Assembly (NCBI RefSeq): GCF_001295265.1
Contig: NZ_LJOD01000001.1
Span: forward strand, 682,001 to 746,000
From: Chryseobacterium indologenes
GTDB taxonomy: Bacteria; Bacteroidota; Bacteroidia; Flavobacteriales; Weeksellaceae
Direction of reading: 5' to 3'
Length of the DNA: 64,000 nt
The notes below the pieces were generated by a model. The model worked only from the letters and a program-made list of their open reading frames with translations. It ran no database searches and had not been told where the DNA came from. Both the position numbers and the translations under genes were made by a program. Of this stretch, positions 1 through 64,000 are shown piece by piece (position 1 is the first letter of the stretch; each line of letters begins with the position of its first letter).

Positions 1-1
1 C

Positions 2-61
2 ATTATTCTTGAACTTGAAAAATGGGGAAAAGAACACAAACTGGCTGTTCAAAAGATATAA
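2..61 (+). CDS. C-terminal end of a protein, possibly an HxlR-type regulator (partial)
   Basis: Only the last 19 codons and a TAA stop are in the window. The tail contains the string LELEKWGKEHK, which resembles the end of HxlR-family winged-helix regulators, where a leucine-rich stretch leads into a W-G-x-x-H motif. The rest of the gene lies to the left, so neither start nor DNA-binding domain can be checked. The family call is a guess from a short motif; that this is the end of a coding frame is moderately likely because the gene-free stretch begins directly after it. Confidence 0.35.
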   Translation: MILELEKWGKEHKLAVQKI

Positions 62-316
62 GGGCAAGAAAGCCGGAAGATGGAAACTACTCTTGTCCGG
101 GACCTTCTAAAAAGTCTTTTATAGAATAGACAATTCCTTTGTTTATATTTATATTTTTCAGCTTTATATATATTTTTAGCGAATTAAAAATAAAACAATA
201 GTAAAAAACAGAATTATTTTAATTTTTATCACTATTACGTTGAATTATTTTCTATTATAATATTATAAATGGTTTTTTTTGTAGATTTAATAAACATTAT
301 CCATCAAATAGATACT

Positions 317-826
317 ATGAAAAATCTGACTTTTTTAATCTGTATGACAGCTGCTTTATGCTGCGGAACTTATGCCCATGCCCAAAAGATCTCTGACGGC
401 GAAACAATAGATGTAAACGGCATGAAAGTTACTTTCTCTATTCTTAACAAAGAAAGCATACAGGCAGGCGGAAAGCCTTATGACCGTTATAAAGTTTCTG
501 CATCTGTAAAGAACACAACCGATAAATCTTATAATATCAGACTCTCTGCTTATCCCCAGATCATAAGTGATACAGGCATCGTAGAGCTGAACTGCATCAA
601 TGCTACGGGGGCAAAGCTTACTTCTAAAAAGATCCAGCTGAAAATGAAAACCCAACTCATTAATGTAACCTATTCTGCTTATGACAAATCCGGTAAATAT
701 ATAACCAGTACCATTCCGGTAACAGGAAGTTATTATTTCGATTCCGGAGATACCATCAATGATAATGCTATTTTTATTGTTCCCCAGGGTGAAAAGCCTG
801 ATGTTTCAGTGCGAAGCTTACGATAG
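317..826 (+). CDS. Secreted protein of unknown function
   Basis: A 169-residue protein with a classical signal peptide: a short basic start, a hydrophobic core and an AHAQ-type cleavage site near residue 23. I chose the ATG at 317 over the in-frame ATG at 269 because only the later one puts the signal peptide at the N-terminus. The mature part is rich in beta-prone stretches (K-V-S-A-S-V-K-N-T, P-V-T-G-S-Y-Y-F), which suggests a small beta-sandwich in the periplasm or outside the cell. I do not recognise a family. It is monocistronic and ends just before the perfect hairpin at 844-900. Confidence 0.6.
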   Translation: MKNLTFLICMTAALCCGTYAHAQKISDGETIDVNGMKVTFSILNKESIQAGGKPYDRYKVSASVKNTTDKSYNIRLSAYPQIISDTGIVELNCINATGAKLTSKKIQLKMKTQLINVTYSAYDKSGKYITSTIPVTGSYYFDSGDTINDNAIFIVPQGEKPDVSVRSLR

Positions 827-843
827 AAACATCTTTATAAACT

Positions 844-900
844 AAATTCGGGGTTACAGGATGCGGCGGCTCCGCCGCCGCATCCTGTAACCCCGAATTT
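844..900. terminator. Perfect 57-bp GC-rich hairpin between convergent genes
   Basis: Two perfectly complementary 27-base arms (left begins AAATTCGGGGTTACAGG) flank a 3-base loop TCC. The centre is almost pure G/C in AT-rich surroundings. It lies between the ends of two convergent genes (826 and 913), so a role as a bidirectional terminator is likely, although only a short run of T follows the stem. It could also be a mobile REP-like palindrome. Confidence 0.7.
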
Positions 901-912
901 TACCTCATTATT

Positions 913-1473
913 TTAAGATCCTTCTGTTTCCTTCCACAAAGGCTTTTGTTCTAAAACCCGGGCATGTATCGGGCATGTTTCCTGATGCGCCCCTTTCAGG
1001 TATCCGGTGCTCATCAGAAATTCATTTACAATTTCGCCTCCTGTAAATTTGAATGTTTTTTTAAACAGCTTCATCCACTCCTGAAGCGTTTTGGGATGAT
1101 GATGATTCAGCCATTTCTCGAATGAGCCGAATTCAGCCTGTAGTTCCAGGATCGTTTTGGCATTCTCAATAGCTGCATTCACTTTCAGTCTGTTTCTGAT
1201 AATTCCCGGATCGCCCAGGAGCCTTTCACGGTCTTCTTCCGTATAGGAAGCAATTTCCCGGATATTAAAATTGCTGTAAGCTTTCCTGAAGCTTTCTTCT
1301 TTTTTCAGGACTGTTTCCCAGCTTAATCCTGCCTGATTGATTTCCAGGATCAGTCTTCCAAATAATTCATTATCATCATGGATCGGGAATCCGTAATAAT
1401 TGTCGTGATAGTTTTTATGCAGTTCCTTTCTGCTTTCGGGCTGCATTCCGGATATAGCTAAGCAATAACTCAT
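913..1473 (-). CDS. tag: DNA-3-methyladenine glycosylase I
   Basis: Excises 3-methyladenine from alkylated DNA in base excision repair. The 186-residue product matches the Tag family along its length: an N-terminal MSYC with the first zinc cysteine, the Y-H-D-N-Y-Y-G-F-P segment that carries the zinc histidine, the LEINQAGLSW active-site helix with the purine-contacting Glu, and a C-terminal CPIH that supplies the remaining zinc ligands. An ATG eight codons upstream (1497) is in frame, but the start at 1473 puts MSYC at the N-terminus as in other Tag proteins. Monocistronic, convergent with the secreted protein gene to its left. Confidence 0.9.
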   Translation of the reverse strand: MSYCLAISGMQPESRKELHKNYHDNYYGFPIHDDNELFGRLILEINQAGLSWETVLKKEESFRKAYSNFNIREIASYTEEDRERLLGDPGIIRNRLKVNAAIENAKTILELQAEFGSFEKWLNHHHPKTLQEWMKLFKKTFKFTGGEIVNEFLMSTGYLKGAHQETCPIHARVLEQKPLWKETEGS

Positions 1474-1545
1474 TGAAATATATTTTCGTTTAAACAAAAT
1501 TTTTTAAAGCTAAAAAACTTTTCAGCCTATAAAGATAAGGCAGGA

Positions 1546-1567
1546 TGCTGACAACTGTTTGTCAGCA
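1546..1567. promoter_or_regulatory. Perfect inverted repeat upstream of two divergent genes
   Basis: TGCTGACA and TGTCAGCA form perfect 8-base arms around a 6-base centre. The site lies between the starts of tag and the hydrolase gene, with no T-run after it, so an operator is more likely than a terminator. No regulator can be named. Confidence 0.35.
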
Positions 1568-1669
1568 GTATTAAAAAAATGAATATTTTCTTTCGTTTTT
1601 TTAATAGTTTGTTTTCTTTACCGTTGTTTCACAAAACATCCTAAATTAGCACAAAAAATCCGATAACCT

Positions 1670-2584
1670 ATGAAACTTCTGCTAACAGTTGCTTTTTCAC
1701 TGATCTATACCCTTTTCAATTCCCAGCATATCTATTCCAAAGCATATGGAAATCAAAAGAATCCTGCCGTTATTTTCATTCATGGCGGACCAAGTGGAAA
1801 TGCTACCCTATTTGAGGGAACAACGGCACAGCGGCTTGCTGACAGAGGATTTTACGTAATTGTTTATGACAGACGCGGAGAAGGACGCTCTAAAGACAGC
1901 ACTGCAATGATGACGTTCAACGAAAGCTTTAATGACCTGAACCAGATCTACCAGACCTATCATCTCAAAAAAGCTTCAATTCTGGCTCACAGCTTCGGAG
2001 GAATCATCGGAACATTGTTTACCAGGCAGTATCCTGAAAAAGTTAGTGCTTTAGTTCTTGCCGGTGCGTTATTTACGCAGCAGGAAACGTACGATCATAT
2101 TTTAAAACAAGGAAAAGAAACGTTTAAGGACAATCCATCACAACTAAAAAAAATTGCAGAAATTGAGAGTCTGAGTAAAAATTCTGCAGATTACCGGAAA
2201 AGATGCTACGAACTGGCCAGCGAAATGCACTTTTTTACCATGCCCTCTCCTACCGCAGAAAGCCGGAATCTCAGGAAAACCTACGAAGACAGTGAGTTTT
2301 ATGCTGCTAATTTCAGAAATCCGGAATCTCCGATAAAGTTTTACAAAAATGAACCGTTGAACAACCTGGATAATACCTCAGCTTTACACGCAATCAAAAA
2401 AGGAGGAATCCCAATTTATGCTGTTTATGGTAAAAATGACGGAATTTTCTCAGAAAAACAGCTTAATGATATAAAAAACATTGCAGGAAGAAATCATTTT
2501 AACCTCATAACCAATTGCTCTCACTACTTATTTGCAGACCAGCAGAATGAATTTCTGAAGTTGATGAGCCAATATTTAAAATAA
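1670..2584 (+). CDS. Alpha/beta hydrolase, proline iminopeptidase-like
   Basis: A 304-residue alpha/beta-hydrolase. The oxyanion-loop motif HGGPSG is at residues 38-43, the nucleophile elbow A-H-S-F-G-G has Ser108, the acid is probably Asp257 in YGKND, and the base is His285 in N-C-S-H-Y. The HGGP motif and layout resemble proline iminopeptidases and related esterases, but the substrate cannot be read from sequence. The N-terminus is hydrophobic (residues 2-16) and could be a signal peptide, which would place the enzyme in the periplasm. It stands alone; a small unknown gene follows 37 bases later. Confidence 0.75.
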   Translation: MKLLLTVAFSLIYTLFNSQHIYSKAYGNQKNPAVIFIHGGPSGNATLFEGTTAQRLADRGFYVIVYDRRGEGRSKDSTAMMTFNESFNDLNQIYQTYHLKKASILAHSFGGIIGTLFTRQYPEKVSALVLAGALFTQQETYDHILKQGKETFKDNPSQLKKIAEIESLSKNSADYRKRCYELASEMHFFTMPSPTAESRNLRKTYEDSEFYAANFRNPESPIKFYKNEPLNNLDNTSALHAIKKGGIPIYAVYGKNDGIFSEKQLNDIKNIAGRNHFNLITNCSHYLFADQQNEFLKLMSQYLK

Positions 2585-2621
2585 AGTGTAGCTTTGTAAT
2601 ATGCCGGCAGCCAGAATTCAT

Positions 2622-2975
2622 ATGAAGACCTATAAAGCATTCCTGATCATGCTTATTCTGGCGTTTTCATTATCTCCGTGTTCTGTAAAACGGGATGTAC
2701 TCAGTATTTTTGATATTCAGTACATCAGTGGCTTAAACAAAATAAAAATGACCTCCGGATCAGTATTTTCCTGTGACGGAGCTACTGAAAATCCAACGTC
2801 AAAATCCTCTGTTTCTAAATCCGACCGTAAACAGCAGAGCGGAGAGCCATCCCATCCATCAAGCAAACGATTATTCTTTATTAATGACCGTTCCAGCTCA
2901 TATTCAGGAAGGGTTTCTGGAAACAGTCCTCCCAAATATATTTTATTTAAAAGATTGAAATTACATCTGGGTTAG
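2622..2975 (+). CDS. Small exported protein of unknown function
   Basis: A 117-residue product with an N-terminal hydrophobic segment (residues 5-20) and Ser-rich, basic remaining sequence. An earlier in-frame ATG at 2601 would add seven residues, but the ATG at 2622 gives a cleaner signal-peptide-like start (M-K-T-Y-K-A-F-L-I-M-L). I recognise no domain. It lies 50 bases upstream of the DoxD-DoxA gene on the same strand, so the two could be co-transcribed. Whether it is a lipoprotein via the Cys at about residue 20 is unclear, because the preceding residues (L-S-P) are not a good lipobox. Confidence 0.45.
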   Translation: MKTYKAFLIMLILAFSLSPCSVKRDVLSIFDIQYISGLNKIKMTSGSVFSCDGATENPTSKSSVSKSDRKQQSGEPSHPSSKRLFFINDRSSSYSGRVSGNSPPKYILFKRLKLHLG

Positions 2976-3025
2976 ATCATTTCCGAACCTATTTTTAATA
3001 TTAATCTTTCAACACATAAAATATA

Positions 3026-4036
3026 ATGAAATATACAGCAGACAGCCGTTCTTACGATCCGGCAGGTCTTTACACGTTGTCCCTCCGCCTTGTGATTGGA
3101 TGGACTTACTTCTCGGCATTTTGGAGAAGACTTGTCCTTGAGAATAAATTAATTCCCGATGAAAACGGATATATTGGTGAAAAATTCAATCATTTCCTTC
3201 CCAATGCTTTAGGTATTAAACCTCTTATAGAATATCTGGTGACCCATCCGGATGCTTTGCAGAGGTCAATGATGATCTTTACCATCGTGGAAGCCATTGT
3301 AGGATTGTTGATTATTCTGGGATTTTTTACGAGACTGATGAGCTTCGGAATTTTCAGCCTGGCACTGGGAATCCTGCTCGGCTCCGGCTGGATCGGGACT
3401 ACCTGCCTTGATGAATGGCAGATTGGCGTTTTAGGAATTGCAGGCGGATTTATCCTCTTTCTTTCCGGAAGCAGCACTTATTCACTGGATTATTACTTCA
3501 TGAAGAAAAATAAAGCGTTTACCCATAAAAAATGGTTCCTATGGCTGGGCTCAGGCAGTCTTCCGCTATCCAAACCTAAAACATTTGTATTGGCAGGTTC
3601 TGCACTTATCTTTGGACTAACGTTATATACCAACCAATATTTCCACGGGGGAGTCTGGGGGAAGCTTCATAATAAATCGGTAAAGCCTAAGGTGGAGATT
3701 TCCAATGTATCTTTCAATCATCAGCATATTCAATTTGAAATATACAGAACGGAAGGAGCTGATGTCTACGGATCTTTCCTGATTGGGATTCAGCTGACGG
3801 ATAAAGATGGAAAAATTTTAAAAGAACTGAATCAGGCTGATCTTTCAGAGTTTCCGAAAGAAAAAATCAAAAATCATTATGTGGCTAAGGTTAAACCGGG
3901 CAAACACAGCCTGATTATTCCTCTCGGCGCAAAAGCAGATCTGCTGATTACGATTGACGACCTGAAAAAAGAAGAAATCCATAGGATAAAACTGATAGAC
4001 ATCAGCGGAACGGAATGGACATTGGAAATTCAATGA
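3026..4036 (+). CDS. DoxD-DoxA fusion (thiosulfate:quinone oxidoreductase-like)
   Basis: A 336-residue protein. Residues 1-210 hold the membrane domain of the DoxD family, with several transmembrane helices and the typical W-T-Y-F-S-A-F-W-R-R start; residues 220-336 form a soluble domain like DoxA. In Acidianus the two are separate subunits of thiosulfate:quinone oxidoreductase, while Bacteroidota usually carry them fused as here. The reaction in this host is not established: no other sulfur-oxidation gene is nearby, and DoxX/DoxD relatives can have other redox roles. It ends at a bidirectional terminator shared with the efflux operon. Confidence 0.8.
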   Translation: MKYTADSRSYDPAGLYTLSLRLVIGWTYFSAFWRRLVLENKLIPDENGYIGEKFNHFLPNALGIKPLIEYLVTHPDALQRSMMIFTIVEAIVGLLIILGFFTRLMSFGIFSLALGILLGSGWIGTTCLDEWQIGVLGIAGGFILFLSGSSTYSLDYYFMKKNKAFTHKKWFLWLGSGSLPLSKPKTFVLAGSALIFGLTLYTNQYFHGGVWGKLHNKSVKPKVEISNVSFNHQHIQFEIYRTEGADVYGSFLIGIQLTDKDGKILKELNQADLSEFPKEKIKNHYVAKVKPGKHSLIIPLGAKADLLITIDDLKKEEIHRIKLIDISGTEWTLEIQ

Positions 4037-4046
4037 CGTAAACAAT

Positions 4047-4073
4047 AAAACCTCCGGAGCTACCGGAGGTTTT
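4047..4073. terminator. Bidirectional intrinsic terminator
   Basis: AAAACCTCCGG and CCGGAGGTTTT form an 11-base stem around a short loop, with A-run before and T-run after. It lies between the convergent DoxD-DoxA and MFS genes and can serve both. Confidence 0.85.
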
Positions 4074-4087
4074 ATATGTAATTATAA

Positions 4088-5665
4088 TTAGTGCATCGCT
4101 TCACTCAGGTCTATTTTCTCTTTGCTTTTCCTTTCTTTAATGAAAAGAATAAACGGAATACAAACCAGGAATATCACTCCCAGATAGAGGAAAACATCCA
4201 TATAAGAAAGCACGGTTGCCTGCTTCGTCACGGAAAGATCCATCATTTTATAAGCGGCATTCATTGCGGCATCAGGTGTCATTCCCTTTGCAATAAAATT
4301 GGCCTTTAATGCGGCCAGCCTTTGCTGAACATCAAAACTATTCCCATCCAGATGGGAGATCAGATTATTCCTGTATTTCTGGCCTGCATTGGCAATGAAA
4401 GTGGTAATGGCTGCAATCCCGAAAGATCCTCCCAGCTGTCTCATCATTCCCGTAAAAGCGGCTCCCTGGCCAATCTCCTGACCTTTCAGTGTACTCAGTG
4501 ACAATGAAGTGATCGGGATAAATAAAAGCCCTAAACCTGCTCCCCTTACAATAAGCATCCAGAAGAATGCATCCTTGCTGGTATCCGGTGTCAGGATTTT
4601 ATATCCCCAGAAACTGTAAATAAAGAAAATAAACAGTCCCAGCGATACCAGAATCTGTTGTTTAGCTCCCTTGGTCAGAAGCCGTCCGATGATCGGCATC
4701 ATGAAAGCAGTAGTCAGTGCGGCCGGAATCATCAGTGCACCCGACTGAAGGGCTGTCCATCCCAAAATACTCTGGGTATACAGCGGAACAATAAAGGTAG
4801 ATCCATATAATCCGAACCCTAAAACAAATGACATCACCGTACCGATTCTCAGGTTTCCGTTTTTCAGTACCCTGAGCTCCACGATCGGATATTTGAAGGT
4901 AAGTTCCCGCCATAGGAAAAGGATGAATCCTAAAACAGCAGCTATCGTAAAGGCTACAATCATTCCGCTTTCAAACCAGTCTTCTTCATGTCCCCTTTCC
5001 AGAATAAACTGTAATGAACCTACTGTTACGGCTAATAAAGCGATACCAATCCAGTCCACATCTGAAACTTTACGTTTTTCTGCATATTTCGGACTTCTTA
5101 CGAACTGGAGCGTCATTAGGGTTGCCGCAATCCCAATCGGAATATTGATGTAAAAAATATACGGCCAGCTATAGTTGTCTACGATATATCCGCCTAATGG
5201 CGGCCCTAAAGTCGGCCCGATAATCACTCCCAATCCGTAAATGGCCTGTGCCATACTTCTTTTTTCAATCGGATAAGACTCTGTAATAATTGTCTGTGAA
5301 GTTACCAGAAGGGCTCCACCGCCGATTCCCTGCATCAGTCTGAAAAATACAAGTTCCCATATATTGGTGGCATTTCCGCATAAAAACGAAAATACCGTAA
5401 ATATAATGATGGAAGCTGCAAAGTAGTTTCTACGTCCGAACTGCTGCGAGAGCCAGCTCGTCATGGGTACGATAATTACATTCCCGATTGCATAAGCCGT
5501 AATTACCCAGCCTACTTCAGAAAGTGTGGCTCCAAGATTCCCCTTCATTTCATTCAATGCAACATTGACAATCGTGGAGTCCACAATTTCAAGCAAAGCA
5601 CAGAGGATTGCTGTAATCGTGATGATTACTCTCCGTGCTCCATATTCTACTAATGATTCTTGCAT
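4088..5665 (-). CDS. DHA2-family MFS multidrug transporter (EmrB/QacA type)
   Basis: A 525-residue inner-membrane protein with about 14 hydrophobic helices, the length expected for the 14-TM DHA2 drug:H+ antiporters. Visible motifs are the membrane Asp in helix 1 (E-I-V-D-S-T-I-V-N-V-A-L), the loop-2/3 motif W-L-S-Q-Q-F-G-R-R and motif C in helix 5 (G-L-G-V-I-I-G-P-T-L-G-P-P-L-G-G). It is the last gene of an operon with a membrane fusion protein and a TolC-like channel, so it probably pumps drugs or other toxic compounds across both membranes. Substrate unknown. Confidence 0.92.
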   Translation of the reverse strand: MQESLVEYGARRVIITITAILCALLEIVDSTIVNVALNEMKGNLGATLSEVGWVITAYAIGNVIIVPMTSWLSQQFGRRNYFAASIIIFTVFSFLCGNATNIWELVFFRLMQGIGGGALLVTSQTIITESYPIEKRSMAQAIYGLGVIIGPTLGPPLGGYIVDNYSWPYIFYINIPIGIAATLMTLQFVRSPKYAEKRKVSDVDWIGIALLAVTVGSLQFILERGHEEDWFESGMIVAFTIAAVLGFILFLWRELTFKYPIVELRVLKNGNLRIGTVMSFVLGFGLYGSTFIVPLYTQSILGWTALQSGALMIPAALTTAFMMPIIGRLLTKGAKQQILVSLGLFIFFIYSFWGYKILTPDTSKDAFFWMLIVRGAGLGLLFIPITSLSLSTLKGQEIGQGAAFTGMMRQLGGSFGIAAITTFIANAGQKYRNNLISHLDGNSFDVQQRLAALKANFIAKGMTPDAAMNAAYKMMDLSVTKQATVLSYMDVFLYLGVIFLVCIPFILFIKERKSKEKIDLSEAMH

Positions 5666-5682
5666 ACGTTTTTACAATGTAA

Positions 5683-5785
5683 AAAAGTCAATGGTGAACT
5701 TGCTGCGCAGTGAACGGTGAATTTTAATACAAACTGTTAAAAAAACACTATTGACAGCAGTCCCAATTGGCCTATTTACCATTTT
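5683..5785. repeat. Possible degenerate intergenic repeat (GTCAATGGTGAA family)
   Basis: The gap between the MFS and membrane-fusion genes carries GTCAATGGTGAACTTGC, a second near copy GTGAACGGTGAATTTT, and further on CTATTGAC and TTTACCATTTT, which look like decayed complementary ends. Similar words occur at 11528-11630 and 24274-24362. This suggests a dispersed palindromic element, but the copies are poorly preserved. Confidence 0.3.
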
Positions 5786-5790
5786 AAGTA

Positions 5791-6894
5791 TTATTTAAGC
5801 GAAACCTCTGCCTTTACATTCATTCCCGTTCTCAATCGTTTTGCAATGGATTTATCAAGATTCACAAAATCAATTTTTACAGGAAGACGCTGAACTACTT
5901 TAACAAAGTTACCACTTGCATTGTCCGGAGGAAGAATAGAGAACGTAGCTCCTGTTGCAGGAGAGAATGAGCTTACCACACCTTCAAATTCTTTATCAGG
6001 GAAAGCATCAATTTCAATTTTCACCTTTTGTCCTTCTACCATTTTGTCAACCTGGGTTTCTTTGAAATTGGCAACTACCCATTTCTGGTCATTTTTAACC
6101 AAAGCAAAAAGCTGGGCTCCTGCCTGAAGGTACTGCCCTGCCTGGGTAGGAACTTTCCCCACATATCCGTCTTCCGGAGCCAGGATTACAGTGTATGATA
6201 AATTAAGTCTGGCATTTTCCACATCTACTTCTCTTTGCTTTGCCACAGAACTTGCCACACTGATCTGCTGTGAACTTGCAGCTGTCTGGGAAGAAGCAAT
6301 CGTTGTCTGCTGAGCGATCTGATTTCTCTGATCTACCAGAACCTGAAGCTGTTTATCTGCTGATTGTTTTGCTGCTAAAGCCTGCTCGTACTGCTGCTCT
6401 GTGATGGAATGATCTTTCACCAGGTTGGCATATCTTTTTAAGTCCTGTGATGTTTTCCAAACATTTACTTTCGCCGCTTCAATCTGCGCGTTTGCTGTTG
6501 CTACGGCTGCCTGTGAACTGTTGATGTTTTTCGAGGTAGCAGTAGTTGTTGCTTCCGCATTGGAGATATTGCTTTTTGCCGTTGATAAAGCCGCCTGAGC
6601 CTGTTCCAAAGACATTTTCTGATCCCTGTTATCAAGAATAACCAGAGTATCTCCTTTTTTTACGAACTGATTGTCTTTTACCTTTACCTCAGCAACATAT
6701 CCTGAAATTTTAGAAATTACCGGGGCCATATTGGAAGAGATCTGAGCATCATCCGTTTCTTCATGGTACTGCCCGTAAGTATAAGCTCTGTAACCATAGA
6801 TCCCCCCACCGATTACTACAGCTGCTAAAATGATAGGAAAGACTAAACTTTTTTTCTTTTTAGGTTCAGCTGCCTGTGTATTATTATTTTCCAT
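5791..6894 (-). CDS. HlyD/EmrA-type membrane fusion protein
   Basis: A 367-residue periplasmic adaptor. A basic N-terminus and a single membrane anchor (residues about 18-35) are followed by a split biotinyl-lipoyl-like domain (V-I-S-K-I-S-G-Y-V-A-E-V and later L-A-P-E-D-G-Y-V-G-K-V), a long Ala/Gln-rich coiled-coil hairpin (about 95-215) and a C-terminal beta-barrel. This layout matches EmrA. It would bridge the MFS pump downstream and the TolC-like channel upstream. The spacing to the TolC-like gene is 16 bases, which supports one transcript. Confidence 0.92.
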   Translation of the reverse strand: MENNNTQAAEPKKKKSLVFPIILAAVVIGGGIYGYRAYTYGQYHEETDDAQISSNMAPVISKISGYVAEVKVKDNQFVKKGDTLVILDNRDQKMSLEQAQAALSTAKSNISNAEATTTATSKNINSSQAAVATANAQIEAAKVNVWKTSQDLKRYANLVKDHSITEQQYEQALAAKQSADKQLQVLVDQRNQIAQQTTIASSQTAASSQQISVASSVAKQREVDVENARLNLSYTVILAPEDGYVGKVPTQAGQYLQAGAQLFALVKNDQKWVVANFKETQVDKMVEGQKVKIEIDAFPDKEFEGVVSSFSPATGATFSILPPDNASGNFVKVVQRLPVKIDFVNLDKSIAKRLRTGMNVKAEVSLK

Positions 6895-6910
6895 TTTGGT
6901 TTCGATCTGA

Positions 6911-8227
6911 TTATTTAATTGTTAAAGTTCCTGTTGTCTGTAATAATTTTCTGTAAGCCAGGGCAGCATCTGCCTTAGCATTGATTACGCCTACGTTTGC
7001 GGCAATCTGGGCGGCATCAGCATCCAGAAGTTCCGTCATGGTCGCAAGACCGTTATCATATTTATTCCTTGTAATTCTGTAATTTTCATTAGCCTGCTCA
7101 GCAGATTTTTCAAAAACGGAGATCCTCTTTTTAGAATAATCGGTGTTCTGATATTCTCTGTTAACGTCAAGCTTAATGTTGTCATTCAGTAATTCATCAG
7201 TGGCTGCCAATTGCATTTCTCTTGCTTTTGACTGTTTCAGGGATGAATTTTCTTTCCATAGATTGGATAAATTGTAGGAAATCCCGATTCCTACATTCAG
7301 TGCATTATACACTGTAAGAAATTTAGGAATATCAGCTGCCACATACCCTCCTGTGAAAGCTATTGAAGGAAGATTCTCGGCTTTCGCTGCTTTTGTTCCC
7401 AATTCTGCTGCTTTTCTCTGCTGTGCCAGAGCCTGAAGATCCTTACGGTTTTCTCTTGCTTCATTTATATAGAAACTCACAGGTTTTACATCATTTCCTT
7501 CTTCTATATAGTTCTGGTCCACTTCAATTTCTGTGGTTTCAGGAAGTCCTAATAACAGGTCCATATTGATATTGGCAATATTGTAGTTGTTTTTGGCTTC
7601 CAACAGCTGAAGTTCAATATTGGAGGTTTGCAGGTTCGCCTTCAGGCGGTCATTTCTTGCTATGATCCCGTTATTTTCCATCTTCAGGAAGGTCTCATCT
7701 CTTTTTTGGGAAGCTGTAAGGTTTTCCTCTAAAACTTTAATAGACTGATTGGCTTTAAACAGATTGTTATAGGCCTGAGCAACATTGTAAGCAATAGCAG
7801 TCTTATCATTCTCTGTGCTTAATTTCGAGGCTTCCACCAGATATTTTGCAGACTGAATGCCGTATTTAATTCTTCCTCCGCTGTAGATCGGAACACTCAG
7901 ATTAGCCGATGCATAAGCAACCTGATGCACCTCCGGGCCTCCGGCACCTCCTGAACCTGTTGAAATCTTCAGGTCAACCGTTGGTTTGGTAGGAAGATAC
8001 ATATAGCTTCCCGAAACTTTCAGTTCAGGAAGCTGCCTGTTTTTTGCTTCCAAAAGATCTGCTGTAGCTTCTTCAATTTTAGCGGCATCAATCTTTAAGC
8101 TCTTGCTGTTCTGGATTCCCAGCTGTACGGCTTCATCAAGACTGAGATGTTTCTTCTCCTGAGCATGAATGGCTGTAATTCCCATTAACAGGGAGAGTGC
8201 CATAACCGAGTTATTTATTCTCTTCAT
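6911..8227 (-). CDS. TolC-family outer membrane efflux channel
   Basis: A 438-residue outer membrane factor with a signal peptide ending in an H-A-Q site near residue 23, followed by the duplicated helical pattern of the OEP family (L-S-L-D-E-A-V-Q-L-G-I-Q-N-S near the start and a matching repeat in the second half). It would form the trimeric duct of the pump encoded by the two genes downstream. Its start overlaps the 3' end of the TetR gene by 17 bases, so the regulator and the pump are translated from one message. Confidence 0.92.
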   Translation of the reverse strand: MKRINNSVMALSLLMGITAIHAQEKKHLSLDEAVQLGIQNSKSLKIDAAKIEEATADLLEAKNRQLPELKVSGSYMYLPTKPTVDLKISTGSGGAGGPEVHQVAYASANLSVPIYSGGRIKYGIQSAKYLVEASKLSTENDKTAIAYNVAQAYNNLFKANQSIKVLEENLTASQKRDETFLKMENNGIIARNDRLKANLQTSNIELQLLEAKNNYNIANINMDLLLGLPETTEIEVDQNYIEEGNDVKPVSFYINEARENRKDLQALAQQRKAAELGTKAAKAENLPSIAFTGGYVAADIPKFLTVYNALNVGIGISYNLSNLWKENSSLKQSKAREMQLAATDELLNDNIKLDVNREYQNTDYSKKRISVFEKSAEQANENYRITRNKYDNGLATMTELLDADAAQIAANVGVINAKADAALAYRKLLQTTGTLTIK

Positions 8228-8837
8228 AACCTAAAAGGTCTTTTAGTAAATATTTTATATGTTTATTAAGTTCTGTGTAGTACTTTTCGTCAAAAACCTC
8301 GTCTTCTTCTGTATCGTTCAGGAATTCCTTATACATTTCTTTGGCATTGGATGCATAAAACAAAGTTCCGCTTATGGTGGAATGAAGCAGATAAATAGGA
8401 GGCTTCTTGGTGAAAATCCCCTTTTTTAAACCACTTTCAAGCACCTGAGAATACATGGATAGAAATCCCATTTTTGTCTGTTTCAGAAATTCGATGATCT
8501 GTGGATTTTTGGTATGAAGCTGCTCCCGCTGCATAATCCTGTAAAAACATTTGTGATGTCTTACCCTTCCGGAAAACTGGTCTACAATTCTTTCAATTTT
8601 CTGCCATTCATCAATATCTGTTCTTTCCAAAAGGTCTTTTGAGAAGAACTGCCCTTCATTCATTCTGTATTCAACAAGTTTTTCGTATAATTTTTCTTTT
8701 GATCCGAAATAGTAAGAGATCATGGAGATGTTTACATTAGCTGCCTTTGAGATTTCCCTGGTTGAGGTTCCGTCGAAACCCTTTTCAGCAAAGAGTTTTT
8801 CAGCAGCAAATAATATATTTTCTTCTTTTGAAATCAT
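8211..8837 (-). CDS. TetR/AcrR-family transcriptional regulator
   Basis: A 208-residue regulator with the N-terminal TetR helix-turn-helix: A-A-E-K-L-F-A-E-K-G-F-D-G-T-S-T-R-E-I at residues 10-28, then the recognition region N-I-S-M-I-S-Y-Y-F-G-S-K-E-K-L-Y. The C-terminal ligand domain is variable as usual. It is the first gene of the TolC-EmrA-EmrB operon, so it most likely represses the operon and itself and is released by a pump substrate. An imperfect palindrome at 8885-8904, just upstream of its start, is the likely operator. Confidence 0.9.
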   Translation of the reverse strand: MISKEENILFAAEKLFAEKGFDGTSTREISKAANVNISMISYYFGSKEKLYEKLVEYRMNEGQFFSKDLLERTDIDEWQKIERIVDQFSGRVRHHKCFYRIMQREQLHTKNPQIIEFLKQTKMGFLSMYSQVLESGLKKGIFTKKPPIYLLHSTISGTLFYASNAKEMYKEFLNDTEEDEVFDEKYYTELNKHIKYLLKDLLGYEENK

Positions 8838-8884
8838 ATCACTTCCATTTTTTCAAGGCGCAAATGTACGCAAGATTTTTACAA

Positions 8885-8904
8885 AATCAAACGATTGATT
8901 GATT
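8885..8904. promoter_or_regulatory. Candidate TetR operator
   Basis: AATCAAACGATTGATTGATT is an imperfect palindrome (16 of 20 positions symmetric) 48 bases upstream of the TetR-family start, in the divergent gap before 8948. Size and place fit a TetR-family operator. Confidence 0.5.
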
Positions 8905-8947
8905 TTTTAATATAGATTTAATTTATATTTACAAAAAACTAAAACGT

Positions 8948-10015
8948 ATGGGCCTATTTGATTTCCTTTTTAAGAGGAAGAAAAAAAAACAGACCAATGA
9001 AGTGACTTTAAAAAATGACTTTCCTGAGGAAGTGGCAGCTGTATTACCAGAGGAAACAACAGCCGGTCTTGCTGAAGATATCAATGTTGTATCAGAAGAA
9101 ACAGCTCCCTCATCCAATGAAGACGGAAACCGCTTTGATCTTGAAATGACTGAAGCTTTCAAGAGGTATCATTCTGATCCGGGTATTGAAATCAATATCC
9201 AAATTGAAGATGGCAAAGGCGGGACTCTTCCTCCTTATCAGGCTTATGGGGATCTATTCGGGGAATGGATGGGCATTCAGTCAAAATGGGACCGTATATC
9301 ATTATTCTATCGTTTCTGGGATCAATCCCAATTTGAAAAACTTGAACAATGGCAAGTCGTTGAGCGATTCGTAAAAGACCGTTATCCTAAGAAAGCACTC
9401 TCCTATTTTGAGGAAAATATGTCTGATAAAAGGCACTTTACCAAGGAAGAACTGGTTTCGCTTTCAAAACTTCACCGGGTATTGCTGGATAATCCCACAG
9501 CAAAGGAATATATTGAAACAGCCTATCAGAGCCACCCTGAAGATCCGGCTGTGAAAGTAGAATATGCAACTGTGCTCCACATCATAGGAAATCATTCTGA
9601 AAAAGAACTTTCCCATCAGTTATTTCATGATGTACTGGACAAAAAAATACAGCAAAATGATACGGAATCTGTTTTCGATTGTTTCAGGTTCTCTAAAGGC
9701 TATACTGATTCTTCTATTTTCGCCATGCTGTATCTGATGAATACCGAGGCTGATAATGATGCCTGGGACTATGTTGCGGAAGAATATTATTATTGTCCTG
9801 TTTTCAGATATGAACATGCCGTGCAGCTATCACAAACTGAAAACCCTTTGAGAGCCCTCGCAAAACTTACTTCCTTAAGCCAGGAATTTCCATGGTTCAG
9901 AATTGCTTTAGAAAGTACTATAGGCAACATAAAATCTATGCGGAAACAGCTTAATAACCCGGATTTTATGGAAAAGGAACTTCAGGAATTTCAGAATTCA
10001 CTAAAAAATTTATAA
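8948..10015 (+). CDS. Cytosolic protein of unknown function, helical-repeat-like
   Basis: A 355-residue protein without signal peptide. Residues 10-17 are a Lys/Arg run, residues 25-65 are acidic and low in complexity, and the rest is rich in aromatic and charged helices (W-D-R-I-S-L-F-Y-R-F-W). The middle and C-terminal parts (A-Y-Q-S-H-P-E-D-P-A-V-K-V-E-Y-A) look like TPR-type helical repeats, but no repeat can be shown rigorously by eye. It is divergent from the efflux regulator and probably unrelated to it. Function unknown. Confidence 0.6.
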   Translation: MGLFDFLFKRKKKKQTNEVTLKNDFPEEVAAVLPEETTAGLAEDINVVSEETAPSSNEDGNRFDLEMTEAFKRYHSDPGIEINIQIEDGKGGTLPPYQAYGDLFGEWMGIQSKWDRISLFYRFWDQSQFEKLEQWQVVERFVKDRYPKKALSYFEENMSDKRHFTKEELVSLSKLHRVLLDNPTAKEYIETAYQSHPEDPAVKVEYATVLHIIGNHSEKELSHQLFHDVLDKKIQQNDTESVFDCFRFSKGYTDSSIFAMLYLMNTEADNDAWDYVAEEYYYCPVFRYEHAVQLSQTENPLRALAKLTSLSQEFPWFRIALESTIGNIKSMRKQLNNPDFMEKELQEFQNSLKNL

Positions 10016-10105
10016 CATCTTTGGGAATCTGCTATAACTATCTAGTCAGGATTTAATTAAATAATCAAAAAAGTATTACATTTATCTGCATAAAAATTTT
10101 GAATC

Positions 10106-10339
10106 ATGAAAAAAACAATTTCCATTCTTGCGATCAGTTTATTCTCTTTGGGCTATGCTCAGGAAAAGCCTAAAGAAGGAGGCTGCTGTGCAGGAAAAGA
10201 CAAAAAAGAATGTTCCGTAAAAGATAAAAAAGCTTGTTCGGATGCTCATCATAAAGGTTGTGATGCAAAAATGAAAACAGCAGAGAACGCTTCAAAAGAA
10301 AAAGATAAAAAGGCTGTAAAAGAAAAAAAGACGGCTTAA
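10106..10339 (+). CDS. Small secreted Cys/His/Lys-rich protein
   Basis: A 77-residue product with an N-terminal signal peptide (cleavage after G-Y-A-Q, about residue 18-19). The short mature chain carries five Cys (C-C-A-G-K, K-E-C-S, K-A-C-S, K-G-C-D), a H-H pair and very many Lys, with a K-E-K-D-K-K tail. Such a composition suggests metal or heavy-metal binding in the periplasm, but this is an inference from composition only. It is followed directly by a strong terminator, so it is its own short transcript. Confidence 0.65.
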   Translation: MKKTISILAISLFSLGYAQEKPKEGGCCAGKDKKECSVKDKKACSDAHHKGCDAKMKTAENASKEKDKKAVKEKKTA

Positions 10340-10343
10340 ATAA

Positions 10344-10380
10344 AAAACAAAACTCCGGAAAATCTCCGGAGTTTTGTTTT
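10344..10380. terminator. Intrinsic terminator shared by convergent genes
   Basis: Fifteen-base perfect arms (AAAACAAAACTCCGG and its complement) around a 7-base loop. The right arm ends in a T-rich tract. It sits between the small Cys-rich gene and holB and overlaps the holB stop region. Confidence 0.85.
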
Positions 10381-11497
10381 ATGTACTTTTATGAATGTAT
10401 CTCGACAGTTTTATTCCAAGGTCTGTCCAGACAATCTTAGGATTTCCGTTTCTGGTAAGATGAAGGTCCGCAGTATTGATTTCCTCCAGAATGCTTTCTA
10501 TATTGGCTCCACTGATGAATTTTGAAAATCCGGCCCAATTAAATCCATCTGCATTGATCTTCTTATACACCAGACTTTCCGACTGATAGTTCTGAAGTAG
10601 GGCCAGTCTGAAAATCTCAGAGCAATAGTTTAAAAAGTTTTTTTGTTTTTCTCTGTTCCAACCGGCAATTTCTCTTGCCCAGAAAATGATACTCTTAAGA
10701 AACTGCGGTTTCTTTTTCACCATAAATGCATCACGCACCCATTGTACAAAAAGTTTTTCAAATTCATCTGATTTGCTTCCGGAATTCATAAGCTTTACAG
10801 CATCATTAAGATTTCCCTGGGCTTCATGAACAATTTCCCTTACTTTTTCGTCGGTCAGTGAAAAGTTCTTTTTAAGGAAATTTCCGAGATCTTCATCATC
10901 AATCCTCGGAATTTCTACTACCTGGGTCCTTGAAAGAATAGTAGGAAGAATATCGTTAGTGCTTTCTGCTGTAAGAAGGATAATGGTTTTTTCCGGAGGT
11001 TCTTCCAGAAATTTTAAAAACTTATTGGAAGCTGCAATGTTCATTTTATCTGCCCTCCACACGATCAGGATTTTGGTTCCTCCTTCAAAACTCTTTAAGG
11101 CAAATTTTTGGTTCTGATCATCTATTTCGTCTGCAGAAATAAAAAGCTGCTTGTTTTCAGATTCCAGGAAAGCTGTCCAGTCATCATAACTGGAATAAGG
11201 AGAAGCCATGATCATTTCCCTGAATTCTTCAAATTTATTTTTACTCAAAGAATTTTTGTTATCCGTAAAAACCGGAAAGCTGAAGTGCAGATCGAGGTGA
11301 TTTAAATGCTCCACTTTTGAGGCAGCATGCTCATTTTCTCGGCTTAAGATCTCTTTAGCATAAGCCAGAACCATAGGAAATGTTCCATATCCTTCTTTTC
11401 CTACAAAAAGCTGGGCATGGCTCACTCTGTTTTCGGCAATGCTTTCTTTAAGAAGCTGTTTCAGGTTCTGTTGTCCGGCAATGTTCTCCCAATTCAT
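10379..11497 (-). CDS. holB: DNA polymerase III delta' subunit (clamp loader)
   Basis: A 372-residue AAA+ protein of the replication clamp loader. The N-terminal Q-Q-N-L-K-Q-L-L-K-E-S-I-A and S-H-A-Q-L-F-V-G-K-E-G-Y-G segments correspond to the start of delta' proteins; the P-loop is degenerate (no G-K-T/S), as expected for a subunit that does not hydrolyse ATP. Further on it has N-K-F-L-K-F-L-E-E-P-P and I-L-S-R-T-Q, matching the conserved LEEPP and SRC-type motifs. I see no zinc-binding Cys cluster, which is common in Bacteroidota versions. Confidence 0.9.
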   Translation of the reverse strand: MNWENIAGQQNLKQLLKESIAENRVSHAQLFVGKEGYGTFPMVLAYAKEILSRENEHAASKVEHLNHLDLHFSFPVFTDNKNSLSKNKFEEFREMIMASPYSSYDDWTAFLESENKQLFISADEIDDQNQKFALKSFEGGTKILIVWRADKMNIAASNKFLKFLEEPPEKTIILLTAESTNDILPTILSRTQVVEIPRIDDEDLGNFLKKNFSLTDEKVREIVHEAQGNLNDAVKLMNSGSKSDEFEKLFVQWVRDAFMVKKKPQFLKSIIFWAREIAGWNREKQKNFLNYCSEIFRLALLQNYQSESLVYKKINADGFNWAGFSKFISGANIESILEEINTADLHLTRNGNPKIVWTDLGIKLSRYIHKST

Positions 11498-11527
11498 GTT
11501 CCAAAGATAAAAAATCTGAAGGAGAAT

Positions 11528-11640
11528 ATGGAATTAAAATGTGAATGGTGAATTTTGTCACTTAGTAAAAATCTACGCTGAAACTGATAGACTATTTACC
11601 ATTCCCATTCAATTATTCAATATTCATCAACTTTCCGGCT
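11528..11640. repeat. Possible degenerate intergenic repeat (GTGAATGGTGAA family)
   Basis: The gap upstream of holB and of the barrel-protein gene contains GTGAATGGTGAATTTTG and, further on, ATTTACCATTCCCATTC, which are roughly complementary. The words recall those at 5683-5785. Evidence for one family is weak. Confidence 0.3.
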
Positions 11641-11730
11641 TCCCGGATGCCCTTAACAAACTTTAACCACTTATAATTTTTACAATTCATTAATATTTAA
11701 GATATTTGCGCATTGTTTTAAAAATAAAGA

Positions 11731-13014
11731 ATGAAAAAAATCTTTGTAGTATCATTCATATCAGCTGGATACTTCCTGAATGCACAGAGCATAAGCAATT
11801 CTCCTTATGCCACTTACGGGATCGGAGATGTAAAATATGATAATACGATTGAAACTGCCTCTATGGGTGGTATATCTACTGCTTATATCAGTGATTTCAC
11901 AAGCAGTTTCAACTTTGCAAACCCTGCAAACAACTCTAATTTCGAGCTTACAAGCATCAGACTGGAAGCAACCAACGAAAACAATTACTTCAAAACCAAC
12001 TATAACGATACGAAGTCTACCAAACATTCTACGTATCTTTCTAATATTGCACTGGCCTTCCCTTTATCTTCAAAGGTAAAAATGGGACTTTCCTATCAGC
12101 CATACAGTTCCAAGAGTTATGATATTCTAAATACCCAGACCTTAGAGGACGGAACAGTATATGGAAACCGTTTTAAAGGAAGCGGAACATTAAATACGGC
12201 TCAGGCAGCGGTATCCTACAAAATCAACCAGCAATTTGCCGTAGGTTTAAGAGCGAATCTTTATTTTGGAAATCTTTACGACCTTAATGAATTTACATCA
12301 TCCAAAGCTGATCTGATTAACGGTTACGAAACTAAAAACAGTATCAAAAACTTCAACTTTACCTTAGGGGGAAGCTACCAGAGCCTGAATACCCGTACCG
12401 ATAAGAAGTTCACCATTGGAGCAACGGCTACTTTCGGGAATACCCGTAACACCACTACTGATTACACCAACAGTACTTACCGTTATACTGATTTAGCCCA
12501 GACAACCAAAGATAATGTAAGCATCATTGAAGAGAAAAACACCAGTTCTAAAAACATTCTTCCATTACAGGCTTCTATCGGGGTAGGTTATGGAAGTGAA
12601 AACCATTGGTTCTTCTCCGGTCAGCTTGATTATAAAAAAGGAGAAGATATTTCTTATTTCGGAAAAACATTTAATTTCCAGGATACCTACAGGATTTCTG
12701 CCGGAGGATGGTATCTTCCTAACTATAATAACTTCAGAAACTATTTCTCCAGAGTGATCTACCGATATGGAGCGTTCTATGAAAGAGGTAATCTGAAATT
12801 AGACGGTACCAGCATTAATAAATTCGGGATTTCCGGAGGAGTTGTACTTCCGTTCAAAACAAGCAGTATTACAAGAATGAGTGGTCTTGAGCTGGGTGTT
12901 GAAGTGGGTAAAAGAGGAACTCTTAAGAATAACCTGATTAACCAGAATTATATCAATCTGAGAGTCGGCTTCAATTTTGCTGATAAATGGTTCAGAAAGA
13001 ATCTGTACAACTAA
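11731..13014 (+). CDS. Outer membrane beta-barrel protein upstream of lptC
   Basis: A 427-residue protein with a signal peptide ending at L-N-A-Q (residue 19). The mature chain has the alternating aromatic/polar strands of an outer membrane barrel (S-K-V-K-M-G-L-S-Y-Q-P-Y, A-V-G-L-R-A-N-L-Y-F-G) and ends with F-A-D-K-W-F-R-K-N-L-Y. The overall pattern resembles FadL/OmpP1-like and PorV-like transporters, but I cannot fix a family. Its stop is one base before the lptC start, so it is in one operon with an LPS-transport gene, which hints at an envelope role. A near-consensus -7 element GATATTTG lies at 11701-11708. Confidence 0.7.
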   Translation: MKKIFVVSFISAGYFLNAQSISNSPYATYGIGDVKYDNTIETASMGGISTAYISDFTSSFNFANPANNSNFELTSIRLEATNENNYFKTNYNDTKSTKHSTYLSNIALAFPLSSKVKMGLSYQPYSSKSYDILNTQTLEDGTVYGNRFKGSGTLNTAQAAVSYKINQQFAVGLRANLYFGNLYDLNEFTSSKADLINGYETKNSIKNFNFTLGGSYQSLNTRTDKKFTIGATATFGNTRNTTTDYTNSTYRYTDLAQTTKDNVSIIEEKNTSSKNILPLQASIGVGYGSENHWFFSGQLDYKKGEDISYFGKTFNFQDTYRISAGGWYLPNYNNFRNYFSRVIYRYGAFYERGNLKLDGTSINKFGISGGVVLPFKTSSITRMSGLELGVEVGKRGTLKNNLINQNYINLRVGFNFADKWFRKNLYN

Positions 13015-13015
13015 A

Positions 13016-13615
13016 ATGAATTTTTCATACAAAATATCATATAAAAATATAGCATGCCTTTTTAGTTGTGCTATATTTTTTATATTGACTTCCTGTGAAG
13101 AAGATCTTACAAAGATTAACGGAAAAGACAGCAAAAACTTCCCTTCACAGATTATCAAAAAGGCTAATATCATACAACGGGACTCTGGTTTTATTGTATT
13201 AAAGGCTAAAGCACCGATTATCGAAAAATACGAGCTCATAGACAGTCCGTATACCGTAGCAAGAAAAGGGATCGATATAGAATTTTTTGATAAGAAAAAA
13301 CCTAAAATTCCGGGAAAAATCACAGCAAAATTTGCCCGCATTTTTGAATATAAAAAGTTCTATGAAGCAAAAGGTGATGTAAAAATCACCACCAATGAAG
13401 GACAGAAATTTGCCATGCAGAGTATTTTCTGGGACCAGAAAAAAAACAGAATCTATACTAAAGATACCGTATACGTAACAATGGAAGACGGCTCTACACT
13501 GGTAGGAGCCAATGGAATGACTGCCAAAGATGATTTTTCTGAATACACATTCTACAACAATTCAGGAAATTTCAGTTCCAAAAGGTTAGCTACTGATAAA
13601 AAAATGCCACAGTGA
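13016..13615 (+). CDS. lptC: LPS export protein LptC (lipoprotein form)
   Basis: A 199-residue protein of the LptC/OstA-like family, which passes lipopolysaccharide from the inner-membrane extractor to the periplasmic bridge. Visible features are an N-terminal hydrophobic segment ending in a lipobox (L-T-S-C, Cys27), then a beta-rich domain with A-K-F-A-R-I-F-E-Y-K-K-F-Y-E-A-K-G-D-V and F-A-M-Q-S-I-F-W-D, typical of Lpt beta-jellyroll proteins. I chose the ATG at 13016 because the ORF extends upstream into the barrel gene. Its TGA overlaps the anmK ATG (TGATG), so translation is probably coupled. Confidence 0.85.
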   Translation: MNFSYKISYKNIACLFSCAIFFILTSCEEDLTKINGKDSKNFPSQIIKKANIIQRDSGFIVLKAKAPIIEKYELIDSPYTVARKGIDIEFFDKKKPKIPGKITAKFARIFEYKKFYEAKGDVKITTNEGQKFAMQSIFWDQKKNRIYTKDTVYVTMEDGSTLVGANGMTAKDDFSEYTFYNNSGNFSSKRLATDKKMPQ

Positions 13616-14661
13616 TGAAGGTACAGGCTATCGGGTTAATGTCCGGGACCAGTCTGGACGGTCTGGATATCTGTTTTGCTTCTTTTGAAAAGAAAAATGG
13701 CAGCTGGGCTTTCCGTATCCTGAATACTGAAACAATTCCCTACCCTTCAGAATGGGAAGAAAAGCTCAGAAATTCTGTTCATTTATCTTCTGAAAATCTT
13801 CTTGAACTTCATTCAGAGTACGGCTTTTATACCGGCAGACTGGTTAAAGGATTCATCGAAAGAAACCGCCTTGACAATATCAGCCTGATTGCTTCACATG
13901 GTCACACCGTTTTTCACCAGCCTCAAAAGAAGTTTACCCTTCAGATCGGTGATGGAAGAGCCATTAGGATAGAAACGGGGCTTCCTGTTATTTATGATTT
14001 CAGGAGTCAGGATGTACTCATGGAAGGAAATGGTGCCCCTTTAGTTCCTATAGGGGATCATCTGCTGTTTTCAGAATATGGTGCCTGCCTTAATTTAGGG
14101 GGATTTTCAAATATCTCTATGCAGAAAAACGGAAGAAGGATTGCGTTTGATATTGCACCTGTTAACATCGTTTTAAACCGGCTGGCGCAGAAGTCAGGCA
14201 AAAGTTTTGACGAAAACGGAGATCTTGCAAGACAAGGCACTATTGATCCTGAAATTCTAAATAAGCTTAATTCTCTCGATTTTTATCACCTGCCCTATCC
14301 GAAGTCTTTAGGTATTGAATGGTGCATTCAAAATATTTTCCCCCTGCTGGAAAATACAGAAACAATGGATGCCATCTCTACTTTTACCGAACATGCAGCC
14401 CAACAAATTGCCGTAGTCCTCAATGAAAATGCGATAACAAATATTCTCGTTACCGGAGGAGGCGCTTACAATACGTTTTTAATTGAAAAAATAAAGTCAA
14501 AAACAAAATCTGAGATTATCATCCCTGAAAAGGAAATCATCGAATACAAAGAGGCCCTGATCTTTGCCTTCATGGGTGTTTTAAGGATGAATAATGAGAT
14601 CAATATTCTTTCTTCCGCTACCGGAAGTACTGCTGACCACTGTTCCGGGATAATCGTTTAA
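13615..14661 (+). CDS. anmK: Anhydro-N-acetylmuramic acid kinase
   Basis: Phosphorylates and opens 1,6-anhydro-MurNAc to MurNAc-6-phosphate in recycling of cell-wall sugars. The 348-residue product begins with the family signature G-L-M-S-G-T-S-L-D-G-L-D (residues about 6-17), and has the sugar-kinase ATPase-fold motifs I-G-D-G, N-L-G-G-F-S-N-I-S and V-T-G-G-G-A-Y-N. A GTG at 13612 is in frame, but the ATG at 13615 overlaps the lptC stop as TGATG and is the likelier start. It completes an envelope operon with the barrel protein and lptC. Confidence 0.93.
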   Translation: MKVQAIGLMSGTSLDGLDICFASFEKKNGSWAFRILNTETIPYPSEWEEKLRNSVHLSSENLLELHSEYGFYTGRLVKGFIERNRLDNISLIASHGHTVFHQPQKKFTLQIGDGRAIRIETGLPVIYDFRSQDVLMEGNGAPLVPIGDHLLFSEYGACLNLGGFSNISMQKNGRRIAFDIAPVNIVLNRLAQKSGKSFDENGDLARQGTIDPEILNKLNSLDFYHLPYPKSLGIEWCIQNIFPLLENTETMDAISTFTEHAAQQIAVVLNENAITNILVTGGGAYNTFLIEKIKSKTKSEIIIPEKEIIEYKEALIFAFMGVLRMNNEINILSSATGSTADHCSGIIV

Positions 14662-14812
14662 AATATTAGTCTGAAATCTGATCCAAACTACGGAAGCTAA
14701 AAAAACTCAGCATTCAGGCCCTCATCACACTAAAAAATTACAGAATAAAAGTAGACTTACTGAATAACGAAACGATAACCATGTTTAAATTATTCAATAT
14801 AAAACTGCATAA

Positions 14813-14838
14813 AAAAACCTTCATTAGTGAAGGTTTTT
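14813..14838. terminator. Intrinsic terminator
   Basis: AAAAACCTTCA and TGAAGGTTTTT form a perfect 11-base stem around TTAG. It lies between the ends of anmK and the convergent SRPBCC gene and can serve both strands. Confidence 0.8.
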
Positions 14839-14844
14839 AGTTTT

Positions 14845-15234
14845 TTATTTATAAGCTTCAATCTTATCGGTCAGGGTATTGATAAAATTCTGAAGCGGCT
14901 TTTCTACCATCATTTTAATAAAAGGATTGAATTTCCCTTCAAAAAGCATCTGAACTTCAGTCTGGTTTTCGTTAACAGGATTCAGAGTTGCTGTCAAAGA
15001 AAAGTCTAAGCTTGAGCTTGCCGACTTCAGCACTGCTTTCTGGTCAGTAACTTCATCTATTTTCAAAGCTATTTCAGGCATTCCCTGAAGACCGAATTTA
15101 AATCCGTTGTCTCTTGTTTCAAACTTCTGAAGACCGTCCGGCATAAAATCTTTATAGTTCTCAGGTGTTTTTAGTAATTCTGATAACTCCTTTGATGATT
15201 TATTGACAATAATTTTTCGTCCTTCTAAATTCAT
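14845..15234 (-). CDS. SRPBCC/START-like fold protein
   Basis: A 129-residue cytosolic protein. The pattern of an N-terminal strand, a short helix pair (S-K-E-L-S-E-L-L-K-T-P-E-N-Y-K-D-F-M-P), a series of antiparallel strands (L-D-F-S-L-T-A-T-L-N-P, T-E-V-Q-M-L-F-E-G-K-F-N-P) and a long C-terminal helix fits the helix-grip SRPBCC fold that binds hydrophobic ligands. The ligand is unknown. It is divergent from the NUDIX gene with only 36 bases between starts, so their promoters overlap. Confidence 0.65.
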   Translation of the reverse strand: MNLEGRKIIVNKSSKELSELLKTPENYKDFMPDGLQKFETRDNGFKFGLQGMPEIALKIDEVTDQKAVLKSASSSLDFSLTATLNPVNENQTEVQMLFEGKFNPFIKMMVEKPLQNFINTLTDKIEAYK

Positions 15235-15270
15235 TTTTTATTTTTGTATTTAAATTCTTAATTCTTACAA

Positions 15271-15882
15271 ATGTATAAAGTTTTTGTGAACGAAAAAAAA
15301 TTATTAGTGTCTAAGCATCCTGAGAATCTTGAAAAAGAGCTTAAGTATGAAAGTTTCACAACTTTAGAGATTGCACTGGATCTTCTGGAGAATACATCTG
15401 CGCAGGAACTTAATATATTCGGTGAGAATATAGAAGAGATCTGGAAAGAGTTTCAGGGACTTTTCAGAATTATAGAAGCCGCAGGTGGCCTTGTGAACAA
15501 TCCGCAGGGAGATATTCTTTTCATCAAAAGATTAGGAAAATGGGATCTTCCGAAAGGTAAAATGGAAAAAGGGGAATCCCGTGAAGAGTCTGCGGTAAGG
15601 GAAATTGAAGAAGAAACCGGACTTAGAGACGTGGAACTGATCAGATTCATCAACACTACCTATCATATTTATATTGAAAGAAATGGCGAAAAAATCCTGA
15701 AATGCACTCATTGGTTTGAAATGTCTTTCAGTGGAGAAGATACATCAAAGCCTCAGATAGAAGAAGGAATTACAGAAGTGGCCTGGAAAAATACGTCACA
15801 GATTGAAAACGAGGTTTTTCCAAGCACTTTTAAAAATATTAAGCTGATCGTTAGAGAATTCTGGGATTCCCAACCTAAATAA
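15271..15882 (+). CDS. NUDIX hydrolase
   Basis: A 203-residue enzyme. The NUDIX box G-x5-E-x7-R-E-I-x-E-E-x-G-L starts at Gly96 (G-K-M-E-K-G-E then R-E-I-E-E-E-T-G-L) and provides the metal-binding glutamates for cleaving a nucleoside diphosphate linked to a moiety X. About 90 residues precede the NUDIX domain and match no domain I know, which makes this longer than a minimal NUDIX protein. A -7 element TATTTTTG is at 15239-15246. The substrate cannot be predicted. Confidence 0.88.
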   Translation: MYKVFVNEKKLLVSKHPENLEKELKYESFTTLEIALDLLENTSAQELNIFGENIEEIWKEFQGLFRIIEAAGGLVNNPQGDILFIKRLGKWDLPKGKMEKGESREESAVREIEEETGLRDVELIRFINTTYHIYIERNGEKILKCTHWFEMSFSGEDTSKPQIEEGITEVAWKNTSQIENEVFPSTFKNIKLIVREFWDSQPK

Positions 15883-15988
15883 TTTGGAAAAAAAATTAAG
15901 CAGAAAGAAGAATGCTGTTAATCTGCCTTAAAATGACAAACTTTCTCATATCCCCTATCTTTCCTATTCTTACCAAACCGAACTGATA

Positions 15989-17260
15989 TTAAATAAATTC
16001 TATAGATTTTTCCAGCGCAATGCCTCTGGACCCTTTTAACAGGATATTTTCAGAATGTATTTTGTGTTCTTTGAGGTATTCTATCAATTCAGCTGTATTC
16101 CCGAAAGATATTCCTGAAGGATTAATGGCTTTAAAGTTTTTTCCGACAGTAATAATTTCGTCGAATCCCAGGGTATGGGCCAGTTCAAGAATATTACGGT
16201 GTTCTTTTATACTTTCATCGCCCAGTTCAAGCATATCTCCTATAATGATAGTTTTACGACCTTCAAAAGAGATGAAGTTATTCAGAGAAGCGGTCATTGA
16301 GCTTGGATTGGCATTGTATGTATCCAGGACTAAAGTTCTTCCTTCTTTCTTTACAACCTGGGAACGCATATTTGTTGGTGTATAGCTTTCAACCGCATGC
16401 TTTATATTTTCGAAACTGATTCCGAAATACAGCCCGAGACTTGCAGCAGCGCAAAGATTGGTGAAATTATACTCCCCCGTAAGTTTTGACACTGCTTTCA
16501 TGCCCTGATATCCTAATCCAACAAAATGTTCTTCTGAAATTAATTCAAACTGATATTCCGAGGTTATGCCTCCAAATGTTATTTTGTCCGGATAGCTCTC
16601 TGTTTTCTCTTTCTGAATAGGATCATTTTCATTAACAACAATAGTCTGGCCGTTGTTTTTCAGATAATCATAGAGTTCAGATTTTCCTTTTATGACTCCC
16701 TCAAATCCTCCGAATCCTTCTAAATGAGCTTTCCCGAAGTTGGTAATATACCCGAAATTGGGTTGCGAAATGGTACACAGAAGCTCTATTTCTTTCTGAT
16801 GATTGGCTCCCATCTCAATCACAGCCATTTCATGTTCCGGTTTAACAGAGAGTATCGTAAGCGGAACTCCAATATGGTTATTCAGGTTTCCAAAGGTATA
16901 CTGAACATTGAATTTTTCCGAAAGCACCGCATGAATGATCTCTTTGGTAGTTGTTTTTCCGTTGCTACCTGTAAGGCCTATAACAGGTATCTGAAGCTGG
17001 TTTCTGTGATGAATGGCCAGTTCCTGCAGAAATTCCAACGTAGATGGAACATAGAATATATTCCTGGATTTATTTTCAAATTCAGCCTGCTCAACAATCA
17101 CTGCCAGCGCCCCGTCATCTATGGCTTTTTCTGCTAAGGTTGCTGCATTGAAATTTTCACCGGAGAAGGCAAAGAAAATATCGTTTTTTCCTATCTTTCT
17201 GCTGTCGATGGTCACTTTATCTGCCTGTAGCAGTAAAGGATAAAACTGTGCTGTATTCAT
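15989..17260 (-). CDS. murF: UDP-N-acetylmuramoyl-tripeptide--D-alanyl-D-alanine ligase
   Basis: Adds D-Ala-D-Ala to UDP-MurNAc-tripeptide, the last cytosolic step of the peptidoglycan precursor. The 423-residue product has the Mur-ligase layout: an N-terminal UDP-binding domain (I-D-S-R-K-I, F-A-F-S-G-E-N-F-N), an ATP-binding P-loop G-L-T-G-S-N-G-K-T-T-T at about residues 95-105, the central N-N-H-I-G-V-P and E-M-G-A-N-H motifs, and the C-terminal D-T-Y-N-A-N-P-S-S-M and G-D-M-L-E-L-G signatures characteristic of MurF. It lies just upstream of gldJ's terminator on the same strand and is probably transcribed alone. Confidence 0.95.
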   Translation of the reverse strand: MNTAQFYPLLLQADKVTIDSRKIGKNDIFFAFSGENFNAATLAEKAIDDGALAVIVEQAEFENKSRNIFYVPSTLEFLQELAIHHRNQLQIPVIGLTGSNGKTTTKEIIHAVLSEKFNVQYTFGNLNNHIGVPLTILSVKPEHEMAVIEMGANHQKEIELLCTISQPNFGYITNFGKAHLEGFGGFEGVIKGKSELYDYLKNNGQTIVVNENDPIQKEKTESYPDKITFGGITSEYQFELISEEHFVGLGYQGMKAVSKLTGEYNFTNLCAAASLGLYFGISFENIKHAVESYTPTNMRSQVVKKEGRTLVLDTYNANPSSMTASLNNFISFEGRKTIIIGDMLELGDESIKEHRNILELAHTLGFDEIITVGKNFKAINPSGISFGNTAELIEYLKEHKIHSENILLKGSRGIALEKSIEFI

Positions 17261-17271
17261 AGTTCAAAAAT

Positions 17272-17303
17272 AAAAAACCTTCCGAAAATCCGGAAGGTTT
17301 TTT
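17272..17303. terminator. Intrinsic terminator downstream of gldJ
   Basis: AAAAAACCTTCCG and CGGAAGGTTTTTT form a perfect 13-base stem with a short AAAATC loop. It ends the leftward gldJ transcript before murF. Confidence 0.85.
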
Positions 17304-17324
17304 GTAAGTATTTTTTGATAAATA

Positions 17325-18926
17325 TTATCTTCTAGTTCTACCTTTATCGCTGGCTCTGGCATCCTGTGCAACACGGAATCCGATCCAACCAAAAGCTTTC
17401 CCCTGATTCTTATATCTTCTCTGCCCCGGATCTAACCAGTATGCAGTATCCATCCATGAACCTCCTTTTACTACTCTCACTTCATTAGAGATAGCAGAAG
17501 TTCTGTCTTTGGTATCTTTCTGCATTTTCACTTTTCCGTTAGCATCTACAACAAATCTTGTTTTAGGAGAGTTGTACATGTCAAATGAAGCTGCGGAGTC
17601 TGAAGCTCTGTAATATTCAAGAGAAGATTGTCTGTCACCATCTCTGAAGTTTCTGTAATCTGCGATAGTTTCTCTTTCAAACTGTCCAGGAAGTCCTCTG
17701 TATACAAGTCTTCCGTCAGCTAAAGTATCGTATTTGATTGTACCTTCTTCGATCATTTTGTAAGTTCCGTCACCGTTTCTTACGATCGCCTGAGGCATAT
17801 TTCCTCTGTAGTAGTTGAAGTCGCTGAAGTCTTCGTCAATGATAGGTCTGTAAACGTCGGCAGTCCATTCAGAAACGTTTCCGTACATTCCGTAGATTCC
17901 TAAATCATTGGAAGGATATTGTCTAACATCTGAAGTTTGTGCAGATCCGTCATTTTTCCATCCCGGAAGACCAGAATAGTCACCTTTACCCATTTTGAAG
18001 TTTTCAAGGAACATTCCTCTGTCTCTTCCTTTGGATCCTCTTAATCTTTCAATTTGAGGTTTCTTTCCTGTGTATTGGTTGTATTCTCTGTTTTTAGCCA
18101 TTCCCAATGCTGCGTATTCCCATTCAACTTCTGTAGGAAGTCTGAATTTCTGAACCATAGATGCATTAGGAGCTCTGTTGGCAGCAAGAAGTCTTTGGTT
18201 GGTAGTTTTCATACCACTTTTCTGCTGCATTCTTTTTTCGTTGATGTACCCTTGCATTTCAGGATCATTCGATTTGAATTTATCCATATTGAAAGCAGTT
18301 CCACCCTGGTTATTAGATTCGTTGATATACAAATCTTTTGCAATAATACCAGCCTGCATCAAAGCTTTTTCATTGGCTCTGTCTGAAAGCCATTCACAAT
18401 ATCTGTTTGCCTGAGTCCAGGAAACTCCTACTACCGGGTAGTAATCGAATTCCGGAGAACGCAGATAAGTTTCATTATAATCGTTTCTAGCTAATTTGTT
18501 GTCCCATAATAAGGTATCCGGCAGGGCACCGTTATAGATTTCCTTAAAGCTAGGATCGCTCGGCGGGAATACATACTTCAACCATGTAAGGTATTCGCGG
18601 TATTCATAGTTAGTAATCTCAGTTTCTCCGATAAAGAACGAACTTACCTGCATTCTGCGCGGTGTATTGTTCCAATCGTGCATAACATCATCTTTCACTA
18701 ATCCCATTGTAAAAGTTCCACCTTCTACATATACCATTCCCGGCCAACCTTTCTGCTTTTGTTGCTTTCCTGCAAAAAACCAACCCTGTTTTTCGTTTGG
18801 TTTCCAACCTGTCTTGCTGACAAATTTTTTGGTGCCGCCTCCTTTGCTGGTTCCTGACCCGCCACAGCTGGTTAATGCAAGTGTAGAACTTAATGCTATT
18901 AATGAAAACAACTTTAGTTTTTTCAT
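17325..18926 (-). CDS. gldJ: Gliding motility lipoprotein GldJ
   Basis: A 533-residue outer-membrane-associated lipoprotein needed in Flavobacterium johnsoniae for gliding and for stability of the type IX secretion ring protein GldK. A signal peptide with a lipobox L-T-S-C (Cys21) is followed by a Gly/Ser/Lys linker and a formylglycine-generating-enzyme-like fold (G-G-T-F-T-M-G near residue 70, R-L-P-T-E-V-E-W-E-Y-A-A, Y-G-M-Y-G-N-V-S-E-W, V-K-G-G-S-W and G-F-R-V-A). I chose the ATG at 18926 because the 30 extra upstream residues precede a clear signal peptide. It is divergent from porU, the arrangement common in Flavobacteriia. Confidence 0.93.
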   Translation of the reverse strand: MKKLKLFSLIALSSTLALTSCGGSGTSKGGGTKKFVSKTGWKPNEKQGWFFAGKQQKQKGWPGMVYVEGGTFTMGLVKDDVMHDWNNTPRRMQVSSFFIGETEITNYEYREYLTWLKYVFPPSDPSFKEIYNGALPDTLLWDNKLARNDYNETYLRSPEFDYYPVVGVSWTQANRYCEWLSDRANEKALMQAGIIAKDLYINESNNQGGTAFNMDKFKSNDPEMQGYINEKRMQQKSGMKTTNQRLLAANRAPNASMVQKFRLPTEVEWEYAALGMAKNREYNQYTGKKPQIERLRGSKGRDRGMFLENFKMGKGDYSGLPGWKNDGSAQTSDVRQYPSNDLGIYGMYGNVSEWTADVYRPIIDEDFSDFNYYRGNMPQAIVRNGDGTYKMIEEGTIKYDTLADGRLVYRGLPGQFERETIADYRNFRDGDRQSSLEYYRASDSAASFDMYNSPKTRFVVDANGKVKMQKDTKDRTSAISNEVRVVKGGSWMDTAYWLDPGQRRYKNQGKAFGWIGFRVAQDARASDKGRTRR

Positions 18927-19090
18927 AGTCGATATAAATATTTTCAAAGTACAAAGAAAAAATAAATTATTCAATAAATCAAGTAAACATTTGATTTTTT
19001 TGAAAAACGTTAACAAATTAATTTTATTGTATCACAATTTAATTCTAAAATTTTCATTTATTTTGTAATTCAGAAATTTCAATAGTAAAC

Positions 19091-22000
19091 ATGAAACAAA
19101 AAATCACTCTTTTATTTCTATTCTCTTTTGCATCAATGCTTTGGGCCCAAAGGAAAACCATAGAATGGGATGGTTCCAGAATCCAGGACTTCGGTGACAC
19201 AAAATTAAATCTTCCGAATTTTAAAAATGAAGGTTTTTCATTTGGCCAAAATAACATTTTTATCATAACTAAACAAAAGATAGGAGAAAAGCAGCTGAAA
19301 GTTTCAGATCTTGCCTGGGAAAATGTTTCCGGCAGAGAACTATATGAACTGGATAAAGGCAGTCTTCCCAATTATGACATTGCCAATGTTACCTATTATA
19401 CCCTGGAAGGGGAAAGATACGCCAACATCAGTGTGGCCTTATTTAAAAATGTAAAAGGACGTCTTCAGAGGCTTTCTTCATTCAACATTACAGAAACTGC
19501 GGTTTCCAATGAGCTAAGATCGGGAATGGCCAATAAAGTGGGAACAACAGATAATCCTCTTGCCAACGGTGGTTTTTACAAGATCAAAGTAGACCGTTCC
19601 GGAATATTCAAAATCACGGCACAGTTTTTAAGAGATAACGGAATAAGCCCGTCTTCAGTAAATCCGAAGAATTTCAGAATCTATGGAAACGGAGGTATTA
19701 TGCTTCCTGAGTTTAACCGAGATACAAAATACAGTGCTCTTCAGGAAAATGCCATTCAGGTTGTAGGAGAAGAAGACAATGTATGGAATGAGGGAGATTA
19801 TGCCCTTTTCTATGCACAGGGACCTAATGGATATAACCTTTATGATACGTCTAACGGAAATGGTTTTAAAAGAACTGAAACCCGTACAGACCGATCCAAT
19901 AACCTCAAAAATATATACGAAGACTTTTCTTATTACTATATTAACTTTGATAAAGGACCGGGAAAAAGGGTTCAGACCGTTGATGCCAACTTACCGGCTA
20001 CCCCTCTGATTACAAGGTATGATAATTACCAGGTGGTTAATAATGACCAGAAGAATCTTTTGAAAGTAGGAAGAATCTGGACGGAAGAAGCACCATTCAT
20101 TACAGAGAAGGTCATCACTTTTCCTATTAATTCTCCCATTCAGGCTTCTGACATGATCAGGTTTAAAACACAGGTGATTGGTTACAGGGCACAGAAAAAC
20201 ACTGTTGAGTTCAAAATTAATAACACCAATGCATCTCTCCAGGCAGTTCCGCCTAATACACAAAACTTCACCTATGATTATTATCAGCTGAAATATGAAG
20301 ATGTATTAACCAACCTCAGCGGAAATCAGATTACATTCAGCTACAAACCCGATATCACAACAAATCCAAACGGAGCGTTTTATTTTGATTATGTAGAGGT
20401 ACAGTATAAAGAAAATCTTACCTTCAACGGCACCCAGATGAACTTCAGGGATTTTTCTCTTGTAAGCGGATCAAATACCGGCTATGGATTCGGCATCAAT
20501 AATGCTGCTGCTTTAGAACAGGTATGGGATGTTACTGATATTACCAACGCCAACAGAAGGGTAAACAAAGCAGGCGCAGGAAGTTTTAATTTTGGTTATC
20601 TGGCTTCAGATCCTAATTTCAACAATGAGTTTGTGGCCTTCCGTGCGGACGCCGCTTATTCACCTCAGTTTGTGGAAAGAATTGCCAATCAAAACCTTTC
20701 TGCCCTGCAGAATATAGATTACCTGATCCTTACTGTTCCTGAAATGATGGGACAGGCTCAGAGGCTTGCTACCTACCACCAGACTAAAAACAATTACAGG
20801 GTAGAAATTGTAGATGTAAATAAAATATATAATGAGTTCGGAAGCGGAAGCAGAGACCTTACTGCGATAAGAGATTTTGTGACCAAACTAAACAGCCCTG
20901 CCGGAAGCCTTAAATATGTATTTATATTGGGCGATACTTCATTTGATTATAAAAACAGGATTTCTAACAATTCCAATGTGGTTTCCAGCTATCAGAGTGA
21001 ACACTCTTCTGATTTTGTAGGATCTTTTGTAACGGATGATTATATTGTAATGACGCAGCCGCAGACCTCATCAAGCATTGATGGCAATTTACCGGACCTG
21101 CCTGTCGGAAGAATTCCTGCAGCCAATGTAAGCGAAGCCGGAGATATGATGAATAAAACACTTGCTTATTACAATTCACTTCCGGGACAGTCCAGCCCAT
21201 TCGGGGAATGGCGTATGAAACTTGATTTTGTTGTGGACGATGATAAGGATAACGGAAGCCCGTTCCATAATGTAATGAATACCTCACTGGCTGATATCTT
21301 TGAACAGCCGGGACAGGTGGATCTTAAAGAATATAACGTAAGAAAATTATATATGGATGCCTTCCCTGCTCAAAGTACAGCAGGCGGACAAAGATACCCA
21401 CAGGTGAACCAGGCAATTTCCAATGATATAGGAAACAGTCTGTATATTTTTTATTTTGGACACGGAGGGATTAACGGATGGGCACAGGAAAGAGTTCTTA
21501 CCACTACGGAAATTCAGAATTCCAACAATTTTTCTACCGTTTACAGCAGATTCCCGTTTGTATCTACCATTACCTGCGAGTTTACCTTATGGGATGAGCC
21601 CGGAACATTTTCAGCGGGAGAACAGTTTATTAAGCTGAAGCAGGGAGGCCCGGCTGCAATGATCACTTCAAGCCGTGCTATTGGAGTAGATTACGGGCGC
21701 AGCTTTACCGATTTTTATACTAAAAACATCTTTAAACTGACCGGTGACAATTTTGAAACTCTGGGTTATGCCCATTTAACCGCAAAAAAACAAAAAACAG
21801 CAGGTATTGACCACCTGAAGGTTAATTTCCTTGGAGATCCGGCTATGAAGCTGAGCAGACCACAAAGACTTCTTGTAATCGACAATATTGAAACTCCGGT
21901 TCCGGGACTGATCAGAGGTCTGGATTTTGTGAAAGTAAAAGGTCATATTAATAACCCGAACGGAACTTTGAACAGCACTTTCAACGGAAGGGTTTCTATT

Positions 22001-22993
22001 AATATTTTTGATAAAAGGCTTAATAAAAAGACACTGAACAATGACGGAGGACTTACCCCTATATTAGATTACACGGAAGAAGGAAGTGCTATCGTTAAAG
22101 CTTCAGGAACAGCTGTAAACGGAGTGTTTACCGTAGAGTTTTATGTTCCGAAAGACATTAACTATGCTGTAGGACAGGGAAGAATTTTAGGATATGCAGA
22201 TAATAAGGTATCTGATGTATTCAACAATCAGGCTGTACAGGTGGGAGATATCAACCCGAACGGAATCAACGATAATGAACCTCCGAAAGTAAGACTGTAT
22301 ATGAATAACACCAATTTTGCAGACGGAGGAATTACGAATCAGAATCCAATGCTTCTGGCGTGTATTACAGATGATACGGGAATCAACTCTACAGGATCAG
22401 GAATCGGCCATGACATTACCGTGTATCTGGATGGCCAGATCATCAATACGGTTGTTCTGAATGATTTCTTCGCTCCGGGTGAAGGCAACGGATGTGTAAA
22501 CCCAAGCCTGGCCGATTATCAGAAAGGAAATGTAACCTATCCTTTCAGAAATCTTGCTGTGGGACAACACCAATTAACATTTAAAGTTTGGGATATAAAC
22601 AATAATTCGACAACTGCTACGTTAAACTTTGAAGTTAAGGATGAATCCGATCAGCATCTGATTATTAACAGACCGCTGAACTGGCCGAATCCTTTCACCA
22701 ATAAAACGTATATTCAGTTTGAGCACAATTGTGATGATATTCTGGATGTTAATGTTCAAATCTATACCATCACCGGAAAATTAGTAAGAACATTATCACA
22801 GCCGGTAGTTGCAGAACCGTTCCTACAGGGCTTTAGAACGCCGCGTCAGGCAATAGAATGGGACGGAAGAGATGATTTTGGGGCAACTGTTGCAAAAGGT
22901 ACGTATATTTTTAAGATATTTGCAAAAAGTCAAAATCAAGAAAAATGCAAAGGAAGTGCCACAGCTGTAGAAAAAATGGTACTTTTGAAATAA
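19091..22993 (+). CDS. porU: Type IX secretion system sortase PorU
   Basis: A 1300-residue gingipain-like (C25) cysteine peptidase that cuts the C-terminal signal from T9SS cargo at the cell surface and joins the cargo to anionic lipopolysaccharide in Porphyromonas. A signal peptide ends at about residue 19 (M-L-W-A-Q). The catalytic region includes I-L-G-D-T-S-F-D-Y, the His791 motif Y-F-G-H-G-G and Cys829 in T-I-T-C-E-F. The C-terminal 90 residues (N-W-P-N-P-F-T-N-K-T near 1205, then G-T-Y-I-F-K-I) look like a T9SS type-A sorting domain, as expected for PorU. porV follows 60 bases later, probably in one operon. Confidence 0.94.
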   Translation: MKQKITLLFLFSFASMLWAQRKTIEWDGSRIQDFGDTKLNLPNFKNEGFSFGQNNIFIITKQKIGEKQLKVSDLAWENVSGRELYELDKGSLPNYDIANVTYYTLEGERYANISVALFKNVKGRLQRLSSFNITETAVSNELRSGMANKVGTTDNPLANGGFYKIKVDRSGIFKITAQFLRDNGISPSSVNPKNFRIYGNGGIMLPEFNRDTKYSALQENAIQVVGEEDNVWNEGDYALFYAQGPNGYNLYDTSNGNGFKRTETRTDRSNNLKNIYEDFSYYYINFDKGPGKRVQTVDANLPATPLITRYDNYQVVNNDQKNLLKVGRIWTEEAPFITEKVITFPINSPIQASDMIRFKTQVIGYRAQKNTVEFKINNTNASLQAVPPNTQNFTYDYYQLKYEDVLTNLSGNQITFSYKPDITTNPNGAFYFDYVEVQYKENLTFNGTQMNFRDFSLVSGSNTGYGFGINNAAALEQVWDVTDITNANRRVNKAGAGSFNFGYLASDPNFNNEFVAFRADAAYSPQFVERIANQNLSALQNIDYLILTVPEMMGQAQRLATYHQTKNNYRVEIVDVNKIYNEFGSGSRDLTAIRDFVTKLNSPAGSLKYVFILGDTSFDYKNRISNNSNVVSSYQSEHSSDFVGSFVTDDYIVMTQPQTSSSIDGNLPDLPVGRIPAANVSEAGDMMNKTLAYYNSLPGQSSPFGEWRMKLDFVVDDDKDNGSPFHNVMNTSLADIFEQPGQVDLKEYNVRKLYMDAFPAQSTAGGQRYPQVNQAISNDIGNSLYIFYFGHGGINGWAQERVLTTTEIQNSNNFSTVYSRFPFVSTITCEFTLWDEPGTFSAGEQFIKLKQGGPAAMITSSRAIGVDYGRSFTDFYTKNIFKLTGDNFETLGYAHLTAKKQKTAGIDHLKVNFLGDPAMKLSRPQRLLVIDNIETPVPGLIRGLDFVKVKGHINNPNGTLNSTFNGRVSINIFDKRLNKKTLNNDGGLTPILDYTEEGSAIVKASGTAVNGVFTVEFYVPKDINYAVGQGRILGYADNKVSDVFNNQAVQVGDINPNGINDNEPPKVRLYMNNTNFADGGITNQNPMLLACITDDTGINSTGSGIGHDITVYLDGQIINTVVLNDFFAPGEGNGCVNPSLADYQKGNVTYPFRNLAVGQHQLTFKVWDINNNSTTATLNFEVKDESDQHLIINRPLNWPNPFTNKTYIQFEHNCDDILDVNVQIYTITGKLVRTLSQPVVAEPFLQGFRTPRQAIEWDGRDDFGATVAKGTYIFKIFAKSQNQEKCKGSATAVEKMVLLK

Positions 22994-23053
22994 ATTAGAT
23001 AATACATAGATAACAATATTTATAAAAAACTGATAATATATAAAAGACAACAT

Positions 23054-24217
23054 ATGAATTTAACTACAAAACTGCTTTTGGGATTTGGTTTGAGTGCTGG
23101 TTTTCTGGGCTATTCGCAGGACTTAGGCAAGATCAATCCAGTATTAACCGGAGCGCCTTTCCTTAGGATTTCACCTGATGCAAGAGCTGGTGGTATGGGA
23201 GATCAGGGGGTTGCTACCTCACCTGATGCCTTCTCACAATTCTGGAACGCAGCAAAATATCCTTTTAGCAGAACAAGTTCTTCCGTAGGTCTTAACTATA
23301 CACCTTATATGGGGAAGCTTACTAATGATGTATTTTTACTGTATGGTGCATTCCATAAATTCTTAGGACAGGAAGAAAGATCTACCATCTCTGCCAGTAT
23401 TTATTATTTTAATATGGGGGAAGTGGACCTTACTCAATTAGTAGGTACAGAAGTAGCATCAATGGGTACTTCAAAACCCAACGAATTCTCTATTGACGTT
23501 GCTTACGCCCTTAAACTTTCTGATTCTTTCTCAGGAGCTGTTACCGGTAGATTTATCCGTTCAGACTTAGCCGGAGGTTTCAATACCGATACCACTCTTA
23601 AACCCGCCAACTCTTTTGCAGTAGATGTTTCCGGATATTATACTTCTCCGAAGTTTTCAAGCTTTGGAGGCTATGAGGGTAAAGTGAATGCAGGTCTCGC
23701 TATTCAGAATGTGGGTCCTAAACTGGATTATACAGGAAATGAAGAATCCAGATCTTATCTTCCTACTATGGCAAGATTAGGGGTTGGATATGATATGTAC
23801 CTGGATGACATGAACAGAATCGGTTTGAGCGTGGAAGGTTCTAAAATCTTAGTTCCGGGTTCGGAATATGTAGGTATAGATCCAAATACAAGACAGCCAA
23901 GATATGAGATTCCTAATGTAGGTCCTATTGCCGGAATCACAAAATCATTCAAAAACAAGAACAGCATCATGTACAGCGGAGCTTTGGAATATTCTTATGA
24001 CAATGCTTTTTCTGTAAGAACAGGTTACTTCCATGAAAGTGAAGAGCAGGGAGCAAGACAGTATGCCACTGCCGGTATCGGATTAAAGTACCGTTCTTTC
24101 GGACTGGATATCTCTTACCTGATCAATATGTCAAAAATCAATACTGCCTTAGATAATACCCTTCGTTTCGGTCTTACCTGGAACATTGGTGAAGAAACAT
24201 CTAATGTAGATTATTAA
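23054..24217 (+). CDS. porV: Type IX secretion outer membrane protein PorV
   Basis: A 387-residue beta-barrel of the FadL-like superfamily that ferries cargo from the Sov translocon to PorU in the T9SS. A signal peptide (residues 1-22, ending Y-S-Q) precedes the diagnostic segment P-F-L-R-I-S-P-D-A-R-A-G-G-M-G-D and F-W-N-A-A-K, followed by amphipathic strands up to the terminal F-G-L-T-W-N-I-G. The gene sits directly after porU and ends at a terminator. No other T9SS core genes (porL, porM, sov, porT) are in the window. Confidence 0.94.
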   Translation: MNLTTKLLLGFGLSAGFLGYSQDLGKINPVLTGAPFLRISPDARAGGMGDQGVATSPDAFSQFWNAAKYPFSRTSSSVGLNYTPYMGKLTNDVFLLYGAFHKFLGQEERSTISASIYYFNMGEVDLTQLVGTEVASMGTSKPNEFSIDVAYALKLSDSFSGAVTGRFIRSDLAGGFNTDTTLKPANSFAVDVSGYYTSPKFSSFGGYEGKVNAGLAIQNVGPKLDYTGNEESRSYLPTMARLGVGYDMYLDDMNRIGLSVEGSKILVPGSEYVGIDPNTRQPRYEIPNVGPIAGITKSFKNKNSIMYSGALEYSYDNAFSVRTGYFHESEEQGARQYATAGIGLKYRSFGLDISYLINMSKINTALDNTLRFGLTWNIGEETSNVDY

Positions 24218-24235
24218 GATATTTTTTCCACCTAT

Positions 24236-24265
24236 AAACCGGTTCTTTTCTGAGCCGGTTTTTTT
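24236..24265 (+). terminator. Intrinsic terminator after porV
   Basis: AAACCGGTTC pairs with GAGCCGGTTT (one G-U wobble) over a 6-base loop, followed by seven T. It ends the porU-porV transcript. Confidence 0.85.
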
Positions 24266-24273
24266 ATGCCGAA

Positions 24274-24372
24274 AAAAGTCAATGGCAAACACTCTGTTCG
24301 TTACGCTGTAAATCTGCAAATCAGTCTTATTCACTTTTCGCTCGCTGTAAAATTCACAATTGATAAAAATAT
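24274..24372. repeat. Possible degenerate intergenic repeat
   Basis: The gap before the FUSC gene has GTCAATGGCAAACACTC, two copies of a C-G-x-T-G-T-A-A-A word (GCTGTAAATCTG and GCTGTAAAATTC), and ends in AAAATTCACAATTGA, roughly complementary to the start. It shares words with 5683-5785 and may belong to the same decayed family. Confidence 0.3.
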
Positions 24373-24441
24373 AATAGCAGACAGCCACAAATAAGTTTAT
24401 AAAAGTCTTATTTTTATAAGGTTTTTTATCTCTCCAATAAT

Positions 24442-24449
24442 TATTTTTG
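24442..24449 (+). promoter_or_regulatory. -7 promoter element of the FUSC gene
   Basis: TATTTTTG fits the Bacteroidota -7 consensus TAnnTTTG. Only TAGC separates it from the ATG, so the message may have almost no leader. No good -33 element is seen. Confidence 0.5.
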
Positions 24450-24453
24450 TAGC

Positions 24454-26709
24454 ATGAACTATTCAGCAGAACTCAAAAAATTCGTTACCAGCCAATATGT
24501 ATATTCTGCAATCAGAATTACGCTGGCCACTGTTCTGCCCTGTTTGGTTCTTGCGCATTTCGGAATTTTAAAAGAATACTTTCTTTTTCCTTTGGGAACC
24601 AGCTTTGTAGCGCTCACCGACCAGCCCGGCCCTTTTATCCGAAGAAGAAATGCACTGGCCTTTGCCATTTGCTGCTTTGTATTGGTGGCACTCATCGCGA
24701 GTTTGGTAATGAATATTAAAGTTCTTGTTCTTCTTGAGATTATTGTATTCGGAATGTTTTTCTCCCTGATCGGGGTTTATGGCCAGAGGCTCGCAGCGGT
24801 AGGATCATTATCTCTTGTTGTGCTTGCCATCTTTATTGACGGGCATCTTACAGGAAGTGATATCTTTAAAAGCTTACTGATCTTTGCCAGCGGCTGTATA
24901 TGGTTCCTGCTTATATTCCTTGTTGTAACAACTATCCGTCCGTATAAGCTGGCAGGTCAGATGATTGGTGAAAATTATCTCCAGCTTGCTGAATTTTTAA
25001 AGATCAAAGCCAATTACTATCAGAAAAATCCTGATTTCGACAAGCTGACTACCCAGGTTATTGCCAAGCAGATTGAGATCAAAAATCTCCAGGAAGAAAC
25101 AAGAGAGACTGTTTTCAAGACCAGAACCATCGTTAATGAATCTACAACAACCAGCCGGTTACTGATGCTGATGTTCCTGAACTCAATGGACCTTCATGAA
25201 AAACTGATGACCTCTGAAAGCGATTACCAGAAGTTGCAGCAGAGTTTTGAAGACAGCATGATCCTGGTCAACATTCACGATTACCTCAATCTTCTGGCTG
25301 AGGAGATTACCAATATCGGGATTGCCCTTCAGAGTGGGACCAGGGCAAAACCTATGTTCAATATGGAGCTTGAACTAAAAAATCTTAATTTTAATTATTT
25401 TGAACTAAGGAATAAACAATTATCTCCGGACAGTCTTGAAAACTTCATGATCCTGCGCCAGATTCTGATGCGCATTAATGAGATCACAAAGGAAATCAAT
25501 GAGATCTACAAAGTATTTTCTCAAAACGTAAAACTGGCCAAAAGTTTATCTACCGGACTCGATCTGAAGAAATTCATGCCTAATGAACCCAAGCTGAATT
25601 CTAAAGTTTTAAGGAATAATATTTCATTATCGTCCTCTCATTTCCGTCATGCCATAAGAATTACAACAGCACTGCTGCTTGGATACCTTTTCTCCATGTT
25701 TGATTTTCTGGGATTGGGGCATACCTACTGGATATTAATTACCATTACCGCTATTTTAAAGCCGGCCTACTCCATTACCAAGCAGCGGAATCTTCTTCGT
25801 CTGTATGGAACTGTTGTGGGAGCTACCATTGCGTATATTATTCTGCATTTTATTCATATCAACAGTATCTTATTTGCCATTCTGCTGATCAGTATGATTA
25901 TGTGCTTCAGTTTTTTAAAGGGACGCTACTTCTGGGCTGTACTATTTATGACCATTTATGTTTTTCTGAGTTTCAACTTCCTAAACCCGGGGAAAGTAAA
26001 TATCATCTTTAAAGACAGGGTACTGGATACAGCCATTGCCGGAATCATTGCTTTTGCCGTTTCTTATATTGTTTTACCGGTTTGGGAACATACGCAGAAT
26101 CTTGATCTCATGAAGAAATCTGCCGCAGATAACCTCATCTATTTTCAGAGTGTAATAGCCAAATTCCTACAGGGAGATTTCGACATTGAAGATTATAAAA
26201 TAAAAAGAAAAAATGCCATCATTTCACTGGCCAATCTTTCCGATAATTTTCAGCGGATGATTTCTGATCCTAAAAACCAGCAGAAAAAGCTGGAAGTGGT
26301 ACATCAGTTTGTGGCTACCTCCCATCTTATTACCGCTTATACCGCTTCCCTATCCCAATATGCCAAAAGCAATGAGCAATATCCGGAAATAGATTCCGAA
26401 AGCTGGAGTCGTAAGATTGAAGCCGAAATGCAGCAAACCTCAGCCCTGCTCAATGGAAATGACATCAACGAAACTCTCAAAATGGAAAGCCGCCTTGAGC
26501 CGGAAGACTCTTCTATTGAGGATATGCTGATGAAAAGAAAAACCGAGATCGAGGAAAACGATATTATCGACCGGAGAGATCCAGATAAAATATCTCATTT
26601 AACGGAACTTAAAAATATTCATGATATTCTGGAACTGATCTATGACGTTGCGAAAGAACAGAGAAAGGTGATTGAAAAATATAAAGCGGAGAAGGTAGAG
26701 GAATCTTAA
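24454..26709 (+). CDS. FUSC-family (YccS-like) inner membrane protein
   Basis: A 751-residue membrane protein with two clusters of transmembrane helices (about residues 15-170 and 400-545), each followed by a cytosolic helical region. The repeat architecture and the P-x-x-S/T-x-x-K-Q-R-N-L-L-R-L-Y-G-T-V-V-G motif in the second half (around residue 445) are typical of FUSC/YccS proteins, which include aromatic acid exporters and yeast Fusaric acid resistance proteins. The true substrate is unknown. It is monocistronic, with a -7 element just four bases upstream of the start. Confidence 0.85.
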   Translation: MNYSAELKKFVTSQYVYSAIRITLATVLPCLVLAHFGILKEYFLFPLGTSFVALTDQPGPFIRRRNALAFAICCFVLVALIASLVMNIKVLVLLEIIVFGMFFSLIGVYGQRLAAVGSLSLVVLAIFIDGHLTGSDIFKSLLIFASGCIWFLLIFLVVTTIRPYKLAGQMIGENYLQLAEFLKIKANYYQKNPDFDKLTTQVIAKQIEIKNLQEETRETVFKTRTIVNESTTTSRLLMLMFLNSMDLHEKLMTSESDYQKLQQSFEDSMILVNIHDYLNLLAEEITNIGIALQSGTRAKPMFNMELELKNLNFNYFELRNKQLSPDSLENFMILRQILMRINEITKEINEIYKVFSQNVKLAKSLSTGLDLKKFMPNEPKLNSKVLRNNISLSSSHFRHAIRITTALLLGYLFSMFDFLGLGHTYWILITITAILKPAYSITKQRNLLRLYGTVVGATIAYIILHFIHINSILFAILLISMIMCFSFLKGRYFWAVLFMTIYVFLSFNFLNPGKVNIIFKDRVLDTAIAGIIAFAVSYIVLPVWEHTQNLDLMKKSAADNLIYFQSVIAKFLQGDFDIEDYKIKRKNAIISLANLSDNFQRMISDPKNQQKKLEVVHQFVATSHLITAYTASLSQYAKSNEQYPEIDSESWSRKIEAEMQQTSALLNGNDINETLKMESRLEPEDSSIEDMLMKRKTEIEENDIIDRRDPDKISHLTELKNIHDILELIYDVAKEQRKVIEKYKAEKVEES

Positions 26710-26787
26710 TTATCCATTTTTCAGATTTCTTGTCTTAGGGTAATTTGTTTTTTAACTGATTATGGTACTTTTAATTAAAAATCACCC

Positions 26788-27525
26788 TTGGAAAATTTAC
26801 CGCTATATATTTCATTAACTTTCGGAATCATTACATTAGTTACCCTATTTTTGTTTTGCAGAACAATTAAAGGATCGGATTTAAAAACAGCAAAATCAAA
26901 TTTCCGTATTATTTCCCCCGCACTCATTGCCTGGCTGATTCTTCAGGCTTTCTTAGCCATGAATAATATTTATAGCACCCATTTAAACTCTCTTCCTCCC
27001 AGAATTGTAATATTGGGTATTCTTCCCCCTGTTTTTGTCATTCTACTGCTTTTTAATACGAAGAAAGGTAAATTGTTTATTGACAGTCTTCCCCTTTTAT
27101 CCATTACCTATACCAATACTATAAGGTTTTTTGTAGAAATAGTATTGTATTGGCTGTTCTTACATAAGGCTATTCCGGAGCTGATGACTTTTGAAGGAAT
27201 AAATTTTGATATAATGGCAGGTATTACAGCACCATTCATTGCTTATTACGGAATCGGTAAATCAAAAATAAGTATAAATTTAATTTTATGGTGGAATATC
27301 ATCAGTCTGGCATTGCTGATCAACATAGTGATTATAGCCTTCTTATCTGCACCCTCCCCATTACAGAAGTTAGGATTTGATCAGCCCAATATAGCCATCT
27401 TATATTTTCCGTTTTGCTGGCTTCCTACCTTTGTTGTTCCGGTAATTATCTGGGGGCATTTAGTTTCAATAAGGCAGTTGTTTAAAAATAAAAACACTTA
27501 CTCTTCCACAATTGTAAAGCAGTAA
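26788..27525 (+). CDS. Polytopic membrane protein of unknown function
   Basis: A 245-residue protein with about seven hydrophobic segments spread over its length and short polar loops. The best start is a TTG at 26788, since no ATG lies upstream in frame and a later Met (about residue 53) would remove the first two helices. I recognise no family. Its 3' end overlaps the 3' end of the convergent phosphopantetheinyl transferase gene by 28 bases, so the last nine residues are encoded opposite that gene. Confidence 0.55.
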   Translation: MENLPLYISLTFGIITLVTLFLFCRTIKGSDLKTAKSNFRIISPALIAWLILQAFLAMNNIYSTHLNSLPPRIVILGILPPVFVILLLFNTKKGKLFIDSLPLLSITYTNTIRFFVEIVLYWLFLHKAIPELMTFEGINFDIMAGITAPFIAYYGIGKSKISINLILWWNIISLALLINIVIIAFLSAPSPLQKLGFDQPNIAILYFPFCWLPTFVVPVIIWGHLVSIRQLFKNKNTYSSTIVKQ

Positions 27526-28112
27526 TCATCAAAAAACTCTACCCTTGCTTTAAATTCATCTGAAAACTGCTCGTCGTATACCCTGCAGCTTATTTTATGA
27601 AGGTGCTTCAGTTCAAAAGGTTTCACTTCATAGTTTTTCTTCAGAGACCAGTATTTGGAATGGTGGATCTTATACATGCTTTCCTTCACGCTCCAGATAA
27701 TCGTGTAGAATGTATCTGCTTTATCCTCAGGAATAAATCCGCGTTCATTTTCATAGGTAAATTTATCAATTACCCTTAAAATCTTCGGGTTGAATTTTTC
27801 AATATCAATCCCTATTTTATTTTTGGAAATCGCAATGGCAGCAAAGGGAAAAGAGTGCGTAATGGAAATTTCCGCATCTTTAGGGGATAAAAAAGGCTCT
27901 CTCTCTTTATACAGGATTTTGGAATGAGGTTTTAATCCTTTAAGAAGCTTCCGCACCATCAGGACTTCCTGTAGTTTTTTGGGATGGTAATCCTTTACTT
28001 TTTCAGCATTTTCCGGTTCCAGAAGTTCATGGATATTGAGTTCTTCACTCTCATCATATTTCCACACCAGTATTGTGGCATTATCATCAGAAAAATCTCG
28101 GTAAAGGGGCAT
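27498..28112 (-). CDS. 4'-phosphopantetheinyl transferase (Sfp-like)
   Basis: Transfers the phosphopantetheine arm of CoA to a Ser of acyl- or peptidyl-carrier proteins. The 204-residue product has the family motifs in order: I-S-I-T-H-S (around residue 80), I-G-I-D-I-E with the metal-binding acids (around 96-101) and W-S-V-K-E-S-M-Y-K (around 143). The ATG at 28112 (M-P-L-Y-R-D-F) is preferred, since an earlier in-frame Met would add residues that overlap the repeat at 28141-28270. It may be the only such enzyme needed for fatty-acid ACP or may serve a secondary pathway; no polyketide or peptide synthase is nearby. Confidence 0.85.
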   Translation of the reverse strand: MPLYRDFSDDNATILVWKYDESEELNIHELLEPENAEKVKDYHPKKLQEVLMVRKLLKGLKPHSKILYKEREPFLSPKDAEISITHSFPFAAIAISKNKIGIDIEKFNPKILRVIDKFTYENERGFIPEDKADTFYTIIWSVKESMYKIHHSKYWSLKKNYEVKPFELKHLHKISCRVYDEQFSDEFKARVEFFDDYCFTIVEE

Positions 28113-28140
28113 TGCTTTTTTATTCTGCAAAAATACGAAA

Positions 28141-28270
28141 AAAGGATGGGAGATGGAAGTTATATTTCCCAGCAAACAAATGCAGAATTAATCAGAAAAT
28201 TTATTCAGAGGAAGCTTTTACTTACGTTAATTGGTATAAACTTCCCTTCTTCCCTCTTCCAGCTCCCCTT
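28141..28270. repeat. MITE-like inverted-repeat element, copy C
   Basis: The gap between the transferase and the HugZ-like gene begins GGATGGGAGATGGAAGTTA and ends with TAAACTTCCCTTCTTCCC plus TCTTCCAGCTCC, its approximate complement. The about 75-base centre is AT-rich and non-coding. It matches the ends of the elements at 32310, 54078 and 55289. Confidence 0.6.
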
Positions 28271-28276
28271 CTTAAT

Positions 28277-28807
28277 TTATTTAGGCTGATGATTCACATC
28301 ATTTCTGTGCTCAAGGATTTCCAGGTTTTCATCTACCCAATAGGCACTTCCGAATCCGTTTACGTAAGAACCTTTTACGGGGTGCAATGCAATAAGAATA
28401 AAATCGCCCATTTCTGAAATAACGTCCACCACTTTCCCGTGGGTTTCCTTAAGCTTAGCAACAACTTCATTCCATGTTTCAGATTCTCTTTCTGTTTGGG
28501 AAACAGCCGCTTCAATTGTTAGACGTTCACGGGCATAGATCTGCTTGGTGTCCGATTCATCCTCAATAAACATCAATGAAGTTTTTCTTCCGTCCTCCAG
28601 GTTTTTGGTATGTTTTGCCATAAAAGACACCAGAATATAAAAAGTATTCCCCGCCTGTACAAAAGGAGCATAGCTTGCATTAGGATTTCCTTCTGCATCA
28701 ACTGTAGCTAAAATAACACTCTTACACCTGTTGATAAGCTCTTTTACTTTTGGAGCAGCAGGCTTTGCCTTTCTCTGTGCGTCGTTCTGTGCATTAGTAT
28801 GATCCAT
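28277..28807 (-). CDS. HugZ-like / pyridoxamine 5'-phosphate oxidase-fold protein
   Basis: A 176-residue split-barrel flavin-fold protein. The N-terminal I-L-A-T-V-D-A-E-G-N-P-N-A-S-Y-A-P-F motif is typical of PNPOx-like proteins, and the C-terminal G-D-F-I-L-I-A-L-H-P-V-K-G-S-Y-V-N-G-F-G-S-A-Y resembles HugZ, the haem-degrading oxygenase of Campylobacter and Helicobacter. A role in haem-iron use is therefore possible, but no haem-uptake gene is nearby. It is divergent from ahcY. Confidence 0.75.
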   Translation of the reverse strand: MDHTNAQNDAQRKAKPAAPKVKELINRCKSVILATVDAEGNPNASYAPFVQAGNTFYILVSFMAKHTKNLEDGRKTSLMFIEDESDTKQIYARERLTIEAAVSQTERESETWNEVVAKLKETHGKVVDVISEMGDFILIALHPVKGSYVNGFGSAYWVDENLEILEHRNDVNHQPK

Positions 28808-28926
28808 AATATATTGATTTATCAGGTGAAAATAGTTATTTATAGTAAAACTAAATAATCTTAAACCCTGTTTAATCTCATAAAATCTGAAACTTATCTA
28901 TGTTTTTATATCTTAATTATTAATTG

Positions 28927-28934
28927 TAATTTTG
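28927..28934 (+). promoter_or_regulatory. -7 promoter element of ahcY
   Basis: TAATTTTG fits TAnnTTTG and is followed by a 39-base leader to the ahcY ATG. A -33 element at the right distance is not clear. Confidence 0.5.
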
Positions 28935-28973
28935 CATTTCGTTATCAACTGAATTTAAAACTATTCATTACAT

Positions 28974-30287
28974 ATGAGTACTACAACACAATACGTTCCT
29001 TATAAAGTTAAGGATATCTCCCTGGCAGAATGGGGAAGAAAAGAAATTACTCTTGCAGAAGCAGAAATGCCGGGTCTGATGGCTATCCGTGAAGAATACG
29101 GACCATCTCAGCCGCTAAAAGGAGCAAGAATCGCTGGATGTCTTCACATGACCATCCAAACCGCTGTACTTATCGAGACATTGGTGGCTTTAGGAGCTGA
29201 AGTTACCTGGTCATCTTGTAATATTTTCTCTACACAGGATCACGCTGCTGCTGCAATTGCTGCTGCAGGAATCCCTGTTTATGCGTGGAAAGGTTTAAAT
29301 GCTGAAGAATTTGACTGGTGTATTGAGCAGACATTATTCTTCGGTGAAGACAGAAAGCCACTGAACATGATCCTTGATGATGGTGGAGATTTAACCAACA
29401 TGGTTTTTGATAAATACCCTGAATTTACAAAAGATATCAAAGGACTTTCTGAAGAAACCACTACCGGGGTACACAGATTGTACGAAAGAATGAAAAACGG
29501 AACCCTGGTAATGCCTGCAATCAATGTAAATGACTCCGTAACCAAATCTAAATTTGACAACAAATACGGATGTAAAGAATCTGCAGTAGATGCGGTAAGA
29601 AGAGCTACAGACGTAATGCTTGCCGGAAAAAGAGTGGTAGTTTGCGGATACGGAGACGTAGGTAAAGGTACTGCTGCATCATTCAGAGGGGCTGGTTCTA
29701 TCGTTACGGTTACTGAAATTGATCCAATCTGTGCGCTTCAGGCTGCTATGGACGGTTATGAAGTGAAAAGACTGGATACTGTAGTAGACAACGCAGATAT
29801 CATCATTACTACAACCGGTAACTTCAACATCGTAAGAGGAGAACACTTCCTTAAAATGAAAGACAAAGCCATCGTTTGTAACATCGGTCACTTCGATAAC
29901 GAAATTGACATGGCATGGTTAAATAAAAATTACGGTCAGACTAAATCTGAAGTGAAGCCTCAGGTAGACATCTACAACGTAGAAGGAAAAGAAATCATCA
30001 TCCTTGCAGAAGGAAGACTGGTAAACTTAGGCTGTGCTACAGGGCATCCAAGCTTCGTAATGTCTAACTCTTTCTCTAACCAGACTCTGGCTCAGATCGA
30101 GCTATGGAACAATTCCGCAGCTTACAAAAATGAAGTATATATGCTTCCTAAGCACCTGGATGAAAAAGTAGCAGCTTTACACCTTAAAAAATTAAGCGTA
30201 GAGCTTGAAACCCTTTCTCCGGAACAGGCAGAATACATTGGTGTAGATGTAAAAGGGCCATTCAAGCCTGAGTACTACAGATACTAA
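28974..30287 (+). CDS. ahcY: Adenosylhomocysteinase
   Basis: Hydrolyses S-adenosylhomocysteine to adenosine and homocysteine, clearing the product inhibitor of methyltransferases. The 437-residue protein carries the family signatures [16 protein letters not shown] (around residue 80), the NAD-binding C-G-Y-G-D-V-G-K-G at residues 224-232, and the invariant C-terminal K-P-E-Y-Y-R-Y. Codon use is clean, as for a highly expressed gene. It is transcribed alone and ends at a strong terminator. Confidence 0.97.
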
Positions 30288-30620
30288 TATTTTTTAATCT
30301 TATTATAGTAAAAGACTTTTCAGATTTCTGGAAAGTCTTTTATTTTTCTACCATTCTTTTTTCAGAAGCTGTTTCCTGCTATACGCTCATACTCCTCGCT
30401 CCATTGCCCAATCCGAAGCATGCTGTGGGGTAACCGCTGCTATCAGGGCTAGGAAGAGAGCCGGATTTAAAAATCATTGGCTTCAGCTAAATCTGCCTCT
30501 TTTATACAATCCGGAAGAAGTTTATTCAGAGCTTTCGTCCTTATTTTACCTATATTTATCTTCCTTATAACAACGTTCATAAAAAAATGAATATATTTAG
30601 CCTATCAAAACATATTGACT
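30288..30620. other. 333-base gap: terminator and candidate dispersed intergenic element
   Basis: The first part holds the ahcY terminator (30309-30347). From about 30362 to 30500 comes a GC-richer block, including CTGCTATACGCTCATACTC, GAAGCATGCTGTGGGG and TAACCGCTGCTATCAGGG, with no long reading frame. Blocks of this wording are, as I recall, dispersed between genes in Chryseobacterium and Flavobacterium. No second copy lies in this window. The last 100 bases hold the promoter region of the next gene. Confidence 0.45.
30309..30347 (+). terminator. Intrinsic terminator after ahcY
   Basis: TAAAAGACTTTTCAG pairs with CTGGAAAGTCTTTTA over a 4-base loop, with one G-U pair, followed by a T-run. 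Confidence 0.85.
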
Positions 30621-31013
30621 ATGAAAAAACAAAGAGTATCGAATGCATTTGTAGCAGCATCGTGGGTGGCCCTGGGAGCAGGAATGATTGGGTTTATCGT
30701 TGGTCTCGCAAGAGCTGAAATGCAGCTGAATGAGAAGGGATATTATTTTACCATTCTGTTATATGGCCTGTTTGCCGTTGTTTCTCTTCAGAAAGCAGTA
30801 CGTGACCGGTTAGAAAACATCCCGGTAACAGACATTTATTACGGAATCTGCTGGTTTGCTACATTATCCTCTATCGTATTACTGGCTATAGGACTTTGGA
30901 ACGCCACCATACTTCCAAGCGAAAAAGGATTTTATGCCTTTGCTTTTCTTCTCGCTCTTTTTGGTGCAATTGCCGTTCAAAAGAATACAAGAGACAATAT
31001 GCTTCAGGAATAA
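30621..31013 (+). CDS. YiaA/YiaB-type inner membrane protein
   Basis: A 130-residue protein with four hydrophobic helices arranged as two similar halves; each half has a G-L/W-x-A-x-x-x-x-x-x-E/K-G-F/Y-Y pattern (G-L-A-R-A-E-M-Q-L-N-E-K-G-Y and G-L-W-N-A-T-I-L-P-S-E-K-G-F). This double two-helix layout is the YiaAB domain found in YiaA and YiaB of Escherichia coli, of unknown function. The ATG at 30621 is used; a TTG two codons upstream is also in frame. It is followed by a palindromic terminator. Confidence 0.8.
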   Translation: MKKQRVSNAFVAASWVALGAGMIGFIVGLARAEMQLNEKGYYFTILLYGLFAVVSLQKAVRDRLENIPVTDIYYGICWFATLSSIVLLAIGLWNATILPSEKGFYAFAFLLALFGAIAVQKNTRDNMLQE

Positions 31014-31017
31014 TAAA

Positions 31018-31041
31018 AAACTCTCCGGATCCGGAGAGTTT
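31018..31041. terminator. Intrinsic terminator
   Basis: AAACTCTCCGG and CCGGAGAGTTT form an 11-base perfect stem over two bases, followed by a T-rich tract. It ends the yiaA-like transcript. Confidence 0.8.
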
Positions 31042-31064
31042 CTTCTTTAAATAATCAGGCCATA

Positions 31065-31661
31065 ATGCTACAGTCCGAAAAAAATTTCCAGCCATTATCT
31101 TCCATACCTGCCAGAGGACTTACAGTTGTCTTAAGAGTCTTTTTGTTAGTTTTTTTTATATTGATACTGGGTTCACTGGCAGGCATGATTATTTTCTCTT
31201 TCCGGGTAAAAGAACTTGAAATCAAGCTGATCATATTAGGGTTTTCAGTGCCTGTTCTATCCTTTCTGATATGGATAGCCATAGCAGAATACCGTTCAAA
31301 GAAACCCAAATACACCCAAATACAGGTAGATGAAAAAGGGCTGCATCATTACGGTGAAAATATCCAGTCCCAATCTCTTCTCTATGAATCGCTTTCTGCC
31401 AATAACGAAGGCGGAGCCTATGATGTGCTATGGACAGACAGAGGCTATTCAGAAAGCGAATCTGATCTTTATATTTTTACAAAAAATGAATTGGATATCA
31501 TAAAAGCCCAGCCTGTAAAATTTAAATCCGCTGTTCTGGTTCGTAATTCCAATGCGCTGTTTGCTCATTTTGTAAAAGGAATCATGTACTTCCGTCCGGA
31601 TTTAAAAATAGATCCGAAAGTATTGGAACGGTATCCTATCATAAATCAAATAACAATATAA
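31065..31661 (+). CDS. Membrane-anchored protein of unknown function
   Basis: A 198-residue protein with two transmembrane helices near the start (about residues 22-48 and 53-75), then a soluble domain of about 120 residues that begins with K-P-K-Y-T-Q-I-Q-V-D-E-K-G-L-H-H-Y-G. The arrangement, with two helices and a PH-like or beta-rich domain behind them, is common in small envelope proteins, but I do not recognise a named family. It is on its own between two terminators. Confidence 0.55.
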   Translation: MLQSEKNFQPLSSIPARGLTVVLRVFLLVFFILILGSLAGMIIFSFRVKELEIKLIILGFSVPVLSFLIWIAIAEYRSKKPKYTQIQVDEKGLHHYGENIQSQSLLYESLSANNEGGAYDVLWTDRGYSESESDLYIFTKNELDIIKAQPVKFKSAVLVRNSNALFAHFVKGIMYFRPDLKIDPKVLERYPIINQITI

Positions 31662-31666
31662 AAAAG

Positions 31667-31693
31667 AAACGGATGACTGCTCATCCGTTTTTA
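31667..31693. terminator. Bidirectional intrinsic terminator
   Basis: AAACGGATGA and TCATCCGTTT form a 10-base stem over CTGC with T-run after and A-run before; it lies between a rightward gene and the end of leftward purE. Confidence 0.85.
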
Positions 31694-31742
31694 TTGTTTA
31701 TCACTGCTTTCAAACTGTTATGCTAATCAATACTATGTTGTA

Positions 31743-32252
31743 TTACAAATCATAATGATTGGGATGCTTTGCCTTAATATCATCCACGGTTCCTAATACT
31801 TTATCTTTCAGGGAATCCTGATATTTCTGAAGATTTTCTGCAACACTTGCGTCTGCACTTCCTATTATTTTAGCCGCTAAAATTCCGGCATTCAAAGCAC
31901 CGTTTAATGCTACTGTTGCCACAGGAATGCCCCCCGGCATCTGAAGAATAGATAATACAGAATCCCAGCCGTCAATAGAATTGCTGGACAAAATAGGAAC
32001 CCCGATTACAGGAAGCGTTGTGCAGCTCGCTACCATTCCAGGAAGGTGAGCAGCTCCTCCGGCTCCTGCAATAATTACTTTCAACCCTCTTTCTTTTGCT
32101 TTCTGGGCATAGTCGAACATTCTTTCCGGTGTTCTGTGGGCAGAAACTACCGTTAATTCATAGGGAATATCAAGACTTTTTAAAAAATTTGCAGCCTGTT
32201 CCATAATCGGCAGATCGCTCTGGCTGCCCATAATAATTCCTACCATCTTCAA
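31743..32252 (-). CDS. purE: 5-(carboxyamino)imidazole ribonucleotide mutase
   Basis: Moves the carboxyl group of N5-CAIR to form CAIR in purine synthesis. The 169-residue product has the class-I PurE signatures M-G-S-Q-S-D-L-P (residues 8-15), V-V-S-A-H-R-T-P (38-45) and A-G-A-G-G-A-A-H-L-P-G-M (around 61-72). Its partner purK is not adjacent but lies 6 kb downstream on the same strand, with ten other genes between. It appears monocistronic. Confidence 0.96.
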   Translation of the reverse strand: MKMVGIIMGSQSDLPIMEQAANFLKSLDIPYELTVVSAHRTPERMFDYAQKAKERGLKVIIAGAGGAAHLPGMVASCTTLPVIGVPILSSNSIDGWDSVLSILQMPGGIPVATVALNGALNAGILAAKIIGSADASVAENLQKYQDSLKDKVLGTVDDIKAKHPNHYDL

Positions 32253-32309
32253 TTTTTATTAGATGTCCAAAGATAAAGAATTTTAACCTGCTGTTAAAAT
32301 TTTAGAAAA

Positions 32310-32374
32310 GAGGCAGGAAGCGTGAAGATGGAACTTTCAGACTTCTTGGTTTTCCTGCTTCCTTCTTCCGGCTT
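32310..32374. repeat. MITE-like inverted-repeat element, copy D (short)
   Basis: GAGGCAGGAAGCGTGAAGATGG on the left and CCTGCTTCCTTCTTCCGGCTT on the right are approximate complements about 18 bases apart. The wording matches the ends of the longer elements at 28141, 54078 and 55289, so this is probably a short or deleted copy. It lies between purE and the EamA transporter. Confidence 0.5.
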
Positions 32375-32469
32375 GTATTATACATATCTGTACCACTAAA
32401 AATTTCCTCAACTGTATCCATCTGATGTAGGGTAAAACCAATAAATTTGCTTGTTATATTCGTCTTATC

Positions 32470-33396
32470 TTGAAAGATTACAAACTCATTTTTGCTGTTC
32501 TTACTGTTGCCCTTGTATGGGGAACTACATTTTTAGCGATCCGTGTGGCTGTAGAAACCATTCCGGCCTGGTTTGTAGCCGGGATCCGGCAGTTTCTCGC
32601 AGCGGTTATCATGCTTTTTGTCCTTCTTTCAAAAAAGGAATTCAGATGGATCGGCTGGAAAAGTCTGGGCTACCAGATTATCTTTTCATCATTAATGCTG
32701 GTTGTAGCGAATGGAATGACCACCGTGGCGGAAGAAACCGTATCCAGCAGCCTGGCCTCTCTCATCAGTGCCTGCTCTCCTATTCTTGTTTTTCTGGGAA
32801 GTGTGGCTGTAGGATTACAAAAATTCAGCCTTAGGGCGCTTGGCGGAGTACTGATGTGCTTCAGCGGAATTCTTTTCATTTTCTGGGATGGGCTTCAGGA
32901 TCTCGCTAATCCCGATTACAGAATGGGAATGATCTTTCTTTTCTGTGCCATTTCGGGATGGGCTTCAGGAACTATTTTCACCAAAAAATTAAATATTCAG
33001 AGCGGAAATATCACCCTGAACCTTTTTTATCAGTTTCTGTTTGCAGGAATTGTTCAGATTGGATTAGCCTTTCTATTCTCAGAAAACTATAACTTCGGAA
33101 ACTGGACTTTAAAAAGTATTTCTGCGATGCTTTATCTTGCTGTTTTTGGTTCTGTAGCAGCCTTTTTTGCATTCCATTACGCTTTAACCAAAATTTCCCC
33201 GGTGCAGGTTTCCATATTAGCCTACATCAACACCATCATTGCCATATTCCTGGGCTGGCTGATCATGGATGAACCTATTTCTGTAAAGTTCATTCTTGCA
33301 GCTGTTTTAATCATTTGCGGAGTTTTCATCATCAATTACAAACCGGGAATGTTCAAAAACGGAAAAACGGAAGCCTTAAAAGCCGGCACCTCCTAA
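32470..33396 (+). CDS. EamA/DMT-family transporter
   Basis: A 308-residue inner-membrane protein with ten hydrophobic helices in two EamA repeats. The first begins with A-L-V-W-G-T-T-F-L-A-I-R-V (around residue 11) and the second near residue 150 (A-I-S-G-W-A-S-G-T-I-F-T-K-K). Such proteins move amino acids or other metabolites; the substrate is unknown here. The start is a TTG at 32470, because no ATG is in frame upstream of the first helix. A -7 element TAAATTTG lies at 32442-32449. Confidence 0.85.
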   Translation: MKDYKLIFAVLTVALVWGTTFLAIRVAVETIPAWFVAGIRQFLAAVIMLFVLLSKKEFRWIGWKSLGYQIIFSSLMLVVANGMTTVAEETVSSSLASLISACSPILVFLGSVAVGLQKFSLRALGGVLMCFSGILFIFWDGLQDLANPDYRMGMIFLFCAISGWASGTIFTKKLNIQSGNITLNLFYQFLFAGIVQIGLAFLFSENYNFGNWTLKSISAMLYLAVFGSVAAFFAFHYALTKISPVQVSILAYINTIIAIFLGWLIMDEPISVKFILAAVLIICGVFIINYKPGMFKNGKTEALKAGTS

Positions 33397-33718
33397 TATC
33401 ATAAAACCCCTGCGTATTTGTGACAATGAAATATTTTTAATCAAAAAAGATTCAAAAGAGTTTTACGCTTTAGTTTATAAGTTTATAGCTTCGTGCATAG
33501 AAGTTCACTTAAGCTTTTTTAAATCTGAAAAAAAAATTCACCAACACTTATCTGCAATTCCTTTTGATACGACAATCAGAAATATGATCTCTTTCATTAT
33601 CCACCAAATAAATAACGATAACATGAGAATCTGACAGAATTGCTTTATCTCTTCAACAAAGTTATATTTTTCTCATTTTTAGATTTTTTCTTATCTTGTA
33701 TACTCCAACTTACATGAT
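33397..33718. other. 322-base gap with a degenerate intergenic repeat
   Basis: No coding frame is visible. At 33489-33528 there is a 40-base segment beginning CTTCGTGCATAGAAGTTCAC and ending AAATCTGA, which recurs with changes at 45200-45238. The rest is AT-rich; the last bases before 33719 contain the promoter region of the lipoprotein gene. Confidence 0.55.
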
Positions 33719-34291
33719 ATGCTTAAAAACACACTTTTTTTACTTGCAATGGTTTCTTTTCTTATGGTAAGCTGCGATTACAAGGAAAAGGAGAAAAATC
33801 TTACGGAAAGAGAAAAACAACTCCTTGAAAAAGAACAATTATTCGCCAAAAAGGAATCTGAATATCAGGCACTCCTGAAAATGAAAGATAGTATCTTCTC
33901 CAAAAAAGATTCTGTAGAAATAAAAGCAGCAGTATGGCCGGCAGAAATATCAGGACCATGGAACGGGAAAGTGATTTGTACCGAATCTAACTGCAGCGAT
34001 TATGTGGTAGGCGACCAGCGTACAGACATCTGGGAATTCGACAATGACCCTACCCAGCCGGTTACCAAGATCATCAATAATAACAATCTGGTCAGACTGT
34101 ATTCCGGGAAATTTGAAAACAATGAGATCAGGCTTTCTTTTAAAACTGATTCTACAGCCAAAAAATATGTGGAAATGAATGTTGTGCTTAATGACATTTC
34201 CGATAACAAGATCAAAGGAACAAGAACGGTTACTTCTGATAACGGCTGTACGGCTAAATTTTCCGTCGAACTGGTACGTTCCATCAAATAA
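33719..34291 (+). CDS. Lipoprotein with N-terminal coiled coil, unknown function
   Basis: A 190-residue lipoprotein: a signal peptide ends in the lipobox M-V-S-C (Cys19), then comes a charged heptad-like helix (about residues 22-65, rich in E, K and L) and a C-terminal beta-rich domain that contains two Cys near residues 87-92 (V-I-C-T-E-S-N-C) and one near residue 175. The protein is probably anchored in the outer or inner membrane facing the periplasm. It lies nine bases upstream of a cation/proton antiporter, so they may be co-transcribed, but the link in function is unknown. Confidence 0.6.
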   Translation: MLKNTLFLLAMVSFLMVSCDYKEKEKNLTEREKQLLEKEQLFAKKESEYQALLKMKDSIFSKKDSVEIKAAVWPAEISGPWNGKVICTESNCSDYVVGDQRTDIWEFDNDPTQPVTKIINNNNLVRLYSGKFENNEIRLSFKTDSTAKKYVEMNVVLNDISDNKIKGTRTVTSDNGCTAKFSVELVRSIK

Positions 34292-34299
34292 AAACACCT

Positions 34300-36423
34300 A
34301 TGATTTTACTGAGTATACACAATCTGAGTTTTCCTATAGAAGATCCGGTATTAAAATTTCTGCTGGTACTGATCATCATTCTTGCAGCGCCTCTGCTGCT
34401 GAACAAAATAAAAGTTCCGCATCTTCTGGGGCTCATCATTGCCGGGGCCGTCATAGGACCTAATGGTTTTAATGTGCTTGCCAGAGACAGCAGTATTGTT
34501 GTTACCGGAACTACAGGTCTCCTTTACATTATGTTCCTGGCCGGACTGGAAATTGACATGGGTGATTTCAAAAAGAACAAATGGAAAAGCCTCACTTTTG
34601 GACTTTACACCTTTATTGTTCCTTTTGTCCTCGGATATCTGGGCGGATATTATATCCTACACTTTTCGATGCTTACCTCCATCCTGTTTGCCAGTCTTTT
34701 CTCTTCCCATACGCTTATTGCCTATCCTTTGGTGAGTAAGCTGGGAATTGCAAAGAACAAAGCCGTTAATATTACTGTTGGAGGAACGATGATTACGGAT
34801 ATTCTTGCCCTTTTGGTTCTTGCCGTTATTGTAGGAATGTCCCAGGGAGACGTAGGTACTGAATTCTGGGTTAAGCTGTCTGTTTCCTTTATCGTCTTTG
34901 CATTGATCGTCCTTATAGTATTTCCTATTATCGGGCGGTGGTTCTTCAAAAAAGTAGATGATAAGATCTCACAATATATTTTTGTCCTTGTTATGATCTA
35001 TCTGGCCGCCATGCTTGCAGAACTTGCCGGGGTGGAAGCCATTATCGGGGCATTCTTCGCAGGACTGGCCTTAAACAGACTGATTCCTCACACCTCATCC
35101 CTCATGAACCGCGTGGAATTTGTAGGAAATGCTATTTTCATCCCTTTCTTCCTCATCAGTGTGGGAATGCTGATTGATTTTAAGGTATTTTTTAAAAGCT
35201 GGGAAACCCTTGAAGTTGCAGGAATCATGCTTGTGGCTTCTATCGGAGGGAAATACCTTTCGGCAGTAGCTACGCAGAAAACGTTCAGGCTGTCCAAAGA
35301 AGAGGGAAAACTTATTTTCGGATTAAGCTCTGCTTCTGCTGCGGCAACGCTGGCATCTGTCATGGTAGGGTATAATATCATCATTTCCGAAACAGAAACC
35401 GGAGAGCCTGTAAGATTGCTGAATGAGCACGTGCTGAACGGAAGTATCCTCCTGATCCTCATTTCCTGCACCATTTCATCTTTTATCTCACTGGCAAGTG
35501 CACAGAAAATTGCAGAAAGCGATAATGAAGATACGGTTTCCGGAAATACCCATGAGGAAGAAAATATTCTTCTGGCCGTTAATCATGAAAAGACTGTTGA
35601 AAGAATGGTTAATCTGGGAATCCTGATCAAAGCCCACTCCAATACAGAAGACCTGTTTGCCCTGAATGTCATTAATGAAGATAAAAATGAGTCTTCGGTA
35701 AAAAATGCTGAGAAACTACTCCACCAGGCGGCTGATGCTGCGGCTGCGGCTGACGTTAAAATGCAGACTTTAAAACGCTATGACAATGATGTCATCAATG
35801 GAGTAAGCAACGTAATCAAAGAGCAGAATATCACCGATCTGATCATTGGCCTGGAAGATGAAAAAGGCTTTTCTCCTTCGTTCGTTTATAATCTGTATAA
35901 CGGGTATCTTCAGAATGATGATGTGAATGTTCTGGTCTATCATGCAGCCCAGCCTCTTTCTACCATTAAGAAATACGCGGTAATGATCCCTGAAAATGCC
36001 CATAAAGAAGCCGGATTCTTTCATGCGCTTTTAAGGGTATGGAATATTGCCAGAAATTCCGGAGCCACCGTTATTTTCTATGCTCCTGAAAATATTCTGG
36101 ATATTCTGCAGAAGATCATTAAAAAAGCTAATATAGAGGCCGAATTCATCATTATGAATACATGGCAGGATGGCGAAAGAACAGCCACACAGCTGAAAGA
36201 TGACGAAGCCCTGATCCTCTTTATGGCAAAGCGGGGCATGCAGTCGTATATTCCTCAAATGAGGCTTATTCCTGAATTGTTGAACCGACATTTAAATAAT
36301 AACAATTATCTTCTGATTTTTCCGTTCTCAGAATTCGACAAGAACAGTCCGGAAATCCGTTCAGTCGGGAACCACGGAGATTTTGTAGAAATTGGCAATG
36401 TTATCCAGAAGATTTTTAAATAA
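34300..36423 (+). CDS. CPA2-family cation:proton antiporter with USP-like C-terminus
   Basis: A 707-residue protein. Residues about 15-410 form the membrane domain, with the family motifs G-L-I-I-A-G-A-V-I-G-P (around residue 45), F-L-A-G-L-E-I-D (around 80) and G-A-F-F-A-G-L-A-L-N (around 250). Residues about 425-707 are a soluble tandem domain resembling universal stress proteins (I-L-L-A-V-N-H-E-K-T-V-E-R-M near 430, A-V-M-I-P-E-N-A-H-K-E-A near 560), which probably senses a nucleotide. It likely exchanges Na+ or K+ for H+. Confidence 0.88.
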   Translation: MILLSIHNLSFPIEDPVLKFLLVLIIILAAPLLLNKIKVPHLLGLIIAGAVIGPNGFNVLARDSSIVVTGTTGLLYIMFLAGLEIDMGDFKKNKWKSLTFGLYTFIVPFVLGYLGGYYILHFSMLTSILFASLFSSHTLIAYPLVSKLGIAKNKAVNITVGGTMITDILALLVLAVIVGMSQGDVGTEFWVKLSVSFIVFALIVLIVFPIIGRWFFKKVDDKISQYIFVLVMIYLAAMLAELAGVEAIIGAFFAGLALNRLIPHTSSLMNRVEFVGNAIFIPFFLISVGMLIDFKVFFKSWETLEVAGIMLVASIGGKYLSAVATQKTFRLSKEEGKLIFGLSSASAAATLASVMVGYNIIISETETGEPVRLLNEHVLNGSILLILISCTISSFISLASAQKIAESDNEDTVSGNTHEEENILLAVNHEKTVERMVNLGILIKAHSNTEDLFALNVINEDKNESSVKNAEKLLHQAADAAAAADVKMQTLKRYDNDVINGVSNVIKEQNITDLIIGLEDEKGFSPSFVYNLYNGYLQNDDVNVLVYHAAQPLSTIKKYAVMIPENAHKEAGFFHALLRVWNIARNSGATVIFYAPENILDILQKIIKKANIEAEFIIMNTWQDGERTATQLKDDEALILFMAKRGMQSYIPQMRLIPELLNRHLNNNNYLLIFPFSEFDKNSPEIRSVGNHGDFVEIGNVIQKIFK

Positions 36424-36449
36424 TAGTATTAAATTTTTAAATTCACTCA

Positions 36450-37160
36450 TTGAAAACAAAGAAAATAATACTTCTGACAGCTGTTTTAAGCTTTCAAATA
36501 TTTCTGGCCCAATTTGCTAAAGTGGTTGACCAAGACGGCTATGTGAACATCAGAAAAGAGGCAGATGCTAAGAGTGCCATTGTTGGAAAGGTCAGTTCGG
36601 GAGAAATCATTTATGTCTATGACCGCGATGAAAGCAGTAAGAACTGGCTGATGGCAGATTATCTGAATAAAAACGGAGATCTGCTTTCCGGATATATTTA
36701 CAATTCCAGGGTCAGATATATTGAATCCTATCCACGTGTGCCCTCTGTTTCCGTTACTGAAAGTAAGGCTGTTTTGGCTTCAAAGAATATAAAAGTAGAA
36801 ATTATTGCCGAACCTTTCAGCTACAAAGAAAATAAGAAGTATTTTTCTTCAAGCAGGCGGGACATGCAACTCACAGACCTGTACAAAGGAAAGCCTGTCT
36901 GGGGTACTGATGGAACCATTCCGCGGACACATTATAAATCGGTTACCGCTAAAATTGGAAATAATACGGTTGAAATCCCTGCAGCAGAAACAGAAAACCT
37001 CTTCAATGTGAATACTGAGTTCACGGAGTGTTATTTTGATTCCGAAAATGAAACCCTCTATATCAGCATGGTTAATTCAGATGGAGCCGGAGGATATGCT
37101 GTTCTTTTCAGAGTAGAAAAAGGAAAATACAAAGGAAAAACGGTAATTATGCCTTTCTAA
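36450..37160 (+). CDS. Secreted SH3-like domain protein
   Basis: A 236-residue protein with a TTG start at 36450 and a signal peptide ending at about residue 21 (F-L-A-Q). Residues 22-85 resemble a bacterial SH3 domain (G-Y-V-N-I-R-K-E-A-D-A-K-S-A-I-V-G-K-V and G-E-I-I-Y-V-Y-D-R-D), which usually binds cell wall or other ligands. The C-terminal 140 residues are unassigned. It starts 26 bases after the antiporter gene and is followed 14 bases later by a lipoprotein gene, so all three may be one transcript. Confidence 0.65.
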   Translation: MKTKKIILLTAVLSFQIFLAQFAKVVDQDGYVNIRKEADAKSAIVGKVSSGEIIYVYDRDESSKNWLMADYLNKNGDLLSGYIYNSRVRYIESYPRVPSVSVTESKAVLASKNIKVEIIAEPFSYKENKKYFSSSRRDMQLTDLYKGKPVWGTDGTIPRTHYKSVTAKIGNNTVEIPAAETENLFNVNTEFTECYFDSENETLYISMVNSDGAGGYAVLFRVEKGKYKGKTVIMPF

Positions 37161-37174
37161 AAACAAAAATAACT

Positions 37175-37810
37175 ATGAGAATCAACACATTATTAATTCC
37201 CTTGCTCACTTTTATTTTATTTTCGTGTAAAGAGAAAAAAGAAACCTTTAAAAATGATCCTCCTGCATCTTCTGCAACAGATACTTTAGCTACTGAACAG
37301 CCCGCAGAAATGCCAGATACGGCTAATATAAAGAAAATTGAAAGTAAGTCTTTTCAGGAATCGAAAATGGAGGCCGATACGTTAACTAATAATTTCTATT
37401 TCGACAAATTTCCTTCAACCCGCTATAAGTTCACCCAAAAAGCAAAACTGGATTTTTCCAGAGATAAAGACTTTTATGATTTCAGGACGAGAATCAGGAA
37501 GGCTTATGCAGAAGGAACTCCCGATTTTGCCAGTTATTATATCACCGTTATCTTCGGATGCGGAACGAGCTGTATTATGGGAATGATGATGGATGTTCGG
37601 GATGGAAAAATTTACGATCTTCCGCTTGGGGAAGAAACGTCATGCTTATTTGCGGATGACAGGGCAATTTTTGATCTAGACAGCAGGCTTTTCATTGCCA
37701 GTATCTGCAGGGAATCTAATGAAGCTGAAAACGTCTATTACAATGCTTTTGTATGGAACGAGCAGAAGAAGGTTTTTGAAAAGGTGGATGAAAAGGATAT
37801 TAAACAATAA
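37175..37810 (+). CDS. Lipoprotein of unknown function
   Basis: A 211-residue lipoprotein with a lipobox L-F-S-C (Cys18), a Ser/Thr/Pro/Glu-rich linker to about residue 60, and a folded C-terminal domain with a C-G-T-S-C motif around residue 130 and further Cys near 155 and 175. The motif and position of the cysteines suggest disulfides in the periplasm. No family recognised. Probably in one operon with the SH3-type gene upstream. Confidence 0.55.
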   Translation: MRINTLLIPLLTFILFSCKEKKETFKNDPPASSATDTLATEQPAEMPDTANIKKIESKSFQESKMEADTLTNNFYFDKFPSTRYKFTQKAKLDFSRDKDFYDFRTRIRKAYAEGTPDFASYYITVIFGCGTSCIMGMMMDVRDGKIYDLPLGEETSCLFADDRAIFDLDSRLFIASICRESNEAENVYYNAFVWNEQKKVFEKVDEKDIKQ

Positions 37811-37881
37811 TATAAACTTTATCATTAAATACCGGCATAAAAAACATATTTAAACCAACTTATAAAAAAGAAAAATCCTCA

Positions 37882-38253
37882 ATGAAGAAAATCCTGCTTA
37901 TTTTCATTTCAATAATTGTATTGATTGTAATTTCCTTTACCATCTACTGGAACTTACCCATAAGCATCACCAGACATTCTGATATTGAATACGGGAATAA
38001 CCTCATCCAAAATGTCGAAAATTACAGGAAGACCCATCACAGCTTACCGGAAAACAACGACTGGAAAACACTGGAAAAATTAGGATTCAAACCTAATGAT
38101 CTTGGAACTCAGCCGGATTACAGCACTAATGGTGCAGGCGCTTATGAAATTACCTATCTGGACAGCTTCGATGGTCCTTACCTGATCTGGAATTCCAATG
38201 AAAAAGAATGGAGTATTGATTTTCCTAAGATTTTTAAAAAGAAAAATCGTTAA
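37882..38253 (+). CDS. Small membrane-anchored protein of unknown function
   Basis: A 123-residue protein with one N-terminal transmembrane helix (about residues 4-24) and a short soluble domain facing the periplasm. The layout, with a helix followed by H-S-D-I-E-Y-G-N-N-L-I-Q-N-V-E-N-Y-R, recalls pilin-like or anchored small proteins, but there is no clear type IV pilin motif. It is 71 bases after the lipoprotein gene and ends at a terminator. Confidence 0.5.
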   Translation: MKKILLIFISIIVLIVISFTIYWNLPISITRHSDIEYGNNLIQNVENYRKTHHSLPENNDWKTLEKLGFKPNDLGTQPDYSTNGAGAYEITYLDSFDGPYLIWNSNEKEWSIDFPKIFKKKNR

Positions 38254-38259
38254 ATATAG

Positions 38260-38290
38260 AAAGAGCTGCAATGATTGATTACAGCTCTTT
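38260..38290. terminator. Bidirectional intrinsic terminator
   Basis: AAAGAGCTG and CAGCTCTTT form a 9-base stem with a 13-base AT-rich loop, followed by T-run. It lies between the small membrane gene and the end of purK. Confidence 0.75.
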
Positions 38291-38307
38291 TATTTTGAGG
38301 TGAATTG

Positions 38308-39420
38308 TTATTCAGCAATCACTTTTACCATTCCTTTTACTTTCACCAGTTTTTCCATCAGCTCTTCTCTGGAATCGGCTAGAACATTGATGTGTCCCAT
38401 TTTTCTGCCCGGTTTGGTTTCTGTCTTTCCATATAGATGAACATAGGTTTCGGGTAATCGGAGAACATCTTCCATTCCCTGATATATTACCTTTCCGGCA
38501 TGTCCTTCTGCTCCTACCAGATTCAGCATTCCGCTGTAGGTAATGGCATCGGTATCTGCTAAAGGTAGGTTTTTCACCACCCTGTACATCTGTTCAAACT
38601 GGGAATTGGTATTTCCTTCCTGGCTCTGGTGGCCGGAATTATGTAATCTCGGAGCCGTTTCGTTCACCCATACTTTTCCTTCCTTATCCAGGAACAATTC
38701 AATGGCAAAAAGTCCCGGTGAGTTTACAGCATTCAGAAATTTATCTGTAATTACATCGATTTGGTTCTGAACATCCTCAGTCAAAAGAACCGGGCAGACG
38801 TTAAAATCCAGCAGGTTCAGTTTAGGATCAGCCACCATTTCCGTTACGGGGAAAATATTGGTTTCTCCGCTTTCATTTCTGGCAACAATTACAGAAAGTT
38901 CTTTGTCAATATCCACAAGGTTTTCAATCACGGAAGGTTCTTTCCAAAGATCCTGAAGATCATTTTCCGTTTTGATGACCTGCACGCCTTTTCCGTCATA
39001 ACCGCCTGTATTCATCTTCTGAACGAACGGCAGAGGCATTACAATTTTCTCATCACTATTCCACACCACCTGGAATTCGGGGCTTGGGATATCATGGGCT
39101 TTATAGAATTCTTTCTGAAGAATTTTCTGTTGGATGGTCTTGATAATGGCTGCATTCGGGACTACCTTTACCCCTTGTTTTTCAAGTTCTGCAAGGGCAT
39201 CGGCATTTACGTGCTCTATTTCTATTGTTACGACCTCTTTGTCTTTGCCGAAATTCAGCACCGTTTCATAATCATTGAAATTTCCCTGAGTGAAATATGA
39301 GATGTTGTGACATGGGGCATCAGAAGCAGGATCCAGCGTGTAAAATTGGTCATCGTATTTCAATGCGCTCTGAATCAGCATTCTTCCCAGCTGTCCGCCT
39401 CCTAAAATTCCTATTTTCAT
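38308..39420 (-). CDS. purK: 5-(carboxyamino)imidazole ribonucleotide synthase
   Basis: Carboxylates AIR with ATP and bicarbonate to N5-CAIR, the substrate of PurE. The 370-residue ATP-grasp enzyme begins M-K-I-G-I-L-G-G-G-Q-L-G-R-M-L and has the family motifs M-N-T-G-G-Y-D-G-K-G (around 136-145) and the metal-binding region E-L-F-L-D-K-E-G-K-V-W-V-N-E-T-A-P-R-L-H-N-S-G-H (around 244-267). It is monocistronic and located away from purE. Confidence 0.95.
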   Translation of the reverse strand: MKIGILGGGQLGRMLIQSALKYDDQFYTLDPASDAPCHNISYFTQGNFNDYETVLNFGKDKEVVTIEIEHVNADALAELEKQGVKVVPNAAIIKTIQQKILQKEFYKAHDIPSPEFQVVWNSDEKIVMPLPFVQKMNTGGYDGKGVQVIKTENDLQDLWKEPSVIENLVDIDKELSVIVARNESGETNIFPVTEMVADPKLNLLDFNVCPVLLTEDVQNQIDVITDKFLNAVNSPGLFAIELFLDKEGKVWVNETAPRLHNSGHQSQEGNTNSQFEQMYRVVKNLPLADTDAITYSGMLNLVGAEGHAGKVIYQGMEDVLRLPETYVHLYGKTETKPGRKMGHINVLADSREELMEKLVKVKGMVKVIAE

Positions 39421-39462
39421 TTTTACTTTTATTTTTTCTGTTAGATTTAAATTTCCGCTGCC

Positions 39463-40026
39463 TTATTGAATTTTATCAATTTTAAGATAGCCTAAGCCCA
39501 TCGGGTTTTCCTGGTTTTCCTTTTCAGACCGGGTCAGAACAATGGAATATTTTTCTTTCATTTTTTCAGGCAGAATGTCGCTTACATTGAAAACATCATC
39601 AATATCAACGCCGTGCTTATCATCAATGTGGCTTACAGCTCCCTCAAAGCCCATTGTTGCATAAAACTCGGTAGCTTTTGCTTTTTTCACGATCTCCCCC
39701 ATTGACTTCCCTACCATCAGGTGCTGTTCATGAAACTCTTCAAAAAAACCTTTTTTATACCCTCCAAGATTAAGGAAATACAATTGATCTTCTGAGATTT
39801 TTTCTCCTTTTTCAACAATTTTCACTTCATATCCATCTGCAAATTTCACTTCCTGATAACAGTCCACATGGATCTTTCCTTCTGCTTCTTTCCAGAATTC
39901 TTTCATATCGGACACAAGATCCTTAAGGTTTTCCGCTATTCCGAAAAAAACATCATGCTGTTCAATATTTCGGCCTTTAGGCGTTGCACCGAGGATGATA
40001 TAGAATAATTTCACTTCACTTTTCAT
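39463..40026 (-). CDS. DUF1543-family protein
   Basis: A 187-residue cytosolic protein. The segment L-F-Y-I-I-L-G-A-T-P-K-G-R-N-I-E-Q-H-D-V-F-F-G-I-A-E (in two short pieces, residues 7-32) is the signature of DUF1543, a family seen in Flavobacteriia and some other bacteria, with no known function. The rest is rich in charged residues. It is 43 bases upstream of purK on the same strand, and could be co-transcribed with it. Confidence 0.8.
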   Translation of the reverse strand: MKSEVKLFYIILGATPKGRNIEQHDVFFGIAENLKDLVSDMKEFWKEAEGKIHVDCYQEVKFADGYEVKIVEKGEKISEDQLYFLNLGGYKKGFFEEFHEQHLMVGKSMGEIVKKAKATEFYATMGFEGAVSHIDDKHGVDIDDVFNVSDILPEKMKEKYSIVLTRSEKENQENPMGLGYLKIDKIQ

Positions 40027-40087
40027 GCCTACAAAAATACGTCAAATTTATCTTTTTTAAACGTTTGGCAGAGTACAGCAATAGTTT

Positions 40088-40095
40088 TATATTTG
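40088..40095 (+). promoter_or_regulatory. -7 promoter element of the TauE-like gene
   Basis: TATATTTG matches TAnnTTTG and is followed by TAGC and the ATG, exactly as at 24442-24449. Confidence 0.5.
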
Positions 40096-40099
40096 TAGC

Positions 40100-40930
40100 A
40101 TGTCAGAAATCATCATTCTCTTCCTCGGCGCTATTTCAGCCGGGCTTTTAGGCTCACTTACGGGTTTAGGAGGGGGAGTTATCATTATTCCTTTATTAAC
40201 GCTGGGTTTCGGCGTTCCTATGCATTATGCTATTGGTGCTTCTTTAATTTCTGTGATCGGAACTTCGTCCGGTGCCGCGGTGGCTTTCGTTAAAGAAGGT
40301 TTTACCAATATGCGGATCGGAATGTTTCTGGAGATTGCTACTACAGCAGGGGCTATTATTGGGGCTTTGGTTTCGGGAATGCTTAATCCGAATACCATCG
40401 GGATTATCTTTGCCAGCATCCTTTTGTTGACGGTTATTTTAAATCTTAAAGGAAAACCTGACCATCAGGAACCTTTAATTAAAGGAAGCCTGGAAGACCA
40501 ACTGAAACTTTACGGAACTTTTCCTGACAAAGGTGTTCTGAAAAGCTATTCAGCGAGAAATACCGTTCCCGGATTTCTGATGATGATGTTTGCAGGCGCC
40601 ATGTCCGGTCTTTTGGGAATTGGTTCCGGTGCCCTGAAAGTTCTGGCTATGGACAATATGATGAAACTGCCATTCAAAGTTTCTACAACAACCAGTAACT
40701 TTATGATTGGTGTAACGGCGGTAGCCAGTGCTCTGATCTATTTTCAGAGAGGCGAAATTATTCCGGTGATTGTAGCTCCGGTTCTGATTGGTGTGGTCGT
40801 AGGAAGTTTCATCGGATCCAAAACCCTGATGGTTTCCAAAACCAAGAAATTAAAAGTATTTTTTGCCATTGTCATTACGGTACTTTCAATCTATATGATG
40901 TATAACGGGATCAATAAAAGCTTCAGATAA
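40100..40930 (+). CDS. TauE/SafE-family sulfite/anion exporter
   Basis: A 276-residue inner-membrane protein with about eight helices. The N-terminal G-L-L-G-S-L-T-G-L-G-G-G-V-I-I-I-P-L and the matching repeat M-S-G-L-L-G-I-G-S-G-A-L-K-V (around 170) are the duplicated signature of TauE/SafE. Members export sulfite, sulfoacetate or other organic anions; the cargo here is unknown. Its stop overlaps the next start (TAATG), and that next gene is a DUF1634 protein, a pairing seen in many bacteria. Confidence 0.88.
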   Translation: MSEIIILFLGAISAGLLGSLTGLGGGVIIIPLLTLGFGVPMHYAIGASLISVIGTSSGAAVAFVKEGFTNMRIGMFLEIATTAGAIIGALVSGMLNPNTIGIIFASILLLTVILNLKGKPDHQEPLIKGSLEDQLKLYGTFPDKGVLKSYSARNTVPGFLMMMFAGAMSGLLGIGSGALKVLAMDNMMKLPFKVSTTTSNFMIGVTAVASALIYFQRGEIIPVIVAPVLIGVVVGSFIGSKTLMVSKTKKLKVFFAIVITVLSIYMMYNGINKSFR

Positions 40931-41313
40931 TGAAAAAGAATTTTACAGATGTGGATCTGAACCGTTCAGTAGGAAATCTCCTGAGACTGGGCGTTATTTT
41001 GTCTGTGATTACTTCATTGGCCGGTTTCATCAAACTATTTCTTGAGGGCTTTAAAATGCCTAAAAAATATACAAGTCTTGATATAGGAACTTCCTCTGAA
41101 AAGGTATGGGGGCACTTCTGGAACTCTTTGTGTAAAGGAGAAGGAATGGCCATCATTCAACTGGGAATTCTTCTGCTAATCTTTACGCCTTTAATGAGAA
41201 TTATTTTTGCTCTCATTGGGTATTTAAAAGAAAAAGACTACGTATATGTAGTCATTTCCTCTATTGTACTGGCCATTATGGCGGTAAGCTTTTTTACGGG
41301 ATACGCACACTAA
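40930..41313 (+). CDS. DUF1634-family membrane protein
   Basis: A 127-residue protein with three hydrophobic helices (about residues 18-36, 68-92 and 100-122). The N-terminal D-V-D-L-N-R-S-V-G-N-L-L-R-L-G-V-I-L-S fits DUF1634. Coupled by a TAATG overlap to the TauE-like gene, so it is probably an accessory subunit of that transporter. It ends two bases before the convergent VOC gene. Confidence 0.8.
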   Translation: MKKNFTDVDLNRSVGNLLRLGVILSVITSLAGFIKLFLEGFKMPKKYTSLDIGTSSEKVWGHFWNSLCKGEGMAIIQLGILLLIFTPLMRIIFALIGYLKEKDYVYVVISSIVLAIMAVSFFTGYAH

Positions 41314-41315
41314 TT

Positions 41316-41693
41316 CTACATTTCATAGAACTCCAGCGGAAGCTGATCCGGATCCTGGGTGAAGAAAAACTCTTTTCCCGTATATTCATCGATGCGGATT
41401 TCTTCGCATATAAGCCCTTTTGAAATAAGTTCCTTCCTCTTATCTCCTACCTTGTCTACGGAAAAAGCCAGATGTCTTAATCCGCATGCTTCCGGGCGGG
41501 AAGGTCTTGAAGGTGGATCAGGAAATGAAAAAAGCTCAATTACATAATGATCTCCTATAGCAAGGTCAAGTTTATAGGATTGCCTTTCTTCACGGTACAC
41601 CTCCCGGATCATATTTAAGCCTAAGGTTTCAGTATAGAATTTTTTAGAAATCTTATAATCCGAACAGATTATGGCAATGTGGTGGATCTTCAT
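41316..41693 (-). CDS. VOC-family protein (glyoxalase I-like, YaeR type)
   Basis: A 125-residue metalloenzyme-fold protein. It begins I-H-H-I-A-I-I-C-S-D-Y and contains the expected ligands: His4 or His5, the Glu in V-I-E-L-F (around 52), the His in L-R-H-L-A-F (around 73) and the Glu in L-E-F-Y-E-M at the C-terminus. The layout resembles the SMU1112c/YaeR group, close to glyoxalase I but of unknown substrate. It is just downstream of an unknown membrane-protein gene on the same strand. Confidence 0.82.
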   Translation of the reverse strand: MKIHHIAIICSDYKISKKFYTETLGLNMIREVYREERQSYKLDLAIGDHYVIELFSFPDPPSRPSRPEACGLRHLAFSVDKVGDKRKELISKGLICEEIRIDEYTGKEFFFTQDPDQLPLEFYEM

Positions 41694-41698
41694 ATTTA

Positions 41699-42622
41699 TT
41701 AGAATGTTTTAAATTTTTCTTTCAGGAGCTTTCCGTAGAGTTTTCGCAGCTTCCGGTCGACTTCCTGTGCTTTCATCGTCTCTCCTATTTTTGCAGATTT
41801 TACGGTGATTACCGTTCCTTTATTTCCTATTCTGCTGTGCATATCAAACTGTATATTCCACACCGTCTGATCATCCAGCTGAATGCTGTCTATTGTATAT
41901 TCATTACTTAAATTGATCATTCTGAAAATGGATGCTTTTAAAGAATCATCAGAAACCTGATAGATCTTCTTATCATTATAAAGATTCTTCTGTTCTAAAG
42001 TTCCGGTGCTCAGAAGCCTGCTTTTGCTTTTTGCAATAATTCTGGCAGTATCTTTCTGCACTTTTATATTCCGTTTTTTAAGTTCGGAAAATATTTCATC
42101 CTTAGACTGATTCACTTCAAAAGAGTAATCGTTAAAATAGAGATTTCCGGTGTACGGAACATAATCAAAATAACGGTTTCCGGGAGAAGTTGACATCAAA
42201 ATTAATACGGCTGGCAGTAGCACGAGGGAAGGATTCAGTTTTTTTAAGCTAAAACGGTTAATAACTGAACTGTTTTTAATCAATACGTAAGGAAACGGAA
42301 GCAATACCAGTACGATGAGATCCGTATAATCCACTACTCTGTGCAATGGAATAAAGGAAAAACTATTGTACAGCCCGATGCAGCTTTCTGAAAATGGGGA
42401 TTTCCAAAAGGCAAATAAAACCCCGGCCAGATGGACGGAATACTGTTTCAGCTGTGGAAATAAGTACGTTAAAAGCATCGGCAGCAGGATAATTCCTGCC
42501 ATATCTGAAAGTTTCCCAGTAAACCAGCTGGTGTAATGGTATTTGAAAAAATGATCATTGAGGAATAAAATGGCCAGACAGGCTAAAAAAATGTAATTAA
42601 GGATCAGATTTTTATTTCGCAT
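41699..42622 (-). CDS. Membrane protein with periplasmic or soluble C-terminal domain, unknown
   Basis: A 307-residue protein. Residues about 1-145 hold four or five hydrophobic helices (including F-T-G-K-L-S-D-M-A-G-I-I-L-L-P), and the last 160 residues are soluble, charged and beta/alpha mixed. I recognise no family. Its start overlaps the stop of the NTF2-like gene (TAATG on the minus strand), so the two are translationally coupled; the VOC gene follows after five bases, giving a likely three-gene operon. Confidence 0.55.
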   Translation of the reverse strand: MRNKNLILNYIFLACLAILFLNDHFFKYHYTSWFTGKLSDMAGIILLPMLLTYLFPQLKQYSVHLAGVLFAFWKSPFSESCIGLYNSFSFIPLHRVVDYTDLIVLVLLPFPYVLIKNSSVINRFSLKKLNPSLVLLPAVLILMSTSPGNRYFDYVPYTGNLYFNDYSFEVNQSKDEIFSELKKRNIKVQKDTARIIAKSKSRLLSTGTLEQKNLYNDKKIYQVSDDSLKASIFRMINLSNEYTIDSIQLDDQTVWNIQFDMHSRIGNKGTVITVKSAKIGETMKAQEVDRKLRKLYGKLLKEKFKTF

Positions 42623-43068
42623 TATTGTATTTCCTTACAGTTTTCTTTTCTTCTTGTATCAATAAGGTATTGGATTTTCCAGCTGTTGTCCTTCTGCTTT
42701 ACGAGTTGAAAACTGTTGACTCCACAATGCGCAAACTTTTCTCTGTAATAAAAAGAATATGGTGTAAATACGCTCGCCAGCATGCCATCTGAATGAATAG
42801 CCTCAATTTCAATTCTTTCATCCAGGTCTCCTTTCGGAATCTTTACAACGGATGAAATAAAATCTTTGATTTCTTCACTTTTTACGGTTCCATCTTTGGT
42901 GATGGTCTGAAGAACAGCATTTTCCGTAAAAGCAGACTGTATCAGGGCTGCATCTGCGTTCTTCATTCCTAAAAATAAATTACGGATCGGCTTTTCTATT
43001 TCTTTATTCTCATTCTGCGCAAAACAGAATGTACTGAATATTAATGCTGCAACGGCCAGTTTATTCAT
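42622..43068 (-). CDS. Secreted NTF2-like (SnoaL-type) protein
   Basis: A 148-residue protein with a signal peptide ending at F-C-F-A-Q (residue 18). The mature part has the NTF2-like cone fold pattern: a long helix (I-E-K-P-I-R-N-L-F-L-G-M-K-N-A-D-A-A-L-I), then A-F-T-E-N-A-V-L, and strands that contain Y-S-F-Y-Y-R-E-K-F-A-H-C-G and S-F-Q-L-V-K-Q-K-D-N-S-W-K-I. Such folds often bind small ligands or have isomerase activity. It is the first gene of a putative three-gene operon. Confidence 0.75.
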   Translation of the reverse strand: MNKLAVAALIFSTFCFAQNENKEIEKPIRNLFLGMKNADAALIQSAFTENAVLQTITKDGTVKSEEIKDFISSVVKIPKGDLDERIEIEAIHSDGMLASVFTPYSFYYREKFAHCGVNSFQLVKQKDNSWKIQYLIDTRRKENCKEIQ

Positions 43069-43192
43069 ATCGGTTTAATCTGATGCAATAAAAGTAAAAA
43101 AATATTAGAAACCATTAAAATTAACAAAGTTTAAAATATTAAGAGGCAGGATTTATGATGAAATATTTTATTTTTATCTGTTATTTATTGAT

Positions 43193-44275
43193 ATGTGGGG
43201 TATTTATTTATTTTTAACCGCGCTGCTGGTGTTTCTGACGGTGCTTCCCAAAATCCAGAATTCACACTGGATATTCAGGGTTCCGGAATTCGGTAAGATC
43301 CAGATCACCTATGTTGTGTTCATTACATTTCTTTTCGGGTTCAGCCTGGAAAAGCCGCAGTATTTTTTATATTCACAGGGACTTCTGATCCTGATGTTTG
43401 TTCATCATGGGGTTACGCTCATCAGGTATACTCCGCTTTATCCTGTAAAAAAACACAGACAGCGTAACCGGTCTTCAGAGAAGCTTCATTTTGTGTCTGC
43501 CAATGTTTATCAGTTCAATAAAGAATATGACCGGTTTATAAAGCTTATTGAAAAATACCGTCCGGATGTTTTTCTCACGATGGAAAGTAACGGTGACTGG
43601 GAAAAAGCAATGAGAACTTTAGAGAAAGATTACCCGTACCAGCATAAAGTAACGCTTGAAAATACATACGGAATGCACTTCTATTCTAAAATTGAAATCA
43701 AAAGTGCACAGACCCACTATTTTGTTGCGGACGACATTCCGAGCATTGAAGCTCATTTAAAAACTGAAGACGGATTCTCATTTGTATTTTTCGGAGTTCA
43801 TCCGCCACCGCCAAGCCCTACGGAAGAGGAAACTTCAAAAGAAAGAGACGGAGATCTTCTCAGTACGGCAAAACGCGTGAAAGACCTCCTTAAACCCGTT
43901 ATTGTTGTTGGGGATTTTAACAATGTAGCATGGTCTAAATCCTCTGTCCTGTTCAGAAAAACAAGTGGTTTAATAGATCCCAGGATCGGGCATTCCTTCG
44001 TTTCTACTTTTCATGCCAGGTACCGTATGCTGAGATTTCCTATAGACCTGATGTTCCATAGCGAAGATATTTTTATCAAAGAACTGAAAACGCTGGAAAA
44101 TTTCGGTTCAGATCATCTTCCTGTTTACTGTGAATTTTTCATCGATCATCATAATGACGAGCAGGAGGAACTTGTGGAAGAAGCCACTGCCGAAGAAAAA
44201 GCAGAAGCGGAAGAAATGATACAGGAAGGAAAAAAAGAAGACGGAAACCGCGAAGAAGTGGTAACGGAAGACTGA
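43193..44275 (+). CDS. Endonuclease/exonuclease/phosphatase-fold membrane protein
   Basis: A 360-residue protein. Two or three transmembrane helices occupy residues 1-85; the EEP fold follows with L-H-F-V-S-A-N-V-Y-Q-F-N, F-L-T-M-E-S with the metal-binding Glu (around 130), V-V-V-G-D-F-N-N-V-A-W-S (around 240) and G-S-D-H-L-P-V-Y-C (around 305). The C-terminal tail (about 320-360) is strongly acidic. It probably acts as a phosphatase or phosphodiesterase on the outer face of the inner membrane; substrate unknown. Confidence 0.82.
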   Translation: MWGIYLFLTALLVFLTVLPKIQNSHWIFRVPEFGKIQITYVVFITFLFGFSLEKPQYFLYSQGLLILMFVHHGVTLIRYTPLYPVKKHRQRNRSSEKLHFVSANVYQFNKEYDRFIKLIEKYRPDVFLTMESNGDWEKAMRTLEKDYPYQHKVTLENTYGMHFYSKIEIKSAQTHYFVADDIPSIEAHLKTEDGFSFVFFGVHPPPPSPTEEETSKERDGDLLSTAKRVKDLLKPVIVVGDFNNVAWSKSSVLFRKTSGLIDPRIGHSFVSTFHARYRMLRFPIDLMFHSEDIFIKELKTLENFGSDHLPVYCEFFIDHHNDEQEELVEEATAEEKAEAEEMIQEGKKEDGNREEVVTED

Positions 44276-44370
44276 TTTCTAATCCTGATACAAAATACAG
44301 AATATTTCTTCGGATAGCAATATATAATGAATAATTTTTGTATAATCGTGCTGGAATTAATAGCCGACAT

Positions 44371-45078
44371 ATGAATCTGATAGACAATTTAAAATCAAAT
44401 GCTTTTATAGAATTTGCGAAAGACCATTCTACCCTCATCATTGCCATTCCTTACATCATCGGAGGCCTGCGCCAGTTATTCAGACTTCTTACCATTTCGT
44501 TTGATCTGATTATTTTCTTCTCTTTTACACAACTTTTAATAGATGGCATCATTACCATCCTTAAAATGGTTGTATTATTATCATATGTACAGCTCTACAA
44601 ATCCTTTTTAGATAAAAAAACCAATTCTGGCGAACTGAAAGCCCTGAAACAATACAGCATTATCTTAGGCTGTTTATTTACAGGAATCGTTGGAACTGTC
44701 ATCTATTTTAAAATGGTTGTCGGAAACCTTCCGTATGCACCGATTTTCCAGTTTTTCGTATTTCTTTTATTAATTCTGCTGTCTATTAATCTTGTGATTT
44801 CATTAAAAGACAGCCCATTTAAAGGCACAGGATATTCTATGATCTTTGTCTTTCTGGTCTTTATTCCTATGCCTGTTTCCTCAATGAATCATATTGACAA
44901 TATCGACACTTTATCCAAGAGGCTGAAAACGGAATATAAAGATGCTAAAATGGTGTATTACAATGATCAGTATTTGTTTTATAAAATCAATCCTAAAGAT
45001 TCAGCAGATAAAATTTTAGTTGTGAAAATTGATAAGCTATTTGATGATGTTATATATGAAGGACAGAAAGAAAAGTAA
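44371..45078 (+). CDS. Polytopic membrane protein of unknown function
   Basis: A 235-residue protein with about five hydrophobic helices in residues 20-175, then a soluble tail of 60 residues. The ATG at 44371 is preferred over a TTG at 44338 because it fits the start of the first hydrophobic region better. No family recognised. Alone on its strand, followed by a gap with a repeat. Confidence 0.5.
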   Translation: MNLIDNLKSNAFIEFAKDHSTLIIAIPYIIGGLRQLFRLLTISFDLIIFFSFTQLLIDGIITILKMVVLLSYVQLYKSFLDKKTNSGELKALKQYSIILGCLFTGIVGTVIYFKMVVGNLPYAPIFQFFVFLLLILLSINLVISLKDSPFKGTGYSMIFVFLVFIPMPVSSMNHIDNIDTLSKRLKTEYKDAKMVYYNDQYLFYKINPKDSADKILVVKIDKLFDDVIYEGQKEK

Positions 45079-45366
45079 TTTTCTGAAACATAAAGGTTGA
45101 TGATTAACAATATTGATTAAAGTATTTTTACAATCTGTGGAATCTTCTTTTAACCACAACAGGCACAAAAGATTTTTAACACTTTTTTTTAGTAGAATAC
45201 TTCACACATAGAAGTTCACATAACTTAAAAAAATCTGAGATTTTTAATTAACATAAAACAATCTAAATGACTGTATTTAATCTCAATATTCATTTTGTGT
45301 GCTAATTTCATATAAAAGACCGTTCCACAGTCGTGAAACGGTCTTTTAATTTATAAAATTATATTC
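45079..45366. other. 288-base gap: degenerate repeat and purA terminator
   Basis: The gap contains AACCACAACAGGCACAAAAG at 45152-45171 and a 39-base segment at 45200-45238 that is a changed copy of the one at 33489-33528. No coding frame is evident. A terminator stands at 45314-45347. Confidence 0.55.
45314..45347. terminator. Intrinsic terminator after purA
   Basis: AAAAGACCGTT pairs with AACGGTCTTTT across a 12-base loop, with T-run on both strands. It ends the leftward purA transcript. Confidence 0.8.
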
Positions 45367-46653
45367 TTAGAATAATTCTTTTCTGATGATATTCTGGCTC
45401 CTTTCTGGTCCTACAGAAACAAGGTATACATTAATACCTAAGTATTTTTCAATAAACTCAATGTATTTCTGAGCATTTTCAGGAAGTTCATCGTAGCTTC
45501 TTGCTTTCGTAATATCTTCGTTCCAGCCCGGAAGCTCTTCATAAATTGCTTCGTAATCGTATAGCTTTGTAGTAGAAGAAGTGAAATAATCGATGATTTT
45601 CCCATCTTCTGTTTTGTAGTGTGTAGCGATTTTCAGTGTTTCAATTCCTGTAAGAACGTCAAGCTTAGTGATTACAAGATTATTGATTCCGTTGATCATA
45701 CAGGCGTGCTTTAAAGAAACAAGGTCTAACCATCCTGTTCTCCTTGGTCTTCCGGTTGTAGCTCCGAATTCACCTCCGATCTGTCTGATCTTTTCACCCA
45801 ATTCATTGTCTAATTCAGTAGGGAAAGGCCCGTTTCCTACTCTTGTACAGTAAGCTTTAGCCACACCAATAAGGTTTTGAAGCGATGTAGGAGGAACTCC
45901 TGCACCGGTACAAACTCCTCCGGTAGACGGAGAAGATGAAGTTACGTATGGATACGTTCCGAAATCGATGTCAAGCATTAACGCCTGAGCACCTTCAAAC
46001 AATACGTTCTTTCCTTCGTGGATGGCTTCATTCAGTTCCAGTTCCGTATCAACAATTCTGTCCTGAAGCTGTTTTCCGATTTCCAGAAACTCGTTATAGA
46101 TCTCTTCAACATCCAATACAGGCTTTCCGTAATATTTTTCAAAAAGAGAATTTTTAACTTTTAAGTTTTTCTCAATTTTTTCTCTTAAAATCTCAGGATT
46201 CAAAAGGTCAACCATTCTGATTCCAACTCTCGCGATTTTATCTTCATAGCAAGGTCCGATTCCTTTTTTCGTAGTCCCGATCTGGGTTCCGCCATGTTCT
46301 TCTTCACGGTATGTATCCAAAAGAATGTGGTAAGGCATGATGACATGCGCTCTTCTGCTGATAAAAATGTGGTCAGTTCTCAAGCCTTTGCTCTCAATCT
46401 GGCTAACTTCCTTAATAAAAGATTTAGGGTTTACCACTACTCCGTTCGCAATGATACACTTCCCTTTGCACTGCAGTACCCCTGAAGGAAGAAGGTGAAG
46501 TACGAATTTTTCATCGCCTACATAAACTGTGTGGCCGGCATTGTCACCGCCCTGGAAACGAACAACATAATCCGATTTAGCAGATAAAACATCCGTGATT
46601 TTTCCTTTACCTTCATCTCCGTACTGAAGACCTACAACTACGTAAGTTGACAT
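45367..46653 (-). CDS. purA: Adenylosuccinate synthetase
   Basis: Makes adenylosuccinate from IMP, aspartate and GTP on the way to AMP. The 428-residue enzyme carries the GTP-binding G-L-Q-Y-G-D-E-G-K-G-K (residues 8-18), then G-G-D-N-A-G-H-T-V (35-43), T-K-K-G-I-G-P-C-Y and T-T-G-R-P-R-R-T-G-W. It is alone on its strand, the third purine gene in the window but not linked to purE or purK. Confidence 0.97.
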   Translation of the reverse strand: MSTYVVVGLQYGDEGKGKITDVLSAKSDYVVRFQGGDNAGHTVYVGDEKFVLHLLPSGVLQCKGKCIIANGVVVNPKSFIKEVSQIESKGLRTDHIFISRRAHVIMPYHILLDTYREEEHGGTQIGTTKKGIGPCYEDKIARVGIRMVDLLNPEILREKIEKNLKVKNSLFEKYYGKPVLDVEEIYNEFLEIGKQLQDRIVDTELELNEAIHEGKNVLFEGAQALMLDIDFGTYPYVTSSSPSTGGVCTGAGVPPTSLQNLIGVAKAYCTRVGNGPFPTELDNELGEKIRQIGGEFGATTGRPRRTGWLDLVSLKHACMINGINNLVITKLDVLTGIETLKIATHYKTEDGKIIDYFTSSTTKLYDYEAIYEELPGWNEDITKARSYDELPENAQKYIEFIEKYLGINVYLVSVGPERSQNIIRKELF

Positions 46654-46810
46654 ATTTTACTTTTGTTTTTAGATTCATGCAAAATTACTCTGAAAAAATA
46701 GGGTGAGCAAATTATGAGGGAAATTTATTTTTGATCGAGGTGGAAAATGTGATGGTTACAGACTTCATCAATAAGGATTTAATAATATCTTCTGATCATA
46801 TTCAGATCAT

Positions 46811-46841
46811 TTTGAAAATATACCAAAAATTGGTATATTTG
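46811..46841 (+). promoter_or_regulatory. parDE promoter with embedded operator
   Basis: TTTG at 46811-46814 and TATATTTG at 46834-46841 form a textbook Bacteroidota promoter (TTTG, 19-base spacer, TAnnTTTG). A perfect inverted repeat, AAATATACCAA-AAA-TTGGTATATTT (46816-46840), fills the spacer and overlaps the -7 element. It is 18 bases upstream of parD and is the likely site for autorepression. Confidence 0.75.
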
Positions 46842-46858
46842 ATTAAAATTAAAATATT

Positions 46859-47104
46859 ATGGCAAAAAATACATCCATATTATTGGGAGATTATTTTGAT
46901 AATTTCATTAATGAACAGATAAAATCCGGAAAATATTCATCTGCCAGCGAAGTAATACGAAATGCTCTTAGATTATTTGAATACGAAGAATCTAAAAAAA
47001 CAGAACTGATTAATGAATTAAAAAAAGGGGAAAAGTCGGGTTTTGCTGAAAACTTTAACAAAGATACTTTCCTGAACACGCTTCATGAAAAACACCGTTC
47101 ATGA
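46859..47104 (+). CDS. parD: ParD-family antitoxin
   Basis: An 81-residue antitoxin. The N-terminal half is a ribbon-helix-helix DNA-binding domain (N-T-S-I-L-L-G-D-Y-F-D-N-F-I-N-E-Q-I-K-S-G-K-Y-S-S-A-S-E-V-I-R-N-A-L in pieces, residues 4-37), and the C-terminal half is a charged, flexible toxin-binding tail. It overlaps the ParE-type toxin gene by four bases (ATGA). It should bind the palindrome in the upstream promoter and repress the pair. Confidence 0.88.
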   Translation: MAKNTSILLGDYFDNFINEQIKSGKYSSASEVIRNALRLFEYEESKKTELINELKKGEKSGFAENFNKDTFLNTLHEKHRS

Positions 47105-47400
47105 ATTATAAAATCAGTAAAGAAGCTCTTAAAGATTTAGAAAAAATCTGGCTTTATACTTTTGAAAATTGGTCAATGGAACAGGCGGATTATTATTTCA
47201 ATTTAATAATGAATGAAATTGAATATCTTACTCGTAACCCGATGTCAGGAAAAGATTACGGCAAAGTTAGAAAAGGATATTTCCGTTCAAGAGTAAAATC
47301 ACATTTTATATTTTACAAAATCAATTTGAAAGATGAAGAAATTGAAATCATCAGAATACTTCATCAGCAAATGGATATTTCGGCGAGACTGGATGAATAA
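47101..47400 (+). CDS. parE: ParE-family toxin
   Basis: A 99-residue toxin of the RelE/ParE superfamily. It begins Y-K-I-S-K-E-A-L-K-D-L-E-K-I-W-L-Y-T and has the fold's central strands F-R-S-R-V-K-S-H-F-I-F-Y-K-I and the C-terminal I-I-R-I-L-H-Q-Q-M-D, typical of ParE. Members poison DNA gyrase; whether this one does is an inference. Coupled to parD by an ATGA overlap and located between purA and the hydrolase, about 1.3 kb left of the prophage. Confidence 0.88.
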   Translation: MNYKISKEALKDLEKIWLYTFENWSMEQADYYFNLIMNEIEYLTRNPMSGKDYGKVRKGYFRSRVKSHFIFYKINLKDEEIEIIRILHQQMDISARLDE

Positions 47401-47443
47401 AATTCAAATTCTCATTCCCCATCACAGTTAAAGCTTTTATCAG

Positions 47444-48379
47444 ATGAAATCATTAGAAAAATCAGGATACTTACCTGCCAGAAATCAAAACAGCCCTCAA
47501 CTCTTCCACACTCTTTTCACTCCGGGTGCAGTACCTCCCAAAGCCACTCTTCTCATCATTCATGGTATGCAGGAGCATAGCGGAAGATATGCTGAAATAG
47601 CAACTTATTTTGCAGACCGCGGATTTGCAGTCCTCACTTATGATCATTTGGGACATGGCAGATCAGTAAAGGATAAAAAGGATATTGGATTTTTCCAGCT
47701 CAACAAGCCGGATGAAAGACTTATTGATGATGCTGAAACAATGGCACAATACCTACATCAGCAATATCCGGATATTCCGCATTTCGTTCTGGGACATTCT
47801 ATGGGTTCATTTATAACGAGATGTCTTCTTCAGAGGATAAGCAGCAAATTTACCGGAGCTGTGATCACAGGAACCGGAGGTCCTCTGGCAGGGATCAGTT
47901 TCATAAAAGGATATCTTTCATTAGCCAATACAATTGCTCCACATCATCCGACTTATCTCAACACTCTCTTCAGTAAAGTCAATAACAGTCACTTTAGAAA
48001 AGATAAAGATTTCAGCAATACAAGCTGGCTCAGCCTGAATCCGGTCAACAGGAAAGCATTTACCGAAGATGAACTCTGCGGAATTCCTTTTACCAATAAT
48101 GCATTCTATGCGTTATTCAGCATTTACAAAAAGGCTACGGCAAGAAACTGGGCAGATTCCATTTCTAAATCTTTTCCGCTTTTACTGATTAGTGGTCAGA
48201 ACGATCCCATCGGAGATTTCGGAAAAGGAGTAATGAAAACCATTGACAACCTGAAAAAAGACGGATTTACCCATATCAGTTATCGCCTTTACCCGGAAAT
48301 GCGCCACGAAATCCTGAATGAAGCAATAAAGGAAGAAATCTTTCAGGAGATTTATGAATGGTTTATGAAATATTTATAG
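47444..48379 (+). CDS. Alpha/beta hydrolase, monoacylglycerol lipase-like
   Basis: A 311-residue alpha/beta hydrolase. The motif I-I-H-G-M-Q-E-H-S-G-R-Y (residues 38-49) is typical of the lysophospholipase/monoacylglycerol lipase group. The catalytic triad is Ser119 in G-H-S-M-G, Asp254 in S-G-Q-N-D and His288 in M-R-H-E. No signal peptide is visible, so it probably acts in the cytosol on lysolipids or monoacylglycerols. It is the last chromosomal gene before the prophage. Confidence 0.82.
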   Translation: MKSLEKSGYLPARNQNSPQLFHTLFTPGAVPPKATLLIIHGMQEHSGRYAEIATYFADRGFAVLTYDHLGHGRSVKDKKDIGFFQLNKPDERLIDDAETMAQYLHQQYPDIPHFVLGHSMGSFITRCLLQRISSKFTGAVITGTGGPLAGISFIKGYLSLANTIAPHHPTYLNTLFSKVNNSHFRKDKDFSNTSWLSLNPVNRKAFTEDELCGIPFTNNAFYALFSIYKKATARNWADSISKSFPLLLISGQNDPIGDFGKGVMKTIDNLKKDGFTHISYRLYPEMRHEILNEAIKEEIFQEIYEWFMKYL

Positions 48380-48417
48380 TTTTTAAGCTGAAGATTGAGC
48401 AAATAACGTATTTGTTA

Positions 48418-48490
48418 CAGAAGTCCTGGCTAAAGCCAAAGGATTGGATTTTTATTATTTGGGCGGACTAAAGCTCACCTCTATTGAATA
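48418..48490. repeat. Degenerate palindromic intergenic element
   Basis: TGGCTAAAGCCA is self-complementary except for its centre, and GGGCGGACTAAAGCTCACC is a decayed palindrome around ACTAAAG. Elements with such words are, as I recall, frequent between genes of Flavobacteriia. One copy only in this window. Confidence 0.35.
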
Positions 48491-48689
48491 AATTCTGTGG
48501 GGTAGAAAATGTTTATCTATTTTTCGTTCGCAGATTTCACTTATCTACACTCACCAGATTGAAATGTCCATCATAAAAAAAAACATATAAATATAATAAA
48601 CTAAACATCAGAAACTTAACCCTGAAAACCCAATAACTACTCATTTTTTCCAAATGCCGGATATCATTTAAACTTATCCGAAAATACAG

Positions 48690-48711
48690 AAAGCATCTTA
48701 AGGTGCTTTTT
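48690..48711 (+). terminator. Intrinsic terminator left of the prophage
   Basis: AAAGCATCTT pairs with AAGGTGCTTT (one G-U pair), followed by a T-rich tract. It would stop rightward transcription from the host before the phage. Confidence 0.6.
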
Positions 48712-48810
48712 ATTTTAATTTCATAAAATCTACTATTATAAGGGAAAACAGGAAGATATGCCGGCTTACAACGATGTATAATATAACTTCAAAAAAAGTA
48801 CAAAAACCCG

Positions 48811-48846
48811 TTGCATGGACATTTGGATGGACACCTGCACGGACAT
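48811..48846. repeat. Three tandem 12-bp repeats at the phage left end
   Basis: TTGCATGGACAT, TTGGATGGACAC and CTGCACGGACAT stand in direct succession and share TGnAyGGACA. They lie between the host sequence and the repressor gene. In Mu, multiple transposase-binding sites lie at each end; these repeats are good candidates for that, or for repressor binding. Confidence 0.55.
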
Positions 48847-48967
48847 TTCTGTGTTATCCCAACCGGATTAACCAACCCATAAGACCTAAAAAATAATCTG
48901 TACAATCAATAAACAATGATTCAACACCCTTTAGGGAATTCTAAAACAGATAAAATTAAACTGAAAA

Positions 48968-49762
48968 TCAACCACTTATATTTCTATTCGTTTTTAAATA
49001 CTGTATTTCCGCCTCCAGATCATTCAACCGGTCATAAAACTCCGCCGGATCCGGCAGATTGAAATTCAGGTGAAGCTTTACTTCCCATACTTCTTTTATC
49101 GTGCTTGGATGGATGTTTTGAGTTGGATAATTTCGTCGGTTATCTGATTTGCAGATCAGATTATCATATTTCTTGATCCTGTTCAGGCATCTTTTGATCA
49201 GTCCGTCTTCAATTTCATTTGAAACAATAGCATACAGCTTATTATCGCTGATATCATGAATCCAGTCGTCTACAAACTGGGCAACCACGTGCGTACGGTC
49301 AGGAAGCGTAGGAAACATAGAATGTCCTTCAATTTCAAACATCCTGAACACACCGTTATTAAGGTTCGGAAGCCGGAATGTAGGTAATGATTTAATGAAA
49401 TTCGGATCATTATATCCCTGAAGATATCCGGCCTTCAGCTTGTTGGGTACCAGAGCAATATTATCTCTGTTATGAGAATCCACCGTTATAACCTGTGGAA
49501 CCCTGTGGTAAAAATCAGAAAGTAAAGCAGCCTGCTCTTTTTTATCTTCTTTCAGCATTTCTCCTTCCCCCATAATAAGCCATTCGGAATTTATTGCGAG
49601 CGAGGTGCATATTTTTTCGATTACATTGAATTTAGGCTCCGTTCCGTTGATATAACTTCTTATATTGGACTCATTCACCCCTATCATACCCCCGAAAACA
49701 GAATTATTCCCGTTAGCAAAGTAATCAACAAGTTGTTTTATCCGAAAATTTATTCCATTCAT
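48968..49762 (-). CDS. Phage repressor (HTH and S24-peptidase-like)
   Basis: A 264-residue protein likely to maintain lysogeny. Residues 1-60 resemble a helix-turn-helix (V-F-G-G-M-I-G-V-N-E-S-N-I-R-S-Y-I-N-G), and the C-terminal half has the S24/LexA-like motif E-I-E-G-H-S-M-F-P-T-L with the candidate catalytic Ser, and a Lys in D-G-L-I-K-R. The last 25 residues look like a coiled coil. I chose the ATG at 49762 because the upstream extension (to 49855) overlaps the operator region. It is transcribed leftwards, divergent from the early genes. Confidence 0.82.
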   Translation of the reverse strand: MNGINFRIKQLVDYFANGNNSVFGGMIGVNESNIRSYINGTEPKFNVIEKICTSLAINSEWLIMGEGEMLKEDKKEQAALLSDFYHRVPQVITVDSHNRDNIALVPNKLKAGYLQGYNDPNFIKSLPTFRLPNLNNGVFRMFEIEGHSMFPTLPDRTHVVAQFVDDWIHDISDNKLYAIVSNEIEDGLIKRCLNRIKKYDNLICKSDNRRNYPTQNIHPSTIKEVWEVKLHLNFNLPDPAEFYDRLNDLEAEIQYLKTNRNISG

Positions 49763-49807
49763 AATCAATAATTTGAATCTTGATTCGAGAAATTTTTCGA
49801 GTTTTCG

Positions 49808-49838
49808 TTTGGTTATTCGTAAAACTTTACGATATTTG
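49808..49838 (+). promoter_or_regulatory. Candidate early promoter and operator
   Basis: TTTG (49808-49811), a 19-base spacer and GATATTTG (49831-49838, one mismatch to TAnnTTTG) form a promoter directed at the early genes. A palindrome, TCGTAAA-AC-TTTACGA (49817-49832), fills the spacer. A second imperfect palindrome, around TCGAGAAATTTTTCGA, lies at about 49783-49798 towards the repressor. Confidence 0.6.
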
Positions 49839-49857
49839 TCCCGTACAAAAGACAAAC

Positions 49858-50085
49858 ATGATAATGAACAAAACTACTAAAAAAAGAACATATTACAATA
49901 CAGAGATCTTAAATATTCTGATGAAACGTCATGACTGTTCCATTGACTTCATTCGTAAATCTTTGCGCGGTGACAGAGTGGGAGAAAAATCTGATGTCTT
50001 AAAGAAGGAATATAATATTTTTTTAAGGAAAACCGAAGAAGCCATTAATAACGAAGCCCAATCACTAAAAAATAAAATACCATGA
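49858..50085 (+). CDS. Small phage early protein, unknown (Ner/Cro position)
   Basis: A 75-residue basic protein. The ATG at 49858 is used; another ATG at 49864 is possible. An earlier reading to 49780 would cross the operator and is unlikely. In position it matches Ner of Mu, the first rightward gene next to the repressor that turns off early transcription, but I see no clear HTH, so the role is only inferred from location. It overlaps the next small gene by ATGA. Confidence 0.5.
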   Translation: MIMNKTTKKRTYYNTEILNILMKRHDCSIDFIRKSLRGDRVGEKSDVLKKEYNIFLRKTEEAINNEAQSLKNKIP

Positions 50086-50216
50086 AAAAAATAATCCAGA
50101 CCCTGTTCTGCCACAAAAAGATAGAAGTAATAGATGCCAAAACAGGAAGAAAAGAAATTGCTAGTTACAGAATAATATTAGGAATTTTCTTTAAGATCAG
50201 CTACCAACCTCAGTAA
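50082..50216 (+). CDS. 44-residue phage small protein, unknown
   Basis: The reading frame starts at an ATG that overlaps the upstream stop as ATGA and ends at TAA at 50216. It encodes a basic peptide with a hydrophobic C-terminal half (I-I-L-G-I-F-F-K-I-S-Y). The coupling to the upstream gene and the short gap (22 bases) to the transposase gene support it as a real gene. No function known. Confidence 0.45.
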   Translation: MKKIIQTLFCHKKIEVIDAKTGRKEIASYRIILGIFFKISYQPQ

Positions 50217-50238
50217 AACAAACCAAAATAACGATACC

Positions 50239-52296
50239 ATGCCGATTCACTGGGGCAGTATACTCGCAGTAACAAAAGATGAACTGGTTCCGGCATACTT
50301 CAGCACATTAGACGCTCTTCAGAAAAAAATCCAGCGGTACAGAGATCTGCCTTTCGGAATTAAGCAGGTCAGAAAAGGAGGAAACGGCCGCCAGATGCTC
50401 ATTGACTTTGATTCGCTTCCCAAAGAAATACAGGATAGCCTTGGAGATCCGCGCAAAATGCAGCACCCCATGATCCCTTTCTTTCAGTTTGATCCGTCTG
50501 CGGTCCGTTATTATACCGATTTCAGATTTGAAGACGGCACCCCGCTCAAAGAAAACTTCAAACAGGAATACATCACCAACGCCAGTGTACTTCTGGCTGC
50601 AGAAAGACTGAAAACTGCAAGGCTTGAAGAATGGAAGAAGCTTAAAAAAACATCAGGACGAGGGCTCATGCCTTCTATCTGCACTGATATAATCACTTTT
50701 AATGAATATCTGCCAAAGATCTTCAATACAGAACATACTATTCCCGCATCATACAGGGCATTTGACAGGATATGGAAGCCGTTTTTCAACACCTATGAAG
50801 ACGGAGGCTATAACTACAGCTGCCTGATCTCCGGAAAACTGAAAAACCAGAACCGGAAGCTGATGACCGATGAAATGATTGCATTGCTGAACGACATGTT
50901 TGCCGGACAGGATTACAAGCCCTCAAGAACACAAGTTGCCTCCCAATATCAGGCTTTCCTGAAGGGGGAACTGGAGATCATTTCCAATGAAACCGGTGAA
51001 ATGTACGACCCGGCAGACAGCAGGAAATTCAAAGAAATATCAGACAGCTCCATCATTGCATGGCTAGGAAAGTGGGAAAATAAGATAGGAACCTACGCCA
51101 GACGTTCAGGAGACCGTCAGAAACTGATGCAGGAATTCATTCCATGGCACAAGCTGGCCAAAATCAAAGAGGCAGGAACCTTGATTTCAATTGATGACAG
51201 GCAGCCTCCGTTCATGTACGACAAAAAAAGAAACCGCGTATGGTTCTATATGGGAATAGATCTCGGTTCTGAAGCCTGGACATGCTGGGTACACGGAAAA
51301 ACCAAGGAAGGAATCATCACCGAATTCTACCGCCAGATGATCAGGAATTACACAGAATGGGGATTCAATCTTCCTTTAGGTTTAGAATGTGAAAGTTCCC
51401 TGAACAGCAGTTTTAAAGATACATTCCTGCGAAACGGAGCCATGTTCGACAATGTTAATATTTATGCGAACCGGGCCCGGTCCAAAGCCATTGAAAGAAA
51501 ATTTGAAGAACTGCGGTACCGACATGAAAAAAGCAGACTGGGATGGATGGCCAGGCCTCATGCCCGGAAAGAAGAAAACCAGAAGAGCGCGGATGAAGAA
51601 GTCATTATTCCGTACGATGATATTGTAGACGGCTCTCTGAACGACATTGAAATATGGAATAATTCACCTCATTCTGTATATAAAGACAAAACAAGATGGG
51701 AAGTCTTCTGTGAAATGCAGAACAAAAATACCCGCCCCACCAACTGGCAGGCGCTTCTGCCCTATCTGGGAAAAGAAACAGTATCAAGCTGTAATGCGGG
51801 AATCATCAACTTCAGGAGTACCACGTATGTTTTGGGACTAGATGGTGAAATTGTTTTAGGAGAAGACCTGATCAGGCTGATGAAGTATGTGGAAGGAAAA
51901 GAGTTCAGGATATTCTGGCTCGACGGAAACGACGGAAATACGCTAAAGGCCATGATCTATTATGAAGATATGATGCTCTGCGACATTGTGCCGCATCCGG
52001 AATATTCAAAATCAAAGCACGAAAGAGGTGCACAGGGAGAAATCAACAGAAAGCTGATGTCCGCTTATGAAAATACCGTGAATGCTTTCATGGCCCATCA
52101 GAAAAGAGAAATTGAACAGATCACGGTGATAGACAACCGTAAGAAAGTAATCAACAGCAAGTTTCAGATTCCCGGCAGAAAAAGATACAGGCAGGCAGAA
52201 ACGATTCCAGAGGAAGTTCTTTTTGAAGAAACCCAGGAATACAATTACAAAGAAACAGAAAGTACTGCAAGAAGCTGGAAATCAAACTTCAGATAA
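50239..52296 (+). CDS. MuA-type DDE transposase
   Basis: A 685-residue transposase that would carry out replicative transposition of the phage. N-terminal helical DNA-binding domains (about 1-270) are followed by an RNase-H-fold catalytic core: I-S-I-D-D-R-Q (Asp319 or Asp320), then a strand pair ending G-I-D-L-G-S-E-A-W, G-L-E-C-E-S-S-L-N at 381-389 and K-A-I-E-R-K-F at 416-422 (Glu419). The last 200 residues include the Mu-transposase C-terminal beta-barrel. At the second catalytic position I see Glu (383 or 385), not Asp. The MuB-type ATPase gene follows after 20 bases. Confidence 0.88.
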   Translation: MPIHWGSILAVTKDELVPAYFSTLDALQKKIQRYRDLPFGIKQVRKGGNGRQMLIDFDSLPKEIQDSLGDPRKMQHPMIPFFQFDPSAVRYYTDFRFEDGTPLKENFKQEYITNASVLLAAERLKTARLEEWKKLKKTSGRGLMPSICTDIITFNEYLPKIFNTEHTIPASYRAFDRIWKPFFNTYEDGGYNYSCLISGKLKNQNRKLMTDEMIALLNDMFAGQDYKPSRTQVASQYQAFLKGELEIISNETGEMYDPADSRKFKEISDSSIIAWLGKWENKIGTYARRSGDRQKLMQEFIPWHKLAKIKEAGTLISIDDRQPPFMYDKKRNRVWFYMGIDLGSEAWTCWVHGKTKEGIITEFYRQMIRNYTEWGFNLPLGLECESSLNSSFKDTFLRNGAMFDNVNIYANRARSKAIERKFEELRYRHEKSRLGWMARPHARKEENQKSADEEVIIPYDDIVDGSLNDIEIWNNSPHSVYKDKTRWEVFCEMQNKNTRPTNWQALLPYLGKETVSSCNAGIINFRSTTYVLGLDGEIVLGEDLIRLMKYVEGKEFRIFWLDGNDGNTLKAMIYYEDMMLCDIVPHPEYSKSKHERGAQGEINRKLMSAYENTVNAFMAHQKREIEQITVIDNRKKVINSKFQIPGRKRYRQAETIPEEVLFEETQEYNYKETESTARSWKSNFR

Positions 52297-52315
52297 CAGA
52301 CACAAAATAGAAAAT

Positions 52316-53242
52316 ATGGAGATCAATAAAGAATTAAAATACCAGATCCGGGAAGCGATGATGAAATACCGGAATAACTTCGGCGGAACAGATGCTGCTT
52401 TTGCCAAATCATTAAACATAAGCAACTCAATCTACAGCAGGATCAAAAAAGGAGAAACAGAAAAGATCCTATCCGCCGGAGAATGGCTGCACATCGGAAG
52501 AAAATTCCGGGTAGACCTTAATAAGAACAGCTGGAAGTTTGCCAGAACCGAAGTCTATGAGCAGATGTACGAAAGCTTCATCTTCTGCCAGAAATCAAAA
52601 ACATCCATGATCCTGGTTGACGACTGCGGCATAGGAAAAACAGAATGTGCCAAGGCTATTATTTCCCAGATGAAAAATGCCTTTTATGTGGATGCCTCCC
52701 AGACACACACTAAAGTAAGATTTATCCGGCAGCTGGCTCTTGTTTTAGGATGCGGGACGAAAGGCAAATACCATGAAGTTCTGGAGAATGTAAAATATGC
52801 CCTGAACGTCCTTGAGAACCCATTCATCTGCATTGATGAAGCCGGAGACCTGGAATACAGTGCCTATCTGGAATTAAAAGGAATTATGAATGACACGGTA
52901 GACAACTGTGCCTGGTTCATGATCGGGGCGGATGGCCTGAGAGCAAAGATCACCAAAGGAATCAACAACCACAAGGTAGGATTTGCCGAAATATTCAGTC
53001 GTTTTTCTGATGATTTCGTCACCCTGGTTCCGAAAGGCCCGGAAGACCGAAAGAAATTTTACACCAAGCTGATCGGAGACGTGGCCTATGTAAACCTTGA
53101 TGACAAAACAACCGTGAATGAAGTCATCAGAAGCTGTATGGTCAAAATAGATACACCCTACTCTACCCGCAAAGGCCAGGAGAACGGAAAGATCAAATCA
53201 TTAAGATATCTCAAAACATTAGTAAACGTAAACAGATCATGA
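52316..53242 (+). CDS. MuB-type ATPase with N-terminal HTH
   Basis: A 308-residue AAA+ protein that would bind target DNA and activate the transposase. An N-terminal helix-turn-helix (T-D-A-A-F-A-K-S-L-N-I-S-N-S-I-Y-S-R-I-K, residues about 22-41) precedes the P-loop D-D-C-G-I-G-K-T (Lys108, Thr109) and Walker B C-I-D-E-A-G-D-L (Asp174). This is the layout of Mu B protein. The ATG at 52316 is used; a longer reading into the transposase gene would add 31 residues with no domain. It overlaps the next gene by ATGA. Confidence 0.88.
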   Translation: MEINKELKYQIREAMMKYRNNFGGTDAAFAKSLNISNSIYSRIKKGETEKILSAGEWLHIGRKFRVDLNKNSWKFARTEVYEQMYESFIFCQKSKTSMILVDDCGIGKTECAKAIISQMKNAFYVDASQTHTKVRFIRQLALVLGCGTKGKYHEVLENVKYALNVLENPFICIDEAGDLEYSAYLELKGIMNDTVDNCAWFMIGADGLRAKITKGINNHKVGFAEIFSRFSDDFVTLVPKGPEDRKKFYTKLIGDVAYVNLDDKTTVNEVIRSCMVKIDTPYSTRKGQENGKIKSLRYLKTLVNVNRS

Positions 53243-53871
53243 GATCCATATCAGTAAAGCAGGCGCTGTCCATCGTCTTTAAACAGTTTGAATTTACCGG
53301 ATTATGGCAGAAAGCCTTCGGACAGCCGGAAACAACAGGATTCTGGTATCTGGGAGGTGCAGAGAAAAACGGAAAAACCACCTTCGCCATGATGCTCGCC
53401 AAATATCTGGCAGAATTTGGAAAAGTACTGTATGTATCTGCGGAAGAAGGATTCTCCAAAGACATCATCTCTGCAATGGTTGCCGCAGGATTATCGGATA
53501 CTGATAAAAACTTTAAGCTCCTGGATTATATGCCCTGGGATGAACTGAATCAGAAGTTTGAATCAAGAAAATGCCCGAAGATCATTTTTATAGACAACAC
53601 AACGGTTTACCGTGACGAAATCACCAGGAAAATGGTTCTCGAGCTTAAAGAAAAGCACAAAAACAAGCTCATCATTTTCGTAAGCCACGAAGAAAAAGGA
53701 CTTCCGGACAGTGCGCTGGGAACTGTCTGGAGAAAATTATCCAAAATCATCATCCAGGCAGAGGGCCTGAAAGCCATCATCTCAGGAAGATGTCCCGGCG
53801 GAACATTATTTATCAACGAAGAAAAAGCCAACCTCTATTGGGGAACAACAATTGAAAACCAACAACAATGA
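53239..53871 (+). CDS. RecA-like ATPase of unknown role
   Basis: A 210-residue protein with a P-loop G-A-E-K-N-G-K-T-T (residues 40-48), a Walker B-like strand I-I-F-I-D-N (115-120) and a later strand I-I-F-V-S-H-E-E-K-G. The signature resembles RecA/RadA/DnaB-type single-domain ATPases (strand then A-E-E-G-F-S). It lies between the MuB-type gene and another small gene, joined by ATGA overlaps on both sides, so it should act in transposition or replication. Mu itself has no such second ATPase. Confidence 0.75.
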   Translation: MRSISVKQALSIVFKQFEFTGLWQKAFGQPETTGFWYLGGAEKNGKTTFAMMLAKYLAEFGKVLYVSAEEGFSKDIISAMVAAGLSDTDKNFKLLDYMPWDELNQKFESRKCPKIIFIDNTTVYRDEITRKMVLELKEKHKNKLIIFVSHEEKGLPDSALGTVWRKLSKIIIQAEGLKAIISGRCPGGTLFINEEKANLYWGTTIENQQQ

Positions 53872-54077
53872 ATACAAGAGAAAACCTATTAACCATCGCG
53901 CTGCAATATGACAGCTACGGAGAAAAATACCTTACCGATTTCGACAGAATGTTTATCCATAAAGAAATCAGCTCCATCTGGAATGAATCAGGATATGTAG
54001 TTCCGGAAGACGTGGAAGGAAAAATACAGATAAAACTCAGAATTATTAACCAGCTCCAGTGGGAATCGCCCTACTAA
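53868..54077 (+). CDS. Small phage protein, unknown
   Basis: A 69-residue protein, probably cytosolic and mostly helical, coupled by ATGA to the RecA-like ATPase gene. No motif recognised. It is the last gene before a repeat element at 54078. Confidence 0.55.
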   Translation: MNTRENLLTIALQYDSYGEKYLTDFDRMFIHKEISSIWNESGYVVPEDVEGKIQIKLRIINQLQWESPY

Positions 54078-54232
54078 GAGAGGGAAGCCGGGAGATGGAA
54101 GAAGGAAGTTATGAAAGCCATAAAGAATAGCTGTTTATACATTTTATTTTTTTAAGAGAGTTTAGCTTTATAGTGAACGTTTGTAATAATAACGAAAAGT
54201 AACTTCCAGCCTCCATCTTCCCTCTTCCAGCC
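54078..54232. repeat. MITE-like inverted-repeat element, copy A (inside prophage)
   Basis: It starts directly after the stop of the 69-residue gene with GAGAGGGAAGCCGGGAGATGG and AAGGAAGTTA, and ends with AACTTCCAGCCTCCATCTTCC and CTCTTCCAGCC. The ends are approximate complements; the centre is about 85 bases, AT-rich and non-coding. Copies with the same words lie at 28141, 32310 and 55289. Confidence 0.65.
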
Positions 54233-54293
54233 AGAAATAAAAACCCCATTATTAAAACCCATAACAATTCATTAATCACCAAAAACAAAAAAT

Positions 54294-54923
54294 ATGATCA
54301 CCGAAACATTAAAAATAATGACTATTGAGGAACTTGAAGCAGAGCTTAACGCAAGAAAACAGAAAGAAGCCCAGAAACGCGAGCAAAAACGCACACAGTA
54401 TGAAAGCCTGAAAAAGTCTGTCATCAGCGACCTGGCCACAACGGCAGACCATCTTTCCGCACAGATCCAGGATTTTAAAACCAAAGCTTTTTCAGATCTG
54501 GGTTCTCTTTTTGACCTGCTGAAAGACTACAGCAAAAGACATCAGGACGGAAAAGGAAACTTCAAAATTGAAGACGAAAATTTTAAAATTCAGTATAAAA
54601 GACAGGGAAAAGGTGTTTTTGACGAAAGATCACACCAGGCAGAGAAACACATCATAGATTTTTTAAGCTCGAAATATAAAGGCGATCTTGATACCAAAGA
54701 CCTCATCATGTCCCTTCTGGAACGTAAAAACGGAGCGCTGGACATCCTTCTGGTTCAGAAATTATACAGCATGGAAGACCGCTTTGACGACGAAAACTGG
54801 AAAGAAGGCATAAGGCTGTTAAAAGAAAGCTACAGTTTTTCATTAAGCAAAGATTACATTTCTTTTTTCAAGAAAAATGAGAATAATGAATGGGAAGGAA
54901 TTAATCTCAATTTTTCCTATTAA
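54294..54923 (+). CDS. DUF3164-family phage protein
   Basis: A 209-residue protein. A coiled-coil N-terminus (about 10-60, rich in E, K, Q, R) is followed by a domain with F-K-I-E-D-E-N-F-K-I-Q-Y-K-R-Q-G-K-G-V-F-D-E-R-S (in pieces) that matches the DUF3164 family, common in Mu-like phages between MuB and Gam-like genes. Function unknown; a role in early replication is usual speculation. A later ATG at 54318 is possible as start. It lies between two repeat elements. Confidence 0.75.
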   Translation: MITETLKIMTIEELEAELNARKQKEAQKREQKRTQYESLKKSVISDLATTADHLSAQIQDFKTKAFSDLGSLFDLLKDYSKRHQDGKGNFKIEDENFKIQYKRQGKGVFDERSHQAEKHIIDFLSSKYKGDLDTKDLIMSLLERKNGALDILLVQKLYSMEDRFDDENWKEGIRLLKESYSFSLSKDYISFFKKNENNEWEGINLNFSY

Positions 54924-54932
54924 AAAGCTGAG

Positions 54933-55262
54933 ATGAAACTTCTTCTATCTTTAAACAACAGTAAGCTGAACGTCCTCAACAACAGTATGCAGATTCTGGA
55001 TATGCTGAACATCAATACCCAGCCCAGAAACCTGAAAAGCAGCATTTCCATCTGTATGGAGCTCAGAACGGAACTGCTGCAGAAAGCTGTAAAAACCAGA
55101 CAGAAAGACAGATCTTTTATCATTAAGCTTCCTTATTATAAAGCTGATGCCCTCTGGCATTTCCTGAAGGAATATGAAATCTACTTTCCGGACGATTTCG
55201 GAAGCTATGAAACCAACGCCGTCCTGATGATGAAAAATGAACTTCACAGGCAGCTGCAGTAA
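54933..55262 (+). CDS. Phage early protein, unknown
   Basis: A 109-residue helical protein, rich in Leu and Lys. No motif or transmembrane helix. It begins ten bases after the DUF3164 gene and ends just before a repeat element (55289), so it is in the early operon. Function unknown. Confidence 0.55.
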   Translation: MKLLLSLNNSKLNVLNNSMQILDMLNINTQPRNLKSSISICMELRTELLQKAVKTRQKDRSFIIKLPYYKADALWHFLKEYEIYFPDDFGSYETNAVLMMKNELHRQLQ

Positions 55263-55288
55263 AAAGTTTTCAATAACCTGATCTAAGC

Positions 55289-55417
55289 AGGCTGGAAGCC
55301 GGAAGTGAGAGGCTGGCAGTTATTTTTAGTTATCATTACAGACAGTCACAATAAAACTGAAAAGTTATTTTTTTATGACTTTCATAACTTCCTTCATCCA
55401 GCTTCCAGCATCCAGCT
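55289..55417. repeat. MITE-like inverted-repeat element, copy B (inside prophage)
   Basis: It starts CAGGCTGGAAGCCGGAAGTG and continues AGAGGCTGGCAGTTA; it ends TAACTTCCTTCATCCAGC and TTCCAGCATCCAGCT, the approximate complement. The centre of about 60 bases is AT-rich. It lies between two phage genes, upstream of the one at 55441. Confidence 0.65.
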
Positions 55418-55440
55418 ATTTAACCTTTAAATTCAATAAC

Positions 55441-55659
55441 ATGATCAAGATAAACGGTCACTGGTACAGCAGTACCGAAGTAAAAGAAGCCCTTGAAAAG
55501 AAAGGCTACACGATAATCACCCTGGAAATAAGTACAGAACGCAGGGATTACCCTCAGTATGAGACTTATGCACTGATGAACAGGGAAGATCCCACCGTTT
55601 TAAACACCTTAAAAAGTGTGGCCCTAAAGGAGTTCCAAAAGAGACCTCCGTTACTCTAA
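55441..55659 (+). CDS. Small phage protein, unknown
   Basis: A 72-residue protein that begins I-K-I-N-G-H-W-Y-S-S-T-E-V-K-E-A-L-E-K-K-G-Y, which looks like a strand-helix unit. The ATG at 55441 is preferred, since an upstream reading to 55375 would run through the repeat element. It is followed by a strong terminator and is thus the last gene of the early operon. Confidence 0.55.
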   Translation: MIKINGHWYSSTEVKEALEKKGYTIITLEISTERRDYPQYETYALMNREDPTVLNTLKSVALKEFQKRPPLL

Positions 55660-55664
55660 ATACC

Positions 55665-55694
55665 AAAAGCTATGGGCATCCATAGCTTTTTTTG
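55665..55694 (+). terminator. Intrinsic terminator of the early operon
   Basis: AAAAGCTATGG and CCATAGCTTTT form an 11-base perfect stem over GCAT, followed by a T-run. It separates the early genes from the next promoter. Confidence 0.85.
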
Positions 55695-55708
55695 TGGCCG
55701 AAAATCGC

Positions 55709-55740
55709 CTTGACTTGTACAAAAAGACCCTTTAATTTTG
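55709..55740 (+). promoter_or_regulatory. Candidate second rightward phage promoter
   Basis: CTTG (55709-55712), a 20-base spacer and TAATTTTG (55733-55740) fit the Bacteroidota promoter pattern. GTACAAAAAGACCC (55717-55730) lies in the spacer. It drives the 67-residue gene at 55745. Confidence 0.6.
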
Positions 55741-55744
55741 CCTT

Positions 55745-55948
55745 ATGTCTTACAACAATAAAAATTACATCAAACGTGCCCGGTACATTATAAGTGTTTA
55801 TAATGCACACAAGCACGCTGATGTTCCCGATACCAAAATCGTAAGGCATACGTTCCCCAAATACAACATTCATCTCTCCTACAGGCAGTGGATGAACATC
55901 AAAGGAATGGTGATTCCCAAAGAGGAAACCCAGCTTACCTTATTTTAG
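55745..55948 (+). CDS. Small phage protein, possibly regulatory
   Basis: A 67-residue basic protein: R-A-R-Y-I-I-S-V-Y-N-A-H-K-H-A-D-V-P-D-T-K-I near the start and S-Y-R-Q-W-M-N-I-K-G-M-V in the second half, which could be a DNA-binding helix. It has its own promoter after the early terminator, and its position is that of Mor or C in Mu, the activators of middle and late genes. The sequence does not resemble Mor. Its 3' end overlaps the convergent gene by four bases. Confidence 0.5.
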   Translation: MSYNNKNYIKRARYIISVYNAHKHADVPDTKIVRHTFPKYNIHLSYRQWMNIKGMVIPKEETQLTLF

Positions 55949-56484
55949 TTCACGCCTATTACTGAAAAATGATAACGCTCTATTTCAGCCTTTGTTTCCT
56001 CCGGACTTGCTGACAAGTCTTCGTACTGCGTCGTAAAGATCAGTTCTCTTACTTTAAATCCTGCATGCTGTCTGCTTGTGCTTTTCACCATCGTTCTTGA
56101 AAAGGGTGAGAAATAATCCTTACTCCAGCCCTGAAGCGCTTGATACAGTTTCTGCTCGATTCTTAAAAAATCAAACCCTTTTTTTCTTTCTTCAACCGGA
56201 ATCCCGTGCCATGTCGGAAATACATCATTCGACACAAGCTGGAAAGATACCGGAACATTTCCCAGTTGTCTGTTTGCCGACATATCGGAATATGATGCTT
56301 CCGGGAAATCCACATCATACATGGCTTCCGGAAAATCAATAAAGAGAGCCGGATAAGTTACCGTCCCCTGTGCTCCATTGGCAAGCTGTCCCATCTGCTG
56401 ATCGATATGCTGAATCTCCGGAACCTCCTGGGCAATTCTTTCCTGAAGGTCTAATAATAACTGTACATAAAAATATTCTTCCAT
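55945..56484 (-). CDS. Phage structural-type protein on the opposite strand
   Basis: A 179-residue protein read leftwards, against all other rightward phage genes. It starts M-E-E-Y-F-Y-V-Q-L-L-L-D-L-Q-E-R-I and has P-A-L-F-I-D-F-P-E-A and V-S-F-Q-L-V-S-N-D-V strands, resembling tail-terminator or neck proteins (Mu gp37/DUF1834-like) in layout. The family call is tentative. The ATG at 56484 is used; eight earlier residues are possible. Confidence 0.5.
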   Translation of the reverse strand: MEEYFYVQLLLDLQERIAQEVPEIQHIDQQMGQLANGAQGTVTYPALFIDFPEAMYDVDFPEASYSDMSANRQLGNVPVSFQLVSNDVFPTWHGIPVEERKKGFDFLRIEQKLYQALQGWSKDYFSPFSRTMVKSTSRQHAGFKVRELIFTTQYEDLSASPEETKAEIERYHFSVIGVN

Positions 56485-56703
56485 AAGTAGTAAATTATAG
56501 TTTATCAAATTAGTTTCTGTTATGGAATAGTTTCATTTAAACAGGCTTATTTTCTTCCCGTCTACACTATTTCACAGTACAAAATTGAGCTTTAAACAGG
56601 GCATTTGAAAAAAGGTGTGCAATCCTTGCGCTCTTATTTTCAAACCGTTGCAGGATGTTAGAAATTTGTACTCACAAAACAAACACAACACTCAATTATT
56701 AAT

Positions 56704-57162
56704 ATGGATTCACTATCTGCAACCGCATTAAAAGTCGCCATTACCCAAATAGGACAAGAGGAAAAACCTCAGGGATCAAATTGGGGAATCCCTGTTAAAA
56801 CCTATCTGGCCTCAGTGGGAATCAATTTCCCGGCAAGCTGGTGTATGGCTTTTGTCTACTGGTGTTTCAATGAAGCTGCAAGGCAGAATAAAACCACCAA
56901 TACAGCCATAAGAACAGGCGGAGTTTTATACGCATGGAATAACGCTCCCAGAGAAAAAAAATCCTCAAAACCCTCTGTTGGATCTGTATTCATCATGGAC
57001 TTTGGAAAAGGTCTTGGCCACACAGGTTTCGTTGAAAAGTTCGATTCCCAGTACATCTATACCATAGAAGGAAATACAAATGACAACGGAAGCCGCGAAG
57101 GCATCAAGGTATGCAGAAGAAAAAGAGCTTTAACATCCATCAAAGGATATATACAATATTAG
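56704..57162 (+). CDS. CHAP/NlpC-P60-type endolysin
   Basis: A 152-residue enzyme that would cleave peptidoglycan at lysis. It begins A-L-K-V-A-I-T-Q-I-G-Q-E-E-K-P-Q-G-S-N-W-G and has the catalytic Cys47 in S-W-C-M-A-F-V and His106 in G-L-G-H-T-G-F-V-E, with E122/N124 in I-E-G-N-T-N as third residues. There is no signal peptide, so a holin or other route is needed. It starts a rightward late operon after a 219-base divergent gap. Confidence 0.82.
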   Translation: MDSLSATALKVAITQIGQEEKPQGSNWGIPVKTYLASVGINFPASWCMAFVYWCFNEAARQNKTTNTAIRTGGVLYAWNNAPREKKSSKPSVGSVFIMDFGKGLGHTGFVEKFDSQYIYTIEGNTNDNGSREGIKVCRRKRALTSIKGYIQY

Positions 57163-57169
57163 AATTAAA

Positions 57170-57691
57170 ATGAAACAATTCATGTTCTTCATATCGTTAT
57201 TTTTTGTTTCGCTGGTTCAGGTTTCCTGCTTTAACAGGAAGCCTCAGGAACCGGTGATCATCGAAAACACGAAAGAAGTGGTGACCGTGGTTAAAGACAC
57301 CATTTTCAGAACAGAAGCAGACAGCACCTATTATCACGCTCTGATAGAATGCATCAACGGAAAACCGGTTCTGAAAGAATCTGAATTCAATAAAGATATC
57401 AGCCGTAACGGAAATACCCCCGGAAGCGGCCTGCTGACACCGAAAGTATCGGTAATTGACGGAAAACTATCGGTAGAATGCTATAAACAGGCACAAGAGT
57501 CATTTAAAACATGGCGGGAAACCTATATCAAAGAACACGAGAAAACACCAATTTACATTGAAAAACCTATATACAAAGAAAAGGCTTTGTCATGGTTTCA
57601 GGAAACACAGCTATGGCTCGGAAGAATCTTTCTTGGTGTACTCGCCCTGTTCGCTCTTGTCCTCATCATCAGATGGAAAAAGATCATATAA
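57170..57691 (+). CDS. Candidate unimolecular spanin
   Basis: A 173-residue protein with an N-terminal signal/lipoprotein-like segment (Cys20 after V-S; the lipobox is imperfect, with Gln at -3), a periplasmic part of about 125 residues with several Cys, and a C-terminal transmembrane helix (about 148-168) followed by a basic tail R-W-K-K-I-I. A lipid anchor at one end and an inner-membrane helix at the other is the layout of one-piece spanins such as T1 gp11. It lies seven bases after the endolysin, which fits a lysis role. Confidence 0.6.
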   Translation: MKQFMFFISLFFVSLVQVSCFNRKPQEPVIIENTKEVVTVVKDTIFRTEADSTYYHALIECINGKPVLKESEFNKDISRNGNTPGSGLLTPKVSVIDGKLSVECYKQAQESFKTWRETYIKEHEKTPIYIEKPIYKEKALSWFQETQLWLGRIFLGVLALFALVLIIRWKKII

Positions 57692-57776
57692 ACACCATTT
57701 AAAAATAAAAAATGAACAGAAAAGGGATTTCTGATTCAAAAATATGTACAACAACTTTTTAAAAAATAAGTAAAAA

Positions 57777-58937
57777 ATGTCACAAGGAAATGGAACACCA
57801 AAAGTAAAAGCGAATGTGGCTTCAGGCAACTTACTTCGTCAGATTCAGGTAATCGACGGCGTTGCAGGAATCGTGGGAACAGCCAGCAAAGATGCCAATA
57901 TTGGTAAAGTGCAGACTGTTTACTCACCAGAAGACGCTAAAACAAAAGGGTACACTGAGCAGGACGAACCGTTCTTGTTTCAGGCAATCAATGAATTTTA
58001 TCAGGAGCTTGGGGGAAGCCAGGAGCTGTGGATCTTAGGAACTCCGGCTGCAACAACAATGGAAACTGCCCTTAGCAGCACTAACGAATCAGGAGTGAAA
58101 AAACTTCTTACCGCCTCCAATGGTAGAGTAAACTTAGTAGGAGTTTGCAGAAAGCCGGATGCAGCTTACGTCTCTCCTGCAGGCTTTTTAGACAAAGACG
58201 TTGAGAAAGCGTTATTAGCTTCCAAAACATTAGCTCAGTACCAGCAGTCCATCAACAGACCGGTAAGAATTTTAATCGAAGGTAGAGTAAATGATGCTTC
58301 TCTTGAATCTTCTTTTGAGCCGAAATCTGCTGACAATACGTTTGCGGGGGTTGTTCTTGGAGGATCAAGAAAAGACGGCTCTGCATCTGTAGCACTAGTT
58401 CTGGCAAGAGCCTGTAAATATCCGGCTCACGTAAAGATCGGAGACGGACAAAACGGAGCACTAAGCATTACCGAAGCGTATATCGGAGAAGACAAAGTAG
58501 ATGAGATCCCGGTTGAAAAACTGGACAAATTCACCGATGCAGGTTTCATCACTTTCCACACCAGAGAAGGAGCTGCAGGTTATTATTTCAGCGTAGATAA
58601 AATGGCTGGTTCAGATGACTTCAGAACACTGGTTCACGGAAGACTGATTGACAAAGCACAGAGAATCTCTACTGCTACAGACACCCCGTTCCTGGAATCT
58701 TCCATCAGAATGGCTGCAGACGGAAAACTGAATGAAGCAGATGCTGTTTACCTGGAAGAACTTACAAGAGCCCAGCTATTGAACAACATGGCAGGACAGA
58801 TCAGCGGAGCGGAAGTATTGGTCCCTTTAGATCAGGATTTAATCAACACAAACACCCTTGAAAAACAGATTCAGATCCAGCCGTTAGGCTATATGACCTG
58901 GATTGTACTGAATATGGGTTTAACAAAAACAATTTAA
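57777..58937 (+). CDS. Contractile tail sheath protein (DUF2586 type)
   Basis: A 386-residue protein that would form the contractile sheath around the tail tube. The N-terminal part has V-I-D-G-V-A-G-I-V-G-T-A-S-K-D and W-I-L-G-T-P-A, and the C-terminal part L-I-D-K-A-Q-R-I-S-T and I-Q-P-L-G-Y-M-T-W-I-V-L-N-M-G-L, fitting the DUF2586/sheath families. It is followed by the tube gene after eight bases, the usual sheath-tube order. Confidence 0.82.
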   Translation: MSQGNGTPKVKANVASGNLLRQIQVIDGVAGIVGTASKDANIGKVQTVYSPEDAKTKGYTEQDEPFLFQAINEFYQELGGSQELWILGTPAATTMETALSSTNESGVKKLLTASNGRVNLVGVCRKPDAAYVSPAGFLDKDVEKALLASKTLAQYQQSINRPVRILIEGRVNDASLESSFEPKSADNTFAGVVLGGSRKDGSASVALVLARACKYPAHVKIGDGQNGALSITEAYIGEDKVDEIPVEKLDKFTDAGFITFHTREGAAGYYFSVDKMAGSDDFRTLVHGRLIDKAQRISTATDTPFLESSIRMAADGKLNEADAVYLEELTRAQLLNNMAGQISGAEVLVPLDQDLINTNTLEKQIQIQPLGYMTWIVLNMGLTKTI

Positions 58938-58945
58938 TTTAAAAC

Positions 58946-59383
58946 ATGGCTAATATAAATATTACATCATCAGAATGCGCATGGGCTCATTTTGAAGTGA
59001 AAGTGTTATCAAAAGTAATTAAAGGACTTAGAGGTTTCAGTACAAAAAAAACTGTTGAATCCGAGCATATCTACGGTTCAGGGAACGAGCCTATTGATAT
59101 TTCAAAAGGGAATACCAAATACGAAGGAAACATCAAGCTTTTAGGTTTTGAAGCCGATGCATTGAACAAAGCTGCAAGAGAGGCTGGATACGATGATATC
59201 ACTGAGGTTCCTCACGAACTTATCGTGATCACAATTTCTTACAAGAAAAAAGCTTCTGACAAAGGAACAACCATTGTTACTTCAGGAGTTCAGTTCACAG
59301 AAGACGGTTTCGAAATGGAGCAAGGGGCTAAAAACAGAGAGGTTACCCTTCCGTACATCGCAATGAGCAGAAGAATTGTATAA
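58946..59383 (+). CDS. Tail tube protein
   Basis: A 145-residue protein with beta-rich strands: I-N-I-T-S-S-E-C-A-W-A-H-F-E-V-K-V-L, then I-Y-G-S-G-N-E-P-I-D-I-S-K-G-N-T-K-Y-E-G-N-I-K-L-L. Its size, place between sheath and chaperone and motif style match tube proteins of Mu (gpM) and related contractile-tailed phages. The specific family was not searched. Confidence 0.75.
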   Translation: MANINITSSECAWAHFEVKVLSKVIKGLRGFSTKKTVESEHIYGSGNEPIDISKGNTKYEGNIKLLGFEADALNKAAREAGYDDITEVPHELIVITISYKKKASDKGTTIVTSGVQFTEDGFEMEQGAKNREVTLPYIAMSRRIV

Positions 59384-59401
59384 TCAATAAAACAAAATAA
59401 A

Positions 59402-59809
59402 ATGGCAAACGAAAAATTACAGGAAATTTTCAATAACAGAAAATCTAAAGAAGAAAAAAAGACCCAGGAAACCAAGAAAAGTGTAGTAAAAGACCTTAGC
59501 CCTTTTGAGGCAAGATACACTGCTAAAAAGCTTGATGAGTGGAAAAAAGAGTATGGCAACAGAGACCTTATTTATCTGAAGGTGGATGACTTCCTTGCGG
59601 TTCTCAGACCTCCTAAAGCAGATGACCTGGGCGATTATCTTACGGCTATCGGTTCCAACGGAATGAGTAAAGCCGTAGCGATGATCGTAGAACAGCTTTG
59701 GATTGAAGGAGATTATCAGCTGATTGAAGATGAAGACTGCTTCATCGCCGTGTTCTTACAGATGAATAACATTCTGGAGAGCAAGAAAGCCGACTTTTTT
59801 CGCGCTTAG
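59402..59809 (+). CDS. Tail assembly chaperone (G-like short product)
   Basis: A 135-residue protein, rich in charged residues at the start and helical. It lies between the tube and tape measure genes, where contractile-tailed phages encode the tail assembly chaperone that binds the tape measure. The reading frame ends with F-F-R-A-stop. The coding sequence contains GACTTTTTTCGC at 59792-59803 near its end, and an extension frame continues beyond; see the next entry. This is probably the short (G) product. Confidence 0.7.
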   Translation: MANEKLQEIFNNRKSKEEKKTQETKKSVVKDLSPFEARYTAKKLDEWKKEYGNRDLIYLKVDDFLAVLRPPKADDLGDYLTAIGSNGMSKAVAMIVEQLWIEGDYQLIEDEDCFIAVFLQMNNILESKKADFFRA

Positions 59810-59987
59810 TGAAGCCGGTCGGAATTCATTCTCTGATAAAAAGACCGAAGGAATAGAGTTCCTGATTGTTTTTGGAAGTATGCAGTTTGGAGCCGATGCA
59901 TTAAAGAATTGGGGTGATGAAAAGTTTTTCTATCGCACCGGAATAGCCTTAGAAATTTGGAAAAAACAAGGCGAAAGAAAATTTTAA
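59802..59987 (+). CDS. GT-type extension of the tail chaperone, read by ribosomal frameshift
   Basis: In the +1 (equal to -2) frame relative to the chaperone gene, 61 codons run from GCG at 59802 to TAA at 59985-59987. The translation begins A-L-S-E-A-G-R-N-S-F-S and ends K-K-Q-G-E-R-K-F; it includes F-L-I-V-F-G-S-M-Q-F-G-A-D-A-L-K. It is coding-like but has no start codon before the ATG at 59880. The shift would occur at TTT-TTT-C (59795-59801), where the tRNA on TTT can re-pair with TTC. Result: a 194-195 residue fusion, the T part. The tape measure ATG follows three bases later. Confidence 0.7.
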   Translation, partial: ALSEAGRNSFSDKKTEGIEFLIVFGSMQFGADALKNWGDEKFFYRTGIALEIWKKQGERKF

Positions 59988-59990
59988 ATT

Positions 59991-61808
59991 ATGAGTGAAA
60001 ACAACATTGCGTCACAGGCTAATTTTATTGCACAAATAAGTAGCTTTTTAAGAACCAGTGATTTGGTAAATGGCTATAAACAGCTGAGAGATGATATCGA
60101 TAAAGGGCTGGAAATATTAGGTGATAATATTTTAACAACCATGCGTAGTATACCATCAAAAATTAAAAGCCTTCCAGGCAATATATTTGATGGAATCAAA
60201 GATATATACGGAACTGTTAAAGACTCCATAAAATCAAACTACAACAGATTTAGAGAGTATATGAAAATAAAGCTGGGAGTACCGGGTGCATCAGCGCCGG
60301 TAGCTGCACCAGCTTCTGCACCAGATGCACCACAAAGTGGCGGAGGCGGAGGTTTCCTCAGCGGTGCAATGGGAGCCTTGGGAGGCGGGCTTAAACTTGT
60401 GGGTGATGCCGCATTAAATCTTCTCAAAAGTGGAGCTTCTGCTGCAATTTCAGGCGCTATGCAAAAAGAAAAAGACATTGCCGGGCTTTCGGGGCTTCTG
60501 GGAAAAGGAGGCGCTACCGCTGCTTATAAAAATATCAACTCCGATTCTAATAATACGGCATACGATATGACAACATTATTAGAAGCCAACAAAGCCCTTA
60601 TTTCCGTAGACGGAGATGCTAAACGTGCCAGAGAGGAAGTAATGAACCTTGCTAACGCCGTAAGTGCTGCAGGCGGCAGTGGTAGTGAACTTCTGAGCCT
60701 TTCTGAACAGATGAAAGAAATCAAAAGTGAAGGAGTAGCATCCAGCGACCAGCTTAAAAAGTTCGGAGCAGCGGGTATTGATATATACGGAGCGTTATCA
60801 TCTTCCACAGGTAAAAGCATTGAGCAGCTGAAAGGGATGAATATCACCTATGATATGCTGGCAAAATCACTTTCTGACGCCAAAGGTAAAGGAGGAATGT
60901 TCGAAGGCGGCCTTGAAGGCCAGAGCAATACGGTAGAAGGAAAATTAGACATGATCAAAAAAACGTCTACCAGCATGCTTACAGAAATCGGAACCGCTTT
61001 CATGCCTCTCATATCAAGCGTACTGGATATAGGTGTTAAACTGGTGAAAGGTTTTGAACCTTTAATGACATTAGTACAACCCTACATTGACACTATCGTG
61101 GGAAGTCTGAGCTCAGCTCTGGATTTTATCTTAAATCTGGGAGGAGAAACCAATGCATGGGGTGGCTTTGTAACCACAATTCAGGAATATTTTTCTATTG
61201 TCTGGAATACTTTAGGAAGCATTTTTGGTGCCGTTTGGAGTATTGTAAGCGGAATCATTGACTGGATCTCGAAAAGTGTACTGATCAGCGATATTTTTAC
61301 AGGAGTTTACAAAGTCCTGGGAGCTGTTTTAACCATGGTTGGATGGCTTGCAGATGGGATAAAATTCATTTGGGAAAATGTGCTGAGACCTATTCTGGAT
61401 GCAATTGAAACAGCTTACCGATGGGTTAGAAAAATTGTTGGAGGAGAAGAGGTTGCCATAGAGCCCAAAGTTACAGTTACCTCTCCAAAAGATCTGACTA
61501 AAGATCTTAAAGCCCAGCAGACTGCATTAAATTTCGCCAAGCCAGGCGCAACAGATCTCACAGCAAGGAGCAGGCCGACAGCAATTAGCCAGGGAGAATC
61601 CATGAGAACCAATAATGCCGCCAAATCCAGGGAAACCGGAGACACTGTTTCCGGCGGAGGCCAGAAAACCATCAATATCACCCTGGGTAAATTCTTCGAT
61701 ACCATTCAGTTCAATACCCTGAATTCCGGAGAAACATCAGATCAGTTAGAAAGTATAGTAATGGAATGCCTGGGACGTGTTCTATATAACGGAGCAAAAG
61801 TAATGTAA
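59991..61808 (+). CDS. Tail tape measure protein
   Basis: A 605-residue protein that sets tail length. Residues 1-90 are helical, 95-125 are Ala/Pro/Gly-rich linker, and the middle (about 125-340) is rich in Gly/Ala/Ser with helical patches. Residues 340-480 contain several hydrophobic segments (S-L-S-S-A-L-D-F-I-L-N, G-S-I-F-G-A-V-W-S-I-V-S-G-I-I). The last 100 residues are soluble. Its position after the chaperone/extension pair and this composition are typical. At about 0.15 nm per residue the tail would be about 90 nm long, an estimate only. Confidence 0.82.
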   Translation: MSENNIASQANFIAQISSFLRTSDLVNGYKQLRDDIDKGLEILGDNILTTMRSIPSKIKSLPGNIFDGIKDIYGTVKDSIKSNYNRFREYMKIKLGVPGASAPVAAPASAPDAPQSGGGGGFLSGAMGALGGGLKLVGDAALNLLKSGASAAISGAMQKEKDIAGLSGLLGKGGATAAYKNINSDSNNTAYDMTTLLEANKALISVDGDAKRAREEVMNLANAVSAAGGSGSELLSLSEQMKEIKSEGVASSDQLKKFGAAGIDIYGALSSSTGKSIEQLKGMNITYDMLAKSLSDAKGKGGMFEGGLEGQSNTVEGKLDMIKKTSTSMLTEIGTAFMPLISSVLDIGVKLVKGFEPLMTLVQPYIDTIVGSLSSALDFILNLGGETNAWGGFVTTIQEYFSIVWNTLGSIFGAVWSIVSGIIDWISKSVLISDIFTGVYKVLGAVLTMVGWLADGIKFIWENVLRPILDAIETAYRWVRKIVGGEEVAIEPKVTVTSPKDLTKDLKAQQTALNFAKPGATDLTARSRPTAISQGESMRTNNAAKSRETGDTVSGGGQKTINITLGKFFDTIQFNTLNSGETSDQLESIVMECLGRVLYNGAKVM

Positions 61809-61809
61809 G

Positions 61810-62454
61810 ATGCAGACAGTTTTTGATTTACAAAATTTATATAAATCCTATTTTTCAAGAACACCTTTCAGTCTTCCGGGATCAGGAGAGGATGTTACAA
61901 GAGACTTCAGGAACCTTGGATCTTCACAAAATAAAAACAGAGGAGAGATCCATTCCAGCAGGAAAGAAATTGCCTTTAATAAAGTGGGAGCATATGGTCA
62001 GGACATCTGGTTTCCCGCTGAATTCAGAATCAATGGAAATACCAGTGACTCCCTGACGATAGACGCCTGTACCATTGCGGTAAACCTCAGCAAAACCATT
62101 GTGAAGACTGCCGTAAGCGAAAGAAAAGGAACCGTAAAGGAAATGTTTAATGTTGATGATTACAAATTCACCATCAGAGGCTTTCTGATTGATAAAAACA
62201 GGAAAGTTCCTGAAGGTGATATTGAGAAGCTTAAGAACATCTTTGAAACAGACCTTCCGGTAACCCTTCACGGAGGATATCCGGAAATGTTTCTGGACAA
62301 AAGCTGCCGTGTGGCGATTACCTCTCTGGAATTCCTGGAAACACAGGGAAAAACGCATTGGATAAGACCGTTTAACCTTACCTGCGAGAGTGATTTTATT
62401 GCAGATGTAAAAGACTTAGAAGTACCACAGAAAAATGCTAACACTAACCAGTAA
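61810..62454 (+). CDS. Tail or baseplate assembly protein
   Basis: A 214-residue protein with mixed strands; V-S-E-R-K-G-T-V-K-E-M-F-N-V-D-D-Y-K-F-T-I-R-G-F-L-I is the strongest region. It lies between tape measure and hub, a place taken in Mu and P2 by proteins linking the tape measure to the hub. I recall similar proteins of Bacteroidota phages as DUF6046, but did not verify this. The next gene overlaps it by 20 bases. Confidence 0.6.
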   Translation: MQTVFDLQNLYKSYFSRTPFSLPGSGEDVTRDFRNLGSSQNKNRGEIHSSRKEIAFNKVGAYGQDIWFPAEFRINGNTSDSLTIDACTIAVNLSKTIVKTAVSERKGTVKEMFNVDDYKFTIRGFLIDKNRKVPEGDIEKLKNIFETDLPVTLHGGYPEMFLDKSCRVAITSLEFLETQGKTHWIRPFNLTCESDFIADVKDLEVPQKNANTNQ

Positions 62455-63430
62455 CATCTCTATCGGAGATGAAAAAAATGTAAAAGCCAGCAAGGTAACC
62501 TGGAAAAGCGAAGTAGGATCTTTTATTGACTCATGCACTATTGAACTTCCCAGAATCAGCTACCTCAAAACAGATAAAGTACAGACCCAGGACCTCAACA
62601 AAGAGCGTACAAGCAGTGAGAGAATGGGCTATACTTTTAAGGAGGGGAATAAAGTAAGTGTCGAATTAGGCTACAACAATCTCAATAAAAAACGCTTTGA
62701 GGGCTTTGTGAAGAGAGTCAACATGGGAATCCCCGTGAAAATAGAATGTGAAGGGTATGGCTACCAGCTGTACGAGGTTATGTTTAACAAATCCTACTCT
62801 TCCGTAACTGTTAAAAAGCTTCTGGAGGAACTTACCCAGGGAACGGACATCATTGTTTCTAAAGAGATACCGGATATACCGCTGAAGAACGTGAGGTTCA
62901 AAAATGTCAACGGAATTAAAGTTCTGGAATGGCTGAAAGACGAATGCAAGCTCGCTGTCTATTTCAACATGAACGAAATTTTCGCAGGAACCCTTTACGG
63001 GAAAGTACAGGACAGGATAAAAGCAAGAATAGGCTGGAATACGGTAAAAGACGATGAATTCCAACAAAAGAAAGTTGATAAAAGTACCCAGATTGTCATT
63101 AAAGAAAAAAATGACAAAGGAGAAGTAAACAAGACGAAATCTGACCAGAAAGCATCCAACGAAAAAAGCTTAAAAGTAAAAGCCGGAATTCCTGCCCAGT
63201 TTTTAAAGCAGATCGCCAACCGTTTACAGACCAAGGAAAACTATAAAGGCTATGAAGGAAACATCACCCTCTTTCTGGAACCTTATGCCGTAAAAGGAAT
63301 GGTCCTGGAACTTGAAGGAGGAATGTATCCTGACAAAACCGGTGAGTATTTTATTGAAAGCGTAAGCGGTGAATTTGGAGCTTCAGGGGGAAGACAAACG
63401 GTAACATTAGGATTTTTAATGCAGAAATAA
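62435..63430 (+). CDS. Baseplate hub protein (Mu gp44/P2 gpD-like)
   Basis: A 331-residue protein resembling phage late-control/hub proteins: an N-terminal strand region (V-T-W-K-S-E-V-G-S-F-I-D-S-C-T-I-E-L-P), a second domain with G-N-K-V-S-V-E-L-G-Y and F-E-G-F-V-K-R-V, a lysine-rich linker (around 205-240) and a C-terminal domain that ends L-G-F-L-M-Q-K. It forms the centre of the baseplate at the tail tip. Its stop overlaps the next start by one base (TAATG). Confidence 0.75.
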   Translation: MLTLTSNISIGDEKNVKASKVTWKSEVGSFIDSCTIELPRISYLKTDKVQTQDLNKERTSSERMGYTFKEGNKVSVELGYNNLNKKRFEGFVKRVNMGIPVKIECEGYGYQLYEVMFNKSYSSVTVKKLLEELTQGTDIIVSKEIPDIPLKNVRFKNVNGIKVLEWLKDECKLAVYFNMNEIFAGTLYGKVQDRIKARIGWNTVKDDEFQQKKVDKSTQIVIKEKNDKGEVNKTKSDQKASNEKSLKVKAGIPAQFLKQIANRLQTKENYKGYEGNITLFLEPYAVKGMVLELEGGMYPDKTGEYFIESVSGEFGASGGRQTVTLGFLMQK

Positions 63431-63921
63431 TGGCAACACCAGAATATATAAGAGAAGGTTTAAGACAGATCGCAAGCTCACACGCCCCTGCGGTAAGCAA
63501 TATCGCACAGGTAAAATCTGTAGACGAAGGAAAAGCAATATGCATTCTGATGGATGAAGATGGCCAGGAATATCTGGATGTAAGGCTCCGTCCGGTACTT
63601 ACCGGCAACAAAAGCTTTATCCAGATCCCCAAAGTAGGAAGTTATGTGTTGGCGGTAAGAGTGGAAGATGATGACGATTGGATGGTGATTGCCTGCGATG
63701 TAGTAGAAAAGTTCTACTGGAAAACAGAATCAGCCAACCTTGAGCTGAGTGATAAAATCCATATGGAAGCCAACGGAAAAAATTTCGCCAGACTGGTGGA
63801 TCAGCTCTTTGATGCCATCCGGGATATGAAGTTTACCACCAACTACGGCCCTACCATCAACCTGATCAACCTTGCGGATTTTGAAAACCTTAGAAATGAA
63901 TTTAAATCCCTTTTAAAATGA
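63430..63921 (+). CDS. Baseplate spike protein (gpV/Mu gp45-like)
   Basis: A 163-residue protein with the layout of baseplate spike proteins: an N-terminal helix, an OB-fold (V-K-S-V-D-E-G-K-A-I-C-I-L-M-D-E-D-G-Q-E-Y-L-D-V-R-L-R-P, about 28-80) and a C-terminal part, which in Mu gp45 forms a triple beta-helix spike. Here the C-terminal part is short, with an N-x-N-L-I-N-L-like end. It is coupled to the hub gene by TAATG and to the next gene by ATGA. Confidence 0.72.
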   Translation: MATPEYIREGLRQIASSHAPAVSNIAQVKSVDEGKAICILMDEDGQEYLDVRLRPVLTGNKSFIQIPKVGSYVLAVRVEDDDDWMVIACDVVEKFYWKTESANLELSDKIHMEANGKNFARLVDQLFDAIRDMKFTTNYGPTINLINLADFENLRNEFKSLLK

Positions 63922-64000
63922 GTTTAAGCGCAGCAGAACCAATACTCATCAGCGAACTGCTCAGCATTATGGAAGATGAGGCCGCTGAACAGAATGATGC
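63918..64000 (+). CDS. Phage late protein, unknown (partial at right edge)
   Basis: The start ATG overlaps the spike gene's stop as ATGA, and 27 codons are in the window: S-L-S-A-A-E-P-I-L-I-S-E-L-L-S-I-M-E-D-E and onward, acidic and helical. The rest is outside, so the function cannot be judged; by position it should be a baseplate gene, as with Mu gp46. Confidence 0.5.
   Translation, partial: MSLSAAEPILISELLSIMEDEAAEQND

Follow-up and report, generated by a model that had tools for sequence, protein, structure and literature searches.

The G/GT frameshift of tail assembly chaperone genes has been described for tailed dsDNA phages such as lambda, P2 and Mu, being -1 in most of them and -2 in Mu (PMC5009743, PMC2628397), and a review gives -1, -2 and +1 shifts for different phages (PMC5009743). 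In Mu, the chaperone site reads CAA GAA CGG GGG CGA (locus L031, 1940-1990) and the GenBank note on the gene records a verified -2 shift; an earlier note on the DNA analysed here mentions a -2 shift as proposed for Mu. A different kind of site, UUU_CGN, is the +1 motif given for influenza A PA-X and the plant amalgaviruses (PMC3498833, PMC5052127). With PA-X, the +1 shift at UCC_UUU_CGU was demonstrated by mass spectrometry, and one tRNA-Phe is described as serving both UUU and UUC, and binding UUC with the higher affinity (PMC3498833); for the amalgaviruses the motif is stated as UUU_CGN, with no UCC (PMC5052127). In bacteria, UUU_Ynn is described as especially prone to +1 shifts (PMC5009743). 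In 2020, TTT-CGC was proposed as the +1 chaperone site of the HF1-group haloviruses, on comparative grounds and with a call for experiments (PMC7230728).

The window (the whole 64-kb stretch of Chryseobacterium indologenes DNA analysed) carries at its 3′ end the tail module of a Mu-like phage, identified by PHROG and Pfam matches. The predicted chaperone gene of this module resembles the G/GT systems in being a small gene between the tail tube and tape measure genes with a second frame that has no start of its own, and short and long products would be expected from it. Comparison with related sequences indicates that these overlapping frames are conserved and that a programmed +1 ribosomal frameshift at TTT_CGC (59798-59803) likely links them. 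Unlike most G/GT systems (-1) and Mu (-2), a +1 shift at UUU_CGC is favoured here, and it is put forward as a well-supported prediction in a known kind of gene pair.

Gene layout and the crossing of the two frames

The features of the locus are given below, with counts referring to the 42 distinct sequences of the close family described in the next section.

50.2-53.2 kb of the window: transposase (PHROG 310) and transposition protein (PHROG 296)
57777..58937, plus strand: tail sheath (PHROG 907 tail sheath; PF10758 above cut-off)
58946..59383, plus strand: tail tube protein, probable from its position (tail protein PHROG 4579, E 8.9e-9; major head protein PHROG 9206, E 9.5e-18)
59402..59809, plus strand: short, G-like form of the predicted tail assembly chaperone, 135 aa and a stop codon (PHROG 19076); ORF flanked by those of the probable tail tube and the tape measure protein
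59795..59797, plus strand: codon preceding the shift codon, in the E site during slippage; TTT in the window, and across the 42 TTT in 32, TAC in 9, TTC in 1
59798..59803, plus strand: predicted +1 shift site TTT_CGC; TTT in 42/42, CGC in 39/42, CGT in 3/42
59799..59987, plus strand: T-like second frame of 62 codons, ended by TAA; predicted C-terminal part of a 194-aa fusion
59807..59809, plus strand: 0-frame stop TAG, one codon past CGC; TAG in 38 and TAA in 4, at the same place across 42/42
59991..61808, plus strand: tape measure protein (several tape measure PHROGs, best E 2.3e-10; PF20155 below its cut-off)
Phage tail module of the window: baseplate hub proteins (PHROG and Pfam searches)

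The gene pair sits between the tail tube and tape measure genes, the tube protein being named by its position and a weak match to a tail PHROG, and it is from this gene order that the product of 59402-59809 is predicted to be the tail assembly chaperone. Its own sequence matches PHROG 19076, which is of unknown function, and no Pfam family was found for it. The best PDB match to its structure model (pLDDT 77) is 3fgx_A, with a probability of 0.99 but an E-value of 0.03, and seven of the 50 listed viral fold matches to the model are named tail assembly chaperone, all with E-values of 0.13 or worse. The phage module also contains a 187-aa ORF on the opposite, minus strand (55945-56508) which matches PHROG 6911 (unknown function).

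At the frame crossing the window reads GAC TTT TTT CGC GCT TAG, the earlier note having given GAC TTT TTT CGC, and the other positions in that note also hold. The chaperone frame (ORF 59402-59809) ends with TAG at 59807-59809, while the +1/-2 frame stays open from 59766 as far as its TAA at 59985-59987, has no ATG, GTG or TTG ahead of the ATG at 59880, and ends three bases short of the tape measure ATG at 59991. A fusion of 194 or 195 residues had been predicted, and this agrees with 194 residues for a +1 shift and one extra Phe for a -2 shift.

Conservation of the frames and codon choice at the site

Relatives were gathered by searches with the chaperone and with the second frame, giving 42 distinct sequences of a close family which reaches down to 44% chaperone identity and includes the window's own (L008). 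Before this count, sequences that repeated another across the last 360 nt and the second frame were removed, as was the truncated locus L051, and most loci from two later searches were on contigs already in the set, which were scanned once. Locus L018, whose genome is of the window's genus, duplicates L001 of C. angstadtii across 500 compared bases, in keeping with Chryseobacterium as the likely genus. Two other loci, L249 and L250, are weak class-level matches. The chaperone match of L074 (G393) has one TAG inside, yet possesses the standard shift site TTT TTT CGC GCT TAG.

All 42 distinct sequences have an open second frame and a 0 frame that ends exactly one codon past CGY. The alignment of related loci, which the earlier note had named as a check, therefore finds both frames kept, and with this recurrence a sequencing error or single indel was rejected. 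Differences at codon positions 1, 2 and 3 are 0.26, 0.16 and 0.54 per site in the second frame and 0.19, 0.09 and 0.54 per site in the first. By this substitution pattern the second frame is protein-coding, as its coding-like translation had suggested, and its alignment has 16 invariant columns across 32 rows. A protein search gave 202 chaperone homologues, 120 of them listed; each of those 120 finishes with F-R and a single further residue, and the longest is 158 aa, so that none of the 120 is a fusion. A single continuous frame in relatives, which the earlier note had set against its own proposal, was accordingly not encountered among the 120 listed of 202.

Separate translation of the second frame, by re-initiation, from the ATG at 59880 or from a near-cognate start, would yield no fusion. 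The Met of the VFGxM block is invariant over 32 rows, and translation beginning at it would produce a 35-aa peptide; GTG also stands directly after the shift codon in three of the 42 sequences, and ATG or TTG is found no more than 25 codons upstream in three. However, a separate start would need to lie after the last in-frame stop and ahead of the conserved GIEF block, and in 36/42 this interval is free of ATG, GTG and TTG; conservation also extends upstream of the Met, with an invariant Phe and Gly. Furthermore, the homologous domain of a sister clade (see below) lies behind a classic -1 run, and the invariance of the TTT CGY codons would be left unexplained. No conserved start for the second frame was found among the 42 distinct sequences. 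The missing start noticed in the window is thus typical of the family, with no conserved independent downstream start to set against the fusion, and a separate start, which is very unlikely, was rejected.

The 0-frame shift codon is TTT in 42/42, against 85/161 at four other conserved Phe columns. The codon following it is CGC in 39/42 and CGT in 3/42, with CGA and CGG absent from all 42, against 7/126 for CGC and 45/126 for CGY at three other conserved Arg columns; the Fisher P values for these codon comparisons are not strict, as the rows are related by descent and do not amount to 42 independent trials. The preceding codon is TTT in 32, TAC in nine and TTC in one, with the result that the T6 run is kept in 32 sequences and lost in 10. 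Of the earlier note's proposal of a programmed +1 or -2 shift with emphasis on U6C, the programmed shift is strongly supported and +1 is favoured, while U6C is not general, 10/42 reading TAC or TTC before TTT CGC. The element always kept in the alignment is UUU_CGY, not U6C.

These ten sequences bear directly on the direction of the slip. A -2 shift over U6C would see tRNA-Phe slip back from UUU at 59798-59800 to UUU at 59796-59798, adding one Phe, and its junction peptide would carry three Phe, ADFFFALSEAGR, in place of the two in the +1 peptide ADFFALSEAGR. TTTTTT ahead of CG in 32/42, the window's own included, permits such re-pairing, and a preceding Phe is encoded by TTT in 32/33, which a +1-only model does not require. 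Phage Mu has the same geometry, CGG GGG CGA, annotated in GenBank as a 'verified -2 translational frameshift', and the GenBank notes on two haloviruses also give -2. However, where TAC or TTC precedes TTT, the codon two bases back is ACT or TCT, to which tRNA-Phe cannot re-pair, and the second frame is just as conserved in those sequences; at six haloviral loci the codon ahead of TTT CGC is likewise TCC or AAG. As re-pairing in the -2 direction is lost in these 10/42 and the move from UUU to UUC is intact, +1 is favoured over -2.

The locus resembles Mu gene 41 in gene position and in having a homopolymer codon followed by CGN. In Mu the annotated -2 shift needs a G5 run, whereas in the present family the run before the shift codon is not always kept, a Mu-type run of at least five identical bases being intact in the window and broken in 10/42. 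With the T run lost in these ten, -2 was rejected as the general mechanism and is an unlikely reading of the site, although it could act beside +1 in the T6 phages, that of the window included.

Slippage of RNA polymerase on T6, with part of the mRNA lacking one U and being read in a single frame, would also fit the 32/42 sequences with T6, since losing one base yields the right frame. Against this, the 10/42 with just TTT before CG, having no long T run, keep both frames, and such slippage has no need of an in-register TTT or of a following CGY, both of which are invariant. Transcriptional slippage was rejected as a general mechanism on this loss of the T run and can be given almost no credence.

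The codon before the shift codon also seems to be under selection as an E-site codon, to judge from the use of TTT for a preceding Phe in 32/33, far more often than the 85/161 at other conserved Phe columns, and of TAC for a preceding Tyr in 9/9, though in the own-genome sample TAT encodes 70% of Tyr residues. This bias is perhaps an E-site effect as reported for PA-X, or perhaps a contribution of -2 slippage to the product in T6 phages. The chaperone tree places TAC in two subclades apart from one another, both of which also contain TTT TTT members, and the change between TTT and TAC at this codon has therefore likely happened more than once.

A -1 sister clade and deeper homologues

In a sister clade (L207-L213), all seven loci have a homologous second frame placed in the -1 frame at an A7 or A8 run (near position 3000; near 930 in L208). 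The sites are CTA AAA AAA AGC in six and GTA AAA AAA ACG in one, and lie at a pair of Lys codons which is retained in the +1 clade as well. Five of the seven loci were aligned with eight +1 rows, giving 14 invariant columns, and the remaining L209 and L213 were found by searching with that alignment, at 67% and 55% identity. The earlier note had read its U6C crossing from the window alone, where this -1 clade could not be visible.

Among 18 deeper homologues, the sites at the end of the chaperone are A_AAA_AAG (11), G_GTT_TTT (3), G_GTA_AAG (2), G_GAA_AAG (1) and G_ATA_AAT (1). An open -1 frame is present in the examined stretch of 16/18, including L083, which has an open +1 frame as well. L081, L082 and L083 end at CTG GTT TTT (G_GTT_TTT), unlike most deep relatives with their A_AAA_AAG.

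In the chaperone tree, for which four near-copies (L012, L009, L017 and L002) were removed beforehand, a branch with support of 93/89, found in 94% of bootstrap trees, separates the +1 rows from all others, and the corresponding branches have support of 94/83 for the sister rows and 100/99 for the deep rows. With the sister clade being -1 in 7/7 and the deeper homologues mostly -1-like, an ancestral -1 shift with one switch to +1 is the simplest history; as the tree has a midpoint root and the program warned of long branches meeting, this history is likely only. Such a switch would require an indel, not a multiple of three, between the site and the second domain. Homology of the second frame to the second domain of the deeper -1 family was not detected by hhalign (probability 0.1), and the deep part of the history is therefore drawn solely from the chaperone tree.

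The proposed slip and other UUU_CGN sites

What is seen directly is the pair of frames, an invariant TTT with CGC or CGT next to it, a stop one codon further on and the lack of a conserved start; from this conserved site we infer a +1 slip. In the proposed mechanism, peptidyl-tRNA-Phe (anticodon GAA) would slip from UUU at 59798-59800 to UUC at 59799-59801 and pair better there, at a time when the A site holds CGC, a rarely used codon, and awaits tRNA-Arg(ACG). Most ribosomes would end after ...FFRA and a minority would make the 194-aa fusion, which would read ...ADFFALSEAGR... and end beside the tape measure gene. If the two products act as lambda G and GT do, the tape measure protein may be bound by the short form and tail tube subunits recruited by the long one. 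The stop one codon past CGC may add to the pause, or may merely reflect a fixed length of the first frame.

Codon usage was taken from an uncurated sample of 90,009 codons in 218 own-genome ORFs of 200 codons or more. In this sample CGC is the third rarest sense codon (2.49 per 1000), and GCG, which would be the A-site codon following the +1 slip, stands at 7.10 per 1000. CGT, used by three sequences, is a commoner codon (6.0 per 1000), which counts against the proposed mechanism. One tRNA-Arg(ACG) gene and one tRNA-Phe(GAA) gene were found in the own genome, a count that may be incomplete, since the assembly is split into 82 contigs and, of 63 Rfam matches, a few that are weak or lie at the end of a contig came without an anticodon. 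Ten stretches examined for a downstream stimulatory RNA structure fold no better than shuffles (z -1.43 to +1.97), and it seems that such a structure is not needed. For an upstream Shine-Dalgarno-like stimulator, no conserved G-rich block was seen by eye in the base table of the alignment.

As with PA-X and the amalgaviruses, the proposed slip would take P-site UUU to UUC with CGN in the A site and no evident stimulatory structure, and the 42 sequences all have UUU in the 0 frame followed by C, with CGN next (CGC 39, CGT 3). The site differs from these in belonging to a tailed phage with bacterial translation, in using CGC or CGT only, and in having a 0 frame that stops one codon on. The UCC conserved in the E site of influenza A is also absent here, its place being taken by TTT, TAC or TTC in the 42 sequences.

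The haloviral chaperone loci were also compared. From 53 matching records, six loci were examined (L251-L256; L251 15440-15515), and TTT CGC AGA is present at the frame crossing in 6/6, preceded by TCC (2) or AAG (4). The GenBank notes for L252 and L256 say -2, a shift that tRNA-Phe re-pairing would not allow there. The HF1-group and HSTV-2 haloviruses differ from the present family in their archaeal hosts, in the AGA after TTT CGC and in the TCC or AAG before it, and their chaperones gave no tblastn match from the chaperone of the window. A bacterial-phage case of the UUU_CGN motif was not found in a literature search, a limited negative for a search which covered little of the subscription literature.

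A broader reading is that the UUU_CGN +1 cassette works with bacterial, archaeal and eukaryotic ribosomes and was reached independently by Mu-like phages of Bacteroidota, haloarchaeal phages and eukaryotic RNA viruses, and that in the Bacteroidota phages an indel close to the junction converted an ancestral -1 chaperone shift into +1 while both proteins were retained; the chances of this whole reading being right are about even.

For annotators, the site would provide a forward motif, the authors of a frameshift predictor having stated that no general forward motif was yet identified (PMC10885494). The question of whether the shift is +1 or -2 receives a comparative answer in favour of +1, obtained from relatives in which -2 cannot re-pair. 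UUU_CGN, established in eukaryotic RNA viruses and proposed in haloviruses, would be brought by this family to bacterial phages, where translation is easy to study. The family and its sisters would also constitute a clade with an apparent flip of shift direction in which both parts of the protein are still recognisable, and which may open the origin of recoding sites to direct study.
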